Origin: Methanosarcina barkeri str. Wiesmoor
Lineage (GTDB): Archaea; Halobacteriota; Methanosarcinia; Methanosarcinales; Methanosarcinaceae
Assembly (NCBI RefSeq): GCF_000969985.1
Contig: NZ_CP009526.1
Span: forward strand, 62,001-126,000
Direction of reading: 5' to 3'
Length of the DNA stretch: 64,000 nucleotides
This document shows, in pieces, positions 1 to 64,000 of the stretch; positions within the stretch are counted from its first letter, which is position 1; every line of letters begins with the position of its first letter. The notes under the pieces are model-generated. The model was not told where the DNA came from and ran no database searches. It saw nothing but the letters and a program-made list of their open reading frames with translations. The position numbers and the translations under genes were made by a program.

Positions 1-292
1 GAATTATAGAGAAATTTTAAGAACCTCCATAGTGTTATTCATTACTCTAATTTTTACTTTATTAGTTGTGGCTAAAAAATTGTTAATTATTACAATATGT
101 TATGAAAAAATACTTTTTAAGAATCCATACTGGAAAATCTGTCCTCAAACATTCGATAGCAATATGTTGCTGGCAAGTATTTCCAGCTTCCAGAAAGCGT
201 CTTTGAGAGCCTCTTCAATTCCATGACTGCTATAGATATCTTTTAAGTATTTTTCAGGTTTTTACCTTTTTTCAAAGATTGAAAAATGTCAG
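1..292. other. AT-rich stretch without an intact gene
   Basis: No credible gene is seen here. On the minus strand, 145-261 reads as 38 open codons with protein-like composition (it includes HGIEEALKDAFWKLE) between two stop codons. It has no start or ribosome binding site, so it may be a scrap of a decayed gene. The plus-strand ORF over the same bases looks like its shadow. Confidence 0.4.
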
Positions 293-330
293 GCAATTAA
301 CGGCTAGAGACGCAATTAACGGCTAGAGAC
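293..330. repeat. 19-bp perfect tandem duplication
   Basis: The 19-bp word gcaattaacggctagagac occurs at 293-311 and again at 312-330 without a spacer. Part of it (ttaacggctagaga) is an imperfect inverted match to tctctagttgcgttaa at 1895-1910. It may therefore mark the left end of the decayed insertion element that follows. Confidence 0.75.
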
Positions 331-782
331 TTCGCCAGGAAAGCCGTGTTGTTTTAAACTAACAGTTCTGTTGCTTTACTGAAAACTAACTTTTAAATGA
401 TTTTGAATATATCAGAGATGCTTCTTCCGACTAGCTAATGATAAAGTAGTTAAACTATTCTGGTATTTGGGTAAGAACCGTTAATCTTTCGGCTAAAAGT
501 TCCTTCCAGGGAACGAAAATTAAAAGTACTTTTCCAATCTAACCTTTATGTACTAATTCTGAAAAATCTATATTATGAAGGCTTCTACGGAGTTTAAATT
601 CAGTGTGTTTCAATTTCTGTATACTTTCCTTTATACCCTTTCCGGCAATGTCTAGAAAGTTCTGTGATTCCAATTGCTTATGTGTTTCTCATGTTTTTGT
701 GATGAATGTTAATATTATCAAAGGGAAAATATATCTCTTCTAAAAATTAATTTTACTGGCATCGTTTTTTCAAAAGTGTTAC

Positions 783-1870
783 ATACTCTTTGGAATAACT
801 ATCCACAAAAGCACAATTCTGGAAGCAATCAAGTCTCTCAATTCAGCTTTAAACCCTGGAAACAAAGTGTACTATGTCGCTGATAGTTCCTTTTACACAG
901 ACAATAATATCAAGAATATAGGAAAGTCATTCTGGATCAGTCGTGTTCCTGCAACATTAATGAGGCAAAGGAACTGCTAAAATGTAAATCTAAACCTGAA
1001 AACGTTGAAAAATGTAAATCTAAACCTGAAAACGTTGAAAAGCGATGAAAGATACTCGTTTTACCAAACCTCTGTAGAATATGGCGAAGTTAAACAAAAG
1101 TGGGTTTTGTTACTCTCTCATAAAATGAAAGAAAAGAAAGAGGCAATTCTCAGAAGGAAACTTAAAAACAGCTTGAAAAAGCAGATAAAGTTTTTAAAAA
1201 ATTGACAGGAGAGGACTTCTTCTGTGAAGAAGATGCATTAAAAGCAGCAAAAAAATGGATTGCAGATTTCCCTTCAGTTGTGTTTGAAAAAATATATTTG
1301 AAAACCATTAAAAAACGTGAAGCAGGTAAAAGAGGCAGACCTTCGAAAGATGAGAAATTAAGGACTTATGAGAAATTAAAGACTTATTACAGGATTAATG
1401 AAATAATAAAAGTTAACGAATCTTTTGTTTTAATAGAAATGGAGAAAATGGGACTTTTCATTATTGCAAGTAGTGATATCAGCCTTTCTCCTGAAGAGAT
1501 GCTGAAATATTACAAAGGACAGGATAAAGTAGAAAAAGGATTCCTATTTTTGAAAAGTGATACCTTTAGCATATCGAAAGTGTATCTCAAGAATAAATCA
1601 AAAATTGAAGCATTGACAATGATAATGGTTCTCTGCTTAATGATTTATTCAATTGCGGAATGGAAATTAAGGATAAAATTAGAAGACGAAAATGAAACGG
1701 TTCCAGATCAAAAAGGGAAACCAACAAAAAAATCGACAATGAGATGGATATTTTTCAAGTTTCAGGGAATTACAGAACTTATAACTCAGAAAAAAGGGAA
1801 AACAAATTCAGAAATTCTAAATATGGAAGATATTAACTGGAAGGTATTAACTGGAAGATATGGAGTCTAA
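783..1870 (+). pseudogene. IS1634/IS4-type transposase, frameshifted C-terminal part
   Basis: This is the DDE transposase that would have moved the element. Three reading frames must be joined to follow it. From 783 one frame gives a segment with VYYVADSSFYTDNN and WISRVPATL, resembling the catalytic DDE region of IS1634 transposases. A shift near 950 leads into EAKELLKCKSKPENVE, which is duplicated in tandem. A second shift near 1043 leads into SDERYSFYQTSVEYGE. A stop at 1203-1205 separates this from the last piece (1202-1870), which holds the family's C-terminal part with the YYKGQDKVEKGF-type motif. The amino-terminal third is missing. The gene cannot make a functional transposase. Family assignment is from remembered motifs and is fairly secure; the individual IS name is not known. 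Confidence 0.75.
981..1040. repeat. 30-bp perfect tandem duplication inside the transposase pseudogene
   Basis: Bases 981-1010 and 1011-1040 are identical. The unit is ten codons long (KCKSKPENVE read with its neighbours), so it keeps the local frame. It probably arose by slippage after or during decay of the element. Confidence 0.9.
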
Positions 1871-2466
1871 TGAGAGATAAATATGAAAATATATCTCTAG
1901 TTGCGTTAACCTGCCGAATATAGGTTGTATTCATTTTTGGAACTTGTTTGAACTTGTTTGAACTTCTTTGAACTTGTTTGAACTTCTTTGAACCTATTTT
2001 ATTTTCTTAAGCAGTTTCACTTTCTGCAACTACTTACTATCATTTTTTCAAATTTCCTGTTCTCAATACTTTATATAAATATTCTTATATTGGATCATAA
2101 AAATAATGGAAAAAAAGTACTTTAATGACACTTTTTTGATATAAAGTAATATCAATTGGCTGTTTAAATTTGTTGAAGTAATCTTAAATAAATACATTTA
2201 TATACTGTCACTCACCCTCAAAATTACTTTGTTTTCCATGGCAATTGCCATCCTTGTATGGAGATTTTCAAGCTTGAAATTTCTTATCCGCTTTTATCTG
2301 CTTTCTCTTAGTTTTCTTTTAAATTTTTGAGTAAAGCTTCTCTGGCAAAGTTAATTCTGTTAAATGAATTTTTATAATTATAATTTTAATATACTATCAT
2401 ATTGTATTATTTTATGTTAATAATTATTTAGAAAAATATAATAGTTATCACAATAAGTAAAAGCTT
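1871..2466. other. intergenic region with short tandem repeats and promoter-like AT tracts
   Basis: There is no gene. A 10-bp unit (gaacttgttt and its variant gaacttcttt) is repeated about five times at 1940-1994. The rest is AT-rich, with several TATA-like tracts such as tttatataaatat near 2070 and tataattataattttaat near 2372. One of these could serve the FmdE-transporter operon starting at 2467. No clear operator or terminator was found. Confidence 0.5.
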
Positions 2467-3117
2467 GTGATCAAAGTGTCTGAAGAGTGCTCGAACGAAA
2501 ATACAGGAGTAAAAATAGCTCCTTTTTCTGAGGTTTCAAAGTTTCATGGACACGTATGTCCGGGACTGACCATCGGTTATATGGCTGCCAAAGCTGGCAT
2601 AGAAGAGCTTTGTGTTGATAGAGACATCGATGAAGAGCTTGTGACTATTGTAGAAAATGACGCATGCGGAGTTGACGCGGTGCAGGTTGTAACGGGCTGT
2701 ACTATCGGAAAAGGTAATCTTATCTACAGGGATTATGGAAAGCAGGCCTTCACTTTCATATGCAGAGAAAGCGGCAAAGCTGTCAGGGTAGTTCTGAAAT
2801 CCAACTTTAACACTGATGATATCGACCCGGAGTTAAACAAGCTCCATCCCAAAGTAATGTCCGGTACGGCCACGGAATCCGAAATACTGGAGTTCAGAAA
2901 ACGGATGAATGGTATCTCGGAATATATGAGAGGAGTCCCTGCTGAAGAAATGTTCGATATAAAATATGTAAACGTAGAAATCCCTCATAAAGCCAGGATA
3001 TTCAATTCGGTAAAGTGCTCAAAATGTGGTGAGATGTTTGCTGAATCCCGTGCCAGAATGCAGGATGGAGAGATAGTATGCGTATCCTGTTATGATGAAT
3101 ATACCAGAGGGTGGTAA
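2467..3117 (+). CDS. FmdE-family protein with C-terminal zinc ribbon
   Basis: The protein belongs to the FmdE family, named after a protein that copurifies with molybdenum formylmethanofuran dehydrogenase; the biochemical role of the family is unsettled. The 216-residue protein carries the family signature FHGHVCPG at residues 26-33 (His27, His29 and Cys31 are candidate metal ligands), followed by the conserved NDACGVDAVQ segment. Two CxxC pairs near residues 184-187 and 205-208 form a zinc ribbon at the C-terminus. The start is GTG. The gene runs directly into an ABC transporter operon: the solute-binding gene begins two bases after this stop. Co-transcription suggests a role in handling the metal or cofactor that the transporter brings in, but that is inference. 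It is not proof of a link to formylmethanofuran dehydrogenase, whose core genes are not in this window. Confidence 0.85.
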   Translation: MIKVSEECSNENTGVKIAPFSEVSKFHGHVCPGLTIGYMAAKAGIEELCVDRDIDEELVTIVENDACGVDAVQVVTGCTIGKGNLIYRDYGKQAFTFICRESGKAVRVVLKSNFNTDDIDPELNKLHPKVMSGTATESEILEFRKRMNGISEYMRGVPAEEMFDIKYVNVEIPHKARIFNSVKCSKCGEMFAESRARMQDGEIVCVSCYDEYTRGW

Positions 3118-3119
3118 CA

Positions 3120-4886
3120 ATGAAATCGATTGGAAGGATATTTCTTTTTATCTTATCTTTTTTCATCATCACTTCCTTATTTTGTCCGCTTTTTCTTACA
3201 TCTGCTGCAGCAGTGGAAAATTCCAGTGAGGAAAACTCAAAAGTTTTTAAAGCAAGTTGGGGGGCAAGTAGCAGTGATTGGGGTTTTCCTTCGCCACTGA
3301 CCTTTTATCCAAGAGGACCTGGCTACATAATGATGAGTTTCTGTTTTGACTCGCTGGTATGGCCGGACGATACTGGAAACATCACAGGGATGCTTGCCAG
3401 TTCATGGGAAGAGTCGTCTGATGGGCTTACCTGGACCTTTCATCTAAGGAACGATGTGAAGTGGCACGATGGAGAGCCTTTCAAGGCAAGTGATGTAGTC
3501 TTCACATACGATTACATTAGGGATAAAGCAGCGATAAGTCCCATAGGAGCTAGTTGGTATAATACAGCAGTTATTGAAAGTGTGAAAGCTCCTGACGACT
3601 ATACAGTCCAGATACAACTTAACAAGCCATATGCTCCTTTTATGCAACAGGTAGCTGCTGTGATACCTATCATGCCAGAACATATATGGAAAAATGTTGA
3701 TGACCCAACAAGGTATGTGGAGGCTAAAGCTGCCATTGGAACAGGTCCTTTCGTCCTTGAAGATTACGACAAAGACAAGCAGTCCTATAAATATTCTGCA
3801 AACAAAAATTATTTCCTTGGGAAACCTGTCATTGACACTCTGATTTTTGTGAAATCAGCCGATCCTGTGATTTCTCTTAAGGTTGGAGATATAGATGAAG
3901 CCGGTCTTACATTTGACCAGGTTCAGGCTCTGAATGATTCTGAGAATATAAAAATAGTTGAAGGAGCCGGGTACTGGGTTTATAGATTAAGATTCAACAT
4001 CCCTTCAAATTCTATCCTTGGAAATCTTGATGTCAGAAAAGCAATTTATCATTCTCTTGACTGTGAAGATATTCAGAAAAAAGTGCTTCACGGTGGAGGC
4101 ATTACAGGAAATCCGGGGTATGTACCCCCATACTCAAGCTGGTACAATTCAAATGTAACAAAATATGCATATGACCCTGCAACTGCAAATAAGATTCTTG
4201 ATGATGCAGGTTACGATAAAAAAGATTCTGACGGGATAAGGCTTACTCCTGACGGTAAAAGACTTGAGTTCCAGTTACTCTATACCTCAGACCAGCAGAA
4301 TCAGAGGATTGCAGAGCTTGTTCAGAGTTATTTGAAGAATGTCGGTATAGGTGTGGTCTTTAAGCCAGGGGACATGAAAACCGTTGATGGTCTGGTAAGT
4401 TCAGGCAAATTTGATATAGCCATTTATTCTCACGGTACATCGACAGATCCTGCAAGGATGTTAAATTCTTTCCCTGAATCCACGGGCTGGAACAACACCG
4501 AATTTACATCTCTTGCAAACCAGCAGATGATTACCCTGGATGAAAAGGAACGCAAGGTTCTTGTAGACAAGATGCAGGTTTTGATTGCCGATAATGTTCC
4601 GACAATTCCTCTCCTATACAGGAATGTTTACAGTGCTTGTGATCAGGACAAATTCGATGGCTTTTTCTACACACCTGGGGGTGTAGGAGGTGGCGTTCCC
4701 ACAGAATATAACAAGCTTGTTTTCATCTATGGAAAATGGAATGGTCAGAGTAGTACTGCCTTGAACAAAAACGAAAGTACCAGTAAAGAGAGTGCATCTG
4801 GTGTCAACACGATGAACGCTCCAGGTATCCTGCCAGCAACCCTTGCGTTTGCAGTTGTTTGCGTATTGTATAGGCGAAAAAAGTAA
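3120..4886 (+). CDS. ABC transporter solute-binding protein, peptide/nickel family (SBP_bac_5)
   Basis: This extracellular protein captures the substrate for the transporter encoded just downstream. It has a Sec-type signal (hydrophobic residues about 5-32, ending SAAA) and a family 5 binding domain. The domain's conserved segment with DGLTWTFHLR and VKWHDGEPFKASDVVFTYD is clear. The C-terminus has a Ser/Thr/Asn-rich linker, then APGILP, a short hydrophobic helix and RRKK, which looks like an archaeal surface-anchor signal of the PGF-CTERM type with PGI in place of PGF. A GTG at 3111 is in frame, but ATG 3120 sits well behind the gagggtgg box and is preferred. The substrate cannot be read from sequence: short peptides, nickel or a metal chelate are all possible for this family. 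Confidence 0.88.
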   Translation: MKSIGRIFLFILSFFIITSLFCPLFLTSAAAVENSSEENSKVFKASWGASSSDWGFPSPLTFYPRGPGYIMMSFCFDSLVWPDDTGNITGMLASSWEESSDGLTWTFHLRNDVKWHDGEPFKASDVVFTYDYIRDKAAISPIGASWYNTAVIESVKAPDDYTVQIQLNKPYAPFMQQVAAVIPIMPEHIWKNVDDPTRYVEAKAAIGTGPFVLEDYDKDKQSYKYSANKNYFLGKPVIDTLIFVKSADPVISLKVGDIDEAGLTFDQVQALNDSENIKIVEGAGYWVYRLRFNIPSNSILGNLDVRKAIYHSLDCEDIQKKVLHGGGITGNPGYVPPYSSWYNSNVTKYAYDPATANKILDDAGYDKKDSDGIRLTPDGKRLEFQLLYTSDQQNQRIAELVQSYLKNVGIGVVFKPGDMKTVDGLVSSGKFDIAIYSHGTSTDPARMLNSFPESTGWNNTEFTSLANQQMITLDEKERKVLVDKMQVLIADNVPTIPLLYRNVYSACDQDKFDGFFYTPGGVGGGVPTEYNKLVFIYGKWNGQSSTALNKNESTSKESASGVNTMNAPGILPATLAFAVVCVLYRRKK

Positions 4887-4909
4887 TTGGCAATGAATAG
4901 GTGTTATAA

Positions 4910-5908
4910 TTGCTGGACAGAATTCAATGGGGGCACGTATTTTCCAGAGGTCTGGAATATGCCCTCACTTTTTTTATAATCCTTACTGTCAATTTTTTTC
5001 TGCCACGGTTTATGCCTGGGGGCCCACTCCTAAGCATACTTGGCAGCCAGAATGCAGACTTGCCGGTTGTCATCGATGAAGAGACAAAATACAAGCTTAT
5101 GGACTACTATCACTTGAACGACCCCCTGCACTTACAGTTTGTTCATTATTTGAGGGATGCAGCACATCTGGATTTTGGTTATTCAATATTTTACAATGTC
5201 CCTGTACTTGATGTAGTTCTTGGAAGATTGCCCTGGACACTTCTTCTTATGGGGACTGCACTACTACTGTCTACAATGCTAGGGATTTTTCTTGGGCTGG
5301 AATCTTCTTGGAAACGGGGGCAAAGAATCGACAGCTTATTGCTCATCACTTTACCTTTATTCCGTTCCGTGCCAGTATTCTTTTTGGGGACGCTTCTTAT
5401 TTTCTTTTTTGGATACAGGATGGGTTTTTTTCCTGTTTCGGGAGCCGTGACACCGTATATGGATTATCAGGGCAGCTTATCCGTGGCAAAAGATATCATT
5501 TCTCACCTGGTACTTCCACTGACCTGCCTTACAGCTTTTGAGATGCCGGGTACATATTTGCTTGTAAGAAATGTTTGTTCCCAACAGTTTGAGCGTCCTT
5601 ACATATTGATGGATATTGCAAGAGGCCTAAAAGATAGACATGTTAAAAACCACATTCTTCTCAACTCAATCGTACCTATAGTGAATCAAGTAGCTGCAAT
5701 GCTTGGATTCATGGTGGGAGGTGCTGTATTCGTCGAGACTATTTTCTCGTATCCTGGAATGGGTTTACTTGTTTATAATTCCTTCATCGAAAGGGATTAT
5801 CCTGTTCTTCAGGGAGCTTTTGTTTTCATCTCCTTTTTTGTGCTGGCAGGTAACTATGCAGCTGATATCATATGTTCCTATATTGATGGTCGAAGTGGGC
5901 AGGAGTGA
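4910..5908 (+). CDS. ABC transporter permease, DppB/NikB type
   Basis: This is the first of two membrane subunits of the peptide/nickel-type importer. The 332-residue protein has an N-terminal helix typical of DppB-like permeases and about five further membrane segments. The cytoplasmic coupling region reads ARGLKDRHVKNHILLNS, the usual EAA-type loop that contacts the ATPase. The segment VFVETIFSYPGMGLL near the C-terminus is characteristic of the family. The proposed start is TTG at 4910, supported by an aggtg box six bases upstream. The gene follows the binding-protein gene by 23 bases and touches the next permease gene. It forms the channel together with the 5911-6735 product. Confidence 0.9.
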   Translation: MLDRIQWGHVFSRGLEYALTFFIILTVNFFLPRFMPGGPLLSILGSQNADLPVVIDEETKYKLMDYYHLNDPLHLQFVHYLRDAAHLDFGYSIFYNVPVLDVVLGRLPWTLLLMGTALLLSTMLGIFLGLESSWKRGQRIDSLLLITLPLFRSVPVFFLGTLLIFFFGYRMGFFPVSGAVTPYMDYQGSLSVAKDIISHLVLPLTCLTAFEMPGTYLLVRNVCSQQFERPYILMDIARGLKDRHVKNHILLNSIVPIVNQVAAMLGFMVGGAVFVETIFSYPGMGLLVYNSFIERDYPVLQGAFVFISFFVLAGNYAADIICSYIDGRSGQE

Positions 5909-5910
5909 AT

Positions 5911-6735
5911 ATGCACGAGAAGAGTATTTCACAGCGATTAAAAACTCCAAAAGGTATTGCAGGCCTTATAATTCTAGTCTTTTTTATTTTTATGGCTGCT
6001 ACTGCATCTCTTCTGGCTCCTTATGGGCCTACTGATTTATCAAGTCAGCCTTTGCTCCCTCCAGATGATGCTCACCCACTTGGTACAGATGACGTGGGAA
6101 AAGACATATTCACAGAGCTTTTGTATGGCTCAAGGACTTCACTTACAGTTGCTTTTGTTGTATCGTTTGGAGTGCTGGTAATCGGTACTTTTATAGGAGT
6201 ATTTTCAGGATATATGGGCGGAATCTCTGATAGGGTACTTATGAGAGGAGTTGATATTTTTCTCATGATCCCTGAACTTCCTCTCATTCTCATTCTTGCA
6301 GCATACTTGCGCCCAAGCATATGGAATATTATATTCATTCTTATACTCTTAGGCTGGCCTGTAGGTGCAAGGGTTACAAGGGCTCAGACTCGGACTCTCA
6401 GGGTATCTGGACATGTAGATTTCGCAAGGGTTTCCGGGGCTACAGCCCCTTATGTAATCAGGAAACATATTGTTCCAGATTTATACCCAATCGTGGTCAC
6501 TACATTAGTAATGCAGTCTATCCGTGCTATTTTGTCAGAGTCAGGCCTTGCTTTTCTGGGACTTGGAGACCCTTCTTATCCAAGCTGGGGGAGCATGATA
6601 AAATATGCAATATCATATCCAATGATATTTTTCTCAGATGCATGGATGTGGTGGCTGCTGCCTGCAGGGACATGTATAACACTGCTTGTGCTGGGATTCG
6701 TACTTCTGGGACAGTCTCTGGAAGGTGATTATTGA
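5911..6735 (+). CDS. ABC transporter permease, DppC/NikC type
   Basis: This is the second membrane subunit of the importer. It shows the DppC hallmarks: a first helix with IILVFFIFMAATASLLAPYGP, the HPLGTDDVGKDIFTELLYGSRTSL segment typical of DppC proteins, five or six membrane spans, and an EAA loop (FARVSGATAPYVIRKHIVPD). FLGLGDPSYPSWGSM near the end is also conserved. ATG 5911 is chosen over the in-frame GTG 5905, because aggag at 5901-5905 then has normal spacing. The start lies just past the previous stop and the stop touches the ATPase start, so translation is probably coupled. Confidence 0.9.
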   Translation: MHEKSISQRLKTPKGIAGLIILVFFIFMAATASLLAPYGPTDLSSQPLLPPDDAHPLGTDDVGKDIFTELLYGSRTSLTVAFVVSFGVLVIGTFIGVFSGYMGGISDRVLMRGVDIFLMIPELPLILILAAYLRPSIWNIIFILILLGWPVGARVTRAQTRTLRVSGHVDFARVSGATAPYVIRKHIVPDLYPIVVTTLVMQSIRAILSESGLAFLGLGDPSYPSWGSMIKYAISYPMIFFSDAWMWWLLPAGTCITLLVLGFVLLGQSLEGDY

Positions 6736-7679
6736 TGTCTATACTTGATATTGAAGAACTTACGGTTGATTTCACCACAAAAATGGGGGTTTACCATGTT
6801 CTGAAGAATGTGAACCTCAGGGTTGAAAGAGGAGAAATCGTAGGGTTAATAGGGGAGTCCGGCTGCGGGAAGTCAACCCTTGCAATGAGTGTTCTTGACA
6901 TAAATAGCCGTAATCGATGTATGTCTGGAAGAATCTGCTTCATGGGAGAGAACCTGCAAAATCTCAGTAAGGAAGAATTTAGAAAATTCAGGGGGAGGCA
7001 TCTTGGGTTTATACCTCAATCTTCCATGAACGCCCTCAATCCGCTTGTACGTGTTAAACAACAATTTATAGAGACCATCAAGGATCATGTGGATATGCCT
7101 GAAAAAGAGATGATTGCTCTTAGTAATGATATGCTTTCCCTGGTATCCATAGATCCTAAAAGGATTGATTCTTTCCCTTATGAGTTTAGTGGTGGACAAC
7201 GTCAGAGACTTATGATTGCTCTTTCTATGCTTCTATCTCCTGAGCTGATTATTGCCGATGAACCTACCACTTCCCTTGATGCAATGGTACAGTTGCAAAT
7301 TATAAACCTGCTGGAAAATATGGCACGACAAAAAAACACTTCTTTGCTTGTAATATCTCATGACCTGCACACTATTTCCAGAATTTGTGACAGGATTTAC
7401 ATAATGTATGCAGGGCGAATTATGGAAACAGGCACAAAAGAAGAGATACTGGAGAATCCACGCCACCCATACACACAAAAACTGCTGAGTTCAAGCTTGC
7501 CTCTTATGGTCGAGCCTGTAAGGGTTAAGGGTATACCAGGCAGTCCACCATCTTCTCTAAAACTTTACCAAGGTTGTGAATTTCTGGAAAGGTGTGAAAA
7601 GAGTTCTGAAATTTGCAGAGAGAAAAAACCTCCTGATTGTACAGGTAATGTCAGAGTGTCATGTCATTTTGAGGGATGA
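6735..7679 (+). CDS. ABC transporter ATPase, DppD/OppD type
   Basis: This is one of two nucleotide-binding subunits that power the importer. Walker A is GESGCGKS (about residues 40-47), the ABC signature is FSGGQRQRL, Walker B is LIIADEPTT and the H-loop follows at VISHD. The C-terminal extension (oligo_HPY type) ends with a Cys-rich tail (CEFLERC, EIC, PDC, SCHF); in some OppD-like proteins this region is reported to bind an iron-sulfur cluster. ATG 6735 overlaps the previous stop as TGATG and follows aaggtgat. A TTG at 6732 is the alternative. Confidence 0.9.
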   Translation: MSILDIEELTVDFTTKMGVYHVLKNVNLRVERGEIVGLIGESGCGKSTLAMSVLDINSRNRCMSGRICFMGENLQNLSKEEFRKFRGRHLGFIPQSSMNALNPLVRVKQQFIETIKDHVDMPEKEMIALSNDMLSLVSIDPKRIDSFPYEFSGGQRQRLMIALSMLLSPELIIADEPTTSLDAMVQLQIINLLENMARQKNTSLLVISHDLHTISRICDRIYIMYAGRIMETGTKEEILENPRHPYTQKLLSSSLPLMVEPVRVKGIPGSPPSSLKLYQGCEFLERCEKSSEICREKKPPDCTGNVRVSCHFEG

Positions 7680-7681
7680 AG

Positions 7682-8476
7682 ATGGGAAAAAATGAACTTG
7701 TCAGAGTTATCAATGTTACAAAGGTATTCAAGAGTAAAAGATTATTTAAGGGCAGTTCATTAGTCACGGCCCTTGATGGAGTATCTCTTGATGTCGAAAG
7801 GAATAAGATTCTTGGAATCATCGGAGAAAGCGGCAGCGGTAAAACCACTCTGGCTAAATTAATACTAGGTATTCTGAAACCAACATCAGGAGTTATATCT
7901 TTCACAGATATTACAGATGTGAATAGTGAAGTAAGGAAACCGACAGTACAGGTAATTTTCCAGGATCCTTATGACTCTTTGAGCCATATGATGACCATCG
8001 AAGAAATTGTATCTGAACCGTATCTAATAAAGCATAAAAGCAGGTGTACTCCTGATAAAGTACGTAGTGTTCTTGAATCCGTAGGTTTGACACCTGCTGA
8101 AGAGTACCTTAATAAGTATCCTTATTCTCTTAGTGGAGGGCAGCGTCAGCGTGTAGCCATTGCCAGGGCCATAATTACTAACCCTGACATAATAATAGCT
8201 GATGAACCCATTTCGATGCTTGATGCTTCCATTGGTGTCGATATTCTTAATCTTATACTTGATATGAATGAAAACCTTGGGATAACATTCATTTTTATCA
8301 CTCATGACATCACTGCTGCTGCTTATATATGCCACAATATTGCTGTGATGCACTCTGGAAAGATAGTAGAATACGGTTCTCGAAATCAAGTGTTAATACA
8401 ATCCCAGAACGCCTACACAAATTCGTTACTCTTTGCAGCAGGAGCAAATCTGATATCATCAGAAACAAAAAAGTAA
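7682..8476 (+). CDS. ABC transporter ATPase, DppF/OppF type
   Basis: This is the second nucleotide-binding subunit and the last gene of the operon. Walker A is GESGSGKTT, the signature LSGGQRQRVAIARA, and Walker B IIIADEPIS, with Ile-Ser in place of the common Thr-Ser. The H-loop is FITHD. The family's C-terminal HPY extension is very short here, as is usual for OppF partners in archaea. ATG 7682 has good spacing behind gaggg; ATG 7676, which overlaps the previous stop, would add two residues. No terminator hairpin is seen: the stop falls inside a 19-bp tandem repeat. Confidence 0.88.
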   Translation: MGKNELVRVINVTKVFKSKRLFKGSSLVTALDGVSLDVERNKILGIIGESGSGKTTLAKLILGILKPTSGVISFTDITDVNSEVRKPTVQVIFQDPYDSLSHMMTIEEIVSEPYLIKHKSRCTPDKVRSVLESVGLTPAEEYLNKYPYSLSGGQRQRVAIARAIITNPDIIIADEPISMLDASIGVDILNLILDMNENLGITFIFITHDITAAAYICHNIAVMHSGKIVEYGSRNQVLIQSQNAYTNSLLFAAGANLISSETKK

Positions 8477-8515
8477 AATCTAGTTAAAAAAGTAAAATCT
8501 AGTTAAAAAAGTAAA
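8467..8515. repeat. 19-bp tandem repeat across the end of the transporter operon
   Basis: The unit aaaaaagtaaaatctagtt is present about two and a half times. The first copy contains the TAA stop of the last ATPase gene. Tracts of A are frequent, but no stem is formed, so a terminator role is not evident. Confidence 0.75.
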
Positions 8516-8590
8516 AGCGAGTTTTAGCCAAACGTTATGTTGATAAGATAAGTGCAGCCAGTTTCAGCCGTATTTTTTTCTGTGTCCTAA

Positions 8591-10144
8591 TTACTTATAA
8601 GCCTCAATAAGAGGTTTAACTCCCCTCTGATCTCCAATTTCAATAAGAATTAAAGCTGTTTCAGCTCTTATTTTCGTGTCTTCCGTTTTCAAATTTTCTA
8701 TAAGGGGATCAACAGCCAATTCTCCCATATCTATGAGAGCTTCTCTGGCGATAGCCCCAAACTCTTGATCTCCCAGTTTTCCTACAAGCATCTTTGCAGT
8801 TTCCTGGTCCCTTGTTTTGCTAAGCGCAAGAAAAGCTGCATTTCTAATATTTGCATCCATAGTTTTGTCCTCAAACGCCTGTTTGAGCTTTTCTACAGCT
8901 TTTGGATCTTTTATATTCCCCAGGGCTGAAGTTGCCGCTGTCCTGACTTCAAGCTCCTCTTCCTTATCGTTCAATATGCCGATTAAAGTCTCAGTAGAGT
9001 TCGTGCTCCCGATTTCTCCAAGGGCAAGGATAGCGCTTTTTCGGACATCAGTGTTTGCGTTCAAGGAATTACTTTTTTGCCCTTCTGTACTCTTTCCGGT
9101 TTTCAGGGTTTCTATTAGGGGTTCTACCGCGTTCTCGTTTCCTATTTCTCCAAGCGCAAGAGCTGCACTACTTCTTACTTTGATTCTCTGGTCTCTCAAT
9201 CTATCTATAATATAGGGTACTGAATTTTCGTCTCCTATTCTCGCAAGCGCAATTGCAGAGCCGCCTTTAACATATTCATTATCACCGTCTTTCATTTCTT
9301 TTCTTAGAACGTCTACTGCCTTTTCGTCTCCAATCTTTCCAAGTGCAATCGCTGCACTGGCTTGTGCTGGCGGATAATCTCTCATCAGAATTGCAAGTAT
9401 GGGATCTACTGCAGCTTTTTCTCTCATTTCTCCAAGAGCCATCATAGCTGCAACTCTTGTGCTTCCTTTGTTGCTTTTAAGAGCTTTAATAAGTTTTTCG
9501 GTTTCACTTCCTGGTTCTTCAGGTCCAAAGTCTGAAAGCGCAAAAGGAACATAGAGACTTGAATTCTGTATTTCTGATTTAAGAGCTCTCTCAAAAGCGT
9601 TTGTTTCTCCTCTATTTCTCGACCTGGCGGAGTCCATAGCAATAGAATCTGCAATGTACTTTCTTGTGGCTGCATCTTTTTCTTCGATGGCCTGCAGGAT
9701 ATTCTCTGAGAGTCCTTGTTTCCATTCTTCAGCTTCACTTTCGTTTGCAGCCTTATTCGAAGCTTCAATTTTCTCAAAGTTTTCGGAAAGGATATTTTCT
9801 GCTCTGTCATCTCCGGTTTCGAGAAGCGCGAGAAGCATGTAACTGTTTATTTCTTCCGAACTAGAATTATTTGACTCGATTTTATCAACAAGACCATTTG
9901 CCGCAGGGCCACCAAGCTTCCCAAGCTCAGCTGCAGCATTCAATCTCGCTTCATGGTTGCCGGCTTCCAGCCTATTTGTGAGATTTACGATTGAATTACT
10001 GCTTGAAATTCCAGCTCCGGTCTGTGTGTATGTTTCATTTCCCCTGACTTCCATAAACCTATCACTATTTGCAAGAAGCGAAAAAAATATAGAAAGAGTG
10101 ATAAGTGCAAATAAAAGAGAGACTCTCCATCGAACTCCGGACAT
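8591..10144 (-). CDS. exported HEAT-repeat (PBS-lyase type) protein
   Basis: The 517-residue protein starts with a hydrophobic segment (VSLLFALITLSIFFSLLA) that acts as signal peptide or membrane anchor. From about residue 210 to the end it is made of HEAT-like helical repeats, each with the pattern ALGEIGDENAVEPLIE; at least nine can be counted. The N-terminal third has more diverged repeats and acidic linkers. HEAT solenoids usually serve as protein-binding scaffolds. No catalytic motif is visible and no function can be assigned. The gene ends 114 bases from the convergent transporter operon, and its start is divergent from nothing: the next minus-strand gene, tyrA, ends upstream at 10229. 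Similar proteins are common in Methanosarcina. The family call is secure; the role is unknown. Confidence 0.85.
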   Translation of the reverse strand: MSGVRWRVSLLFALITLSIFFSLLANSDRFMEVRGNETYTQTGAGISSSNSIVNLTNRLEAGNHEARLNAAAELGKLGGPAANGLVDKIESNNSSSEEINSYMLLALLETGDDRAENILSENFEKIEASNKAANESEAEEWKQGLSENILQAIEEKDAATRKYIADSIAMDSARSRNRGETNAFERALKSEIQNSSLYVPFALSDFGPEEPGSETEKLIKALKSNKGSTRVAAMMALGEMREKAAVDPILAILMRDYPPAQASAAIALGKIGDEKAVDVLRKEMKDGDNEYVKGGSAIALARIGDENSVPYIIDRLRDQRIKVRSSAALALGEIGNENAVEPLIETLKTGKSTEGQKSNSLNANTDVRKSAILALGEIGSTNSTETLIGILNDKEEELEVRTAATSALGNIKDPKAVEKLKQAFEDKTMDANIRNAAFLALSKTRDQETAKMLVGKLGDQEFGAIAREALIDMGELAVDPLIENLKTEDTKIRAETALILIEIGDQRGVKPLIEAYK

Positions 10145-10228
10145 TACATTATCTTTTTTTTTATTGTTTATATTACTTTCTCTCTTTATTAATACAGATA
10201 GCCCGGGTTTTTAAGGAGAAAGTTTTTT

Positions 10229-11746
10229 TCATCTTTTTGGCTCAGTTTTTTCTATTTGTTTCAGATTTTTCTCTCTTATTCTGCACCCAAGACCGCAAAG
10301 GAGTGATGTAACATCAGCTTCAACAGAATTAGCATCACAATCCCCAAAAACCGTTATCCTGTAAGTAACTCCGAGCCTTTTTGCTTCTTCTCTTTCTTTT
10401 TCAGTTTCTATTCTGTTAAATTCTTTATAATCTCCCCGATTAATCCTTTTGTGATCTCCCTGATTAACTCCTTTATAGATATCACTTATTTCGCAGGCTG
10501 CAAGCTGTTTGTTAGTATTTATAGCGTTAAGTATAACTTCAGGGTCAGCCCCTTCAGGGATAAGGACTGAAATATCCCTGGTAGAATGTTCAAGGTTTTC
10601 TTTTCTCCATTCCCACAATTCGGATTCCGAAAGCATGCGAAGATTTTCAAGCTTGAGTTTTACAAACTTGTTTTTTATATGAGGGGAAGTACCTTTTGAT
10701 ACCATCTTTGTAAGGACAATCTCATCTGGTCCTGCTTTTCCCAGGATGCCTACATGGATTTTTCCGGAATAAAAATGGGAAAAGCCACAGACCTTTCCAA
10801 CAGAGTTCAGAATGGTCTCGTATTCAGTTATTCTGGAATTAATCAGTTTGTCCGATTTACGCAGGGCATGAGCCGTATCGCCGTACTTACGAGCAGCAGA
10901 TTTCATTTTTTTCACAAAACTTTCTTCGTCATGGGCTCGCACCAGCCTTGAGAGTTCTTCACATTCCCTGATAAATGCGTCATGAACTTCCAGAACTCCG
11001 GGATTTTCCATCTGGATAAGGGCATACAGATAGGGGTTCTGGCCAAGAATCCTGCCTACAAAGTCCAGCATTATGGCGTAGACCGGGCTTACGAATTTTC
11101 TAGATTTTTTTATATCGAAATCTAACCTGTCAATGGTCGTTCCTATGGTAATATAGGCGAAGTGGGTAAGCCCCTGTACAACCGAAACAAGCCTGTCGTG
11201 TTCGGCTGCCGTAGTAATTTCAACATGTGCCCCCCCTTCCTCAAAAAGCTCTCTTATTACCGGGAACCACTTTTCCGAACGTCCCTTTACAGGGACGAGA
11301 ATGACAGTTTGCCCTCTGATAGTAGGAATTGTCGGGCCGAACATAGGATGTGTGCCGAGAATTTCCACATCTGAAGGGGCGAATTTTTTCATAGCTTCCA
11401 CAGGCTTTACTTTAATGGAAGTAAAGTCCATAAGCAGACTTCCAGATTTCATTTTCGGGGCAAATTCCGCAATAGTCTCTTCAGTTACATTGATTGGCAC
11501 CGAGACTATTAATATGTCACTTTCCGGAACAGCTTTTTCGAGATCCGAGGCAAAAGGAACTCCTAATTTGCTTGCAATCTCTGTTTTCCCACCTTTTCCC
11601 CAGACTGTAACTTCGTAGCCTTTTTGCTTGAAAAAACGGGTAAACCATTGTCCCATCTCCCCAGTTCCACCAAGGATCAGCACCTTCGTTTTTTCAGGTT
11701 TTTGATCTGTATTGACCTGACTCCCTGGTTTCAGATTAGCACTCAA
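10229..11746 (-). CDS. tyrA: prephenate dehydrogenase with long C-terminal extension
   Basis: The enzyme makes 4-hydroxyphenylpyruvate from prephenate with NAD(P)+, the committed step to tyrosine. The nucleotide-binding motif LILGGTGEMGQW is at about residues 24-35, and TyrA features such as LGTHPMFGPT and the GLTHF segment follow. At 505 residues the protein is much longer than a minimal TyrA (about 280-370). The extra C-terminal part, from about residue 330, includes a possible ACT-like segment near the end (YRITVFGDCDANSVEADV). An internal near-repeat (NQGDHKRINRGDYKEFNR) lies before it. Such a domain could bind tyrosine for feedback control, which is inference. Its start overlaps the aroE stop by four bases, so it is the last gene of the shikimate operon. 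Confidence 0.88.
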   Translation of the reverse strand: MSANLKPGSQVNTDQKPEKTKVLILGGTGEMGQWFTRFFKQKGYEVTVWGKGGKTEIASKLGVPFASDLEKAVPESDILIVSVPINVTEETIAEFAPKMKSGSLLMDFTSIKVKPVEAMKKFAPSDVEILGTHPMFGPTIPTIRGQTVILVPVKGRSEKWFPVIRELFEEGGAHVEITTAAEHDRLVSVVQGLTHFAYITIGTTIDRLDFDIKKSRKFVSPVYAIMLDFVGRILGQNPYLYALIQMENPGVLEVHDAFIRECEELSRLVRAHDEESFVKKMKSAARKYGDTAHALRKSDKLINSRITEYETILNSVGKVCGFSHFYSGKIHVGILGKAGPDEIVLTKMVSKGTSPHIKNKFVKLKLENLRMLSESELWEWRKENLEHSTRDISVLIPEGADPEVILNAINTNKQLAACEISDIYKGVNQGDHKRINRGDYKEFNRIETEKEREEAKRLGVTYRITVFGDCDANSVEADVTSLLCGLGCRIREKNLKQIEKTEPKR

Positions 11747-12585
11747 ACCTGCAAAGCCTCCAAAACCGTTTTTTTCATAAGTTCGACTGGAGGTTCGATT
11801 CCTGTCCAGAGCTTGAAAGCTTCAGCTCCCTGGTAGACAAGCATTAAGACTCCACTCACAGTCTTTGCGCCTGAAGCTTTTGCTTCTCTTAAGAGCCTGG
11901 TTTCCAGGGGATTATAGACAATATCAAAAACAGTAAGGTCAGGGTGGAGATCTTCTGCTGTGGCAATCGCAGTATCTACATTAGGGTGCATTCCAAGAGT
12001 CGTAGTGTTGATCAGGATATTGGCATCCTGCAACAAGTTTTTTAATCCGGAGAGCCCTTTCCCAGTTACGTTTCCAGAAAGGGATGCAGCTGAGATATCT
12101 TTTGCAAGCTCGATTGCCCTTCCTTCGGTACGGTTTACTATTGTGATTTCAGCGCCATCGGCTGCAAGCTGAAAAGCAATGGATCTTGCTGCTCCACCTG
12201 CACCTGTAACTACGATTTTAGACCCCTCCATTTCCACTGCAGAATTCTGAAGTGCCTGCTTTGCTCCTAGTCCGTCCGTGTTGTACCCTTTTATTTCTCC
12301 GGTTTCCCCGAAAACGATAGTGTTTACAGCTCCTATTTTTTCGGCCAGTGGGTCCGGTTTTATGCAGTCAAGTTTCAAGGCTGTCTCTTTTAAGGGCACT
12401 GTCAGATTCAACCCTCCGAACCCCATAGCTTCAGCCCCAAGAATTGCTTTTTCCAGTTTTTCGGGTTTCACCCTGAAAGCGTGATAGATACAGTCCATTC
12501 CAAGGGCTGAAAAAGCTGCATTATGCATTGCAGGAGAAAGGGAATGAGCTATAGGGTCTCCAAATACGCCAAAAACTTGCTTCAT
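11743..12585 (-). CDS. aroE: shikimate dehydrogenase
   Basis: AroE reduces 3-dehydroshikimate to shikimate with NADPH. The 280-residue length is standard. The substrate-binding SLSPAMHNAAF motif lies near the N-terminus, the catalytic lysine is in LTVPLKE, NTDG follows, and the Rossmann motif is VTGAGGAARS around residue 125. NRT at the end of the second beta strand is consistent with NADP preference. Start and stop overlap the neighbouring aroD and tyrA genes by four bases each, a sign of translational coupling in the operon. Confidence 0.93.
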   Translation of the reverse strand: MKQVFGVFGDPIAHSLSPAMHNAAFSALGMDCIYHAFRVKPEKLEKAILGAEAMGFGGLNLTVPLKETALKLDCIKPDPLAEKIGAVNTIVFGETGEIKGYNTDGLGAKQALQNSAVEMEGSKIVVTGAGGAARSIAFQLAADGAEITIVNRTEGRAIELAKDISAASLSGNVTGKGLSGLKNLLQDANILINTTTLGMHPNVDTAIATAEDLHPDLTVFDIVYNPLETRLLREAKASGAKTVSGVLMLVYQGAEAFKLWTGIEPPVELMKKTVLEALQV

Positions 12586-13310
12586 TCGAGCAGCTCCAAT
12601 ATCTTCTTTACTTCGTCTACCTGAAATTGCCCGGGCGCGGCAGAAACTTCACTATTAACAGCCGCATATGTCAGGACCGAACCGTAGAAAGGAGCAATTA
12701 CCCTTGTATGTTTTCCAAGCCTACCCATGGCAATCGTACATACAGCATTTCCTGCCTCCCTGGCATCCAGTGCAACTCTTAACAGGTTAAGTACGTCTCT
12801 TCTCGATTGCGGCATAACAGCAAGTTTCGCAATATCTGCCCCTGCCAGAAATGCCTCTTCCAGAATAGTTTTCATTTCCTGAAAAGCCGGAGTCCTTGAA
12901 AAGTCATGGGAAGAAACGATTACAGTTTTTCCGTGGGCTTTTGCCGCTTTTATTACCTGGTCTCTTGCTTCTCTCCCAGCAGAGAGCTCTATGTCTACTG
13001 CATCTGGCCCGTCTTTCAGGGAAATGAGATTTGTAAGAAGTTCAATTCTATCGGCCTCTTTTCCTTCCCATTTTCCTCCTTCCGTAATTGAGCGATTTGT
13101 GAGAATTACCGGAAGTCCGGTTTCGGATTTTACTTTTCTGATTGTTTCTGCAGCTGTTTCCAGGTCCCTGATCCCAAGCAAATCAAGCCGAATTTCGAGA
13201 AGGTCGGCCCCCATTTTGGCGGCCTTTCTTGAAATTTCAAGGGATTTTTCAAGGATTACTGCTACAACGGCAGCTTTTTTCTCAAGGTCAAGCTGGCCAA
13301 TATGAATCAT
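12582..13310 (-). CDS. aroD: 3-dehydroquinate dehydratase, type I
   Basis: AroD removes water from 3-dehydroquinate through a Schiff base. Visible type I motifs are LEIRLDLL, the GGKWEG segment, IVSSHDF with the catalytic histidine, ADIAKLAVMPQS with the Schiff-base lysine, and the C-terminal FQVDEVKKIL. The reading frame is open to an ATG at 13382, but the ATG at 13310 (protein MIHIGQLDLE...) has a ggag box seven bases upstream and gives a usual length of 242 residues, so it is chosen. The gene lies between DHQ synthase II and aroE in pathway order. Confidence 0.92.
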   Translation of the reverse strand: MIHIGQLDLEKKAAVVAVILEKSLEISRKAAKMGADLLEIRLDLLGIRDLETAAETIRKVKSETGLPVILTNRSITEGGKWEGKEADRIELLTNLISLKDGPDAVDIELSAGREARDQVIKAAKAHGKTVIVSSHDFSRTPAFQEMKTILEEAFLAGADIAKLAVMPQSRRDVLNLLRVALDAREAGNAVCTIAMGRLGKHTRVIAPFYGSVLTYAAVNSEVSAAPGQFQVDEVKKILELLE

Positions 13311-13411
13311 TGTTTGCTCCGGTTTTTGTTTTCTGCTGATGAACGTTTCTTCTTCCGTTTTTGTCTTTCCGCTGATGACCATTTCTTTTCAGGAGTTTTT
13401 CATTTAGGAGG

Positions 13412-14563
13412 TTATTTCTCTATTATCGTTTCTTCGATTTTTTTACCGAAATGCCTGGCTCCCTCTTCCAGGCGAACCAGAACCTCATCTCCTTTCTTGA
13501 GTTTGGCGACTGAAATCGGATTTCCGTCTTTTCCAACCAGCTTGATAGTTTCGGCATTTTGCAGGATTGCGCTCAGAGTGCGATTGCCTGCTTTTGCTTC
13601 AATAAGCATAAGAGGACGGCTTTCAATCTTGACCCTGCCCACAAACCCTTCTCTCTGCCTCCCTTTTGAATCGATTATTGTTACCGCATCTCCGGTTCGA
13701 AGTTCCGAGAGGTAGCGGGTTTTATCTCCAATTTTTATATAAGAGTGAACCGCACCTGCATTTACTCTGAATGGGCGGGCTGCAACATATGGGCTGTCAT
13801 CGGATTCGGAATTTACAAGGAACATCCCGCTTGCCTGAGAACCTATGAGCATGCCTTCTCCCTTCTGCATAAGATTGCATGTGTCCACACAGACTCTATC
13901 TCCCATTCCAAGAGGTTCGACCCGGGTTATAACCGCAGACTCAAGCTCAGTTCTTTCATTTTCCATCTCCCTTGCAGCCTGGATGGTATCTTTAATTTCC
14001 TGGATGTTTCCACTGTTAAGAAGGACACCATCTGCTCCGGTTTCAAGGGTCTTGAAAGCCAGCCTTGCTTCTTCAGCATTTTTTACCCCGAAAATTATTT
14101 TTACGTCATAACGCTGAAGCTCAGCTATTAGGTTTTCCAGAGGAATAACCTTCCAGTCCGTGCCCGTTACAATCAGGAAGTCGCAGACTTTCCCCATCTC
14201 GGCTGCGAATTGCTCGTAGCGTTTGTCCTTGATTATAACATATCCGCCAACAGCTACTTCTTTATCCCTCAGAAGGGTTGCTGCGTTTATGTCAAGAGAA
14301 CCCTGAGTCTCAAGAGGTAAAGGTTTCGTTCCATCGCCTTCTCCTCTCTTCCCAACGACAATGATCTCAGCCCCGGATTTGTTGTCCCGGCCAAAAGTTG
14401 CTACTGGAATATTTCCCAGTTCCCTGACTTTCCCGACATCTCCTGGGTTTACAAGTACACAGTCGGCTCCTGATTCAAGACCTGTCGTAATTCTTTCTTT
14501 CTGTTGTTCCCATCCGCCTTCATCGGCTTTTATCCATACGCTTTTCTTCTTCAAAGGCTTCAA
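13412..14563 (-). CDS. 3-dehydroquinate synthase II (archaeal)
   Basis: The enzyme turns 2-amino-3,7-dideoxy-D-threo-hept-6-ulosonate (ADTH) into 3-dehydroquinate by NAD-dependent oxidative deamination. This is the archaeal route, which replaces the bacterial DAHP-AroB steps (MJ1249 family). The 383-residue protein shows the family's N-terminal VWIKADEGGWEQ and the conserved GDRVCVDTCNLMQKGEGMLIGS block, with the following SGMFLVNSE segment. It is not related in sequence to bacterial AroB. It lies directly downstream of ADTH synthase, and the pair together feeds AroD and AroE. About 100 bases separate it from the chosen aroD start. Confidence 0.92.
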   Translation of the reverse strand: MKPLKKKSVWIKADEGGWEQQKERITTGLESGADCVLVNPGDVGKVRELGNIPVATFGRDNKSGAEIIVVGKRGEGDGTKPLPLETQGSLDINAATLLRDKEVAVGGYVIIKDKRYEQFAAEMGKVCDFLIVTGTDWKVIPLENLIAELQRYDVKIIFGVKNAEEARLAFKTLETGADGVLLNSGNIQEIKDTIQAAREMENERTELESAVITRVEPLGMGDRVCVDTCNLMQKGEGMLIGSQASGMFLVNSESDDSPYVAARPFRVNAGAVHSYIKIGDKTRYLSELRTGDAVTIIDSKGRQREGFVGRVKIESRPLMLIEAKAGNRTLSAILQNAETIKLVGKDGNPISVAKLKKGDEVLVRLEEGARHFGKKIEETIIEK

Positions 14564-14651
14564 CCCCGGTACATTTTTTGTTTTTACTCAGGCCTTTTCC
14601 CTTTTTTAACTTCTGTTTTGGGTTCCGGTATTGCTTTTCAATATCTAGCTC

Positions 14652-15449
14652 TCACTTCAACTGCTCGAGGGCTTCTTCTACAGGTCTTCTATGATGTACG
14701 ATTTCGCAAATGGCCCGGGTGAGTCTAACAGGATCCTTGTGCTGGAAAACATTTCTTCCAATCGCAGCACCTCTGGCTCCGGCTTCCATCGCCCCGTCAA
14801 TCATCTCCAGGAGTTCTAGATCCGTTGAGGTTTTAGGCCCTCCTGCAATAACTACAGGTACAGGGCAGCCTCTGACAACGTCTCTGAAGCTGTCGGGGTC
14901 TCCGGTGTATACCGTTTTTACAACATCAGCACCGAGCTCGGCCCCGATCCTTGCAGCATGCGCTACATTTACAGGGTCGTGCGGATTTGTAATTTTTTTA
15001 CCTCTGGGGTACATCATAGTAAGGAGAGGCATACCCCATTCCGTACAGTCTCTGGAAATCTTGCCGAGCTGCTCAAGCTGGTCAGCTTCGGTTTCGGAGC
15101 CTATATTAATGTGCATGGAAACGGCATCGGCTCCCATTTTTATTACTTCCTCTACAGTACAGACCTGTACTTTGGCATTAGGGTCCGGGCTCAGGGAAGA
15201 AGAACCACTTATATGCACGATAAGACCTATATCGTGGCCGTATCCCCTGTGTCCGTATTTTACCATTCCTTTCTGCATAAGGACGGCGTTTGCTCCTCCT
15301 TCGGCAACTTTGTTTACCGTGTCAGTGATATTGATAAGCCCGTCAATAGGCCCATCTGAGATCCCATGGTCCATGGGAATAATGACCATGTTTCTGCTTT
15401 CCCGGTTCATCAGCCTTTCTATCCGTATCTTTTTACCGATTTCTGCCAT
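14652..15449 (-). CDS. ADTH synthase (2-amino-3,7-dideoxy-D-threo-hept-6-ulosonate synthase)
   Basis: This aldolase-fold enzyme (MJ0400 family) condenses 6-deoxy-5-ketofructose 1-phosphate with aspartate semialdehyde to give ADTH, the first dedicated step of archaeal aromatic synthesis. Class I aldolase features are visible: [13 protein letters not shown] near the N-terminus, the predicted Schiff-base lysine in [11 protein letters not shown], and the phosphate-binding AIGRNVFQ region at the end. The frame is open to 15470, but ATG 15449 has a perfect aaggag box six bases away and gives 265 residues, so it is preferred. It is the first gene of the minus-strand shikimate operon, and the palindromic promoter at 15510-15550 lies in front of it. 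Confidence 0.92.
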
Positions 15450-15876
15450 TATAATCTCCTTCGAGTGCAAAATGCTCTTAAATTGTTGTTATATCTACTC
15501 AGAATTATCGTGCTAGTGTGTGACACATTAGCACACTACACCTATTTAAAGCTATTCCAACTAGCTACGAGACAGGTTATGCACTTTAATAGCAACGGAT
15601 ATTCTTGAACTTTTCTGTATACTAATGTACTATAATGATCATATCTGAAAGTCAACTAGTTGTTATGAGTAAAAGGTATCATTGAAAATACATTCCAGGT
15701 CAGAGGAAATATAGATTCAAGAAACGTACAGGACTCGAAGTCTCTTGACTACGAAAACAATTGTCAATTCTAAACTTTGAAAACATACAAGAATTAAAAT
15801 AGGATAAGACCGGCTAATAGAGTAAACTCAGAGCGTTAGAAAATACAATCATACTAAAACAGGAACTGAAGGAACT
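15450..15876. other. divergent intergenic region between ADTH synthase and guaAA
   Basis: Besides the shikimate promoter and palindrome there is no gene. The 290 bases before guaAA are AT-rich, with no convincing ribosome binding site other than the ggaactgaaggaact stretch just before ATG 15877. A direct repeat-like pair (agaaaatacaatcatactaaaac and gaaaacatacaagaattaaaatagg) is weak. Confidence 0.4.
15510..15550 (-). promoter_or_regulatory. shikimate operon promoter with overlapping palindromic operator
   Basis: On the minus strand a TATA box (tttaaata, 15543-15550) would place transcription start near 15520. Exactly there lies an inverted repeat: arms gtgctagtgtg (15510-15520) and cacattagcac (15524-15534), matching at 10 of 11 positions around a 3-base centre. 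A dimeric repressor bound here would block polymerase. The site lies some 60-100 bases before the ADTH synthase start. Identity of the regulator is unknown. The palindrome is seen directly; the operator role is inferred. Confidence 0.6.
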
Positions 15877-16446
15877 ATGAAAGAGCTGAAAATTCTTGTT
15901 GTTAATAACTACGGACAATTTTGTCATCTTATTCACCGGGCTGTCCGAGACCTTGACATGGACACGAAAATAATTCCCAATACAACGCCAATTGAGGATA
16001 TCCTGGCAGAGGAGCCGGACGGACTGATCCTGAGCGGTGGGCCGGAAATGGATAGGGCAGGTTTATGTTTCGATTACGTCCGGGAAATCGATCTCCCTAT
16101 TCTTGGAATCTGCCTCGGGCACCAGGCAATTGCCCTGGCATATGGAGGACACGTTCATTCAGGGAAAAAAGGCGGGTATGCAGAGGTTGAGGTAGAAGTG
16201 CTCGAAGAAGACGATATTCTGCGTGGACTCGGACCCAAGGCTACAGTCTGGGCTTCCCATGCAGATGAGGTTGCCATTTTGCCTGAGGGTTTTATTCATC
16301 TTGCCCGTTCTGATATCTGTGAAATTGAAGCCATGCGTCACCCGACAAAGCCGATTTATGGTGTGCAATGGCACCCTGAGGTTTCTCATACAGAGAAGGG
16401 AGAAGAACTGCTTACTAACTTCCTTGAAATTTGTGAAAAATATTAA
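15877..16446 (+). CDS. guaAA: GMP synthase, glutamine amidotransferase subunit A
   Basis: This subunit hydrolyses glutamine and passes ammonia to the separate ATP-pyrophosphatase subunit, which aminates XMP to GMP. In many archaea the two parts of GuaA are separate genes, and this 189-residue protein is only the class I glutaminase. The catalytic triad is visible: Cys79 in GICLGHQ, and His166 with Glu168 in WHPEVSH. The oxyanion motif LSGGPEM is near residue 53. The B subunit is not in the window. The start follows gaaggaact. Confidence 0.93.
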
Positions 16447-16979
16447 GATCGATGTTAATTGTTGACATTAACAATTGGGCTTTGTAGAAATCCTCTAAAT
16501 TTTGATGTCTTTATTCTTAACTTTGATAGGATTTCTTCATAGTCAAAATGCAAAAAAATTAAAGTCAAATTAGACTTAACATAAATCATGAATGTAAAAG
16601 AATTTATTAAGCCAACGAAACAAAAAATCTATATTCTCATTATCTTAATAATAGGTTTGAACATTTTTCCCATTATTATAAAATTCTTTTCCACAATTTT
16701 TATCGCCAGGATGCTTGGTCCAGAAAAATATGCAGCTTTCTTGATTTTTAAAAGTACTAATATCCCATACATTCTAACTACAAACGTAATTTATTTTTTA
16801 TGGATTTATTTAATCGTCTCTATAATTGTAAATATCAGTAAAAAGAAATCTCTGCAAAAATCTTAATACCTACTTAATATCACCTACTTAATATCCTAAG
16901 CATGAATTAGTTTAAAATATTTGAATTAGGATTTCTCCATAGCCAACAATCGACATTGTCAATCGATATCAATCTTAGG
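16444..16979 (+). mobile_element. MITE-like segment bounded by imperfect inverted repeats
   Basis: About 50 bases at 16444-16494 and 16929-16979 match in inverted orientation with one gap. The outer parts share aagat-gat-t--attg and the inner parts share ggct-tg-agaaatcct (15 of 18 positions). A third copy of the inner word lies inverted at 16528-16544. The inner word resembles the terminal repeats of insertion sequences, so this looks like a small nonautonomous element or the relic of an IS. It encloses the 92-residue membrane ORF. No transposase remains. Boundaries are approximate. Confidence 0.45.
16588..16866 (+). CDS. small membrane protein of unknown function
   Basis: The 92-residue product has a basic N-terminus (KEFIKPTKQK), a first membrane helix (IYILIILIIGLNIFPIII), an amphipathic stretch with LGPEKYAAFLIF, a second helix (IYFLWIYLIVSIIV) and a Lys-rich end. 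I recognise no catalytic motif. Small two-helix proteins with a KPTK start occur in several Methanosarcina copies, as far as I recall. The ORF has no strong ribosome binding site. It lies inside a segment framed by inverted repeats, so it may be cargo of a mobile element. Coding status is likely but not certain. Confidence 0.55.
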   Translation: MNVKEFIKPTKQKIYILIILIIGLNIFPIIIKFFSTIFIARMLGPEKYAAFLIFKSTNIPYILTTNVIYFLWIYLIVSIIVNISKKKSLQKS

Positions 16980-17054
16980 AACGAAATATCCTGTAAATTT
17001 AGTGATTATAAAAGAGAAATAAACGCTATAATGATGAAAAATATCTTCGGGATA

Positions 17055-18386
17055 TTACATCCCGAGTCTTTTCTTCATCATTTTCTGAATGTTGAACTTT
17101 CCACCCCTGAAGCCTTTTAGAGCTGTCTGCATGGTTTTGTGGTATTTCAGAAGCTCCCTTACTTCTTCGGGGCTGCAGCCTGAGCCTCTTGAAATCCTTT
17201 TGATCCTGGAACCGCCTATGAGCTTGGGGTCCGTCATTTCCTCTTCTGTCATGGAGTCCATGATTGTCTTGTAATTCTTCATCTTGTCACTTGTAGCCTG
17301 GAACATCTCATCTGAGAGTTTAACGCCTCCCATTCCGCCCATTCCCAGTGGCAGCATGGACATAATCTGTTTGAGAGGGCCCATTTTGTTCATGGCTTCA
17401 AGCTGTTTGTACATATCCTTGAGAGTGAAGCGCCCCTGCATCAGGGCCTCGACATTTACGTCTTCTTCGCTAAGGGTCTCTTCAGCCTTTTCCATCAGGC
17501 TTTTAAGGTCTCCCATGCCAAGAAGCCTTGAAATGAATCTGTCAGCTTCGAATTTCTCAAAATCTTCCGGTGTTTCTCCAACGCCGATAAAGGCAATAGG
17601 TGCTTTTGTTTCGGAAACGGCAGACAGAGCTCCGCCTCCTTTTGCAGTACCGTCAAGTTTTGTTATGATAACGCCTGTAATTCCTACGGAATCATTAAAT
17701 GCATGTGCCTGCTGGCTTGCCTGCTGTCCGATACCTGCATCCAGCACCATGAACTTGTGGTCTGGTTTGGCAACGGCGTTGATCTGTTCCATCTCTTCTA
17801 TAAGATCGGCTTCAAGAGCATGCCGGCCTGCGGTATCCACAATTTTTACGTCGTATTTTTCCAGGGCTTTGAGCCCGTTTCTGGTAATTTCGACGGCATC
17901 GGGATTATTTTCTTCCCCATAGAAAGCTACGTTGAGCTTTTCACAGAGAGTTTTAAGCTGGTGATATGCACCAGGTCGGAAGGTATCTGCGGCGACAACT
18001 CCTGCTTTGAGTCCTTTTCTCTGGAAGTAGCGAGCAAGCTTTGCTGTACTGGTAGTTTTTCCGCTTCCCTGAAGCCCAACCATCATTATAATCTGCGGCT
18101 TGAGCTGAATTTCAGCTCCTTTGCCGATGATTTCCATCAGTTCCTGGTATACAATGCGGATTACGTGCTCCCTCGGGTTCATACCTGCAGGAGGGGCTTC
18201 TTTCATTGCACGCTCTTTGATTCTCTGGGACATTCCCATAACAAGTTTTACATTCACGTCGGCCTGGAGCAGAGCCCGCTGGATATCTTTTACTACTTCA
18301 TTGACCGTACGCTCATCAATTCGCCCCGCGCCGATTAGCTTCTTGAGCGCCCCCTGTAAGGAGTCTCCAAGTTTTTCCATTACCAT
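17055..18386 (-). CDS. srp54: signal recognition particle GTPase SRP54
   Basis: SRP54 binds signal sequences as they leave the ribosome and, with 7S RNA and SRP19, delivers the ribosome to FtsY at the membrane. The 443-residue protein has an N-terminal four-helix N domain, a G domain with [12 protein letters not shown] (about residue 103-114), DTAGRH and [11 protein letters not shown], and a C-terminal methionine-rich M domain with SMLPLGMGG and the RNA-binding [13 protein letters not shown] segment. It ends MKKRLGM. The ATG at 18386 lies eight bases after aggatg; a second ATG two codons later is possible. Confidence 0.95.
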
Positions 18387-18660
18387 ATGAAAGTCATCCT
18401 GCTGATTTTTTGAGGATAAATAAAAAGATACTCACACTTTTTTGACCTTGTGTAAGAGAGTAACCTTCCTTAATAAGCCTTGAGTTTAGTAGCTTAAAAT
18501 AGGGATAAGTAAATGGATTCCATATATAAATCGGTAACCGGCTATAAAAACGTTGCCGGGTATGAAGATTTGAAACTGTGTTATCTAAAAGGCTCTGAGA
18601 AGTGTTAAAACACAAGTTAAAACACAAAAATACAAAAAATCCATAAAAGAGCTTTACTAT

Positions 18661-18734
18661 AGCGGGGGATGGATTCGAACCATCGGTCTACGGGTTATGA
18701 GCCCGTCGGGATCTCCTGGCTACCCCACCCCGCT
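18661..18734 (-). tRNA. initiator tRNA-Met(CAU), copy 3 in transcription order
   Basis: Read on the minus strand this is a 74-base tRNA with acceptor stem agcgggg/ccccgct, T arm with ggttcgaatcc, and anticodon loop ctcataa (anticodon CAU). The first pair A1-U72 and the three G-C pairs closing the anticodon stem (acggg/cccgt) are archaeal initiator features, so it is called initiator rather than elongator Met or Ile2. CCA is not encoded. A T-rich run (minus strand, 18640-18615) downstream could end transcription. Confidence 0.93.
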
Positions 18735-18798
18735 ACCGGGTAATTATAATCTGAAAATATGTCAAACCACAAACAAACTCAGAAAAGAGCTTTACTAT

Positions 18799-18872
18799 AG
18801 CGGGGGATGGATTCGAACCATCGGTCTACGGGTTATGAGCCCGTCGGGATCTCCTGGCTACCCCACCCCGCT
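18799..18872 (-). tRNA. initiator tRNA-Met(CAU), middle copy
   Basis: Identical in all 74 bases to the copies at 18661 and 18937. The 64-base spacers on both sides are also identical, so the array has an exact 138-bp period. Confidence 0.93.
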
Positions 18873-18936
18873 ACCGGGTAATTATAATCTGAAAATATGT
18901 CAAACCACAAACAAACTCAGAAAAGAGCTTTACTAT

Positions 18937-19010
18937 AGCGGGGGATGGATTCGAACCATCGGTCTACGGGTTATGAGCCCGTCGGGATCTCCTGGCTACC
19001 CCACCCCGCT
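18937..19010 (-). tRNA. initiator tRNA-Met(CAU), promoter-proximal copy
   Basis: Identical to the other two copies. The sequence upstream on the minus strand differs from the repeat spacer, so this is the outer edge of the duplication. A TATA box (ttatataaat) at 19071-19080 would give a start about 38 bases before the tRNA. Confidence 0.93.
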
Positions 19011-19070
19011 ACAAGGTTTTATTTATCAGGCTACTTTGCCTGGGATAACTACCCCAACATACGAGCGATA

Positions 19071-19080
19071 ATTTATATAA
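19071..19080 (-). promoter_or_regulatory. TATA box for the initiator tRNA array
   Basis: The minus strand reads gttatataaattatcg here, a good archaeal TATA box. Start about 25 bases downstream (near 19048) leaves a short leader before the first tRNA at 19010. Confidence 0.45.
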
Positions 19081-19249
19081 CTTTCGGTTACTTTTCTAAT
19101 CTCTTGAAATTTGTCGAGAAATTTGGGTGTTTCTCTGAAGAAGTCCCTCGACTTTTTCAGGCCTTTAGATCTCTTTTTCTTTCCTTTATTTTCCCTGTTC
19201 TCTGGTTTTTCTGAAAACATATTTGAAATTCCAAACCCTAAGTCATATT

Positions 19250-19441
19250 ATGACAAGGTGTCTATTCTGCGGAGCTTATTGTGAAGTTAAGTGTGGAGTT
19301 TACTGCGAAGGCTATCCTGGAAGCCAGAGGGAAGGAGAAAAGGAAGAATGTGCGGAAATTCTTGGATGTACACAAATCGGCACGTCCTATATCTGCGAAA
19401 ACTGTCTTAAAGACCTGAAACAGGCTCTTGAATCCCTTTAA
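19250..19441 (+). CDS. small cysteine-rich (zinc-binding type) protein
   Basis: The 63-residue product contains nine cysteines: CLFCGAYC, KCG, YCEGYPG, ECAEILGC and the pair CENC near the end. The first and last pairs look like halves of a treble-clef or zinc-ribbon site. The frame is open from 19223, but ATG 19250 (MTRCLFCGAYC) starts right before the cysteine core and is preferred. No strong ribosome binding site is seen, so the message could be leaderless. Its function is not known to me. It is divergent from the tRNA array. Confidence 0.6.
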   Translation: MTRCLFCGAYCEVKCGVYCEGYPGSQREGEKEECAEILGCTQIGTSYICENCLKDLKQALESL

Positions 19442-19550
19442 AAGGACCAGCTGGAGAAGAATGCATTACCAAGTTAAAAGTTAAAATTGCCCTCTCCTTT
19501 ACCGAATGGAATGAACAAACCATGAAAAGGGTAGAGGTATTACCGGCAAC

Positions 19551-20417
19551 TCAGACAACCTCAACCTTGAGCATGAAGTGCTCTTCCTCTCCGGTTACTT
19601 TCTCCCAGGGTCTTTTATATATTCCAGTTACTTGCTGGCTGCCTTTAGATATGGCTTTAATTTCCCATAAATGAACTCCTCCCGCGCCTATAAGAGGTTG
19701 CTTTATTCCTTCAGGCTGCTCTGGAGGATAATATTCTCCTGAGATATTATTGAGTCCCTGGGTCAGATTGAGTTCCCATGAATAGCCTGTAGTCGGATTT
19801 TCCTTAAGCTTGAGGTAAAACGTGCTTCCATTTTCAAGACTTGTACTTGTTCCGTTGTCAGCTTCGGTTATTACCTGTTGTTTCGTCGATATAGAACCGG
19901 GAGCTTCTTCAAGTAAATTATCTACGGATAGCTCAAAAGACCCGGTTACTCCATTCACATTTACAGTGTAGTTCCCGGCTTTAAGACCCCGAACTTCAAG
20001 GGGAATGGTTTCCGTAAAACTCTTTATAGCCTGCGTACAGATCGCATCTTTAGGGCGTTTTGTACTTATAGTGATATTGAAGACATTTCCTTCGCTTTCT
20101 TTATTTATTTCGTTGATTTCAGTGCATCCGTCAGGCAGGTAGCCTTTTGCTATCACATGTATCTGTACAGGAAATGACTCAAGGGTCACAATCTGGATAC
20201 TCTTTACCTTTGCAGTACCGTATATGTAATCTCCCCCAATGGTTCCGTGACTATTGTTTGTTTCTATAATTCCCTGACTATTGTTTGTCGTATTTTCTGA
20301 TTCAGTTTCGTTCGGCTCTTCTTCAACACATCCGGAAAGAATAACCACAAAGGCCGTAAGTAGAAATGTTGTAATTTTTGTATATTTCCAAAACTTATTA
20401 TTTGTTCTGGTTTTCAT
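19551..20417 (-). CDS. lipoprotein with C-terminal chagasin-type (I42) protease inhibitor domain
   Basis: The 288-residue protein has a signal peptide ending in the lipobox LSGC (Cys30), then an Asn/Thr/Glu-rich linker. A middle domain spans about 65-170. The C-terminal domain (about 175-288) has the three loops of the chagasin family: NPTTGYSW (207-214), GAGGVHLWEI (244-253) and KRPWE (268-272). Chagasin proteins block papain-like cysteine proteases, so this one may act at the cell surface against foreign or its own proteases. A tail of beta strands with HFMLKVEVV closes the fold. The middle domain is not recognised. The nearest upstream gene is convergent. Confidence 0.82.
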   Translation of the reverse strand: MKTRTNNKFWKYTKITTFLLTAFVVILSGCVEEEPNETESENTTNNSQGIIETNNSHGTIGGDYIYGTAKVKSIQIVTLESFPVQIHVIAKGYLPDGCTEINEINKESEGNVFNITISTKRPKDAICTQAIKSFTETIPLEVRGLKAGNYTVNVNGVTGSFELSVDNLLEEAPGSISTKQQVITEADNGTSTSLENGSTFYLKLKENPTTGYSWELNLTQGLNNISGEYYPPEQPEGIKQPLIGAGGVHLWEIKAISKGSQQVTGIYKRPWEKVTGEEEHFMLKVEVV

Positions 20418-21454
20418 TTTTCCCCTCTTTTTCTCTCGATTCTTATTCTCTATAATAAGTTTATGAAAAGATGAGCCTGTTTGGATTTATCCTTTGCTTA
20501 AACTTCAGTTCTGTTCGCAGCTTTATAGGTCAGTTCTCTTTTTTGTTGATTTGAATTGTATTGGAAACTCTCATTTGATCGTAAATTATCAATTCAAGTA
20601 GTTCAAAAACTTCAAATTCCAGTAACTAAGAAGCCTCAAGTTCAAGTAAGTCAAAAGCTTTGAATTTCAGCAGTTTAAAAGCTTGATATACGCTTTTAAA
20701 CAAGCTTTTATAATATTATACTCTATGAAACTTTATATATCTAAATATAAATATATAAAATCTAGTATTAAAGTCCGATTCTTAAAACTCCATTCTTAAA
20801 GTCCATCCTTGATTTTTAGCACAGTTTTATATATACTTACCAACTCCATATAATCATTAATAACAGTGTTAACTCTATGTTTTTTGCCCGAAGAATACAG
20901 TTTGTACTTTTAAGATTCAGAAAGGCAATTTTTCGCAGTGAAATTGAAAAAATACTTTGAATTGCTATTTAAGGAGGTTCCAGCCTAAGTTCCTGGAAAA
21001 TATCTAAAGTGAACTATCGCTAAACTAAAGATTCAGCGGTTCTCGATTCATAAATGACCATCAGCATCTCCAACAAGCTTTAATTTGGGTCGAACCGGCC
21101 CTACTGAGTTCCGTCCATTCGCTCGCTACGGCTTTACATGAAAACGGACTAGGTACAGTGTATTTATCCAATGCCTTCTGAGCCTGATGATAAACTCTTC
21201 AAAAAAGGTTACTTGGTTTTTGCATACCTTAATTTAATATTAGATTAATTCGGTGGTCTATGGAAGGCAATGCATTATGAAAAGTATATTGATAAAGTTG
21301 ATGTTTATATCCCCTAGTTGATGTTTATATCCCCTGAGCTACAGACTCAGGGGTTTTACGCTTTGCAATATAAACGTAGCATGGAAATTAAAATAAGTGA
21401 TTAGTGCAGATTTTTTCTTGCCTCGTCTTAAGTAAAGATAAGGTGGTATTTCAG
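20418..21454. other. 1-kb intergenic region with a decayed coding scrap and a strong hairpin
   Basis: No intact gene is seen. From 20580 to 20700 there are loose repeats around ttcaagtagttcaaaa. On the minus strand, about 21064-21180 can be read as a protein-like segment (KYTVPSPFSCKAVASEW, then SRAGSTQIKAC) that ends at a stop, probably a relic of a transposon gene; identity is uncertain. A perfect 20-bp tandem duplication (agttgatgtttatatcccct) lies at 21296-21335. A perfect 8-bp stem follows at 21331-21353, trailed by tttt. Confidence 0.5.
21331..21357 (+). terminator. hairpin cccctgag/ctcagggg followed by T run
   Basis: Arms cccctgag (21331-21338) and ctcagggg (21346-21353) pair perfectly around a 7-base loop and are followed by tttt. 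It could be an intrinsic-type terminator or the end structure of an IS605-type element. No gene ends directly upstream, which favours the second reading. Confidence 0.4.
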
Positions 21455-22411
21455 TTGAGAGTTGCAATTATCACACAGGGAGTTTCTAACGTTTTTGAAT
21501 CCGTTATTGAATCGGGACATGAGGTAGTGGGAATTGTTGAGTGCTCCCGAACAAGAGAACCTAATTCATTCCTTAAAGCTATAGGGGGAGCTTTTACAGA
21601 TGTCTATTATTCATTCACCTCGAAGCCTTTAAATTTAAAAACCTTCTCTAAAAAACTGGAAATTCCTTATTACTACTTAAGGAAAAGAGACAATGAGGCC
21701 TTTAAAAAATGGATGAAGCATTTACAGCCCGATATTATAGTTGTGTATTCTATGTCTCATCTCTTGAAGGAGAATATATTTAATATCCCGAAACTTGGGA
21801 CTATTAATCTCCATTATTCACATCTTCCAGAATACAGAGGTCCATCCCCTATTTTCTGGGAATATTACGATTATGTCCTTAATCCAGGAGTTACTCTTCA
21901 TTATATAAACAAAGGCGAGGATACCGGCGATATAATTTTCCAGGACAGGATTCTTATAAGTTCGGGTGAAAAGCTCGAGGAAGTTGTTCAGAAGTTATCT
22001 TTAACAGGAATAAAGTTTCTTTTAAAAACAATGGATATCATTGAGAGTGGAGATGTTCCCAGAATAAAGCAGTCTGCAACTACTCCAACGGTGAGAGCCA
22101 GAAAGGTTAAATCTAATGAATATAACGAGCTCATAAAATGGGATGAGTGGGGTGTCGAAAGAGTATTTCATTTTTTAAATGGCACTCCTAAGTACCATTA
22201 CACTCTATTGAAGAAACCCATTTTGTACAAATTTGGGTTCACGATTAAAATTCTGAGTAAAGAAAAATGTAATATTTCCGGATATAAAATAGGAAAACTT
22301 TATAAGGAGAATTCAAAATGTTTTTTCGTTTGCAAAAACGGAAAAATATATATTGACGTTACATTTTCACCTGAAAGTTTTCTTGCTCGAATTTACCCTT
22401 ATATTTGCTGA
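21455..22411 (+). CDS. formyltransferase-family protein (methionyl-tRNA formyltransferase fold)
   Basis: The protein has the N10-formyltetrahydrofolate-type transferase core. The catalytic residues of the family are in place: Asn118 and His120 in INLHYSHLP and Asp156 in EDTGD, with the same 38-residue spacing as Asn106-Asp144 in E. coli Fmt. The C-terminal domain (about 200-318) only weakly resembles the Fmt C domain. Archaea do not formylate initiator tRNA, so a sugar-nucleotide or other amine is the more likely acceptor. TTG 21455 is chosen because aaggtgg lies eight bases upstream and the fold begins at LRVAIIT; a GTG at 21404 would add 17 unlikely residues. The 3' end overlaps the convergent regulator gene by 13 bases. 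Confidence 0.75.
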   Translation: MRVAIITQGVSNVFESVIESGHEVVGIVECSRTREPNSFLKAIGGAFTDVYYSFTSKPLNLKTFSKKLEIPYYYLRKRDNEAFKKWMKHLQPDIIVVYSMSHLLKENIFNIPKLGTINLHYSHLPEYRGPSPIFWEYYDYVLNPGVTLHYINKGEDTGDIIFQDRILISSGEKLEEVVQKLSLTGIKFLLKTMDIIESGDVPRIKQSATTPTVRARKVKSNEYNELIKWDEWGVERVFHFLNGTPKYHYTLLKKPILYKFGFTIKILSKEKCNISGYKIGKLYKENSKCFFVCKNGKIYIDVTFSPESFLARIYPYIC

Positions 22412-23175
22412 GCCTGCTCTTTGTAATACAGAATAAGGTCTTCAGTCCATCTCAGAGCTGCAGGCTCAAAACTCATAATAGTTTCCTGGTCAAAAATCCC
22501 TTTTGAAGTAAGAAAATCAGCAGCCATGAAGTATTCGGTCTTAACCAGCATGGCAATCTTTATCTCTTCTTTACAGATAAAAAGCCTTCTTTTCTCTCTG
22601 GTCAGATAAAGTTTCAGTTCTTCTTCGAAGTCAGTTTTCAGTCTTTCATAGATTTTTTCTGTTACTACAAGGGTTATTCTGGTATCGTTGTCTTTATTTG
22701 CTAGAAATATTTCGGAAAAGACCGGATGAAATATTGATGAAAAACAGAGTATCTTTTTTGATTTACTTATGTTATCTTGGAATACGGAAGAAGGCTCAAA
22801 AATATTATCGGGGTCAGGTTTAACAAGAAAGCAGAACTTCAATTCATTAAGCCTTTCCAGAAATGCCCTGGGTAATTCGGAGAGATCACGATCCTGCCAG
22901 TATTCCGAATTCTCCTCAATGACCTGCAGAGTATCGAGCAAAGGCTCCATCTTTTCGACCAATATTTTCGCAAGAGGCGTTAGCCTGTATTCTCGATCTT
23001 CCTGAAAAACTAGATGTTCATCCTTCAGTTTTTTGATTTGGGGAAGCATGCCCGTCGGGTTAACGTTCAGACCGTTTACTATTTCCTCTATCGTTTTCTC
23101 TCCATTTTTGAGAAGGAGCAAAAGGTCTTTTCTCTTCTGGGACATAAAAATTAGGTCTATCAAGGCTTTGTCCAT
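22399..23175 (-). CDS. winged-helix transcriptional regulator (methanogen ArsR-like, DUF1724 type)
   Basis: The N-terminal 75 residues form a winged helix-turn-helix (SQKRKDLLLLL, TIEEIVNGLNVNPTGMLPQIKKLKDEHLV, then a wing with EYRLTPLA). The C-terminal domain of about 160 residues matches the DUF1724-type sensor domain found in many methanogen regulators, with FSSIFHPVF and TLVVTEKIYERL segments. Some relatives control methyltransferase genes for methylotrophic methanogenesis, but no such genes are nearby. The frame is open to 23217; the ATG at 23175 (MDKALIDLIF) matches the usual start of this family. Its target is unknown. Confidence 0.78.
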   Translation of the reverse strand: MDKALIDLIFMSQKRKDLLLLLKNGEKTIEEIVNGLNVNPTGMLPQIKKLKDEHLVFQEDREYRLTPLAKILVEKMEPLLDTLQVIEENSEYWQDRDLSELPRAFLERLNELKFCFLVKPDPDNIFEPSSVFQDNISKSKKILCFSSIFHPVFSEIFLANKDNDTRITLVVTEKIYERLKTDFEEELKLYLTREKRRLFICKEEIKIAMLVKTEYFMAADFLTSKGIFDQETIMSFEPAALRWTEDLILYYKEQAQQI

Positions 23176-23479
23176 TGATTTCACTTTCCGGATCATGCAT
23201 TTTTGCGAAAGATTCATTTTTCTTCTGTTTTCAGAAAGGTTTTTTGAAGGAACCTGCCAGTTCTACGAGAGATGTTTAAAGATATTTGAAATTATCTTTA
23301 GTCACGTCCCTTTAGTCACGTTCTTTCAGTATAACAGGAGTTTGTAATATACTTTCCAAACGTTCATTTTTTAATCGTATCATATTCTTTTTAATTTTAT
23401 CCCGTTTTTTTTAATTTTATCCTGTTCTTTTTAATCTTTTTCGAGTTATCCTTTGACAAGATAAGAAAACTTAAAGTCT

Positions 23480-23498
23480 ATAATCTAGATTATATAGG
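23480..23498 (+). promoter_or_regulatory. promoter with 14-bp perfect palindrome before the phosphoribosyltransferase
   Basis: ataatctagattat (23480-23493) is a perfect palindrome that merges into a TATA-like ttatatag (23491-23498). A start about 25 bases downstream would leave a leader of about 80 bases before the gene at 23601. A protein bound to the palindrome would compete with TBP/TFB. Confidence 0.45.
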
Positions 23499-23600
23499 TC
23501 GAATATAGAGCTTGGAAAGTGATACTTCTTATCTGATAGTGTTGGCTGTGTATCGCAATTTCCAGATCATGGAGGACTTTGCATAAAATCATTCAAGTGT

Positions 23601-24275
23601 GTGCTTACGAACTGGGATTACATTTATAGTTTGTGCCGAAACATATCTACGGAAATCAAACGTTCTGGATATGAACCGGATGTAATTATTGCGCTTGCAA
23701 GGGGGGGCTGGTTTGCCGGGCGAGTGCTCTGCGATTTTTTGGGGCTTGATGACTTATCCAGTTTGAAAATCGAGCATTACATAGGAGACACAGCTATCGA
23801 TACCGGTGAGCCTTATATTCGATATCCTCTTTCGAACAATGTGATGGAAGGAAAAAAGGTACTTATTGTCGATGATATTGTTGATACTGGAGAAAGTATG
23901 CTTAGTGCCAGGGCTTATGTGGAAAATCACAATCCTACTGAAGTCAGGACCGCTTCATTACAGTACTTGGGGAGTTCTAAAATCGACCCCGATTATGTTG
24001 GCGAACGGCTTGAGGGTTGGGCCTGGATTATCTATCCCTGGAACTTCATAGAAGATATGACAAGTATCTTGACTAAATGCATGAGAAAAGACCCTAACAA
24101 ACTCTGGAATCTTGAAGACCTTAAACACAGCCTTTACATAAACCATGATCTGGACTCTATTGTTTTTGAAATCACCCAGCCGGGAAGGCTTCCTGAAGTT
24201 CTGGAGGAGATGGAGAGAGTGCGCAGAGTCAATTCCGAAATTATTAATGGAAAGAAGCACTGGAGATTGTTATAA
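23601..24275 (+). CDS. phosphoribosyltransferase-family protein
   Basis: The protein belongs to the type I phosphoribosyltransferases that use PRPP. The PRPP-binding loop is VLIVDDIVDTGES (about residues 86-98), and the N-terminal ALARGGWFAGR segment is typical of archaeal hypoxanthine/xanthine-like enzymes (COG2236 group). The C-terminal extension (from about 150) is specific to this archaeal group. Purine salvage is the likely role, but the base is not predictable. The listed GTG start has no ribosome binding site. The only good one (ggagga, 23571-23576) lies 24 bases upstream, and the open frame continues back past it (CIKSFKC before the GTG) without a normal start codon. A non-canonical start is possible. 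Confidence 0.8.
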   Translation: MLTNWDYIYSLCRNISTEIKRSGYEPDVIIALARGGWFAGRVLCDFLGLDDLSSLKIEHYIGDTAIDTGEPYIRYPLSNNVMEGKKVLIVDDIVDTGESMLSARAYVENHNPTEVRTASLQYLGSSKIDPDYVGERLEGWAWIIYPWNFIEDMTSILTKCMRKDPNKLWNLEDLKHSLYINHDLDSIVFEITQPGRLPEVLEEMERVRRVNSEIINGKKHWRLL

Positions 24276-24443
24276 AAAGCTTTATTATAAATCTCTTCCT
24301 GAGAGGGTTAATAGCTTACGTTTCTCACTGGAAAACGAAGGGGGCCTTACAGTCTAAGAGCGTGTCTTAAAATTAAATTTGATTCTATAATTGGGACAGG
24401 ACTTAGGCATTTGAACCTAAAAACAGTGGCATTAAATCGTTAA

Positions 24444-24689
24444 ATGTCTAAATTTGTTACGAAGTTAGAGTATAAAGCAGATTGGTTCGGTAAAACTATC
24501 CTGAGAATAGGAAGATTTGAACCATCTTCTAAACTTTGTAACGTTTGCGGATATTATAATTCTAATCTGACTCTTGATGCTAGAGAATGGGAATGCCCTG
24601 ATTGTAAAACAAAACATGATAGGAACATTAATGCTGCAATCAATATCAAAAAATTCTCACTTCAAGATCAAAATCGTATAGTTATTTGA
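24444..24689 (+). pseudogene. TnpB (IS605-family OrfB) C-terminal fragment
   Basis: Only the last 80 or so codons of a TnpB nuclease remain. The zinc ribbon (CNVCGYYNSN and CPDCKTKHDRN) and the RuvC III aspartate in HDRNINAAINIK are intact, but the RuvC I and II parts are absent. TnpB is the RNA-guided nuclease of IS200/IS605 transposons. No TnpA is nearby, so this is a dead remnant. Three repeats of gttatttgacac follow at about 24679-24730. Confidence 0.8.
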
Positions 24690-25125
24690 CACTCTTATTG
24701 TTATTTGACACTTTTATAGTTATTTGACACCTGTGGAACGCGGGTAAGGGCTTGGGGACTTGTTCTCAAAAGAGAAAGGAATGAACCAAGAAACTTCTCC
24801 CTCTAAACTGAGCTGAAAGGTGAAGAATTAAGGGAGAGGTAGTTCACGCTGTAAAATACAAATATACATATCTGTTCAGGGTATCTATATTTTAAGTACC
24901 CATAAGGCTATCATTTAGCCACTCTGTATATCATTTAAAATCTCGATTCAGGACACTAAACTGGTCTGAAATCCAGAACACTAAATTGATCTACAATCCA
25001 GGACGTGACTGGTCTAAAATTCAGAATACCAGATTTATCTAAAAAACCGAGTACATAATTACATCATTTACAATAAATTAATTCATTAACAGTAAATTAA
25101 CCCACTATTTATTACCGGTGAATTC
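24690..25125. other. intergenic region with degenerate 25-bp repeats
   Basis: No gene. At 24951-25045 about four diverged units of roughly 25 bases follow each other (caggacactaaactggtctg, cagaacactaaattgatcta, caggacgtgactggtctaaa, agaataccagatttatctaa). The bases before 25126 are AT-rich, with ggtga as ribosome binding site. Confidence 0.5.
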
Positions 25126-25563
25126 ATGCCCCATAGATGTACCAGATGCGGAACCATTTTTGAAGACGGAGATTCTGTCATCCTGAGCGGTTGCCCGAAC
25201 TGCGGTTGGAATAAATTCCTTTATGTAAAAAAAGAATGTGAAGGTTTGGAAAATCAGGAAAGGCTTGCTCTGGAAGAACAAAAGCTGGATCTGGAATCCT
25301 CTCTGGATGAAGTTGTCAGAAATATTGATGAGGCTCTTGCTTCTGAGCAGGAAAGTGTAAAGCAGGAACCCGAAGCCGAGAGGGTAACAGATGAAGAAAG
25401 AGTAGAGTCCGTAAGAATCCTTGGGCCTGGCTCATATGAACTTAACTTGGACTCCCTTCTTGAAAGAAAAGAACTCGTTATGGCAATCCGGGAAGAGGGG
25501 TCTTACGCCCTGCACCTGCCCTCGGTTTTCAGCCAGCAAAAGGAAAACAAAAAGAAAAATTAA
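25126..25563 (+). CDS. zinc-ribbon protein, OapC-like (DUF2072)
   Basis: The 145-residue protein opens with a four-cysteine zinc ribbon: CTRCG at residues 5-9 and CPNCGW near 25. This matches the archaeal OapC/DUF2072 family. A long acidic, coiled-coil-prone middle (about 40-100) follows. The C-terminal part (ILGPGSYELNLDSLLERKE and GSYALHLPSVF) holds two similar short beta motifs that are typical of this family. The name derives from origin-associated genes in haloarchaea, but the biochemical role is not known. The gene stands alone here, so context adds nothing. Confidence 0.75.
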   Translation: MPHRCTRCGTIFEDGDSVILSGCPNCGWNKFLYVKKECEGLENQERLALEEQKLDLESSLDEVVRNIDEALASEQESVKQEPEAERVTDEERVESVRILGPGSYELNLDSLLERKELVMAIREEGSYALHLPSVFSQQKENKKKN

Positions 25564-25891
25564 AAAGTAGAAATAACTTGGATTTTTCAAAATTTCCCAG
25601 AAATTTCTTTCCTGGGTGTTTTTGAGGAATAATTCTGGATAGTCTTATAGAACAAAGCGTAAAAGCCTGTGCTTTTAGCCTGAAGTATATGGTTAGCTTA
25701 TCCTATTTTTGTTATTTTCAATTGTAAACTTTTTCTTTAATTATTCTTCATTGTACCCAGCTTACATCTTATGTTCCAATTTGTTTATTTCTGGGTATAA
25801 TAGTTTTTTGTTAGAAAGATTATTCTATAAAGAATCTAAATTTATACTGGATCTTAAAACTTATAATTTTCAATAGTAAGATGGGGTTTTA
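25564..25891. other. intergenic region, nothing recognised
   Basis: AT-rich spacer. Weak inverted stretch around ttcccagaaatttctttcctggg (25597-25616) just after the zinc-ribbon gene could act as a terminator: cccag/ctggg with a T-rich surrounding. No gene is seen. Confidence 0.35.
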
Positions 25892-26557
25892 ATGAAAATC
25901 AACATTTCCTGTAAAATACTGATATTTGCAGTCTTTCTTGGATTGGCTGTTTTCTCAGGAAGTTTTCTTCTGGTTAACAACGAAGACGATATTTCTGAAT
26001 GTTCCGGAAAACAGCTTATTGAAATCGTTTCTAACGAAAGCTCAATAAAAGAAATTACAGACTTTCACGAGAATGATATCATTCAGAAAGTAAATCTTCA
26101 GGATAACCCTGTTAATTCTCAGGATTACTGGGACGACTCTGAAACTTTTGTTGTAGATATTAAAAAGTTCAAGGAATCGGCTGAATGTGGAAATGTTAAT
26201 CTTAGGTTACTAGACAGAAATTTTAACATAGAATTTGATGAGAGTTTAGTTCTCAATGAGGGAGATTCATGTCACTACTCCGGGCACATTAAAGGAGTGC
26301 CTTACAGTAGAGCTGAATTTTATGTTTATGGTGAGTTTTTTTGTGGCTCAATCGAATTTTGCAATCTGATGTATACCATTGCAGTAACTTCAGAAGAATG
26401 GAATGGAAAAACCGTTCACGCAGTATTTTTGATAAACTGGGAAAATGAAAGAAAGAAAATGGAAGATTTGTTGAATCCTCTAAGTTTCCTGTGTGGTTCA
26501 GGTTCAACAAAGAATTTGCCAGGAGCGGGTGAAAGCAATAAGCAACTCATCCTTTAG
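25892..26557 (+). CDS. secreted protein of unknown function
   Basis: The 221-residue protein has a signal peptide or anchor (ILIFAVFLGLAVFSGSFLLV). The region around residues 95-190 (VNLRLLDRNFNIEF, CHYSGHIKGVPYSRAEFYV, GSIEFCNLMYTI) resembles the prodomain of secreted zinc metalloproteases (M12 type), but no HExxH catalytic domain follows. It may be a solitary prodomain-like protein or a gene that has lost its protease part. The latter is my guess from remembered patterns and is not verified. The start has atggggttttaatg as upstream context. Confidence 0.6.
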   Translation: MKINISCKILIFAVFLGLAVFSGSFLLVNNEDDISECSGKQLIEIVSNESSIKEITDFHENDIIQKVNLQDNPVNSQDYWDDSETFVVDIKKFKESAECGNVNLRLLDRNFNIEFDESLVLNEGDSCHYSGHIKGVPYSRAEFYVYGEFFCGSIEFCNLMYTIAVTSEEWNGKTVHAVFLINWENERKKMEDLLNPLSFLCGSGSTKNLPGAGESNKQLIL

Positions 26558-26925
26558 ATTCGTGAATGACAATTATTATTTTGTTTACACTCAAGTCCAG
26601 TCTTTTGCTTCTTTTACACTTCAGTCCAATTTTTCTGTTATTTAGAGCTTCATATATTTAGAACTTCATATCCGGAACTTTCTTATTTTTGTTTACGAAC
26701 GAAAACAAATGACTATAGAAACACTTATATATCATTGATGCTAACTATAGGTTACTATCTTGTACATTCTCCTTTCCAGCTAGTCTTCCGGGTAAAGTTT
26801 TAGGCAGGGCTTCCTGTTCGAATTTACTCAAGGCTAGATACTTATAATCAAAAAATATACAATCACAATAGTCTGGCATTATTGCTTAACATTTCACAAA
26901 TTTAGATTACTATCAGAGGAAAATA
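26558..26925. other. promoter region of the regulator-cdc48 operon
   Basis: No gene. A clear TATA box (cttatatatc) lies at 26725-26734, about 190 bases before the regulator start; a second AT tract (aaaaaatatac) lies near 26850. Loose direct repeats of ttcagtcc and gaacttcatat occur at 26595-26680. Confidence 0.45.
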
Positions 26926-27612
26926 ATGGACCCGGCAAAATTACTTGACATTCTGGGGAATGAAAATCGCAGGAAGATCATTCAGCTTCTTGCCAACCGT
27001 CCCTGCTATGTCAGTGAGATCTCTAGCAGGTTGGGAGTAGGGCCAAAAGCCATAATAAGTCATCTAGGCCTGCTTGAGCAGGCAGGACTTATAGAATGCA
27101 GTGTGGATGAACAGAGGCGTAAGTACTTCAACATCGCAAACAATATGCGGCTTGAAGTGTCAGTATCCCCTTATGCCTATACAGTAACACTTCAGGATGT
27201 TACTTTTGACAGGGGAAATAAAGAAGAGAATCCTGTGGAAAAGGAGATTCCTTCAGGGGAAGAATCTTCGTCTTTCTTTCTTAAATTGAGCAACAGGCTT
27301 AAGGAACTCAAAAAAAGGCACGAAGAACTTGCACAGATGCAACAGCAGCTTCAGGTTGAGTACACAGAAGCTATGGACCGTTGTCTGGACTCAATTGAAG
27401 AAATAGCCAGGAACCCGGTAGAGTGTGAGCTCCTGTTTGAACTTCTGAAAAATGAAACCACTCTCGCTACCCTCTGTTACAACCTGCGCTTGCACCCAAG
27501 TATTGTTAACGCTAACCTGATAGACCTCACAAAGAGGGGGTTTATTGAGTATGGTATCAAAAATAACCAGTATTACTGGAAAATCCGTGAGACCGGAGTT
27601 GAGAACGAATGA
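26926..27612 (+). CDS. ArsR-like winged-helix regulator upstream of cdc48
   Basis: The 228-residue protein begins with an ArsR-type winged helix: [25 protein letters not shown], then the recognition helix around [18 protein letters not shown], and a wing with [11 protein letters not shown] coiled coil (about residues 115-150, [19 protein letters not shown]) and a second helical domain with another HTH-like segment follow ([30 protein letters not shown]). No metal-binding cysteines of classic ArsR are present. It overlaps the cdc48 start by four bases, so both are made from one message; autoregulation of the chaperone operon is a fair guess. Confidence 0.8.
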
Positions 27613-29873
27613 TTGAAGAAATTAATTTGAGAGTTGCTGAAGCTTATCATAAGGACGTGGGCAGGGGAATTGCAAGAATTGACACTCGCTTGATGCAGCA
27701 GATGGGGCTTGTAAGCGGGGACATAATTGAGATTTCAGGGAGAGCAAAGACCTATGCAATTGTCTGGCCAAATGTGGAGCGTGAACAGGAAAATCGGATC
27801 CGGATTGACGGAAACTTGCGCAGTAATGCCAAAGTTGGGATTGATGACAGGGTTACAATCCAGAAAGTCCAGGCAAAAAACGCTCAGAGAGTTACCCTTG
27901 CTCCTTCTCAGCCTGTAAGACTTGTTGGAGGGGCTCACTACATCCTTAGAATTATTGAGGGGAGACCTTTGAACAAAGGTCAGCAGATCAGGGTGGAAAC
28001 TGTAAATAACCCTTTGACTTTCGTAGTTGCATCTACAAGACCTGCAGGACCTGTTGTTGTCACTAAAGATACTGATATCGTCATCAAGGAAAAATCAGCT
28101 GAGGAGATCCGGGTTCCAGAAGGCATTTCATATGAGGATATCGGTGGGCTTAGAAGGGAAATTCAACTGGTCAGAGAAATGATTGAGTTGCCTTTGAGAC
28201 ATCCTGAACTCTTCCAGAAGCTTGGAATTGAGCCCCCTAAAGGTGTACTGCTTCATGGACCTCCAGGCACGGGCAAAACACTGATTGCAAAGGCAGTTGC
28301 AAGTGAAACCGATGCAAATTTCATTACTATTAGCGGTCCTGAAATCGTTTCCAAGTATTACGGAGAAAGCGAGCAGAAGCTTCGCGAGATTTTCGAGGAA
28401 GCCGAAAAGGAAGCACCTTCCATCATCTTTATAGACGAGATCGATTCCATAGCCCCCAAGCGCGGTGAAGTCACAGGCGAACTGGAACGCAGAGTAGTTG
28501 CCCAGTTGCTCTCACTTATGGACGGGCTAAACTCCAGAGGCGAAGTAGTTGTAATTGCTGCCACAAACCGCCCGAACTCAATAGATGAAGCTCTCCGCCG
28601 TGGCGGAAGATTTGACAGGGAAATAGAAATCGGAATTCCCGATCGGAATGGCAGGAAGCAGATTCTTCTCATTCACACCAGAGGTATGCCTATTCAGGAT
28701 GTAAGCCTTAGTGAAATTGCAGATGTAACTCATGGGTTTGTAGGCGCTGATCTGTCTTCTCTCTGTAAAGAAGCAGCAATGCATGCTCTCAGAAGGATAA
28801 CTCCTGAAATCGATATCGAAGAAGACGAAATTCCACAGGAAATTCTTGATAAACTAGTGGTCACCAAAGATGATTTCAAGGAAGCTCTGAAGAATATCGA
28901 GCCGTCTGCAATGAGGGAAGTTTATGTTGAGGTTCCGCATGTAGGATGGGAGGATATCGGAGGACTTGAAAATGCAAAGCAGGAACTTATTGAGGCTGTT
29001 GAGTGGCCCCTGAAGTATCCTGAACTCTTTAGCAGTATCAATATAAAACCTCCCAGAGGCGTATTATTATTTGGGCCCCCGGGTACAGGTAAAACCTTGC
29101 TTGCAAAGGCCGTTGCCAGTGAAAGCGAAGCCAATTTCATTAGCATTAAAGGTCCAGAACTTCTCAGCAAGTATGTGGGAGAATCCGAGCGTGCGGTTAG
29201 GGAAACCTTTAGGAAAGCCAAACAGGCTGCACCGACTGTTGTCTTCTTTGACGAAATCGATTCAATTGCCCCTCAAAGAAGTTCTGTTTCAGATACGCAT
29301 GTATCCGAAAGAGTTGTCAGTCAGATCCTCACTGAATTGGATGGAGTAGAGGAACTCAAGGATGTAATTATTGTTGCGGCCACAAACCGGCCTGATATGG
29401 TAGACCCTGCGCTTCTCAGACCTGGCCGCTTTGACAGGCTCATCTATATCAAGCCACCAGATAACATAAGCAGGGAAAAGATCTTTGAGATCCATACGCA
29501 GGGAAAACCCCTTGCAGAAGATGTAAATCTTTCTGAGCTTGCTGATATGACTGAAGGGTATGTGGGAGCAGACATCGAGGGTATTTGCAGAGAGGCTGCG
29601 ATGCTGGCCCTGAGGGAAATAGTTACCCCAGGAGCTAGCAGAAAGGATATCGAGAAACGGGCAGGAGAAGTCATAATTTCAAAGAAGCACTTTGAACGTG
29701 CAATCCGCCGTGTAAAGCCTACAACATCCAGGGAAAGCCTTGCGGCTTATGAACGGAGTGCTGAACTCTTTGCTAAATACGCAACTGAATTTGAAGAAGA
29801 AGCTCCCGAGGCTGAAGAACAGGAAAAAGAACTCGAACATGAAAATGTTCCGGATTTCTTTCAGGCTCAGTAA
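27609..29873 (+). CDS. cdc48: Cdc48/VAT AAA+ ATPase
   Basis: This hexameric unfoldase pulls apart protein complexes and feeds substrates to the archaeal proteasome. The 754-residue protein has the N-domain (double-psi barrel and four-stranded barrel, about 1-180) and two AAA modules. D1 has Walker A GPPGTGKT at 217-224 and Walker [11 protein letters not shown]2 has Walker A at 489-496 and VVFFDEIDS. Arginine fingers lie in GGRFDRE and PGRFDRL. The acidic tail ends in DFFQAQ, unlike the HbYX proteasome-docking end of some relatives. Coupling to an ArsR-like gene upstream and two Hsp20 genes downstream points to a stress-response unit. Confidence 0.95.
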
Positions 29874-29887
29874 GCTCACTTCCTTAT

Positions 29888-29912
29888 AAGCCGGTAACTC
29901 CCGGCTTTTTAT
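29888..29912 (+). terminator. terminator after cdc48
   Basis: Arms aagccgg (29888-29894) and ccggctt (29901-29907) form a 7-bp stem with a 6-base loop, followed by a run of T (ttttattatt). This matches the stem plus T-tract form of archaeal and bacterial intrinsic terminators and separates cdc48 from the Hsp20 genes. Confidence 0.7.
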
Positions 29913-30026
29913 TATTAAAAATTCAGGAATTACTGAAAAGAAATAATGACTGATTTATGCTAGTTGATTTAATATATTCACTTAATAACGAGTTATCAAT
30001 GGATAAATTAATAACGGGGTAATTAT

Positions 30027-30554
30027 ATGGACAGAGACAGTAAAAGAAGGAGAAATTTTTTCGATGAAATCTTCGGAATTGACCCGGCTAAGGACGTGGA
30101 CGAAATGTTCGAGCGTCTTAACAGGGCAATGGGTATGAGTATGGAAAATTTCGGGCAGGATCCTTTCATCTATGGATTTTCTTTAACCCAGAGACCAGGA
30201 GAAGAACCTGAAATTCGTGAATTTGGGAATATTCCTATGTTTGAGCATACCGAGACCGAAGAAAAGTGTTATCTTGATACAAGAAAACCCCTGATTGATG
30301 TACTGGAAACTGAAGAGGAGGTTCATGTGATTGCCGAGATTCCAGGCATCGAGAAAGAAGATATTAGATTAAACGCAACTGATTTAATACTTGACATCGA
30401 AACAATAAATGGGAATCCAAAATATTCCGAACGTGTGGAACTGCCCGTAAAGGTTGACCCCCAGAGTGCGAAAGCTACATACAAAAATGGTGTGCTGGAA
30501 GTTACCTTTAAGAGGCTGGAATCCAGTTCCCAAACCTCAATAAATATTGAGTGA
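30027..30554 (+). CDS. Hsp20/alpha-crystallin family small heat shock protein (copy 1)
   Basis: The product binds partly unfolded proteins and prevents aggregation without ATP. It has 175 residues: an N-terminal part of about 85 with FGIDPAKDVDEMFERLN and GFSLTQRPGEEPEIREFG, then the alpha-crystallin domain (about 87-175) with PLIDVLETEEEVHVIAEIPGIEKEDI and the closing YKNGVLEVTFK. The C-terminal IxI anchor motif is present as INIE. It resembles the GvpH-like or halobacterial Hsp20 branch in its N-terminal region. The next gene is a paralogue, so this is a local duplication. The ATG follows acggggtaatta. Confidence 0.85.
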   Translation: MDRDSKRRRNFFDEIFGIDPAKDVDEMFERLNRAMGMSMENFGQDPFIYGFSLTQRPGEEPEIREFGNIPMFEHTETEEKCYLDTRKPLIDVLETEEEVHVIAEIPGIEKEDIRLNATDLILDIETINGNPKYSERVELPVKVDPQSAKATYKNGVLEVTFKRLESSSQTSINIE

Positions 30555-30608
30555 CTTACTGGAAATTGCACTTTAGGTGTAACAGCACGAGGAAAAGCAG
30601 AGGTAATA

Positions 30609-31106
30609 ATGGTGGGCATAAGAAAAAGAAAGGATTTCTTTGAAGAGTTTGGATCTGAACTTTTTGACAACCTGGAAGAAATGATCGAAGCCCTCCTGGA
30701 AGATATGGGAGAGTCCGTCCCCTTCGTATACGGATTTTCTATCATTCGTCGCCCGGGGGAAGACCCCGAACTCCGAGAGTTTGGAAATATTTCGGAAAAT
30801 TCTGAGGATGAAGAAAATCCATTCCCCTCCGAAATAAGAGACCCTTTAATTGATATCTTTGAAAGCGAAGAACTAATACATGTACTTGCCGAAATCCCGG
30901 AAATCGAAAAGGAAGATCTCCTTCTGCATGCGACTGCTCAAAATCTTGAAATCAGGATTCTTGGAGCTTCCGAATACTCTCAGGACATAGAGCTTCCTGC
31001 CCGTGTGGATCCTAAGAGTGCAAAAGCTAGCTATAAAAACGGAGTACTTGAGGTTACTTTCAAGCGGTGTACTGAAGAAATGCCCGTTGAAATCGAAATT
31101 AACTGA
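30609..31106 (+). CDS. Hsp20/alpha-crystallin family small heat shock protein (copy 2)
   Basis: A diverged paralogue of the preceding gene (165 residues). Both share the N-terminal layout (FGSELFDNLEEMIEALLED, then YGFSIIRRPGEDPELREFGN) and the core with PLIDIFESEELIHVLAEIPEIEKEDL, ending in VEIEIN. The conserved glycine of IPGIEKED is Glu here, and the following strand is less regular. It may form mixed oligomers with copy 1, which is inference. It starts 54 bases after copy 1 and follows an agaggtaata ribosome binding site, so the two are probably cotranscribed. Confidence 0.85.
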   Translation: MVGIRKRKDFFEEFGSELFDNLEEMIEALLEDMGESVPFVYGFSIIRRPGEDPELREFGNISENSEDEENPFPSEIRDPLIDIFESEELIHVLAEIPEIEKEDLLLHATAQNLEIRILGASEYSQDIELPARVDPKSAKASYKNGVLEVTFKRCTEEMPVEIEIN

Positions 31107-32472
31107 TGCAAATGGGCTTGAAGATCTTAGCGATTCGAAGATCTTGAAGAGTTAAGTACAAAAGTATAATGAAAAAACGGTTTGAAAATTGTAGTTAGAA
31201 ATGATTAATCTTAAGTCCCGATAATTACACATCGAATAGTAGTTGAAAACAGATAGTGTGCAGAACTCTTTGTAGACAAAAAAATAACTGTTGTCTAAGG
31301 CGAAGTTGAACTGTTAAACGCATGCTATTTGTATATTCTATTTATGTGCACACTTTTTTAATAACTTTAATATTCTTTACCCTTTTGTTTTTAACTTTCT
31401 CTTATTGTTTTTACTTTCTCTTATTGTTTTTAATTTTACCTGACTATTTTGTGTCTTATTTTATGAGTCGCCCTTATTTTGAATTTTGTCATATTAATAT
31501 AGTGTGCTTTTGTAATATCTTTTCATACACCATATCAATACCCTATTTCTTAATCCGGATATTGAGTCTGTCAACAATAACCGATCTTAAATCATAGTAC
31601 TATATTATAAGTTAAATAATATATATCTATTTAAATAAAGCATCCCCTAAAATAGTATAAAAATGATTCGATTGGTTGTAAAAAATAAAACTAAAAAATT
31701 TGTGGCTTTATGTAACATATTTTATAATTGTGGACTTTTGTATAATTGGTTGTACTTTTGGCATGAACGAAAGCAAAAAATATATACGCATGATTGTTTA
31801 ACAGGAAACCTGTAGTCCCGAAATAATGAGCATGTGTAGCCGAGGAAGGAAGCTCAAGGCATTATCTGGCTAGAGGAACTTGACTCCTCTACTCTTAAAA
31901 CCGGTATTAGTCTTGTGCGTCAGGTACTGGATAACCATGCATAGCTAGAAAACGTAGATGGCTTCTCAATAGAATAACTCAATATTATGCGAGTAAGAAA
32001 GATAAAATTGACAGAAATAAATTTGTTGTCTTTTATGAGGCAATAAAACATTATCTCATAAATCTAAGATCAAAATATCCTATTCAAGAGCCAAATATAT
32101 CTTAGGTAAGGCTTCCGTTTGGAAAGCAAATTGAAAATCTTTCTCACAAGTATGGATATTGAATTAATCTATGGAAAAATATAGAAGGCCTTTGTAAAGC
32201 TAAAGAATTCGGGGCTTTTCAATGTTTAACATTAGCTAATTTATTAGTTAATTTCCAGAAATTCTGTAATCTACAGTGCTCACAATTAATGATTTTACTC
32301 ATCAATAAACAGTATACTTGTTATGTTTACGTATTGATCAACTATTTTATCCCTCTAAAACAGAGCATTAGGCTGTTTAGAGGGTTCAAATGTATACAGC
32401 GTAGTCTACAGGCTTACTTTACTGTGAACACTATAGGCCACTATATACTAAATAGTAAAGGAGGAAAAATTA
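31107..32472. other. 1.4-kb region: possible small RNA and decayed coding sequence
   Basis: No intact gene. A strong TATA-like tract (aaaaaatatata) at 31770-31785 precedes 31800-31960, a less AT-rich block with small hairpins (agagga/tcctct near 31870-31890) that may be a noncoding RNA or an IS end. Around 31983-32104 one frame reads SKKDKIDRNKFVVFYEAIKH and then stops, and 32150-32290 reads GLCKAKEFGAFQCLTLANLL in another frame, so a broken gene of unknown identity lies here. A 12-bp stem (32351-32384) follows. Confidence 0.45.
32351..32384 (+). promoter_or_regulatory. long hairpin in the leader of DUF1646 copy 1
   Basis: ccctctaaaacag (32351-32363) pairs with ctgtttagaggg (32373-32384): twelve pairs with one bulged A and a 9-base loop. 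It lies about 90 bases before the gene. It could be a leader RNA structure, a terminator of the decayed region upstream, or an IS end. No comparable stem is seen before copies 2 and 3. Confidence 0.45.
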
Positions 32473-33582
32473 ATGGGTCTAGAACCAGGAATTTTAGCTG
32501 GGTTTCTTGTAATATTTATTGCCGTACTGCTCGGCCCGTTTAAAATAAAAATTATTGAGGAAAATCTGGAGGTATTCCTTTTTGTCTGTGGAATAGCGGC
32601 AATGACCATCTCGGGTTTTGTCACAATTCCAGGTACAGAAACAGGCTGGAGAATGGAAATAATTGAAGAAGCATTAACTTCGCCGCTTAATGCTTTAAAT
32701 ATTGGCGGCATTCCAATAGGCATATTCCAGATAGTGCTTGTTGTCGGTTTGATTATCTATAAATGGCATGAGCCGATTCAAAATGCAATCCGGAAAGTAG
32801 CTGCAGCACTTTCTCTTAAAGTTATGGCTTTTGCTCTTATTGTTGTGCTTGGTATGTTTTCCAGCGTAATGTCAGCCATTCTTGCTGCAATCATTCTTGT
32901 TGAGGTGGTTAATGCATTGCCTATCTCACGAAAATCCAAGATTGACCTGACAGTTATTGCATGTTTCTCAATTGGTCTTGGCGCTGCTCTTACTCCTCTT
33001 GGTGAACCTCTTTCGACAATCGCTATCTCAAAACTTTCCGGTGAACCTTACCATGCAGATTTCATGTTCTTGTTTGATATGCTGGGTAAATATATCATTC
33101 CAGGCATCTTTGTCTACGGTGTTGTTGGGATGTTCTTCCTTGGAAAAGTTGATATGAAAGTCCAGGGAAAAGCCGAAGATTATAGCGAGACTTTGAAAGA
33201 TGTCATAATGAGAGCTGTTAAGGTCTATCTGTTTATTATGGCTCTGACGTTTCTCGGAGATGGTTTCAAGCCTATCATAGTTGAGTACTTCATAAAAATA
33301 CCTTCCATGGTACTTTACTGGGTTAACATGGTCTCTGCTATTCTGGATAACGCCACTCTGGCAGCCGCTGAGATCGGACCTGCTATGACTGAAATACAGA
33401 TAAAATGCATTCTTATGGGGCTTTTAGTTTCAGGCGGAATGCTGATCCCAGGAAATATTCCGAACATCATCTCTGCGGGTAAACTTGGTATAACCAGCAA
33501 AGAATGGGCAAGGCTTGGAATCCCAATGGGACTCATCACGATGGCTATCTTTTTTGTCACCATCTTTGTGCTTGGAATTTAA
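32473..33582 (+). CDS. DUF1646 membrane transporter, copy 1
   Basis: The 369-residue protein belongs to the DUF1646 family, predicted cation transporters related to the ArsB/NhaD ion-transporter fold. About ten membrane helices are visible, with the family-specific reentrant segments AALTPLGEPLSTIA and IPGNIPNIISAGKLGI, an inverted pair typical of this fold. Bacterial members often sit behind a sodium-responsive riboswitch, which suggests sodium export. For a methanogen whose energy metabolism runs on sodium gradients this would matter; the ion is inferred. A strong ribosome binding site (aaaggagg) precedes ATG. Copies 2 and 3 follow in the same direction. Confidence 0.85.
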   Translation: MGLEPGILAGFLVIFIAVLLGPFKIKIIEENLEVFLFVCGIAAMTISGFVTIPGTETGWRMEIIEEALTSPLNALNIGGIPIGIFQIVLVVGLIIYKWHEPIQNAIRKVAAALSLKVMAFALIVVLGMFSSVMSAILAAIILVEVVNALPISRKSKIDLTVIACFSIGLGAALTPLGEPLSTIAISKLSGEPYHADFMFLFDMLGKYIIPGIFVYGVVGMFFLGKVDMKVQGKAEDYSETLKDVIMRAVKVYLFIMALTFLGDGFKPIIVEYFIKIPSMVLYWVNMVSAILDNATLAAAEIGPAMTEIQIKCILMGLLVSGGMLIPGNIPNIISAGKLGITSKEWARLGIPMGLITMAIFFVTIFVLGI

Positions 33583-35029
33583 ATTCAAAAATTACCCCTG
33601 AGTATAACTAGATTCAGTTTCAGGATTCAGTGAAGAAAGTATGTGTTAAATCATTGGGTTTTGGAACTGAGTCAAACCTTTCAAAAAAATATAAATTATA
33701 TCTTACAGCTTTCTCTTCAAATTCTATGGGAACGAATTTCAAATATTTTCTGGAAATTTGAGAATCTGGTGTCCCTTTATATAGTTGGCATTAAACTTAA
33801 TTGAAAAACACATAAAAGAATTGATCTTACTTCTTAAGTCTGCCAGAGTTCTCATATTTTTAATTAAAAACTCTCCCTTGAATTTGAAGAACATACCATT
33901 TATTCAGTTGAGCTCTCCAGTGCTGTTTTCAATTACAACTTTTCTATTCTCGTGATCAGGCATCAATATCTGATTTCTAATTTTCTGTTTTTTAGTTATT
34001 GATTCCGGTGCTCAACTTAAGTCCTTTACATTGGTCATCGGTTAAGGAATTTTCTTGCCTGAAAGCTATCGATTTTGCATTAGAAGCCAGACTTAAATTT
34101 TGGCCTGTTTACATGAAATCGATACCCTGTTACAGCTCGTAATTTATTAAAATATTTTACAAGCGCTAGGGCATTGCTGCAATTTGTCATGATTTCTCAC
34201 TTAACCGAAGACGTATGAAGTCCTTTATATTTTTTCTCGGAATGTCATTCAGGCTTTAATTGTGTTTTTCTCTTAATTAACAGGGCTTTTTCTTCTTTCT
34301 AAGAAGCCTACTACACAATTCATTCTCCGGCTAAAAGCTTCCTAAACGCGATAAAAATAAAAGACAAACTTGCCTCTGTCAGCAACCTGAAACAGCTTTT
34401 TTAAGGGGGTGTGATTGAAATTTATTAAATATAGAAAACGATCTAATCTTTAATTCTAAAACCATGTTAAAAAATATACATCGTTTCTTCTTTTATCCCA
34501 ACTTCCCGTATACATACACAAAAATGACATATAATTTTAAAATTCAAATACTATTTTAAATATCCATCTAGTCATTATAAACTAATATTAGACAAATAGG
34601 CAAATAAATTCTACTTTTGTATGAATGCATACATTTCGGAGTTTTGAGTCTATTTGAACTAAAATTTTTGTACTTAATGTCTACTTTTATATATAAAACA
34701 ATTCAATAAGTTTACTTGACAGATAAACCAGCGCGAAGCTATATGATTTCTCCAAACTTTGGACCGAAAGTAATTTCTGTATCTAATAAAAATGCATTAT
34801 GGTCAAAGTCTATTTCAATAAGTAAATAAATTTTATTTGTAAAAAATATAAAAATTAAATTGAATATTAAAAACTAATATATTACCAAAGAATAAATAGA
34901 GCAAGTCTTTATAAGACGAAAACATTCTAGGCTCTAACGCTGTTTAACCAGGTTATTCAGACTTTGTGGTTAAACTAACAGTAGGTTATTCAGACTTTGT
35001 GGTCTAAACTAATAAAGGAGGAAAAAGTA
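33583..35029. other. 1.4-kb spacer between DUF1646 copies 1 and 2
   Basis: No gene is recognised. The sequence is AT-rich with frequent stop codons in all frames. A 28-base unit (ggttattcagactttgtggt...) occurs at 34951-34978 and 34984-35012 just before copy 2. The stretch ccttgaatttgaagaa near 33873 recurs near 38291 after copy 3, which hints that the flanks were duplicated with the genes. Confidence 0.4.
34951..35012. repeat. 33-bp-period tandem repeat in the leader of DUF1646 copy 2
   Basis: ggttattcagactttgtggt at 34951 and again at 34984, each followed by a near-identical taaactaa. The two units differ by one inserted base. The second unit ends right at the ribosome binding site of copy 2. 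Confidence 0.8.
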
Positions 35030-36139
35030 ATGGCTCTTGAACCAGGAATTTTAGCTGGGTTTCTTGTAATATTTATTGCCGTACTGTTCGGCCCTTTTAA
35101 AATAAGAGTTATTGAGGAAAATCTGGAGGTATTCCTTTTTGTCTGTGGAATAGCGGCAATGACCATCTCGGGTTTTGTCACAATTCCAGGTACCGAAACA
35201 GGCTGGAGAATGGAAATAATTGAAGAAGCATTAACTTCGCCGCTTAATGCTTTAAATATTGGCGGCATTCCAATAGGCATATTCCAGATAGTGCTTGTTG
35301 TCGGTTTAATTATCTATAAGTGGCATGAGCCGATTCAAAATGCAATCCGGAAAGTAGCTGCAGCACTTTCTCTTAAAGTTATGGCTTTTGTTCTTATTGT
35401 TGTGCTTGGTCTATCTTCCAGTGTAATATCTGCTATTCTTGCTGCAATCATTCTTGTTGAGGTAGTTAATGCATTGCCTATCTCACGAAAATCCAAGATC
35501 GACCTGACAGTTATTGCATGTTTCTCAATCGGTCTTGGCGCTGCTCTTACTCCTCTTGGTGAACCTCTTTCGACGATCGCTGTCTCAAAATTATCTGGTG
35601 AACCTTACAATGCTGATTTCTATTTCTTATTTAACATGCTGAGTAAATATATCATTCCAGGCATCTTTGTTTTTGGTTTTGTTGGAATGTTCTTCCTTGG
35701 AAAAGTTGATATGAAAGTCCAGGGAAAAGCCGAAGATTATAGCGAGACTTTGAAAGATGTCATAATGAGAGCTGTTAAGGTCTATCTGTTTATTATGGCT
35801 CTGACGTTTCTCGGAGACGGTTTCAAGCCTATCATAGTCGAGTACTTCATAAAAATACCTTCCATGGTACTTTACTGGGTTAACATGGTCTCTGCTATTC
35901 TGGATAACGCCACTCTGGCAGCCGCTGAGATCGGACCTGCTATGAGTGAAATACAGATAAAGAGCATCCTTATGGGACTTTTAGTTTCAGGCGGAATGCT
36001 GATCCCAGGAAATATTCCGAACATCATCTCTGCGGGTAAACTTGGTATAACCAGCAAAGAATGGGCAAGACTTGGATTACCCATGGGTATTGTCACGATG
36101 GCTATCTATTTCGCTGTTGTCTTTGTGCTTGGGATCTAA
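35030..36139 (+). CDS. DUF1646 membrane transporter, copy 2
   Basis: Same family and size (369 residues) as copy 1, from which it differs at about 24 positions (about 93% identity). Differences cluster around residues 20-27, 120-133, 185-225 and the C-terminus. Long blocks such as residues 28-119 and about 228-312 are identical in protein and nearly so in DNA. That mosaic pattern is expected from gene conversion between the copies. The ATG at 35030 sits seven bases behind aaaggagg; an in-frame ATG at 34997 would add eleven residues and is not favoured. Transport role as for copy 1. Confidence 0.85.
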   Translation: MALEPGILAGFLVIFIAVLFGPFKIRVIEENLEVFLFVCGIAAMTISGFVTIPGTETGWRMEIIEEALTSPLNALNIGGIPIGIFQIVLVVGLIIYKWHEPIQNAIRKVAAALSLKVMAFVLIVVLGLSSSVISAILAAIILVEVVNALPISRKSKIDLTVIACFSIGLGAALTPLGEPLSTIAVSKLSGEPYNADFYFLFNMLSKYIIPGIFVFGFVGMFFLGKVDMKVQGKAEDYSETLKDVIMRAVKVYLFIMALTFLGDGFKPIIVEYFIKIPSMVLYWVNMVSAILDNATLAAAEIGPAMSEIQIKSILMGLLVSGGMLIPGNIPNIISAGKLGITSKEWARLGLPMGIVTMAIYFAVVFVLGI

Positions 36140-36173
36140 ACTTATATTTGCCCATCATTGTAAATAGGATTAA

Positions 36174-36224
36174 ATTTCAAGATCCAGTGATAAATTTAAA
36201 AATAAAATTACTGGATCTTGAAAT
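36174..36224 (+). terminator. perfect 15-bp inverted repeat after DUF1646 copy 2
   Basis: atttcaagatccagt (36174-36188) and actggatcttgaaat (36210-36224) pair without mismatch around a 21-base AT-rich loop. It lies 35 bases after the stop. It may end transcription or protect the 3' end of the message. There is no long T run behind it. Confidence 0.5.
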
Positions 36225-36293
36225 CGAATCTCGATAAAATCCTTTAAACGGTAAGAACTTTAAAGAATCAGTTACACTTTTATTATATTTAGC

Positions 36294-36340
36294 ATGAAAG
36301 TGCTTTCAAGTACTTTCATATTTTTGTGCTTGGAATTTAG
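36294..36340. repeat. palindrome plus relic of a DUF1646 gene tail
   Basis: atgaaagtgctttcaagtac begins a 26-base palindrome (12-bp arms, one mismatch) at 36294-36319. Directly after it, tttgtgcttggaattta repeats the last codons (FVLGI and stop) of DUF1646 copy 1. A recombination event within the array is the simplest explanation. Confidence 0.5.
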
Positions 36341-36728
36341 AATAATTTCATGTGCGTTTTATGCAAATTATTATTTCTCTAAACGCATCCATATTTCATT
36401 AGGCATTTTTCTATAATTGTTACCAGATAGATTCCGAAATCCCCTGGTTGGAATGACAACTGGAGTAAACTCTCCAGAGCCTGATTATTATTTCCTTCTT
36501 ACCTTTTCTGCTGACTTTATTAAAGGAAATTAGCCTTGACAACTTGCTTATAATCCTTGTATACGGTTTGCAATGTTGATTACGATGTAAAGAAACATTT
36601 TCTTCAAGCTTGAATATCAATTTTCATCCAAAGTCATCTGTAGAGTAAGCTTGATTTTTTTCAGCTTCAAGGACGTTAAATCGAGTATGAACGGAATAAA
36701 TATATTATTGAATGGTGTATTATAGGTT

Positions 36729-36760
36729 AATATATAATAAAGTAGGTCATTTTAATGACC
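36729..36760 (+). promoter_or_regulatory. promoter of DUF1646 copy 3 with palindromic operator
   Basis: A TATA box (aatatataat, 36729-36738) is followed by the perfect inverted repeat ggtcatt-tt-aatgacc (36745-36760), which would cover the transcription start. The arrangement fits repression by a dimeric regulator. Copies 1 and 2 do not show the same palindrome at this place, so control of the three genes may differ. Confidence 0.5.
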
Positions 36761-36847
36761 AAATATTCGAGGCTTTGTAATATTTTCCTGTATATAAGTC
36801 TCCCCAGGCAATCAATAATCTAAAAATTACCAGAGGAGGAAAAAGTA

Positions 36848-37960
36848 ATGGCTCTTGACCTAGGAGTTTTAATTGGATTTCTTGTGATATTCCTGGCCGT
36901 ATTGCTAGGGCCTTTTAAAATACATGTTATTGAAGAGAATCTGGAAGTATTCCTTTTCATATGCGGAGTGCTTGCAATGTCCCTATCAGGTTTTGCTAAG
37001 ATTCCGGGTGTAGAAACTGGATGGAATTTGGAGATAATCGAAGAGGCAGTAACTGCACCGCTGCATGTTGGGGATATATTTGGCATTCCAATAGGCATAT
37101 TCCAGATAGTGCTTGTCGTCGGCTTGATTATTTATAAATGGCATGCCCCGATTCACAAAGCAATCAGAAAGTTGACTGACATGCTTTCAGTCAGGATTCT
37201 GGCCTTTATTCTGATTGTTGTCCTCGGGTTTACTTCAAGTGTGATGTCAGCTATTCTTGCAGCAATTATTCTCGTTGAGGTGGTTAATGCGATGCCTCTC
37301 TCACGAAAATCCAAGATAGACCTGACAATTATTGCATGTTTTTCAATTGGACTTGGCGCTGCGCTTACTCCCCTTGGTGAACCTCTTTCGACAGTTGCGG
37401 TCTCAAAATTATCCGGTGCGCCTTACCATGCCGATTTCACGTTCTTATTTAATATGCTAGGAAAATATATAATTCCAGGTATCCTTGCTTATGGTATCGT
37501 TGGAATGTTTTTTCTTGGAAAAGCCGATACAAAAGAGCATGAAATGGAAGTTGCAGACTATAACGAGACTGTAAAAGATGTTGTACTGAGGGCTGTCAAG
37601 GTTTATGTGTTTATTGCAGCACTCGTATTGCTCGGGGAAGGATTCAAACCTATCATTTTCGAGTACTTTATTCAGGTCCCGTCTATGGCTCTCTACTGGA
37701 TTAACATGGTTTCTGCTGTCCTTGATAATGCCACTCTCGCAGCTGCTGAGATAGGGCCTGTCCTCAGCGAATTCCAGATAAAAAGCGTACTAATGGGACT
37801 TTTAATATCAGGTGGAATGTTGATCCCAGGAAATATCCCGAATATCATCTCTGCGAGCAAATTGGGTATAACCAGTAAGGAATGGGCAAGGCTTGGATTA
37901 CCTCTTGGACTTGTCTCGATGACCGTATATTTCATTTTGCTGTTTGTACTCGATATTTGA
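36848..37960 (+). CDS. DUF1646 membrane transporter, copy 3
   Basis: The 370-residue third member of the array has the same fold and motifs (AALTPLGEPLSTVA and IPGNIPNIISASKLGI) but is clearly more diverged, about three quarters identical to the other two by eye. A one-residue longer loop (KADTKEHEMEVADYNET) marks the central cytoplasmic region. It did not take part in the recent homogenisation of copies 1 and 2. It has its own promoter with a palindrome, and the same aggagg ribosome binding site. Ion specificity or conditions of use may differ from copies 1 and 2, which is inference. Confidence 0.85.
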   Translation: MALDLGVLIGFLVIFLAVLLGPFKIHVIEENLEVFLFICGVLAMSLSGFAKIPGVETGWNLEIIEEAVTAPLHVGDIFGIPIGIFQIVLVVGLIIYKWHAPIHKAIRKLTDMLSVRILAFILIVVLGFTSSVMSAILAAIILVEVVNAMPLSRKSKIDLTIIACFSIGLGAALTPLGEPLSTVAVSKLSGAPYHADFTFLFNMLGKYIIPGILAYGIVGMFFLGKADTKEHEMEVADYNETVKDVVLRAVKVYVFIAALVLLGEGFKPIIFEYFIQVPSMALYWINMVSAVLDNATLAAAEIGPVLSEFQIKSVLMGLLISGGMLIPGNIPNIISASKLGITSKEWARLGLPLGLVSMTVYFILLFVLDI

Positions 37961-38711
37961 TATCAAAATGTGCGCGTTTAACCGACAGTTTTACCTGGTA
38001 CAGCAGTTCGACTTAGTCAAAGTTTCAAACGAATCGAAAAAAACCTTAAGGACGCACTAAGATATTTATTTAAGCCGAACCTAAAAAATAAACCTGAAAT
38101 ATAACTTAAATCACGAAGTGGAGCGCAAAACCACTAGATTTTAGCACTCTTTAGAACAACACAACTCCAAAGTATGTGATTATTCAAATATTCACATACT
38201 TATTCCAGTATGCATGGATTAACTTATTCCAGTATGCATGGATTATGTGTTATCTTTAAGGGTGACCAAATTTTTCTAGTCAGTAAACTTTACCTTGAAT
38301 TTGAAGAAAGTACTTTTTGCTCTTCACTATTTTAATTAAGGAATGATAAAAATATAACTTCAAATTTGCAGTTCAGAAATTGATCCATAATTTCATTATC
38401 TTAATAATGATTCTTGGAAACGAATCCCTCGATATTATACTTGAATCATTCCTAAATAACTCAAGACTATGGTTAATTTTGTTTATTACGTTTTGTCGAA
38501 ATTACGTTTTGTCGAAATTGAATCCTATTGTTTTTCTGTTTCTTTTTACGCTATTAACTCTACTACTTTTTTCGATTCCTCAAATAAACGAGTTTTTATT
38601 TATGTTAAGTTACTTCCTTCAATCAGGACTTTAATTCTATCTAGTGTATTCTAATATATTTATTCTGGAAATTACTATCTGGAGTTTACTTATCCATTAA
38701 GGAGGAAAACA
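37961..38711. other. spacer before rbcL with hairpin and tandem duplication
   Basis: No convincing gene. Hydrophobic reading frames near 38380-38650 reflect AT-rich, T-rich sequence and lack a ribosome binding site. A 10-bp inverted repeat (aagtatgtga/tcacatactt, 38170-38201) abuts a perfect 24-bp tandem duplication (38198-38245). A TATA-like aatatattta near 38652-38661 fits an rbcL promoter. Confidence 0.5.
38170..38245. repeat. inverted repeat followed by 24-bp tandem duplication
   Basis: aagtatgtga (38170-38179) pairs with tcacatactt (38192-38201). The unit acttattccagtatgcatgg continues to 24 bases and occurs at 38198-38221 and 38222-38245 without change. Confidence 0.75.
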
Positions 38712-39998
38712 ATGCAAAGGGATTATATAGACGCGGGCTACAGCCCGAAGGATACTGATCTTATCTGTGAATTTCATATCGAACCGTCAGCAGGAGTGAA
38801 TTTTGAGGAAGCTGCAACCCATATGGCAGGGGAAAGTTCTATAGATTCCTGGACTGAAATTGCTACGCTGAGTCCCGAACTTGCAGCCAGGCTAAAGCCA
38901 CATGTTTTTTACATGGATGAGGACGCACAGACCGTAAGGGTAGCTTATTCGGAAGAGCTCTTTGAACTTGGTTCGGTTCCGCAGGTACTCAGTGCAGTTG
39001 CAGGAAATATCTTGAGTATGAAAATCGTTGACAATCTCAGACTCCAGGATATAGCTTTCCCGAAGTCAATGCTTCGAGAATTCAAAGGTCCTGGATTCGG
39101 GTTGTCAGGAATCAGGGAACTTACAGGTGTGCAAGACAGGCCTCTCATAGGAACTATTGTCAAGCCGAAAGTTGGATTAACCTCCGAAAAACATGCTGAG
39201 GTTGCTTACAATTCCTTTGCAGGAGGCTGCGACCTTGTTAAAGATGATGAGAACCTTACGGATCAGAAATTTAACAAATTTGAAAAAAGAGCTGAACTTA
39301 CCCTGAAGCTTGCAGAAAAGGCAGAATCTGAGACCGGAGAGCGTAAAATGTATCTCTGCAACATTACTGCCCCTACCTGTAAGGAAATGATCCGCCGCAT
39401 GAACATCCTTAAAGACCTGGGTGCCAGCTATGCAATGATCGACATCGTACCTGCCGGCTGGACTGCACTTCAGACCCTGAGGGAAGAAGCAGACGATGCA
39501 GGACTAGCTCTCCACGCTCACCGATGCATGCATTCAGCCTATACCAGGAACCCGCGACACGGAATAAGCATGCTTGTAGTTGCCAAGCTCTGCAGATTGA
39601 TCGGGCTTGACCAGCTTCACATAGGTACGGTTGTTGGGAAGATGCACGGAGAAAAACACGAGGTTCTGTCTCTCCGTGACGAGTGTGTGCTAGACAATGT
39701 GCCTGCAGATGAAAGCCAGCATGTCCTTGCTCAGGACTGGGGAGGGTTGAAGCCCATGTTTCCGGTTGCTTCCGGAGGTCTTGCCCCTACTATGATTCCT
39801 GACCTGTACACTATCTTTGGAAGAGATGTTATTATGCAATTTGGTGGTGGGATTCACGCTCATCCAATGGGAACAAAAGCTGGAGCCGCTGCTTGCAGAC
39901 AGGCACTCGAAGCATCTCTTGAAGGAGTTAGCCTGCAGGAATATGCGAAAAACCACAGAGAACTTGAAGCCGCCATCAATAAGTGGCTGAAGAAATAA
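38712..39998 (+). CDS. rbcL: form III ribulose-bisphosphate carboxylase
   Basis: This archaeal RuBisCO carboxylates ribulose 1,5-bisphosphate to two 3-phosphoglycerates. In archaea it serves nucleoside/AMP breakdown rather than a Calvin cycle. The 428-residue protein has the catalytic lysine in GTIVKPK (Lys151) and the carbamylated lysine with metal ligands in GGCDLVKDDE (Lys177, Asp179, Glu180). The loop HRCMHSAYTRNPRHG, loop 6 with GTVVGKMHGE and the phosphate-binding GGGIHAHPMG are intact, so it should be active. The ribosome binding site is aaggagg. AMP phosphorylase and ribose bisphosphate isomerase, its partners, are not in the window. The Sua5 gene follows by 49 bases. Confidence 0.95.
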   Translation: MQRDYIDAGYSPKDTDLICEFHIEPSAGVNFEEAATHMAGESSIDSWTEIATLSPELAARLKPHVFYMDEDAQTVRVAYSEELFELGSVPQVLSAVAGNILSMKIVDNLRLQDIAFPKSMLREFKGPGFGLSGIRELTGVQDRPLIGTIVKPKVGLTSEKHAEVAYNSFAGGCDLVKDDENLTDQKFNKFEKRAELTLKLAEKAESETGERKMYLCNITAPTCKEMIRRMNILKDLGASYAMIDIVPAGWTALQTLREEADDAGLALHAHRCMHSAYTRNPRHGISMLVVAKLCRLIGLDQLHIGTVVGKMHGEKHEVLSLRDECVLDNVPADESQHVLAQDWGGLKPMFPVASGGLAPTMIPDLYTIFGRDVIMQFGGGIHAHPMGTKAGAAACRQALEASLEGVSLQEYAKNHRELEAAINKWLKK

Positions 39999-40047
39999 AC
40001 TGGAGACAGAACTACAAAAAATCATAATCGAAAAGGAGTTTACCCCT

Positions 40048-41151
40048 GTGCAGGCAGAAAACGGAAGTAAAGTAAAGACTCTGGTTTTTCGGGTTTCCGA
40101 AGAAAATTTTGATTCTGTCCTTGAAAGAGCGTCAGCGATTATCAAGCGTGGTGGGACTGTAGCCTTCCCCACGGAAACGGTCTACGGTCTTGGAGCTGAC
40201 GGCCTGAACCCCGAGGCAGTTATGAAAATTTTTGAGGCAAAAAAGCGCCCTCCTGGAAATCCCCTTAGCCTGCTTGTCCACTCAAGGGAAGATGTTGAGA
40301 AAGTGGCAAGAAATATCCCGGAAAGCGCTTTCAGGCTAATGAATGCTTTCTGGCCTGGCCCTCTTACGATTATCCTGGAGAAAAACGACATTGTTCCCGA
40401 CATTACTTCCGGAAGACTAAAATCAATAGGAGTCCGCATGCCTGACCACAGAGTTCCTCTGGACTTAATTAAGAGAGCAGGCACTCCTCTTGCTGCACCC
40501 AGTGCCAACCTGTCAGGAAAGCCCAGTCCCAGCCTTGCAGCCCATGTCATCTCAGATCTTACAGGCAGGATTGATGCAATTCTTGACGGAGGGGAGGCTG
40601 CCATAGGGCTTGAATCAACTGTAATTGATATGACTGTTGAGCCACCTGTTGTGCTCAGGCCCGGAGCCGTAAGTTTCGAAGAGCTTGAGAGTATTATAGG
40701 AAAGGTTAGGCCCGGATACAAAAATGGCGAAAATGGGGATAAATCGGATCTGTCGGAAAAGAAGGCAGGTCAGAAATACGGACATTATATCCCTGATACA
40801 AAGGTTGTGCTTGTCGAAGGGGAAGGTAAATCGGTTTCAGGCCAGCTTGTCAAATTACTTGAAAGTTACAGAAGCGAAGGGGCGAAAGTTGGGCTTCTTC
40901 TCAGTGAAGAAACCAGTAAGGAGACTGCCCCTCTTCTTGCTTTAAAGAACCTGAGTCCGGATGAATGCCTTTTGCTGGGGCCCAGAGAAGAGCCGGACGT
41001 GGCTGCCAGGAAACTCTTTGAAGGGCTCAGAATGCTTGATAAGAAAGGGCTGGATGTAATCGTGGCTGATGGGTCCTTTAGCCATTCTGGGCTTGGGGAA
41101 GCTCTCATCAACCGACTGAGAGAGGCGTCCTCTATAAAGATTGTTGCTTAA
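40048..41151 (+). CDS. sua5: L-threonylcarbamoyladenylate synthase, Sua5 type
   Basis: Sua5 makes threonylcarbamoyl-AMP from threonine, bicarbonate and ATP. The group is then placed on A37 of tRNAs that read ANN codons by the KEOPS complex. The N-terminal YrdC domain (about 20-225) shows GGTVAFPTETVYGLG, KKRPPGNPLSLLVHS and SANLSGKPSPS. A linker and the C-terminal Sua5 domain (about 250-367) follow, which distinguishes it from the shorter TsaC. GTG 40048 follows aaaggagt. The 49-base gap suggests cotranscription with rbcL, though no functional link is obvious. Confidence 0.9.
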   Translation: MQAENGSKVKTLVFRVSEENFDSVLERASAIIKRGGTVAFPTETVYGLGADGLNPEAVMKIFEAKKRPPGNPLSLLVHSREDVEKVARNIPESAFRLMNAFWPGPLTIILEKNDIVPDITSGRLKSIGVRMPDHRVPLDLIKRAGTPLAAPSANLSGKPSPSLAAHVISDLTGRIDAILDGGEAAIGLESTVIDMTVEPPVVLRPGAVSFEELESIIGKVRPGYKNGENGDKSDLSEKKAGQKYGHYIPDTKVVLVEGEGKSVSGQLVKLLESYRSEGAKVGLLLSEETSKETAPLLALKNLSPDECLLLGPREEPDVAARKLFEGLRMLDKKGLDVIVADGSFSHSGLGEALINRLREASSIKIVA

Positions 41152-41245
41152 GTTCAATTGCAGTACAGTGTTTAAGTTCAATTGCAATACAGTGTTTAAG
41201 TTCAATTGTGATATAGTGTTTAAGTTCAACTATGATACAAAATTG
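41149..41245. repeat. 24-bp tandem repeat, four copies
   Basis: The unit tttaagttcaattgcaatac plus agtg is repeated four times with increasing divergence toward the last copy. It begins at the stop codon of sua5. The rest of the spacer up to 41526 holds no gene. Confidence 0.75.
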
Positions 41246-41526
41246 AAGATCTAGTGTATCGATTCTCAAATAGATACATAATAAGAACAATTACAGCTTA
41301 TGAAGCAATATTAAAATTATATGGAATTCTGTACCACGGAAAACGCAGCCATTAGCAGGGTGACTCGATCTGGATATTACAGACTACGAAAAACATGGAA
41401 AATACGGAAGAAACACCTCTTTACTACTGATTTCTGTGTCTTCCATGCTTTCAGTGGTTTTCAAAAAATTCATTTATGATATACTTTGGAATCAATGCAC
41501 TAGTTAGTGTTTGAGAGGGAAGAACT

Positions 41527-41760
41527 TTGAACGCCGAGAAAAAGGAAAATCTGGAAAAAAAGCGGGCTTACAAAAAAGTCGTAGATCAGAATAAAAAAAT
41601 AAACAAAATTAACCTTGTAGTGCTGGCTGCAGGCCTGCTTTTAATAGTTCTGGGCATGGAGAAGGCAGGGAGCTATCTTATCTGGGCAGGCATTTTTGTC
41701 CTATTTATAACTTCAATTTCAAGCATTCTTGCATCTGGATCTCTTCGCAGGAATCGATGA
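41527..41760 (+). CDS. small membrane protein upstream of polymerase DP2
   Basis: The 77-residue product has a charged N-terminus (KKENLEKKRAYKKVVDQNKK), two hydrophobic helices (LVVLAAGLLLIVLG and YLIWAGIFVLFITSISSIL) and a basic end. No known motif is present. The start is a TTG at 41527 behind gaggga, which is moderate support. The gene lies 32 bases before the DP2 gene and may share its message. Confidence 0.6.
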   Translation: MNAEKKENLEKKRAYKKVVDQNKKINKINLVVLAAGLLLIVLGMEKAGSYLIWAGIFVLFITSISSILASGSLRRNR

Positions 41761-41792
41761 TACCAATTTTTCTTTTTTAAAGGGGCTTTCAA

Positions 41793-44700
41793 ATGGGTGA
41801 AACGATTGCAAGTAAGGAAATGCACGAATATTTTGACGAACTCGAAGCAAGACTCAAAAAGGCTATCGAGATTGCAAATACAGCTCGAGCTCGTGGAGGT
41901 GACCCAAAGCCCGTTGTAGAAATTCCCCTTGCTAAAGATCTTGCGGATAGGGTGGAGAACCTTATAGGAGTAGAAGGAGTAGCCGCAAAGATCCGAGTGC
42001 TTGAAGAAAAAATGTCTAGAGAAGAATGTGCTCTCGAAATCGGGCGTCAGGTCGCAGAAGGAGAAGTGGGGAACTTCGCAACAAAAAAAGATGCAGTTGA
42101 AGCTGCGATCCGGGTTTCCATGGCCGTCATTACAGAAGGAGTGGTTGCAGCCCCGATTGAAGGGATTAATAAAGTCGAACTGGGAAAGAACGACGATGGT
42201 TCCGAGTATATCCGGATTTTTTATTCCGGGCCTATCCGGAGTGCAGGTGGAACAGCCCAGGCTCTTTCCGTGCTCGTTGGTGATTACGTAAGGCGTGGGA
42301 TAGGGATTGACCGCTATAAGCCAAGACCTGAGGAAGTAGAGCGTTATGTAGAAGAGATCGTTCTTTATAAGAGGGTCGCAAGCTTGCAGTATATGCCTTC
42401 GGAAGACGAGATCCGTCTGATAGTCAAGAATTGCCCTGTCTGTATTGACGGAGACCCAACCGAGGAAGCTGAGGTTGAAGGTCACAGAAATCTCGAAAGA
42501 ATAGGGACAAACCGCATAAGAGGGGGAATGTGCCTTGTGCTTGCTGAGGGGCTCGCCCTTAAAGCCCCCAAAGTCAAGAAGCATGTTAATAAGTTGAATA
42601 TGGACGGATGGGACTGGCTGGATATCCTCATAGGGGGTGCAAAAACCGGAGGCGATGAAGAAGATGAGAAGAAAAACAAGATTAAGCCGAAGGATAAGTA
42701 CATAAGAGACCTGATTGCAGGCAGGCCGGTTTTTTCCCATCCTTCAAGGCCAGGAGGGTTCAGGCTCCGCTACGGGCGGTCCAGAAATACTTCTTTTGCG
42801 GCTGCCGGGATCAATCCGTCTACTATGGTTCTGCTTGATGATTTTATTACTAACGGGACTCAGCTCAAGGTTGAAAGGCCTGGAAAGGCTGCAGCTATGT
42901 CTGCCGTAGACTCAATTGAAGGACCAACTGTGCGCCTTTATTCCGGAGACCTTGTTCGTATAGATGATATAAAGGAAGCTTATGAGCTTCGCTCGCAGGT
43001 CGAGGTAATAGTAGATATTGGAGAGATCCTGATTAATTATGGGGATTTCCTGGAAAACAACCATCCTCTCATGCCTTCACCTTACGTTTTTGAATGGTGG
43101 CGTTACGACTATGAAGCAGCTTGTTCTGAGATAATACCTGAAGACGAGTTGAAAGATCCTTCGTCAGCTCTGGCTCTCAGGCTTGCGGAGGAATACGATG
43201 TCCCTCTACATCCGAAGTTTACGTATTTATGGCATGACATAAATCGAACTGAATTTGAGGCTTTAAGGAAATTCGTAGTCGGGAGGGGAAATTTCTCGGT
43301 TGAAGACGAAATTCTCAGGTTACCCCTGAAAGCCTGTATAGAAAATGGTGTCAAACTCATACTTGAAAAACTCCTTGTACTTCACAGGGTAAAAGCTGAC
43401 ACAATCCTGATTAAAGAAGCTCTTCCTTTTATTCTCTGCCTCGGGCTTGACTGCCATCTGAAAGAGAAAGCACCTATGCCTGATACCGATAACATGGTAA
43501 ATGCTACGGCTTTTTTAAGTGGATTTAAAGTTCTTCCGAGGGCTCCTTCGAGAATAGGGGCAAGAATGGGAAGACCGGAAAAAGCCAACCTGAGAAAGAT
43601 GTCTCCTGCAGCTCAGGTTCTTTTTCCTATAGGTAATGCTGGAGGACTTACACGGAATCTTGTATCTGCTTCAAATTATTCGGTCTCCATGAATGGAAAA
43701 ATAGGCGAAATTGAAGTGGAGATGGGTATCAGGGAATGTCCTGCCTGTGGGAAAGAGACTTATTTCTGGCGCTGTGATTGCGGAGAGTATACCCGTCCCA
43801 AACTCTTCTGTCCTCGCTGTAAAATTGAGGTTCGAAACTCTGAAACCTGCCCTAAATGCGGCAGAAAGCCAACTTCTGTTTCAAATGTCAAACTGGATTT
43901 CCGTTCTATATACAAGCGGGCTTTTGAGAATGTAGGGGAAAGAGAGAAAATGGACCTCATTAAAGGTGTAAAACGGCTCATGAATGGGCAGATGACTCCC
44001 GAACCCCTGGAAAAGGGGATCTTGAGGGCAAAACATGATGTCTATATTTTTAAGGACGGGACTGTTCGCTATGATATGTCAGATATTCCTCTTACACATG
44101 TCAGGGCTGATGAAATCGGAATAACAGCAGCTAAACTCAGGGAACTCGGTTATGTGGAAGACATTTACGGAAATCCCCTCGAAAGAGATGATCAAATAGT
44201 CTGCCTGAAGGTTCAGGATCTTGTGATTTCTTATGATGGGGGCGGGTATATGCTGCGTACTGCACAATATGTGGATGACCTGCTTGTGAAATATTATGGA
44301 GTTGAACCCTATTACAATGCCAAAACAATTCAGGATCTTGTAGGCGTACTGCTCATAGGGCTTGCTCCACATACCTCCGCAGGCGTACTGGGGCGTTTAA
44401 TAGGATTTACGAGAGCTTCAGTCGGCTATGCTCATCCTTTCTTTCACGCTTCAAAACGCAGGAACTGCGATGGAGACGAAGATTGTGTAATGCTACTCAT
44501 GGATGGAATCCTTAATTTCTCAAGGGCTTATCTCCCGGAGAAAAGGGGTGGAAAAATGGATGCTCCTCTTGTACTTACTACAAGAATAGATCCCAAAGAA
44601 GTGGACAAGGAAGCACATAATATAGATTTGCCTGCAAGATATCCTCTGGAGTTTTACAGGGCTACTCAGGAGATCAAAAATCCTACAGAGCTTGAAGGTA

Positions 44701-45233
44701 TTATGGATCTGGTGAGTAGTCGACTTGGAACTCCGGAACAATACGAGCATTTTATGTTCACACATGATACTTCTGATATTGCTGCAGGTCCACTTAATTC
44801 TTCATATAAGACTCTTGGAAGTATGATAGATAAAATGGAGGCTCAACTTTCTCTTGCTAACAAAATAAGGGCAGTAGATGCTCCGGATGTAGCTGAAAGA
44901 GTCCTCAAGTCTCATTTCCTTCCTGATCTTCTTGGAAATCTTCGTTCCTTTTCCAGGCAGCGGATGCGCTGTATAAAATGTGGGGCGAAGTTCAGGCGCC
45001 CTCCATTAACTGGGGCCTGTCCTAAGTGTGGCGGTAATGTAGTACTGACCGTACACGAAGGAGCTGTCCGTAAATATCTTGAGATATCAAAAGAAATTGG
45101 GAAAAGGTATGGAGTTTCTAGTTATACCCAACAGAGAATTGAACTTCTGGATAAAGATATATGTTCTCTATTCGAGAATCACAGAGTTAAACAGCTGGGA
45201 ATTTCAGATTTCATGTCTGGATCTGCGCGCTGA
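41793..45233 (+). CDS. polC: DNA polymerase II (family D) large subunit DP2
   Basis: DP2 is the catalytic subunit of archaeal polymerase D, a replicative enzyme with a two-barrel active site related to RNA polymerases. The 1146-residue length is that of an intein-free DP2. The catalytic motif NCDGDED is at 891-897. Zinc sites are visible at about 650-690 (CPACG...[16 protein letters not shown]...CPKCG) and near the C-terminus (CIKCGAKF...CPKCGG). The N-terminal part with [13 protein letters not shown] and the [12 protein letters not shown] segment are conserved. The small exonuclease subunit DP1 is not in the window. The ribosome binding site is aaagggg. Confidence 0.95.
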
Positions 45234-45616
45234 AAATTAGTAATACGATATGTTAACACTTAAAATAAATTAATTTGATTGTATGAAAGAAGGCAGGGCA
45301 GTTTGAGAGTCCTAAAACACAGAAGTGTTTATTAACTAGTTCTCTAATTTTACTGTAAATAATCCTATCCTCTTTCCGAAAATAAACTCTTTTTAGGTTT
45401 TGACTGTTTCTTATAGGGAAAGTCCACTCTCTTAAAATTGATAATTTTTCTATATATTTTCCACATGTTTATATAATTGCAATGTTATTTATATACTATC
45501 TGTTTGATTATCTGTATCTTCTACATGCTAATTTTTTTAATATTTTCAACCTTTTTAACTCAGATTAAGGCTGTATCTAATAACTCAGATTAAGGCTGTA
45601 TCTAATGTAACCTGGT
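45234..45616. other. convergent spacer between DP2 and mmp10 with 25-bp duplication
   Basis: No gene. Stops of two convergent genes frame an AT-rich region. A perfect 25-bp tandem duplication (aactcagattaaggctgtat plus ctaat) fills 45557-45606 just before the end of mmp10. Confidence 0.6.
45557..45606. repeat. 25-bp perfect tandem duplication
   Basis: Identical units at 45557-45581 and 45582-45606, ten bases before the mmp10 stop. Confidence 0.9.
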
Positions 45617-46852
45617 TTATTTTATAGGTAGCCCAAGGGAATTAATCTGCCCTATAAGTTCGGTAAAGTTTTTAATTTCCAGTTCCAGCACCTCTTCTTT
45701 GTTCATGCCTATTGACATTTCGCCGTCTACGGAAAGAAGTTCTGGACCCCTGCGAACAAGTCTGTCAATTCCATCTCTTTTTAAAGTCTCTTTGACTTCC
45801 ATGTCATGAACAAAAGCCCTCCCCGGGATAAAAACAGTCTCGCTGACTTCTGAAAGGTCCATATTTTTTAGGTCTTCAATAGTAATGAGGCATCCAATGT
45901 CTTTTTTTGGGGAGACAACATTCACGGAACCTCCAAGAGCTTCAAAGATTTCCCTCATTCTTGGAGCTGCTATCTGGCCTGTAATAATAGTGGCTCTTTT
46001 TGTTGTCCTCGGAAGTTTTTCAAGGGCTTCGGGTATATTCCTGATAGCAAAAGGAGATCCAATTAAGGGATCTTCAAGCGGGGTTCCTGTGATCCTCATA
46101 GAAGGGTGCTTTGCTGCAGAATTACGCACCAGCTCTGTGAATTCCTGGATGTTTTGTGGGATTATGCCCGGAATAATAGGGGAGTTATTCAGGATAAGTC
46201 CATTTTCCGTAAAGTTTGCAAATCTCATTAGAATAGCTCCTTTTACACCCATAGTTTCAAGATCATTGAGGGTTTTATCAAGGACCTCTCTGTCATTTAC
46301 TCCCGGAATGATAACCATCGCTCCGTATACATCACAATGAGCACAGAAGTCCCGTAGAACCTGTATAGACGCTTCAGGTTCCGGATCTTTCATGTATTCA
46401 GCTCTTAAAACCGGATCAGTCGCAAAGACTGTAAAACTTACTTCTGTGACTCCATGGTCTATATAAAAAAGAGCATCATCAGGCTTGTTGAAACCTTTTC
46501 CGCTTGTGTACCCCAGGTGTATGGGGATCTTGAACTGAGATAAAAAAGAGACAAGATCTTTCAGTTCAGGATAACAGCTTAAATCGCCCCCTCCGCTAAT
46601 AGTGAATTTTTTAACCTCTCCACTTGCGAAATAGAGTTTTCTTGAAGTTTCCTCCAGTACTATTTGAAGAGGTTTGAAACCAGAATATGATTCCTTTACA
46701 CTGCGTGTGCAGTAGTCACATCCTTTTTTGAAAGGGAGACAATACTTGCAGCCAAGAGGCTGAACGTTTTTAACCTTTTTGAAATAACAGTACTTGCAAA
46801 AGCCTCTGCAATCTACCCCTGGATTTCCACCTACATCGACAACTACTTCCAT
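45617..46852 (-). CDS. mmp10: methanogenesis marker protein 10, radical SAM MCR arginine methylase
   Basis: Mmp10 is a cobalamin-dependent radical SAM enzyme that puts the methyl group on the arginine of McrA (Arg285 here) as 5-(S)-methylarginine. The radical SAM cluster motif CRGFCKYC (Cys15, Cys19, Cys22) is near the N-terminus. A second cysteine cluster follows directly ([14 protein letters not shown]), and then ISGGGDLS. The protein is 411 residues from ATG 46852 ([12 protein letters not shown]), the family's usual start; the frame is open to a TTG at 46873. It lies next to and divergent from the mcr operon that encodes its substrate. Assignment rests on strong family motifs. Confidence 0.92.
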
Positions 46853-47270
46853 ATTAAACTTTCGTATTACCAAGATATTACTAAATCTTTTTGGTATTAC
46901 TCTCAGATGTAAAACAACATATTCATAAATTTAATATCATTTCGTCATTTTCCTAAGAAATATTTTTATTGGGTAATCTGGTGTATTTTTGACAGGCTTT
47001 AAGTACGTTGAAAATTCATTTTTCGATCGATACGGTTTTTTATATGTTTTTATAAAAATAGATTACAAATTAATAAATTATATTTTAAAAAAATACATAA
47101 ATTCATTTATCGGAGAACACAAAAGATTTAAGTACCTTCTAAACGAATGAGATTTCATTGGGAATAGTGGACACTTAAAAACAAAGCGGTACTTGATTTA
47201 TTGAGTGCAAAGGCACTCGAGTAGGTGACCAGTCCCAAAATGATTTTAATAAATTAAGGAGGAAATTAAA
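46853..47270 (+). promoter_or_regulatory. mcr operon promoter region and structured leader
   Basis: This is the divergent region between mmp10 and mcrB. A TATA-like tttaagta near 47128 would start transcription around 47153, giving a leader of about 115 bases. In it gagtgc (47203-47208) and gcactc (47213-47218) form a perfect 6-bp stem with a 4-base loop. A strong ribosome binding site (aaggagg) lies ahead of the GTG start. The rest is AT-rich. Exact transcription start is inferred. Confidence 0.55.
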
Positions 47271-48575
47271 GTGTCTGACACAGTAGACATCTACGACGAC
47301 AGAGGAAAACTGCTCGAGAGCAATGTCGACATTATGAGCCTTGCTCCAACAAGAAACGCAGCAATTCAATCGATCATCATGGACACTAAGAGGTCAGTTG
47401 CAGTCAACCTCGCAGGTATTCAGGGTGCACTTGCCAGCGGCAAGATGGGCGGAAAGGGCCGTCAAATCTTAGGCCGCGGACTTAACTATGACATTGTAGG
47501 CAATGCTGATGCAATTGCAGAAAATGTTAAAAAACTCGTCCAGGTCGATGAAGGCGACGATACCAATGTTATCAAAGTCAAAGGCGGAAAGAGCCTCTTG
47601 ATCCAGTCCCCCAAATCCAGGATTATTGCAGGCGCCGACTTCATGTCCGCAACAACAGTTGGTGCAGCAGCAGTCACCCAGACTATTATGGACATGTTTG
47701 GAACTGATCCTTATGATGCTCCTATCGTAAAATCAGCTGTCTGGGGAAGCTACCCACAGACAATGGATCTCATGGGAGGTCAGGTTCAGGGTATTCTCAG
47801 CATCCCCCAGAACAATGAAGGTCTTGGCTTTTCCCTCAGGAACATTATGGCCAACCACGTTGCAGCAATCTCCAACCGGAATGCAATGAACGCATCAGCT
47901 CTCTCTTCCATCTACGAGCAGTCTGGTATCTTCGAGATGGGTGGAGCAGTCGGCATGTTCGAGAGGCATCAGCTCCTCGGTCTTGCATACCAGGGTCTCA
48001 ACGCCAACAACCTCTTATATGACATTGTTAAGGAAAACGGTAAGGATGGAACCATTGGAACCGTTATCGAATCCGTTGTCCGCAGGGCGATTGAAGCTGG
48101 TATTATCTCCGTTGACAAGACCGCTCCTTCTGGATACAACTTCTATAAAGCAAACGACGTCCCCAAGTGGAATGCCTGTGCAGCAGTCGGTACTCTTGCA
48201 GCCACTCTTGTGAACTGTGGTGCAGGCCGTGCAGCTCAGAACGTTTCCTCAACACTTCTCTACTTCAATGATATCCTTGAGAAGGAAACTGGTCTCCCGG
48301 GATGTGACTACGGTAAAGTAGAAGGTACCGCGGTAGGGTTCTCATTCTTCAGCCACTCCATTTATGGTGGCGGTGGGCCTGGTGTCTTCAACGGTAACCA
48401 CGTCGTTACCAGACACTCCAGAGGATTCGCAATCCCCTGTGTATGCGCAGCAGTCGCTCTTGATGCAGGTACCCAGATGTTCTCAATCGAATCAACATCC
48501 GGCCTGATAGGTGACGTGTTTGGTGCAATACCAGAATTCCGCGAGCCGATTAAGGCAGTTGCAGGAGTGCTCTAA
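47271..48575 (+). CDS. mcrB: methyl-coenzyme M reductase beta subunit
   Basis: McrB is part of the (alpha-beta-gamma)2 enzyme that releases methane from methyl-coenzyme M with coenzyme B. The 434-residue protein starts with GTG and shows the family sequences VDIYDDRGKLLE, FGTDPYDAPIVKSAVWGSYPQ and the highly conserved FSFFSHSIYGGGGPGVFNGNH stretch. That stretch helps line the active-site channel and carries residues that contact coenzyme B. It is the first gene of mcrBDCGA, with codon use and ribosome binding site typical of a highly expressed gene. Confidence 0.97.
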   Translation: MSDTVDIYDDRGKLLESNVDIMSLAPTRNAAIQSIIMDTKRSVAVNLAGIQGALASGKMGGKGRQILGRGLNYDIVGNADAIAENVKKLVQVDEGDDTNVIKVKGGKSLLIQSPKSRIIAGADFMSATTVGAAAVTQTIMDMFGTDPYDAPIVKSAVWGSYPQTMDLMGGQVQGILSIPQNNEGLGFSLRNIMANHVAAISNRNAMNASALSSIYEQSGIFEMGGAVGMFERHQLLGLAYQGLNANNLLYDIVKENGKDGTIGTVIESVVRRAIEAGIISVDKTAPSGYNFYKANDVPKWNACAAVGTLAATLVNCGAGRAAQNVSSTLLYFNDILEKETGLPGCDYGKVEGTAVGFSFFSHSIYGGGGPGVFNGNHVVTRHSRGFAIPCVCAAVALDAGTQMFSIESTSGLIGDVFGAIPEFREPIKAVAGVL

Positions 48576-48599
48576 ACATATAACTCAAAAGGTCTAAAG

Positions 48600-49115
48600 A
48601 TGTCAGACTCTGCTTCAAATACGGAAGATTCTATTCAAATCGAAATTTTTCCCAGTAGAATCCTGTCCCCTGAAACGGCTCAGAAGCTTATGGGCGAAAT
48701 CTACAAGGTGGACGGGGTAATCCGCGTCATGGTGCAGGGCAACAGGCTGCCTGATAGGGTGTCTGCCGGCCCCGGTACTGGGGAAAAAGTGGAACATCCA
48801 CTGAGAAAACCTATTCAGATTGGAGATCAGGTTATCGAATTGAAGATCTGTGTGGGCAGGATCAGGGTTGAACTTTCAAACGCCGAAGCTAAAGAACAGA
48901 TCAGGGAAGTTTGCGAAAAATTGCTCCCATTCCCCTTTGAATTCAGGGAAGGACATTTCCTCAGGAAAAAGCCTACTGTAACTGACTATGCTAAACTTGG
49001 TCCTGAAGCAGACCCTCGGTTGCTTGGCATGGTAGACCCTAAAGCCAAGACAGACCAGCTCATCTTTATCGAGAAACAAAAGGAACAAGAAGAAGATAAG
49101 GACAAAGATGAGTGA
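48600..49115 (+). CDS. mcrD: methyl-coenzyme M reductase operon protein D
   Basis: McrD is not part of mature MCR; it binds the unassembled or inactive enzyme and may act as a chaperone for cofactor loading or maturation. The 171-residue protein shows the family pattern with IQIEIFPSRILSPETAQKLM, MVQGNRLP and GPGTGEKVEHPLRKPI. It ends in an acidic, low-complexity tail (KQKEQEEDKDKDE). The start lies 24 bases after the mcrB stop. The function is partly known in the field and not shown by sequence. Confidence 0.93.
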   Translation: MSDSASNTEDSIQIEIFPSRILSPETAQKLMGEIYKVDGVIRVMVQGNRLPDRVSAGPGTGEKVEHPLRKPIQIGDQVIELKICVGRIRVELSNAEAKEQIREVCEKLLPFPFEFREGHFLRKKPTVTDYAKLGPEADPRLLGMVDPKAKTDQLIFIEKQKEQEEDKDKDE

Positions 49116-49121
49116 AAAAGT

Positions 49122-49742
49122 ATGATGATTGATCGGGAAACACAGGTAGTTGATTGCCGATGCGGCGCAGGACTTGGCAAAGGAGGAGGGCTTGCCCAAC
49201 GAGGTACTCTCTCGGAAGCCGGCCGTGCTGAGGTAGTAGCTATTGCCATGAGTCCCGGCCAGAGACATATCACAAAGCCGGTATGTGAGATCACATACGG
49301 CATGAGGAAAGAAAACATTCAGGTCAGTGTGCTGGTACTATACTCAGGTTCCGGAATCCCTGAATCAGGTATGAGAACCGGGTCTTTTGTACTGAGTCCG
49401 GTAGAAGTAGCACAGATTGAAATGCACAAGCTGGCCGTGATTCACCTCGGAAATATCAAGGATCATGTGGTTAGAAAAACCAGGGAAATCCTGAGCCAGG
49501 CTAATATTCCGGCGATTGTAGTCAGCCAGATCCCGGTAGATTTTGAGGATTTTGCAGAGGCAGGGATAAAGACGAGATTAGTAATGCCAAGGGATGAAGA
49601 TATTCGTACAAAAGGAATTGTGATGGATATGGTGAGCGGAGTTACACGCGGTGACTCCTGTCCCAGAGACAAACTAAATCTTATCATTAAATACGTCAAG
49701 ACTACATTAGACCAGTTAGAAGATCATAAAGGAGTTGCATGA
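49122..49742 (+). CDS. mcrC: methyl-coenzyme M reductase operon protein C
   Basis: McrC is a component of the A3a complex that helps reduce the nickel of F430 to the active Ni(I) state with ATP. The 206-residue protein has the family start MIDRETQVVDCRCGAGLGKG with a Cys-x-Cys pair, a TYGMRKENIQVSVLVLYSG segment and the conserved HLGNIKDHV. Two ATG codons lie in a row; either may be used. The stop is followed after one base by mcrG, so the two are translationally coupled. Confidence 0.93.
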   Translation: MMIDRETQVVDCRCGAGLGKGGGLAQRGTLSEAGRAEVVAIAMSPGQRHITKPVCEITYGMRKENIQVSVLVLYSGSGIPESGMRTGSFVLSPVEVAQIEMHKLAVIHLGNIKDHVVRKTREILSQANIPAIVVSQIPVDFEDFAEAGIKTRLVMPRDEDIRTKGIVMDMVSGVTRGDSCPRDKLNLIIKYVKTTLDQLEDHKGVA

Positions 49743-49743
49743 G

Positions 49744-50490
49744 ATGGCTTACGAAAGACAATATTATCCAGGCGCAACATCAGTTGCCGCTAACAGAAGA
49801 AAACACATGTCTGGAAAACTTGAGAAACTCAGGGAAATTTCAGACGAAGACTTAACTGCAGTTCTCGGGCACCGCGCCCCAGGGAGTGACTATCCAAGCA
49901 CCCACCCACCACTTGCAGAGATGGGAGAGCCCGCATGCTCGACCCGTGAAAATGTTGCAGCTACACCCGGTGCAGCAGCAGGAGACAGAGTAAGGTACAT
50001 TCAGTTTGCTGACTCAATGTACAACGCGCCTGCAACCCCATATTTCAGATCCTATTTTGCAGCAATCAACTTCAGAGGTGTAGACCCAGGTACCCTTTCC
50101 GGTCGTCAGATCGTTGAAGCCCGTGAAAGAGATATGGAACAGTGCGCAAAGGTTCAGATGGAAACTGAAATCACTGACCACGCACTTGCAGGTGTGCGCG
50201 GTGCAACTGTGCACGGTCACTCTGTCCGTCTCCAGGAAGACGGTGTAATGTTCGACATGCTCGACAGGAGAAGACTCGAAAACGGTACCATCATAATGGA
50301 CAAGGACCAGGTTGCAATTCCACTCGACAGGAAAGTAGACCTCGGCAAGCCAATGTCCAGCGAAGAAGCTGCAAAGAGAACCACCATTTACCGTGTGGAC
50401 AATGTAGCCTTCAGGGACGATGCAGAAGTCGTCGAATGGGTACACAGGATATTCGATCAGAGGACAAAATTCGGTTTCCAGCCGAAATGA
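49744..50490 (+). CDS. mcrG: methyl-coenzyme M reductase gamma subunit
   Basis: McrG completes the MCR heterohexamer. The 248-residue protein begins [21 protein letters not shown], the well-known family start, and has [17 protein letters not shown] and the [16 protein letters not shown] segment near the coenzyme-binding face. The frame is open from 49735, but ATG 49744 is the conserved start and follows aaaggag. The spacing to mcrC and mcrA (1 and 10 bases) is tight. Confidence 0.96.
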
Positions 50491-50500
50491 GGTGACCACA

Positions 50501-52213
50501 ATGGCAGCAGACATTTTCTCAAAATTTAAAAAGGATATGGAAGTCAAGTTCGCACAGGAATTTGGTTCAAACAAGCAGACTGGTGGCGACATTACCGACA
50601 AGACTGCAAAGTTCCTGAGACTGGGCCCTGAGCAGGACCCCAGAAAAGTCGAAATGATTAAAGCCGGTAAGGAAATTGCTGAGAAGAGAGGTATTGCATT
50701 CTACAACCCAATGATGCACTCCGGTGCTCCTCTCGGTCAGCGTGCAATCACTCCTTACACCATCTCCGGCACTGATATTGTTTGTGAACCTGATGACCTC
50801 CACTACGTGAACAACGCTGCAATGCAGCAGATGTGGGATGACATCAGAAGAACTTGTATTGTCGGTCTTGACATGGCTCACGAGACCCTCGAGAAGAGGC
50901 TGGGTAAGGAAGTCACTCCTGAAACCATCAACCACTACCTTGAAGTCCTTAACCACGCCATGCCCGGTGCAGCAGTGGTTCAGGAAATGATGGTCGAAAC
51001 CCACCCTGCCCTTGTTGACGACTGTTACGTGAAAGTCTTCACAGGTGACGATGCTCTCGCAGACGAAATCGACAAGCAGTTCCTTATTGACATCAACAAG
51101 GAATTCTCAGAAGAACAGGCAGCTCAGATTAAGGCCTCCATCGGCAAGACTTCCTGGCAGGCAATCCACATCCCAACAATTGTCTCCAGAACAACAGACG
51201 GTGCTCAGACCTCCAGGTGGGCAGCCATGCAGATCGGTATGTCTTTCATCTCCGCATACGCAATGTGTGCTGGTGAAGCAGCCGTCGCTGACCTGTCCTT
51301 CGCTGCAAAGCACGCAGCTCTTGTCTCCATGGGTGAAATGCTTCCAGCAAGGCGTGCACGTGGACCTAACGAGCCTGGTGGACTTTCCTTCGGTCACCTG
51401 TCAGACATAGTCCAGACAAGCCGTGTCTCTGAAGACCCAGCAAAGATTGCTCTTGAAGTCGTCGGTGCAGGCTGTATGCTCTACGACCAGATCTGGCTCG
51501 GATCCTACATGTCCGGTGGTGTCGGATTCACACAGTATGCAACAGCTGCATACACCGATGATATCCTCGACAACAACACCTACTACGACGTTGACTACAT
51601 CAATGACAAGTACAACGGTGCTGCAACTGTCGGTAAGGACAACAAGGTAAAGGCAAGCCTCGAAGTCGTAAAGGACATAGCAACCGAATCCACACTCTAT
51701 GGTATCGAGACCTACGAGAAGTTCCCGACTGCCCTTGAAGACCACTTCGGTGGGTCCCAGAGAGCAACCGTGCTCGCAGCTGCAGCCGGTGTTGCATGCT
51801 CTCTTGCTACAGGAAACGCCAATGCCGGTCTCTCAGGTTGGTACCTCTCCATGTACCTGCACAAGGAAGCATGGGGCAGACTCGGATTCTTCGGTTTCGA
51901 CCTGCAGGACCAGTGCGGTGCCACAAATGTTCTGTCCTACCAGGGCGACGAAGGTCTCCCAGACGAACTCCGTGGTCCAAACTACCCCAACTACGCAATG
52001 AACGTTGGTCACCAGGGTGGATACGCAGGTATCGCTCAGGCAGCTCACTCCGGCCGTGGCGACGCATTTACCGTCAACCCACTCCTCAAGGTCTGCTTCG
52101 CTGACGACCTCCTGCCCTTCAACTTTGCAGAGCCCAGGAGAGAGTTCGGCCGCGGTGCCATCAGAGAGTTCGTGCCTGCTGGTGAGAGATCTCTCGTCAT
52201 TCCAGCAAAATAA
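50501..52213 (+). CDS. mcrA: methyl-coenzyme M reductase alpha subunit
   Basis: McrA holds most of the F430 active site and is the standard marker gene for methanogens. From ATG 50501 (behind gaggtg) the protein is 570 residues. The known modification sites fall on the expected residues: His271 (N-methyl), Arg285 (5-methyl), Gly465 (thioglycine, in [10 protein letters not shown]) and Cys472 (S-methyl). Gln420 in GGSQRATV is in place as well. The channel motif [19 protein letters not shown] is intact. The in-frame region before 50501 overlaps mcrG and is not used. The thioglycine enzymes (YcaO/TfuA) are not in the window, while the arginine and probable cysteine methylases flank the operon. 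Confidence 0.98.
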
Positions 52214-52241
52214 ACTCAATAAATTCAACAGTTTAAAACAG

Positions 52242-52267
52242 AGTAGGCCTTTTAGCCTACTTTTTGT
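52242..52267 (+). terminator. mcr operon terminator
   Basis: agtaggc (52242-52248) and gcctact (52255-52261) form a 7-bp stem with a 6-base loop, followed at once by ttttgtctatttttt. It lies 28 bases after the mcrA stop and before the convergent mcmA gene. Confidence 0.75.
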
Positions 52268-52453
52268 CTATTTTTTATACTGGCTTTTCTTTGCTGTTTT
52301 TTCGGAAGTCACTAGACGATTTAATTCTATATGTTTTAAAAATAGAAGTGAAATAGGCATAAATTCCAGCATTGGATAATGGTTCTAATCTTTTAATTGT
52401 GTAAGGCCCATCAAACAATACTAATCCCCGTTACAGGCTCATATAATTCTATT

Positions 52454-53434
52454 TCAAACCACGACAACTTTTTTGCCTAATTTGCCTGCAGCTTCAACAA
52501 ATTCTGTTGTGTCCACACCAGGAAATGTATCTATAATACAAACATCAAATTTTTCATCTAAACAATTCGTTAATTCTCTTAGATCCATACTATAAACTTC
52601 AAACTTGTCTCCAGATGCTATTAATCCTTCTTTGCTGCCTAAAAGTTTGATCGGAAATCCATTAGCTTCTAAATTAATCAAAGTAATTTCTATTGCAGGA
52701 CTCCATATATCATTAAAAACAACTTTTTGCGCTTCGGCTTTAAGGCATGCGATTCCTAAAGTCCCAGGGCCACATGTACAATCAAGAACAGTAGGCGCAT
52801 CATAATCTTTCAAAGCTTTTTCAAGTATCTCTATTTTGGGCGATTTTACCTGTGGGAACTCTATGTGAATTTCACGCTGATATTTATATATTCCTAAAGT
52901 ACCATAAGGAGTCTGTACAATATCACATCTCAGATCGCATCCAGCAAGAAGTTCATATACATGAGGATTAGAATCAGAATCTCTTATACCCACAGTTTTT
53001 CTTATATCCCCCTTTAAAACCCCTCTAACTTCCCCAACTTCCTTTATAATTGTTTCAGCACATCTTTTATCCACTTCATTAGATAATATTACTAAAGAAT
53101 CCTTAGGTAAATAGGGAGCAGAATCAGTTGGATAGCCAGGAGTCACAAGGGGAACACATGAGTTTCTTAAATTAGCTTTTTTATCTTTTATTCCTTCATC
53201 GATCATTACTTTTAGTACGTGAGACATTACAATATCAAGATGCCTCTTTCCGCATTTACAACTTCCAAAATAGTTATCTATTTCATCTAAGTTAATCTGT
53301 TCTGCTAGAGGGGAGAATTTTTTTATTTTTTCGGTTTTGCAATCGTTGCATGGTTTGTAGAATAACTCAATGTCTTTTAGTGCTTCCGAAATAGGCCTTA
53401 TACACGTATCTCCACACCTACACCTCATTTCCAT
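52454..53434 (-). CDS. mcmA: probable McrA S-methylcysteine methyltransferase (McmA)
   Basis: The C-terminal half is a class I SAM-dependent methyltransferase: VLDCTCGPGTLGIACLKA (about residue 215-232) is motif I, VVFNDIWSPAIEI motif II, and CIIDTFPG motif IV. The N-terminal half carries cysteine groups (CRCGDTC, CNDC, CKCG) that could bind zinc. In M. acetivorans the gene directly downstream of and convergent with mcrA encodes McmA, shown genetically to be needed for S-methylcysteine 472. Position and architecture here fit that. I recall that link from the literature and cannot check the sequence match. A palindrome covers its start codon. Confidence 0.75.
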   Translation of the reverse strand: MEMRCRCGDTCIRPISEALKDIELFYKPCNDCKTEKIKKFSPLAEQINLDEIDNYFGSCKCGKRHLDIVMSHVLKVMIDEGIKDKKANLRNSCVPLVTPGYPTDSAPYLPKDSLVILSNEVDKRCAETIIKEVGEVRGVLKGDIRKTVGIRDSDSNPHVYELLAGCDLRCDIVQTPYGTLGIYKYQREIHIEFPQVKSPKIEILEKALKDYDAPTVLDCTCGPGTLGIACLKAEAQKVVFNDIWSPAIEITLINLEANGFPIKLLGSKEGLIASGDKFEVYSMDLRELTNCLDEKFDVCIIDTFPGVDTTEFVEAAGKLGKKVVVV

Positions 53435-53450
53435 ATACTTAAATATGGAA
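53429..53450 (-). promoter_or_regulatory. palindrome over the mcmA start codon
   Basis: ttccatat (53429-53436) and atatggaa (53443-53450) form a perfect inverted repeat with a 6-base centre. The minus-strand ATG at 53434-53432 lies inside it. The sequence just upstream (tatacaaaatatt) is TATA-like, so the message may be nearly leaderless and the palindrome would cover its start. Confidence 0.45.
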
Positions 53451-53778
53451 TATTTTGTATAAGTACTATGTCATTTCGTATCATTCCTGAATTTCACTTC
53501 AGATTCATTTAGAAAGTAGCTGATTTTTTGACTTATTGGAGATTAATCAAAAAAGAAAACGTTAAAAAGAAAACGTTAAAAAGAAAACGTTAAAAAGAAA
53601 ACGTTAAAAAGAAAACGTTAAAAAGAAACTCTTGAATGTATAAGGGCACTTTTCACTATCAGTTGTTAAACTTAAATTAAATCTTCATCTAATTTGCATT
53701 AATCTGCATTTTGTCTTCATCTGATCTTTGTCTGGTCTTCATCTAATCTGCACTTTGAAATTTTTATTGTACTTCAAC
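53435..53778. other. spacer between mcmA and aroA with 14-bp repeats
   Basis: No gene. Five exact copies of gaaaacgttaaaaa fill 53555-53624. The following 100 bases have loose repeats around tcttcatctaatctgcat (53681-53755). Confidence 0.65.
53555..53624. repeat. 14-bp tandem repeat, five perfect copies
   Basis: The unit gaaaacgttaaaaa occurs five times in a row without change; an aacgtt palindrome lies in each unit. Confidence 0.95.
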
Positions 53779-55071
53779 TTATTCTTTTGAGAAATCTTTA
53801 ATTTTTGCTCCAAGGCTGCGCATATCTTTAAAGAACTCCGGATACGAAATTGACGCGGATTCTGTTGTATCAATTTTTGTATTTCCTGCAACAATTCCTG
53901 CCACTGAAAGAGCCATAACTATTCTGTGGTCATCCCAGCCATGCACTGACGCTCCATGCAGTTTTCCGCCGGTAATTGTCAGGCTGTCTCTTTCTTCTTT
54001 TAGGTCTACCCCAAGTTTCGGAAGTTCGGTTGCAAGAGCTCGCAGACGGTCCGTTTCCTTATATCGGACATGTTCGGCATTTTCAATCCTGCTCGTCCCT
54101 TTGGCAACTGCAGCAAGGACAGCAACTGTCGGGACAAGATCAGGGTTTGCTCCGGCGTCAAAGGTTATGGCTTTTAATTGTCTTCCTCCTTTAACGGTCA
54201 CATTGCCTGCTTCTTTATCCCATGTGATATCTGCTCCCATCTGTTTCAGGGTTTCAATGATTACCTTATCTCCCTGTTTTGAAGGGAAGAGGTTTTTGAC
54301 TGTAACTTCAGATCCATCGGTCATGGCTGCGGCTGCAAGAAGGTAGGATGCAGAAGAAAAGTCACCGGGAACAGTATAATCTTTGAAATCATACTTCTGT
54401 TTTCCCGGGATTATAAATCTGGTACCATTACTGTCATCGATATGAACTTTAACGCCTGCCAGTTCAAGCATTTCAAGGGTTATGTCTACATAAGGTCTTG
54501 ACTTTATTTTTCCTGTAATAGAAAGGATGGTACTGTTTTCGGCAAGTGGGCAGGTTATTAGAAGAGCCGAGATAAACTGAGAACTGATAGAGCCGTCAAT
54601 ACTCACATCCTGTCCCTTAAGTCCACCTTTAACGACAAGTGGAGCTCTCTCATTTCCTCGAGTGGAGCAGGCTTTTACTCCCAGTCGATTGAGAACTTCA
54701 AGTAGAGGTCCGTTTGGCCGGGTACGAAGGGAAGCGTCTCCGGTAAGCACTGTAATTCCATCAGTAAGTGCTGCTACTGCGGTCATAAAGCGAAGAGTTG
54801 TCCCTGAATTTGCAGCATCAATTACATCATCAGGTACATTGGGTTTTCCATTAATTCCGTGGATAATAAGTCTGTCTTCTTCCCTCTCAACCAAAGCCCC
54901 AAACATCTCGGAAGCCCGGACTGTGGCAAGAGTATCGGCCGAAATCAGGGGATGCCTGACGGTTGATTCTTTTGAAAGAGCTGCCAGGGTTACAGCTCTG
55001 TGAGTGTAACTCTTTGAAGGTGGGGCAAAGACTTCCCCTTTGATTGAGGATTTGTCAATAGAAACACGCAT
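53779..55071 (-). CDS. aroA: 3-phosphoshikimate 1-carboxyvinyltransferase (EPSP synthase)
   Basis: AroA joins shikimate 3-phosphate and phosphoenolpyruvate, step six of the shikimate pathway. The protein shows APPSKSYTHRAVTLAALS near the N-terminus, NSGTTLRFMTAVAAL with the conserved GTT, the active-site stretch FISALLI and the SASYLLAAAAM segment, and ends with DHRIVMALSVAG with the family DHR motif. The frame is open to 55110; ATG 55071 (MRVSIDKSS) gives 430 residues and the usual start, but ribosome binding sites are weak for both. It is encoded apart from the shikimate operon at 10.2-15.5 kb, a point worth noting. Confidence 0.93.
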   Translation of the reverse strand: MRVSIDKSSIKGEVFAPPSKSYTHRAVTLAALSKESTVRHPLISADTLATVRASEMFGALVEREEDRLIIHGINGKPNVPDDVIDAANSGTTLRFMTAVAALTDGITVLTGDASLRTRPNGPLLEVLNRLGVKACSTRGNERAPLVVKGGLKGQDVSIDGSISSQFISALLITCPLAENSTILSITGKIKSRPYVDITLEMLELAGVKVHIDDSNGTRFIIPGKQKYDFKDYTVPGDFSSASYLLAAAAMTDGSEVTVKNLFPSKQGDKVIIETLKQMGADITWDKEAGNVTVKGGRQLKAITFDAGANPDLVPTVAVLAAVAKGTSRIENAEHVRYKETDRLRALATELPKLGVDLKEERDSLTITGGKLHGASVHGWDDHRIVMALSVAGIVAGNTKIDTTESASISYPEFFKDMRSLGAKIKDFSKE

Positions 55072-55228
55072 ATGTATCAGATCTCTTCTGTTTCTTATTG
55101 GATTTTTCATGGATTCAGGTGCTTACTTCTAGCTTCTGAATAACCTTTTTACAACGCTGCTAATAAATTGAACAAAATTGAATATTTTGAATATGATTCA
55201 GAACTCAATTTATAACTCAGTTTGAGAA

Positions 55229-55882
55229 TCAGTTCACCCCTTTTACGATATTTTCTACCATATCCCAGTCATGATCATAGATATGTGCTGAGATACTGAT
55301 AGTTGTGATCGTTCCGGGTTTTGTTCCCACTTTATCAGCCACGTACTCGAGGAGTTTCGAGAGCCCATACAAATTTGCAGGATAAGCTCCCCCAAAATCG
55401 TGACTTCTGAAGAGAGTTGTGAGGTGTATCTTTCCGTCTCTTATTTTGAAGTCGTCGAGCATCATGCAGGGGACTTCATTAACTTTTGTATCTACAGGAG
55501 GAATCCAAGTAACTGCGATTGCTCGTCTGGAAGTGGGATTTTGCTGCAGCTTTTCTATCACATAATCTATTTGATCTACTTTTCCATGCCAGTTCCGGAG
55601 GCGCTGCCCGTATGTATACTCAAAATCCTGTGTGTTTTCTCCAGAGATCAGTTGCTTTGCATACTCTTCAAGCCTTTCTTCATTCCAGGCAGTTTCGTGT
55701 GGGATCCTGTCTGTGTAGGGATCTTCAATTATTATCATCAAATCCATAAATTCCCTAATCTGGCTTCCTCTTTCATCCGTAATAACCTGCCCGTGATTCC
55801 GGATAATGTTAAGCCCACGGTACCATGCATCAGAGATTGTTTTTGCTCTGACAATCCTGCCAATTTCAAATCTGTCTTCCAT
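55229..55882 (-). CDS. thyA: thymidylate synthase, archaeal ThyA type
   Basis: ThyA methylates dUMP to dTMP. The 217-residue protein is the short form found in methanogens, where the one-carbon donor is thought to be a methanopterin rather than folate derivative. The catalytic cysteine is Cys139 in NEVPCMMLDDFKIRDGKIH, followed by the arginine and RSHDFGGAYPANLYGL, which match the dUMP-binding RSXD and NLY motifs. The start region with ISDAWYRGLNIIRNHG is conserved. It has its own upstream region (55883-56361). Confidence 0.9.
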   Translation of the reverse strand: MEDRFEIGRIVRAKTISDAWYRGLNIIRNHGQVITDERGSQIREFMDLMIIIEDPYTDRIPHETAWNEERLEEYAKQLISGENTQDFEYTYGQRLRNWHGKVDQIDYVIEKLQQNPTSRRAIAVTWIPPVDTKVNEVPCMMLDDFKIRDGKIHLTTLFRSHDFGGAYPANLYGLSKLLEYVADKVGTKPGTITTISISAHIYDHDWDMVENIVKGVN

Positions 55883-56361
55883 TGAAAATTCCCCGATAAA
55901 ATAAGGATAGGGTATGCAAGATTAATATCCTGATCCGAAACTCTCAAATCCAACAATGTGGTCAATGTCTCTGATTTTTGGGATTTTTCGGATACACTTT
56001 CCCATAAGCTAAATATGGTACAATATTCTACATAGGAGTTATTTATCTTATTTTCTTTATTCACCACTTTCTTTTATAAGTGCTTTCTTTCAGATATAAC
56101 TTAGAATTTCACTGTGAATATTGATAGCATATGTCATGCCAAATTTAAAAAAATTCCGGACAAAAAAGGATATGGAAATTCCGGACAAAAAATACGGAAA
56201 ATAAATCAAATAAAATTTAAAAAAAATAAGCAATTGGATATAGTCTGAATTAAAATCCGGGTAAAACAATATCTGAATAAATGGATCAAAATTAGAAACT
56301 TGAAAAACTAAAGACAAAATCCTGGATAAAAGAATTAAAAATAAAGGTTTGAGAACTATTC
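55883..56361. other. spacer between thyA and htpX
   Basis: No gene. The region 56140-56300 is very AT-rich with a repeated aattccggacaaaaaa (56149-56190). Nothing else stands out. Confidence 0.45.
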
Positions 56362-57225
56362 TCAGAACCTCATTGCCCTAAGGCGCCTTACCCTTTCTTC
56401 GGTTACAGGGTGAGTACTGAAAAGAGACTGAATTGCTCCTCCTTTTAATGGATTGACAATAAACATATGGGCGCTGCTTTCTTTTGCCTGGACATCTGAG
56501 ACTCTCGGCTTATAGTGAGAGTTCCCGTATTCGAGTTTTTCAAGGGCATTGGCAAGAGCCCAGGGTTTTCTGGATATGCTGGCTCCTTCTGCATCAGCTG
56601 CATATTCTCTTGATCTTGAGATCGCAAGCTGGATCAAAGTTGCAGCGAGAGGCGCTAGAATTGCCATCGCGATGAGGCCTATGATTCCTCCGTTGTCATC
56701 ATCTCTGTTGCCGCCGAAGCCGCCGAAAATTGCAGCCCATTGTGCCCAGTGGGCAAGCATTGTGATAACACCTGCAAGAGTTGCAGCTATAGCACTTATC
56801 AGGGTATCCCTGTTCTTCACATGTGCAAGCTCGTGTGCCAGCACGCCTTCCATTTCTTCATAAGATAGTAACTCAAGAATTCCAGTTGTAGCAGCCACAG
56901 CCGCATGCTCTGGGTTTCTTCCGGTTGCAAAGGCATTTGGCATTCCGGATTCTACGATATACACTTTGGGCTTTGGGATTCCTGCTTTCATAGCCAGTCC
57001 ATCGACGATCCTGTGCAGGTTCGGAGCTTCCGCAGGTGAGACTTCCTTTGCCCTGTACATTTTGAGTACTATTTTGTCGCTGTACCAGTAACTTCCAAAA
57101 TTCATAATTATTGCAAACAGGAACGCAATAATCATTCCGCCCGTACCTCCAAAGTAGTCTCCTATCAGAACCAGGAGGCCTGTAAGGGTGGCAAGCAAAA
57201 TTGTAGTTTTAAGCATGTTCTTCAT
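56362..57225 (-). CDS. htpX: HtpX-type membrane zinc metalloprotease
   Basis: HtpX cuts misfolded membrane proteins. The 287-residue protein has two N-terminal helices ([14 protein letters not shown] and [14 protein letters not shown]), the zinc motif [10 protein letters not shown] (His131, Glu132, His135) and, after two further helices, the third ligand in [10 protein letters not shown]. The C-terminal [15 protein letters not shown] is the family hallmark. It stands alone. A TATA-like tttataaa on the minus strand near 57300 fits a promoter about 75 bases before the start. Confidence 0.92.
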
Positions 57226-57783
57226 GACTTATCACACGACGTCCTCCCAGGCTAATGTCTGGGTTTTCGGTCTTTGATTCTTATTTCTGGACTTATTTTT
57301 ATAAATTGAGCAGATTAGAATCAGTTTTATATCACTTGAATACAGATATATATGTTTTCTTCTGCAAGTGCAGGTTAATACATTTGTGTTATTTAGATTT
57401 CCTTATTTATCCCAAATCAATTTAAAATTCTCTTAAAAGGCAACTTTATTCTCAAATTGGGAAATCTCATTCAAGAAATTATATTTTTCTCTGGAATCTC
57501 CCCCTCTCAAAGCTTACATTACTAACAAGTATCTCTTTTTTGATATATTTACATTTGCATGCTTCATGCATTTAGTTTGATTTCTAACTATTATTGTGAC
57601 TTCAAGTATATGTATCTATTGAATAACTGGTTCCAAAACTCAATATTACTTTTTTGAATCCCATATGCCGAATAATCAATTGTTTTTTGATCACAAAAAT
57701 AGTTTGAAACTTTACTAATTTGAGGGTAAAATTAGTTTTGGGACGGACTCATTTAGTACACGAATACAAAAATAAAAATATAG
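57226..57783. other. spacer between htpX and mrr
   Basis: No gene is seen. The 560 bases are AT-rich, with TATA-like tracts on both strands. No hairpins or repeats of note. Confidence 0.4.
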
Positions 57784-58704
57784 TTACTTTAATCCGTTGT
57801 CAAAATAATCCGTGTCAATCTTTTTAACATCGTAAGACTTTACTTTTGAAACTCCCACATCATACTCAATCATTAGTCTTGCAAGCGTTTCTCCATCAAT
57901 CAACACAATGTTCCCTGTGAAATTGGCATATTCAATAGCTTCTCTTGAAAAAGTAGAGGTTGTTATAAAGACTCCTTTCTTTGCTTTCTTTCCTATCAGA
58001 GCGCCTGCAAATTTCTGGATTTCAGGTCTTGGGACGGTACCTTCCCAGCGTTTTGCCTGAATATAAATTACATCAAGTCCAAGCCTATCTTCCTTTATGA
58101 TTCCATCGATCCCACCATCATGACTTCTACCAACTGCTTTTCCTGCATCTGCTCTTGAGCCTCCATATCCTATTTTTATCAAAATATCAACAACGAGTGA
58201 TTCAAAGAAGCTGGCTGAACATTTTTTTATGATAGAGAGAACTTCTGAAACGAGTTCGTTGTGCAGCTCCTGATATGCGATTTCAAGGAACTCTTCAGGA
58301 TCTAGGTCTTTTTTCCTTTCTATTTCTGGAATTTCTGATTTATCGATTAAAGTAGACTTGTCCCTGTTATAAAAAGCATTAAATTCTTTATATCGTTTCA
58401 AAAAATTAACATCAATAGACGCAGGATTTTCTTTAAGGACATACAGTCCTCTCTTGGTAATGGAAAAATATCCTTTTCTTCCAGAATCAAGCAAGCCAGC
58501 TTTTTTCAGGTAAGTACATGCCCATCCAATTCGGTTATTAAATACAGCTTGCTGGCCACTTGGCAAAAGTTCTCTTCTTTCTTCTTCGCTTAATCTTAAC
58601 TCTTCTGCAAGAAGCTCAATAGCATTGCGAATTTTATGCTCTTCTCCATCTCCTGCATATTTAAGCAAAGGAAGCATTAAGGATTGATAATCTGGAACTG
58701 CCAT
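57784..58704 (-). CDS. mrr: Mrr-family restriction endonuclease
   Basis: Mrr proteins are type IV enzymes that cut modified DNA. The N-terminal domain (about 1-95, PDYQSLMLPLLKYAGDGEEH) is the Mrr_N winged-helix domain. The C-terminal nuclease domain (about 160-290) has the PD-(D/E)xK variant: GRSHDGGIDGII with Asp200 and IYIQAKRW with Gln216 and Lys218. The QAK form is typical of Mrr. ATG 58704 follows gagtgat and gives 306 residues; a TTG at 58716 is the alternative. No partner methylase is found next to it, in line with a type IV enzyme. The divergent neighbour is a membrane protein. Confidence 0.9.
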   Translation of the reverse strand: MAVPDYQSLMLPLLKYAGDGEEHKIRNAIELLAEELRLSEEERRELLPSGQQAVFNNRIGWACTYLKKAGLLDSGRKGYFSITKRGLYVLKENPASIDVNFLKRYKEFNAFYNRDKSTLIDKSEIPEIERKKDLDPEEFLEIAYQELHNELVSEVLSIIKKCSASFFESLVVDILIKIGYGGSRADAGKAVGRSHDGGIDGIIKEDRLGLDVIYIQAKRWEGTVPRPEIQKFAGALIGKKAKKGVFITTSTFSREAIEYANFTGNIVLIDGETLARLMIEYDVGVSKVKSYDVKKIDTDYFDNGLK

Positions 58705-58891
58705 TAGATCACTCAAAATATGTTAGTCCTACTTAGAACTTTGAGTATGTATCTTTTTATAGTTTATCATTTTGTATCTGTTCACGTAATCTTGATTCTA
58801 TTTCAAAAATTACTACTCCTCAAAGATCACTTTCCAGTAAAACCTCACAAAATCCAAACCTTTATACCTTTTCCTTTCCCAAAAACTTCTC

Positions 58892-59995
58892 ATGTCCTCT
58901 TCAGGCATCCCTCTTCCTCTCAAAACGGAACATTCTATTAAAGATCGCCTCTACTGGAACTTCTTAAACGTGATACCTTTCCTGATCGGTTCAATTGGGA
59001 TTGCCAGAGATTCGCTCAAATGGGTAGCGGTTTACATAGGAATAGCCCTTTTTTTCTTCTTGGTTATCGAATTCAGGTTCGCATGTACTCACTGCTTTTA
59101 CTATATCCGGAGTAAAGGCTACGTAAAGTGTATGATGCTTTCTGGAGTACCAAAAATTTTTAAAGATCGTCCCGGATCTCACAGCCCTTTTGAAAAGATT
59201 ATTACTGTTCTTGGGGCTTTGTCCGTGTTTCTTTTTCCGGTCTACTGGCTTATCAGTGACCCTCTGCTTCTGGGAGCTTATATTGTTGCATGGGTACTGT
59301 TTTTTCTGACAGTCCATCGATATGAATGTGTAAGATGCATTAATTTTGAGTGTCCTATGAATCGGGTGCCAGCTGAAATGGTAAAAAATTTTAAAAAGAG
59401 AGGTGACCTATCAGATAACTTTGATCTTTCTGGAAATGAATTTCAGGTATCAGGGTCAAACAGATGTGCTTCCCTTAAAATAAAACATGAATTCAAGGAC
59501 TTTCTCTACTGGTACTTCGTAACCTTGGTTCTTCTATTTTCGGCGGGACTTGCAATTGGTATTTACTCAACAGGGTGGGTACTTGTCTATCTTTTCTTAG
59601 TTTTATTTCACTTTTATGTCCTGGAACAGCGTTTTTTCTGCACCCATTGTCCTTACTATACAATGAGTGAGAAAAAAGTGAGATGCATGATGAATTGGGG
59701 TTGGCCGAAGCATTTCAGATCCAGGCCGTATCCTCTAGGAAAATTCGATCTTGCCGTTACTACTCTTGGGTCCCTGGTCGTTCTTCTCTTTCCTGTTTCC
59801 TGGCTTTTGAAAGAACCGTTTCTATTGGGTACTTACCTGGTTTCTATTTCGATTTTCTTGCTAACGATATGGAGGTATGAGTGCTGTCGCTGTATCTATT
59901 TTGGATGTCCTTTTAACAGAGTTTCGGCTGAAGTGAGGATGAAATTTGAGGAGGAAAGAGAGTTGAGTGCGAGTTTGGAGAAGATTAAATTGTGA
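58892..59995 (+). CDS. internally duplicated Cys-rich eight-helix membrane protein
   Basis: The 367-residue protein consists of two copies of a unit of about 150 residues (about 13-165 and 193-350). Each has a start like IKDRLYWNFL/FKDFLYWYFV and about four membrane helices. Both also carry the cysteine pattern CTHCxYY, KCMM or RCMM, then RYECxRCIxFxCPxNRVxAE, six cysteines per unit. The pattern suggests two metal or iron-sulfur sites at the membrane surface, or redox chemistry; I do not recognise the family. No signal peptide is seen. The ribosome binding site is weak and the N-terminal start uncertain. It is divergent from mrr and followed by a tandem repeat. Confidence 0.75.
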   Translation: MSSSGIPLPLKTEHSIKDRLYWNFLNVIPFLIGSIGIARDSLKWVAVYIGIALFFFLVIEFRFACTHCFYYIRSKGYVKCMMLSGVPKIFKDRPGSHSPFEKIITVLGALSVFLFPVYWLISDPLLLGAYIVAWVLFFLTVHRYECVRCINFECPMNRVPAEMVKNFKKRGDLSDNFDLSGNEFQVSGSNRCASLKIKHEFKDFLYWYFVTLVLLFSAGLAIGIYSTGWVLVYLFLVLFHFYVLEQRFFCTHCPYYTMSEKKVRCMMNWGWPKHFRSRPYPLGKFDLAVTTLGSLVVLLFPVSWLLKEPFLLGTYLVSISIFLLTIWRYECCRCIYFGCPFNRVSAEVRMKFEEERELSASLEKIKL

Positions 59996-60008
59996 GTTTG
60001 AGGAAGGT

Positions 60009-60093
60009 CAGAGAAAGTTAGAGGAAGTTAGAGGAAGTTAGAGGAAGTTAGAGGAAGTTAGGGGAAGTTAGAGGAAGTTAGAGGAAGTTAGAG
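60009..60093. repeat. 10-bp tandem repeat after the Cys-rich membrane gene
   Basis: agaggaagtt is repeated about eight times, with one agaggaagtt to aggggaagtt change. It starts about 14 bases after the stop codon. Confidence 0.9.
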
Positions 60094-60188
60094 ACAGATT
60101 AAACTGAACACTGCATCAATGGGTTTTGTGTTCCTAATACAATTTGAATTAATATAGTTTATACAGTGATTTCAATAAGAACAATTAT

Positions 60189-61100
60189 TTAATAATAATG
60201 GATTTTTGCTAGATTTCTCCTGATAGCGCGTCTGTACTTTACTGCGGGGTATCCGAAAATGACCACTATTCCCGGTTGGTTTCGGATATTGATTCCGTAC
60301 TTTTCTTTCACTTCTTTGCCCCCACTTTTCAGCATTGGGCCAATGGTTCCTATCATACAGCTTCCAAGGTTCAGGGCTTCGGCGGCAATCATTGCATAGG
60401 TGGCTGTGATAAAAGGATCTGCTGGATCAGCATAAGGAGAAACATGGAAGTACATAGCAAGGGGTGCTCCGTAGAGCAGGTAATCAGTATTTTCTTTTCT
60501 ATATTCTTCAAAGATTTCAATCGCCGGATACACGAATTTGTCAATAACTTCATATTCTTCCTTCTTCATGAAAGGTCGCATCAGGAGAAGTACGGGTTTC
60601 GAAAATATCCATTTCTGGCTTTTTATAAGCTTTAACATGTCATCGGAAAATTCCCTTACTTTTTCTTTTCCGTTTATAACCAGGACCTCAACATCCGAAG
60701 GTGGAATCCCCATGGGTGCCGTGCTTGCTGCTGCCAGGATTCGGTCTATTTTTTCCTTTTCAACTTCTCTGTCTTCAAATTCCCGGATGCTGCGCCTGGA
60801 AAGCATGAGAGCCATAAGTTCTTCGTATCCGGCTCGGGACTCTTCTGCTGGGAGATATATGGACGAAGTCTGGGATATGTCTCTCCCTTCTACCGCAATG
60901 GCTCCTGTTGGACAAACTGCAACACAATGCCCGCAGCCGATGCAGCCAAAATAGCGGGTTTGGTCGATCCTTACTTTGTCGTTTTCAAGGTAGATAGGGG
61001 CTCCTTTGCAGACTTTAACACAGAGGCCGCAAGTCTTACACTTCTCATAATCGATCCTGACAGTTGCGGTTTCAGAGTACCTGGCTGTAGGGATGGCCAT
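60189..61100 (-). CDS. ferredoxin-nitroreductase fusion protein
   Basis: The 303-residue protein has an N-terminal domain with two 4Fe-4S sites: CKTCGLCVKVC (from Cys21) and CIGCGHCVAVCPTG (from about 52). A nitroreductase-fold flavin domain follows (from about 95), with SRRSIREFEDREV, STAPMGIPPSDVEV and the C-terminal GSCMIGTIGPML and VVIFGYP segments. Such proteins pass electrons from ferredoxin to FMN and then to an unknown acceptor. The physiological substrate cannot be predicted. It has no operon partner. A TATA-like minus-strand tract (61118-61126) lies just upstream, so the message may be nearly leaderless. Confidence 0.88.
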   Translation of the reverse strand: MAIPTARYSETATVRIDYEKCKTCGLCVKVCKGAPIYLENDKVRIDQTRYFGCIGCGHCVAVCPTGAIAVEGRDISQTSSIYLPAEESRAGYEELMALMLSRRSIREFEDREVEKEKIDRILAAASTAPMGIPPSDVEVLVINGKEKVREFSDDMLKLIKSQKWIFSKPVLLLMRPFMKKEEYEVIDKFVYPAIEIFEEYRKENTDYLLYGAPLAMYFHVSPYADPADPFITATYAMIAAEALNLGSCMIGTIGPMLKSGGKEVKEKYGINIRNQPGIVVIFGYPAVKYRRAIRRNLAKIHYY

Positions 61101-61354
61101 AGATTTTGTTCTGAACGATGGTTATAAAAATCTTTGGTTGAATGCAGTTTTTCTGGAAATGAAAGTGTTTTCCTGTCGGTTTGAACATCTCTCTCACTAA
61201 TTTGGAGTAGAGCTGAGCTGCATTAAGTGTGAAAACTTTTCTAAATTTTCCTGCCCAATTTAACAGTAACTTATTTATAGTATAACACGGTAATTTACTT
61301 CCGTAGTCCAAGTGTCAAATGATGAACTACAACCAAACAAAAGGAGTTTCAGAA

Positions 61355-61489
61355 ATGAAAGACGCAACCCAGGAGACTTCTCTTAAGCCCGTTCTGCATG
61401 GGTTTTTGTTAAGCAACGGAAAGTTTATCACTCCCGCGGAAATGAAAATTATGGAAAGCCTTGGGGTTGTCCGATCTAGAACAATCTGA
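61355..61489 (+). CDS. small protein of 44 residues
   Basis: An ORF too short for common thresholds: ATG 61355 behind a perfect aaaggag box (spacing about 8) and a TATA-like tatttatagtataac at 61270-61285. The product begins MKDATQETSLKPVLHGFLLS and continues with ITPAEMKIMESLG, a plausible two-helix fold. I do not recognise it. The strong ribosome binding site and the promoter make it a real candidate. A truncated gene is the main alternative. Confidence 0.5.
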   Translation: MKDATQETSLKPVLHGFLLSNGKFITPAEMKIMESLGVVRSRTI

Positions 61490-62277
61490 ATTCCAGAAAT
61501 AAACCGGAAAAAGGCATATGATTGGGCAGGCTAAAGAACTTTTCGGAGACAATCTGTAATAATGCCTCAAAAAATTTCGATCCCTTAATTAACCCTATAA
61601 AAGTCTCTATTTGTTAGATAATGAAAAAATTCAAAAAAGCCTTCAGCAGAACAACCTTTTAAAATCAAACGAAAAGGACTCCCATAAATCAGCAAAGCCT
61701 CCAATCCCTGTGTATATTTGTAAAAACCGGATAAGTTATAACTAATATTGATTTCCTCCATAAGCTAATTCACTCCAAAAACGTTGAGCTTAGTCAACGA
61801 GGCCAGAAAAACAGATTGAATAAAAAACAGATTAAATAAAAAACAGATTAAATAAAAAACAGATTAAATAAAAAACAGATTAAATAAAAAACAGATTAAA
61901 TAAAAAACAGATTAAATAAAAAACAGATTAAATAAAAAACAGATTAAATAAAAAACAGATTGAATAAAAAACAGATTAAATAAAAAACAGATTATATCCG
62001 ATTTGTCTGTTCTCTTCTGTCCTTTCCGGTTGAAGTTTATCACTTTTTCTTTTTAGTAATCTCCTTTTAGCAATTTCCTTTTAGCAATCTTTCTGGGCTT
62101 AAGGAGAATTGTATAAATCTAAAGTTTACATGCTCTTTATATACTTCGCCTGTAAAACCTTATTTGCTTTCTTTTCAGGTTTCTTTCAGACTGCATTGGA
62201 ACTCCATCTAACTATGAAATGGAGTAACTTTATGAAGTAAAATAACTTATACTTCGTGCAAGGAAAAAGTGACAACA
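61490..62277. other. spacer with a 16-bp minisatellite
   Basis: No gene up to 62277. Between 61811 and 61994 the 16-bp unit acagattaaataaaaa is repeated about eleven and a half times, with only two acagattgaataaaaa variants. Upstream lies AT-rich sequence; downstream (62040-62110) there are short repeats of ttttagcaat. Confidence 0.7.
61811..61994. repeat. 16-bp minisatellite, about 11.5 copies
   Basis: Unit acagattaaataaaaa with near-perfect conservation. Such an array should vary in copy number between strains. Confidence 0.95.
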
Positions 62278-63078
62278 ATGAAAGCTGCCTGCATCCAGAT
62301 GAATATCTCCCTTTGCTCAAAAAAGGAAAACCTTGAGCGTGCCCTCTCTCTGGCAGAAGAAGCGGTTTCGAAAGAAGCTGAAGTGCTTGCATTTCCGGAA
62401 GTCTTCTCAACTGGTTTTTGTTATGACCACATAGTTGAGTTAGCTGAAACTGCTTCCGGTCCTACCATTGGAGCCTTATGTGATTTTTCGAAGGAAAATG
62501 AGTGTATTCTTGCAGGTTCGATGATAGAACATAGAGAAGGCTCAGAATTCAGTAGTGAAATGAATATTCCTCCTCAGTTCAATCTGGGGTTCTGCATCGA
62601 GTCCGGAAAGCTAGTTGGCATCCATCGAAAAACTCAGCTTTACGGTCTTGAAAAAGAATATTTTGCACTTGGAGAAGATATACATCCTATTCGGCTGAAA
62701 AAGTATGACCTTTCCATGGGGCTTATGGTATGTAACGAAATCCGGTATCCGGAAGTTTCCCGGAAACTTGCTCTCGAAGGAGCAGATCTTCTGGTTTCGG
62801 CATCTGACATGCCTGATTTTTATATCTATCCCTGGCGTATTATGTCCCTTTCTCGAGCAATTGAAAACCAACTGCCACATATCGCCTGTAACAGAGCTGG
62901 AAACGATAGGTTCTCAACTTATCCGGGCAGATCTTTTATTGCCGATGGATGGGGCCGTATTCTGGCAGAAGCCGGAAAGGAAGAGTGTGTTCTAATCGGG
63001 GAAATTGATCTTGAAAAGATAAAAGAGATCAGGAAAACTGGTTCCATCATCGAAGATCGGAGGCCTGAGATTTATTAA
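62278..63078 (+). CDS. carbon-nitrogen hydrolase (nitrilase superfamily)
   Basis: The enzyme would split a C-N bond in an amide or nitrile. The catalytic triad is visible: Glu41 in FPEVFSTGFC, Lys118 in GIHRKTQLYG and Cys152 in MVCNEIRYPE. The 266-residue length is usual for omega-amidase or N-carbamoyl-type members. The start context MKAACIQMN is typical, so ATG 62278 is preferred over the GTG at 62269. The substrate is not predictable from motifs. No operon partners. Confidence 0.9.
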   Translation: MKAACIQMNISLCSKKENLERALSLAEEAVSKEAEVLAFPEVFSTGFCYDHIVELAETASGPTIGALCDFSKENECILAGSMIEHREGSEFSSEMNIPPQFNLGFCIESGKLVGIHRKTQLYGLEKEYFALGEDIHPIRLKKYDLSMGLMVCNEIRYPEVSRKLALEGADLLVSASDMPDFYIYPWRIMSLSRAIENQLPHIACNRAGNDRFSTYPGRSFIADGWGRILAEAGKEECVLIGEIDLEKIKEIRKTGSIIEDRRPEIY

Positions 63079-63142
63079 TTCAGGATTGAGTTAATACACA
63101 TTTAGAAAAGAACCCATTTTAAAGAATATATCGAAAATAAGG

Positions 63143-63322
63143 GTTAGAATAAGAGTTAGAATAAGAGTTAGAATAAGAGTTAGAATAAGAGTTAGAATAA
63201 GAGTTAGAATAAGAGTTAGAATAATCGCAGGTTATGAAAACAACTGAATAATTTTTTTAGAATAAGAGTTCGAATAAGGGTTAGAATAATCGCAGGTTAT
63301 GAAAGCAACTGTATAATTTTAT
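63143..63322. repeat. 12-bp tandem repeats and a 40-bp direct repeat
   Basis: agaataagagtt is repeated about seven times at 63143-63224. Then ttagaataatcgcaggttat with its following bases occurs twice (from about 63215 and from about 63280), separated by further 12-bp units. The stretch lies between the hydrolase and the convergent gatB. Confidence 0.85.
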
Positions 63323-63373
63323 TTATAAATGCAAGATAAGTTAAAATATAATAAAAAGGTGAACCCTGTAGGG

Positions 63374-64000
63374 TTACCCTTTCAGTTCTTTAATTATCAG
63401 TTCGCGTGCAGTTTTTGCATCTGCCGTACCTTTTGTCTTTTTCATGACCTGTCCCACGAGGAAGTTCAGTGATTTCTCCGTGCCTCCAATATAGTCCTGT
63501 ACTGCAGCTTCATTTTCGGCGATTGTTTCAGCAATTGCTTTAGTCACTAGGTCGTCTTCGGCTTTGAAAAGGCCCTTTTCTTCGATAATCTGAGACGGGG
63601 TCTTTTCCTCCGCAGCGTCCAGCATAGTTCGAATGACTTCAACGGCAGCCCTGTCACTGATTTTACCTTCGGCAAAAAGGTTAATCAGTTCTACCATATC
63701 TGAAGCCTTTATGGAATTCTTTATCCCTGGGTCTTTTGCGTGGATAAAACCTATTTTCTTCCCGTCATAAGAGGAGATTTCAAGGTCACGATAATTTAAT
63801 TCTCCAAGGAAGACATCAGCCGTCCAGGTAGCTGCAATCTTCGGGTCCACTCCTTTTGCACAGACGCTTTCATAGAAGTCAGCAAGCATAATCTTTGATG
63901 TAAGAGACTTTGCATGCATATCCGTAATTCCGTACTGCTCTATAAAACGAGCACGTTTTGCGTCTGGAAGTTCAGGTAGAGTTTTCTTAATTGAAGGAAT
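63374..64000 (-). CDS. gatB: Asp/Glu-tRNA amidotransferase subunit B, C-terminal part
   Basis: GatB is the kinase/transamidase subunit that, with GatA and GatC, turns Asp-tRNA(Asn) or Glu-tRNA(Gln) into the amide form. Only the last 208 residues are in the window and the frame runs on past base 64000. The visible part holds the linker (LPELPDAKRARFIEQYGI) and the C-terminal tail domain (GatB/YqeY type), with VELINLFAEGKISDRAAVEVI and NFLVGQVMKKTKGTADAKTARELI. It has no stop or shift inside. The GatB rather than GatE assignment is based on the overall segment and is likely. Confidence 0.9.
   Translation of the reverse strand: MPSIKKTLPELPDAKRARFIEQYGITDMHAKSLTSKIMLADFYESVCAKGVDPKIAATWTADVFLGELNYRDLEISSYDGKKIGFIHAKDPGIKNSIKASDMVELINLFAEGKISDRAAVEVIRTMLDAAEEKTPSQIIEEKGLFKAEDDLVTKAIAETIAENEAAVQDYIGGTEKSLNFLVGQVMKKTKGTADAKTARELIIKELKG

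Follow-up and report, generated by a model that had tools for sequence, protein, structure and literature searches.

The gene at positions 58892-59995 of the window (the whole stretch of 64,000 nucleotides of Methanosarcina barkeri str. Wiesmoor that was analysed) encodes a membrane protein of 367 residues composed of two tandem copies of the same unit, each with four predicted transmembrane (TM) helices and six cysteines in a fixed order. Judged from sequence, this unit represents a real, conserved, large and as yet unnamed archaeal family, and its cysteine signature appears both stronger and far wider than a single sequence could have revealed. Our preferred interpretation, which is held with moderate confidence, is that each unit is a four-helix bundle with a cytosolic metal-thiolate site, which would then occur twice in the fused protein. 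The family is widespread and strictly conserved and has no Pfam or NCBIfam entry; once it is recognised, what looked peculiar to one genus can be treated as a family with a well-defined signature. The features of the gene are listed here, with the evidence for each in brackets:

58892-59995, + strand: whole gene, two four-TM six-cysteine units fused in tandem (alignment of the halves, cysteine positions, conservation)
58919-59413, + strand: unit 1, residues 10-174 (alignment of the halves; homologous to separate genes of the sister genus)
59084-59131, + strand: first cysteine triplet of unit 1, C65-x2-C68-x11-C80, after TM2 (alignment of the halves, conservation in Methanosarcina)
59327-59353, + strand: second triplet of unit 1, C146-x2-C149-x4-C154 then Pro, after TM4 (alignment of the halves, conservation in Methanosarcina)
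59414-59473, + strand: linker between the units, of low conservation, carrying the variable C192 (sequence comparison)
59474-59968, + strand: unit 2, residues 195-359 (alignment of the halves, AlphaFold2 model)
59639-59686, + strand: first triplet of unit 2, C250-x2-C253-x11-C265 (AlphaFold2 model, conservation)
59882-59908, + strand: second triplet of unit 2, C331-x2-C334-x4-C339 then Pro, with C332 as an extra, variable cysteine (model, conservation)

The gene is present in a single copy in the genome, and its start agrees with those of its orthologues. The dN/dS values against the Methanosarcina orthologues, 0.11-0.27, indicate that the product is a protein under purifying selection. The gene is flanked upstream by a divergent gene for an Mrr-type endonuclease (57784-58716) and downstream by a convergent gene for a ferredoxin-nitroreductase (60189-61100). 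Rfam gave no match for the locus, and promoter-like and terminator-like sites there are not above chance. A 10-base unit, AGTTAGAGGA, is repeated 9.8 times at 59995-60093, starting at the stop codon of the gene.

The initial annotation had described two tandem units, each with about four membrane helices and the same six-cysteine pattern. Indeed, a gapless alignment of the two halves spans 165 residues (47% identity, E=4e-53), both contain C-x2-C-x11-C and C-x2-C-x4-C-P at matching relative positions, and AlphaFold2 gives four helices per unit. The strict retention of the cysteines also held: all 12 ordered cysteines (residues 65, 68, 80, 146, 149 and 154, and 250, 253, 265, 331, 334 and 339) are invariant in nine Methanosarcina sequences, the window protein among them. 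The non-motif cysteines 192 and 332 vary across the same nine. However, the accompanying claim that the helices had drifted while the cysteines were held has to be abandoned, since the halves are identical at 40 of 86 helix positions (47%) and at 38 of 79 other positions (48%), which amounts to no extra drift.

The origin of the two-unit protein can be read from its relatives. Separate genes for the two units, side by side and in the same order, are found in several genomes of the sister genus and in Methanosarcina sp. KYL-1; each encodes about 175-190 residues. Genus g12 has one unit only, which is 48-49% identical to unit 2. In a tree of the units, all copies of unit 1 form one clade and all copies of unit 2 another (98/96 and 97/96), and the fused forms are nested within unit 2 in a 100/100 clade. 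This topology indicates that the gene was duplicated first and that the pair was fused later; most simply, the fusion would have happened once. Unit 1 alone is kept in a few genomes (G032, G171, G181 and G035). Some Methanosarcina (G040, G055 and others) lack the gene, so the genus can do without it. At L147:7259-8278, two one-unit genes that belong to different subfamilies also stand in tandem, separated by 6 bp; the pairing of units has thus probably arisen more than once.

A search for one-unit homologues, proposed in the initial annotation, found such genes in the sister genus, in genus g12 and in the wider phylum. With a profile of the unit, one-unit proteins of about 225-240 residues were found elsewhere in the class and phylum, and further profile rounds extended the family to 76 of the 393 sampled genomes (about a fifth) and to 33 of the 136 genera of the phylum. 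The family pattern is [2 TM]-CxxC-x(3-11)-C-[2 TM]-CxxC-x(3-6)-C, with motifs that range from CSHCPYYA...C / CxRCVNFSCP to CVDCYYYGKxC / CKYCKQREIGC. The window protein has the features that define membership, namely four TM helices, of which TM2 and TM4 are each followed by a CxxC-x(n)-C triplet, and a proline in TM3. In a set whose most distant members share 21% identity with the window unit, the six cysteines and this proline are the only invariant columns. All six cysteines are present in 98 of 102 non-redundant domains; among the four exceptions, one has Phe in place of Cys, one has an undetermined base in its sequence, and the remaining two have been cut short, probably by a frameshift. 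The initial annotation would have been contradicted by homologues in which the cysteines are not conserved, and they are instead kept at about 20-25% identity. In profile-profile comparisons, the Methanosarcina units (group A1) matched group A7 at 99.9% (E=1.4e-34) and group A6 at 96% (E=1.1e-9), and groups A7 and A6 matched each other at 90.5%. The histidine of the CTHC motif is kept in the nearer groups, whereas other groups have Lys, Asp, Arg or Asn at this position; it is therefore not a ligand common to the family. An extra cysteine within the first triplet (x8) occurs in many Methanosarcina units; it is absent from the window protein and is not conserved outside the Methanosarcina units.

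The view that the protein lies outside any known family was supported by Pfam, NCBIfam and PDB sequence searches, which gave nothing above cut-off for the window protein. For the other family members, matches were scattered and weak, with none reaching a printed Pfam or NCBIfam cut-off, and those tested against PDB chains had no sequence match at a meaningful E-value. PHROGs gave no match for the window unit, and one remote member matched a PHROGs family without function (4e-5). Searches of plasmids, phages and viral contigs found no relatives, and literature searches found nothing on this cysteine-rich membrane family. One candidate was DUF4395 (PF14340), also a small polytopic membrane protein, to which two members of different subfamilies matched weakly (E=0.37 and 0.0022); this identity was rejected, as the window protein has no match and a remote member reaches 11.5 bits against a cut-off of 24.5. 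A second point of comparison is DUF116 (arCOG02078), uncharacterised archaeal Cys-rich membrane proteins which resemble the present family in having six conserved cysteines and a predicted metal-binding function (PMC5898192). However, DUF116 has two N-terminal TM helices followed by a soluble CxxCxxC domain, and the window protein has no match to it in Pfam.

A confident AlphaFold2 model was obtained for unit 2 alone (pLDDT 92.2, pTM 0.83, 48 sequences), as the initial annotation had advised for a single unit. The model has helices at 10-34, 36-57, 93-114 and 118-140; a short helix comes after CTHC, and the C-terminal helix spans 155-175. TM2 is followed by the first cysteine triplet and TM4 by the second, an arrangement that in the model brings both to one end of the bundle. 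The full-length prediction was poor (pLDDT 61, 25 rows) and shows only that the same helices occur in both halves. Lysines and arginines number 29 in the cysteine-bearing segments and 2 in the segments on the opposite side; by the positive-inside rule, the cysteines are therefore predicted to be cytosolic, with the reservation that the outer turns are very short. With the unit model, Foldseek gave no match in PDB or BFVD (best E about 5), and VIA-align on Foldseek's 20 top chains reached a best Z of 2.9, a result which does not prove that the fold is new.

Each unit may in turn have arisen by an old duplication, because its first and second hairpins align to each other in register, CxxC on CxxC (hhalign, 59-91% in three alignments and 2% in a small fourth one). 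The alignments only hint at such an ancient duplication of a two-helix hairpin, as membrane helices inflate hhalign scores of this kind.

These observations can be combined into a mechanism. The window protein would be a tandem fusion of two copies of the four-helix membrane unit of the unnamed family, with the six cysteines of each unit gathered at a single end of the bundle, on the side that is rich in positive charge and presumably cytosolic. We infer one metal-thiolate site per unit because the six cysteines are equally conserved and, in these anaerobes, presumably cytosolic, with one half-site at the end of TM2 and the other at the end of TM4. The six thiolates most probably hold a metal, with zinc as the first choice and an Fe-S cluster as the second; zinc is named first because the CTHC histidine is no general ligand and because of the spacing of the Cys6 half-sites. 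With zinc, each unit might contain either a Cys6 site for two metals or a Cys4 site that leaves two thiols free. Such a site would hold TM2 against TM4, with a metal-thiolate surface facing the cytosol, and the window protein would have two such sites, one per unit. Candidate roles for the predicted site are a structural clamp, a metal sensor and a dock for a partner. Counting against it are the spacing after CxxC, which at x3 to x11 is loose for one fixed site, the lack of a match to any known metal-site family, the weakness of the internal-repeat signal, absent in one alignment, and the poor quality of the full-length model. Overall, the metal-site reading is likely but unproven. Single-unit members are small enough for structural work, and Methanosarcina is a genus with established genetics; since it carries the protein, metal content and phenotype are directly testable.

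A precedent for the number of ligands is the fungal Gal4-type Zn2Cys6 cluster (PF00172), in which six cysteines, likewise arranged as two CxxC-x(n)-C half-sites, bind two zinc ions. Its half-sites have x6 spacing, and C-x2-C-x6-C occurs in both half-sites of 19 of the 102 domains of the family. However, a Zn2Cys6 cluster has C-x2-C-x6-C-x(5-12)-C-x2-C-x(6-8)-C within one short soluble domain, whereas here, in a membrane protein, the half-sites are separated by two TM helices and about 65 residues. The window protein, with C-x2-C-x11-C, 65 residues and C-x2-C-x4-C, has no PF00172 match, and PF00172 appears in two remote members only at chance level (E=0.32). As the triplets are two helices apart and the matches are at chance level, the likeness is one of ligand count, not of kinship.

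Another possibility, which seems unlikely, is that each unit uses four of its six cysteines to bind a [4Fe-4S] cluster, through which electrons would pass at the cytosolic face, for instance to or from a soluble ferredoxin-type partner. Fe-S proteins are abundant in methanogens, and the second motif closes with CP, a feature of many Fe-S motifs. However, the six cysteines per unit are equally conserved where four are usual, and C-x2-C-x4-C differs from the C-x2-C-x2-C-x3-C of the bacterial-type ferredoxins (C-x2-C-x2-C-x3-C-P, Fer4). The latter identity was accordingly rejected: no Fer4 or other ferredoxin-type Pfam or NCBIfam match is found in the window protein, whereas many Fer4 matches are found in the convergent nitroreductase gene. 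This neighbour could itself be taken to favour an Fe-S role, but only 3 of the 13 Methanosarcina-group loci that were compared retain it, and no signature of a quinone, haem or other redox protein was seen. A role in thiol-disulfide redox is also considered unlikely. In this case, metal-free CxxC pairs would cycle between thiol and disulfide, as in the four-helix membrane oxidoreductases of the DsbB/VKOR type, which have four TM helices and a CxxC near the membrane face, an arrangement that the unit shares. The catalytic cysteines of these enzymes are on the outer side of the membrane, whereas the charge rule predicts those of the window protein to lie inside; there are three conserved cysteines per half-site rather than two; and DsbB/VKOR has no Pfam match in the window protein and is absent from the Foldseek and VIA-align matches, although this absence is not decisive. 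Disulfides are unlikely in the reducing cytosol of an anaerobe. Thus, of the initial suggestion of metal or Fe-S binding or a redox role, metal binding at the membrane stands as the best inference, while an Fe-S or redox role found no direct support.

A further proposal concerns the role of the protein rather than its chemistry and would be compatible with a metal site. In some lineages, the protein might be a membrane-bound accessory of nucleic-acid repair or the stress response, acting as a metal-thiolate sensor or anchor with base-repair enzymes. Remote members occur in same-strand runs with genes for an OGG-type glycosylase, Cdd1 and O6-methylguanine methyltransferase, and the window gene is divergent from the Mrr-type endonuclease gene. 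However, this association was found after the fact and in remote subfamilies only, most relatives have no such neighbours, the Mrr neighbour is not constant in Methanosarcina (7 loci) and the other neighbours there reflect local synteny, so that we give this role little credence. The most far-reaching combination is a new doubled-hairpin membrane fold with a cytosolic six-cysteine two-metal or Fe-S site, found in methanogens and related archaea, fused into a two-site protein in Methanosarcina and serving elsewhere as a repair-linked membrane sensor of thiol-reactive or alkylating stress. It is doubtful in this full form.

In Methanosarcina, HtpX-, thymidylate-synthase- and AroA-like genes (so named from their sequences) lie to one side of the gene, and its surroundings reflect shared local synteny only. 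ABC-transporter and radical-SAM genes are its neighbours in several species; this lead was not retained, as they stand a few hundred bases away and are absent from other species. The neighbours of the remote relatives may be regarded as leads to function. OGG-type glycosylase and Cdd1 helix-hairpin-helix genes form tight same-strand runs with relatives at L143:6714-8468, L144:6865-8547 and L187:3266-4948, and the glycosylase gene alone is in such a run with a remote relative at L188:2526-3949. Genes for O6-methylguanine-DNA methyltransferase overlap or abut relatives at L205:3187-4270 and L209:3207-3833 (gaps of -4 and 0 bp). Genes of the cysteine-rich DUF3795 family adjoin relatives at L202:3460-4468 and L207:1562-2640. 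A reading frame of 568 residues at L216:2493-4196 joins an AI-2E-like permease (name read from sequence) to a C-terminal unit. Finally, a cation-efflux (CDF) gene is back to back with a relative, 18 bp away, at L074:5737-7793, and another CDF gene is found near a relative at L067.
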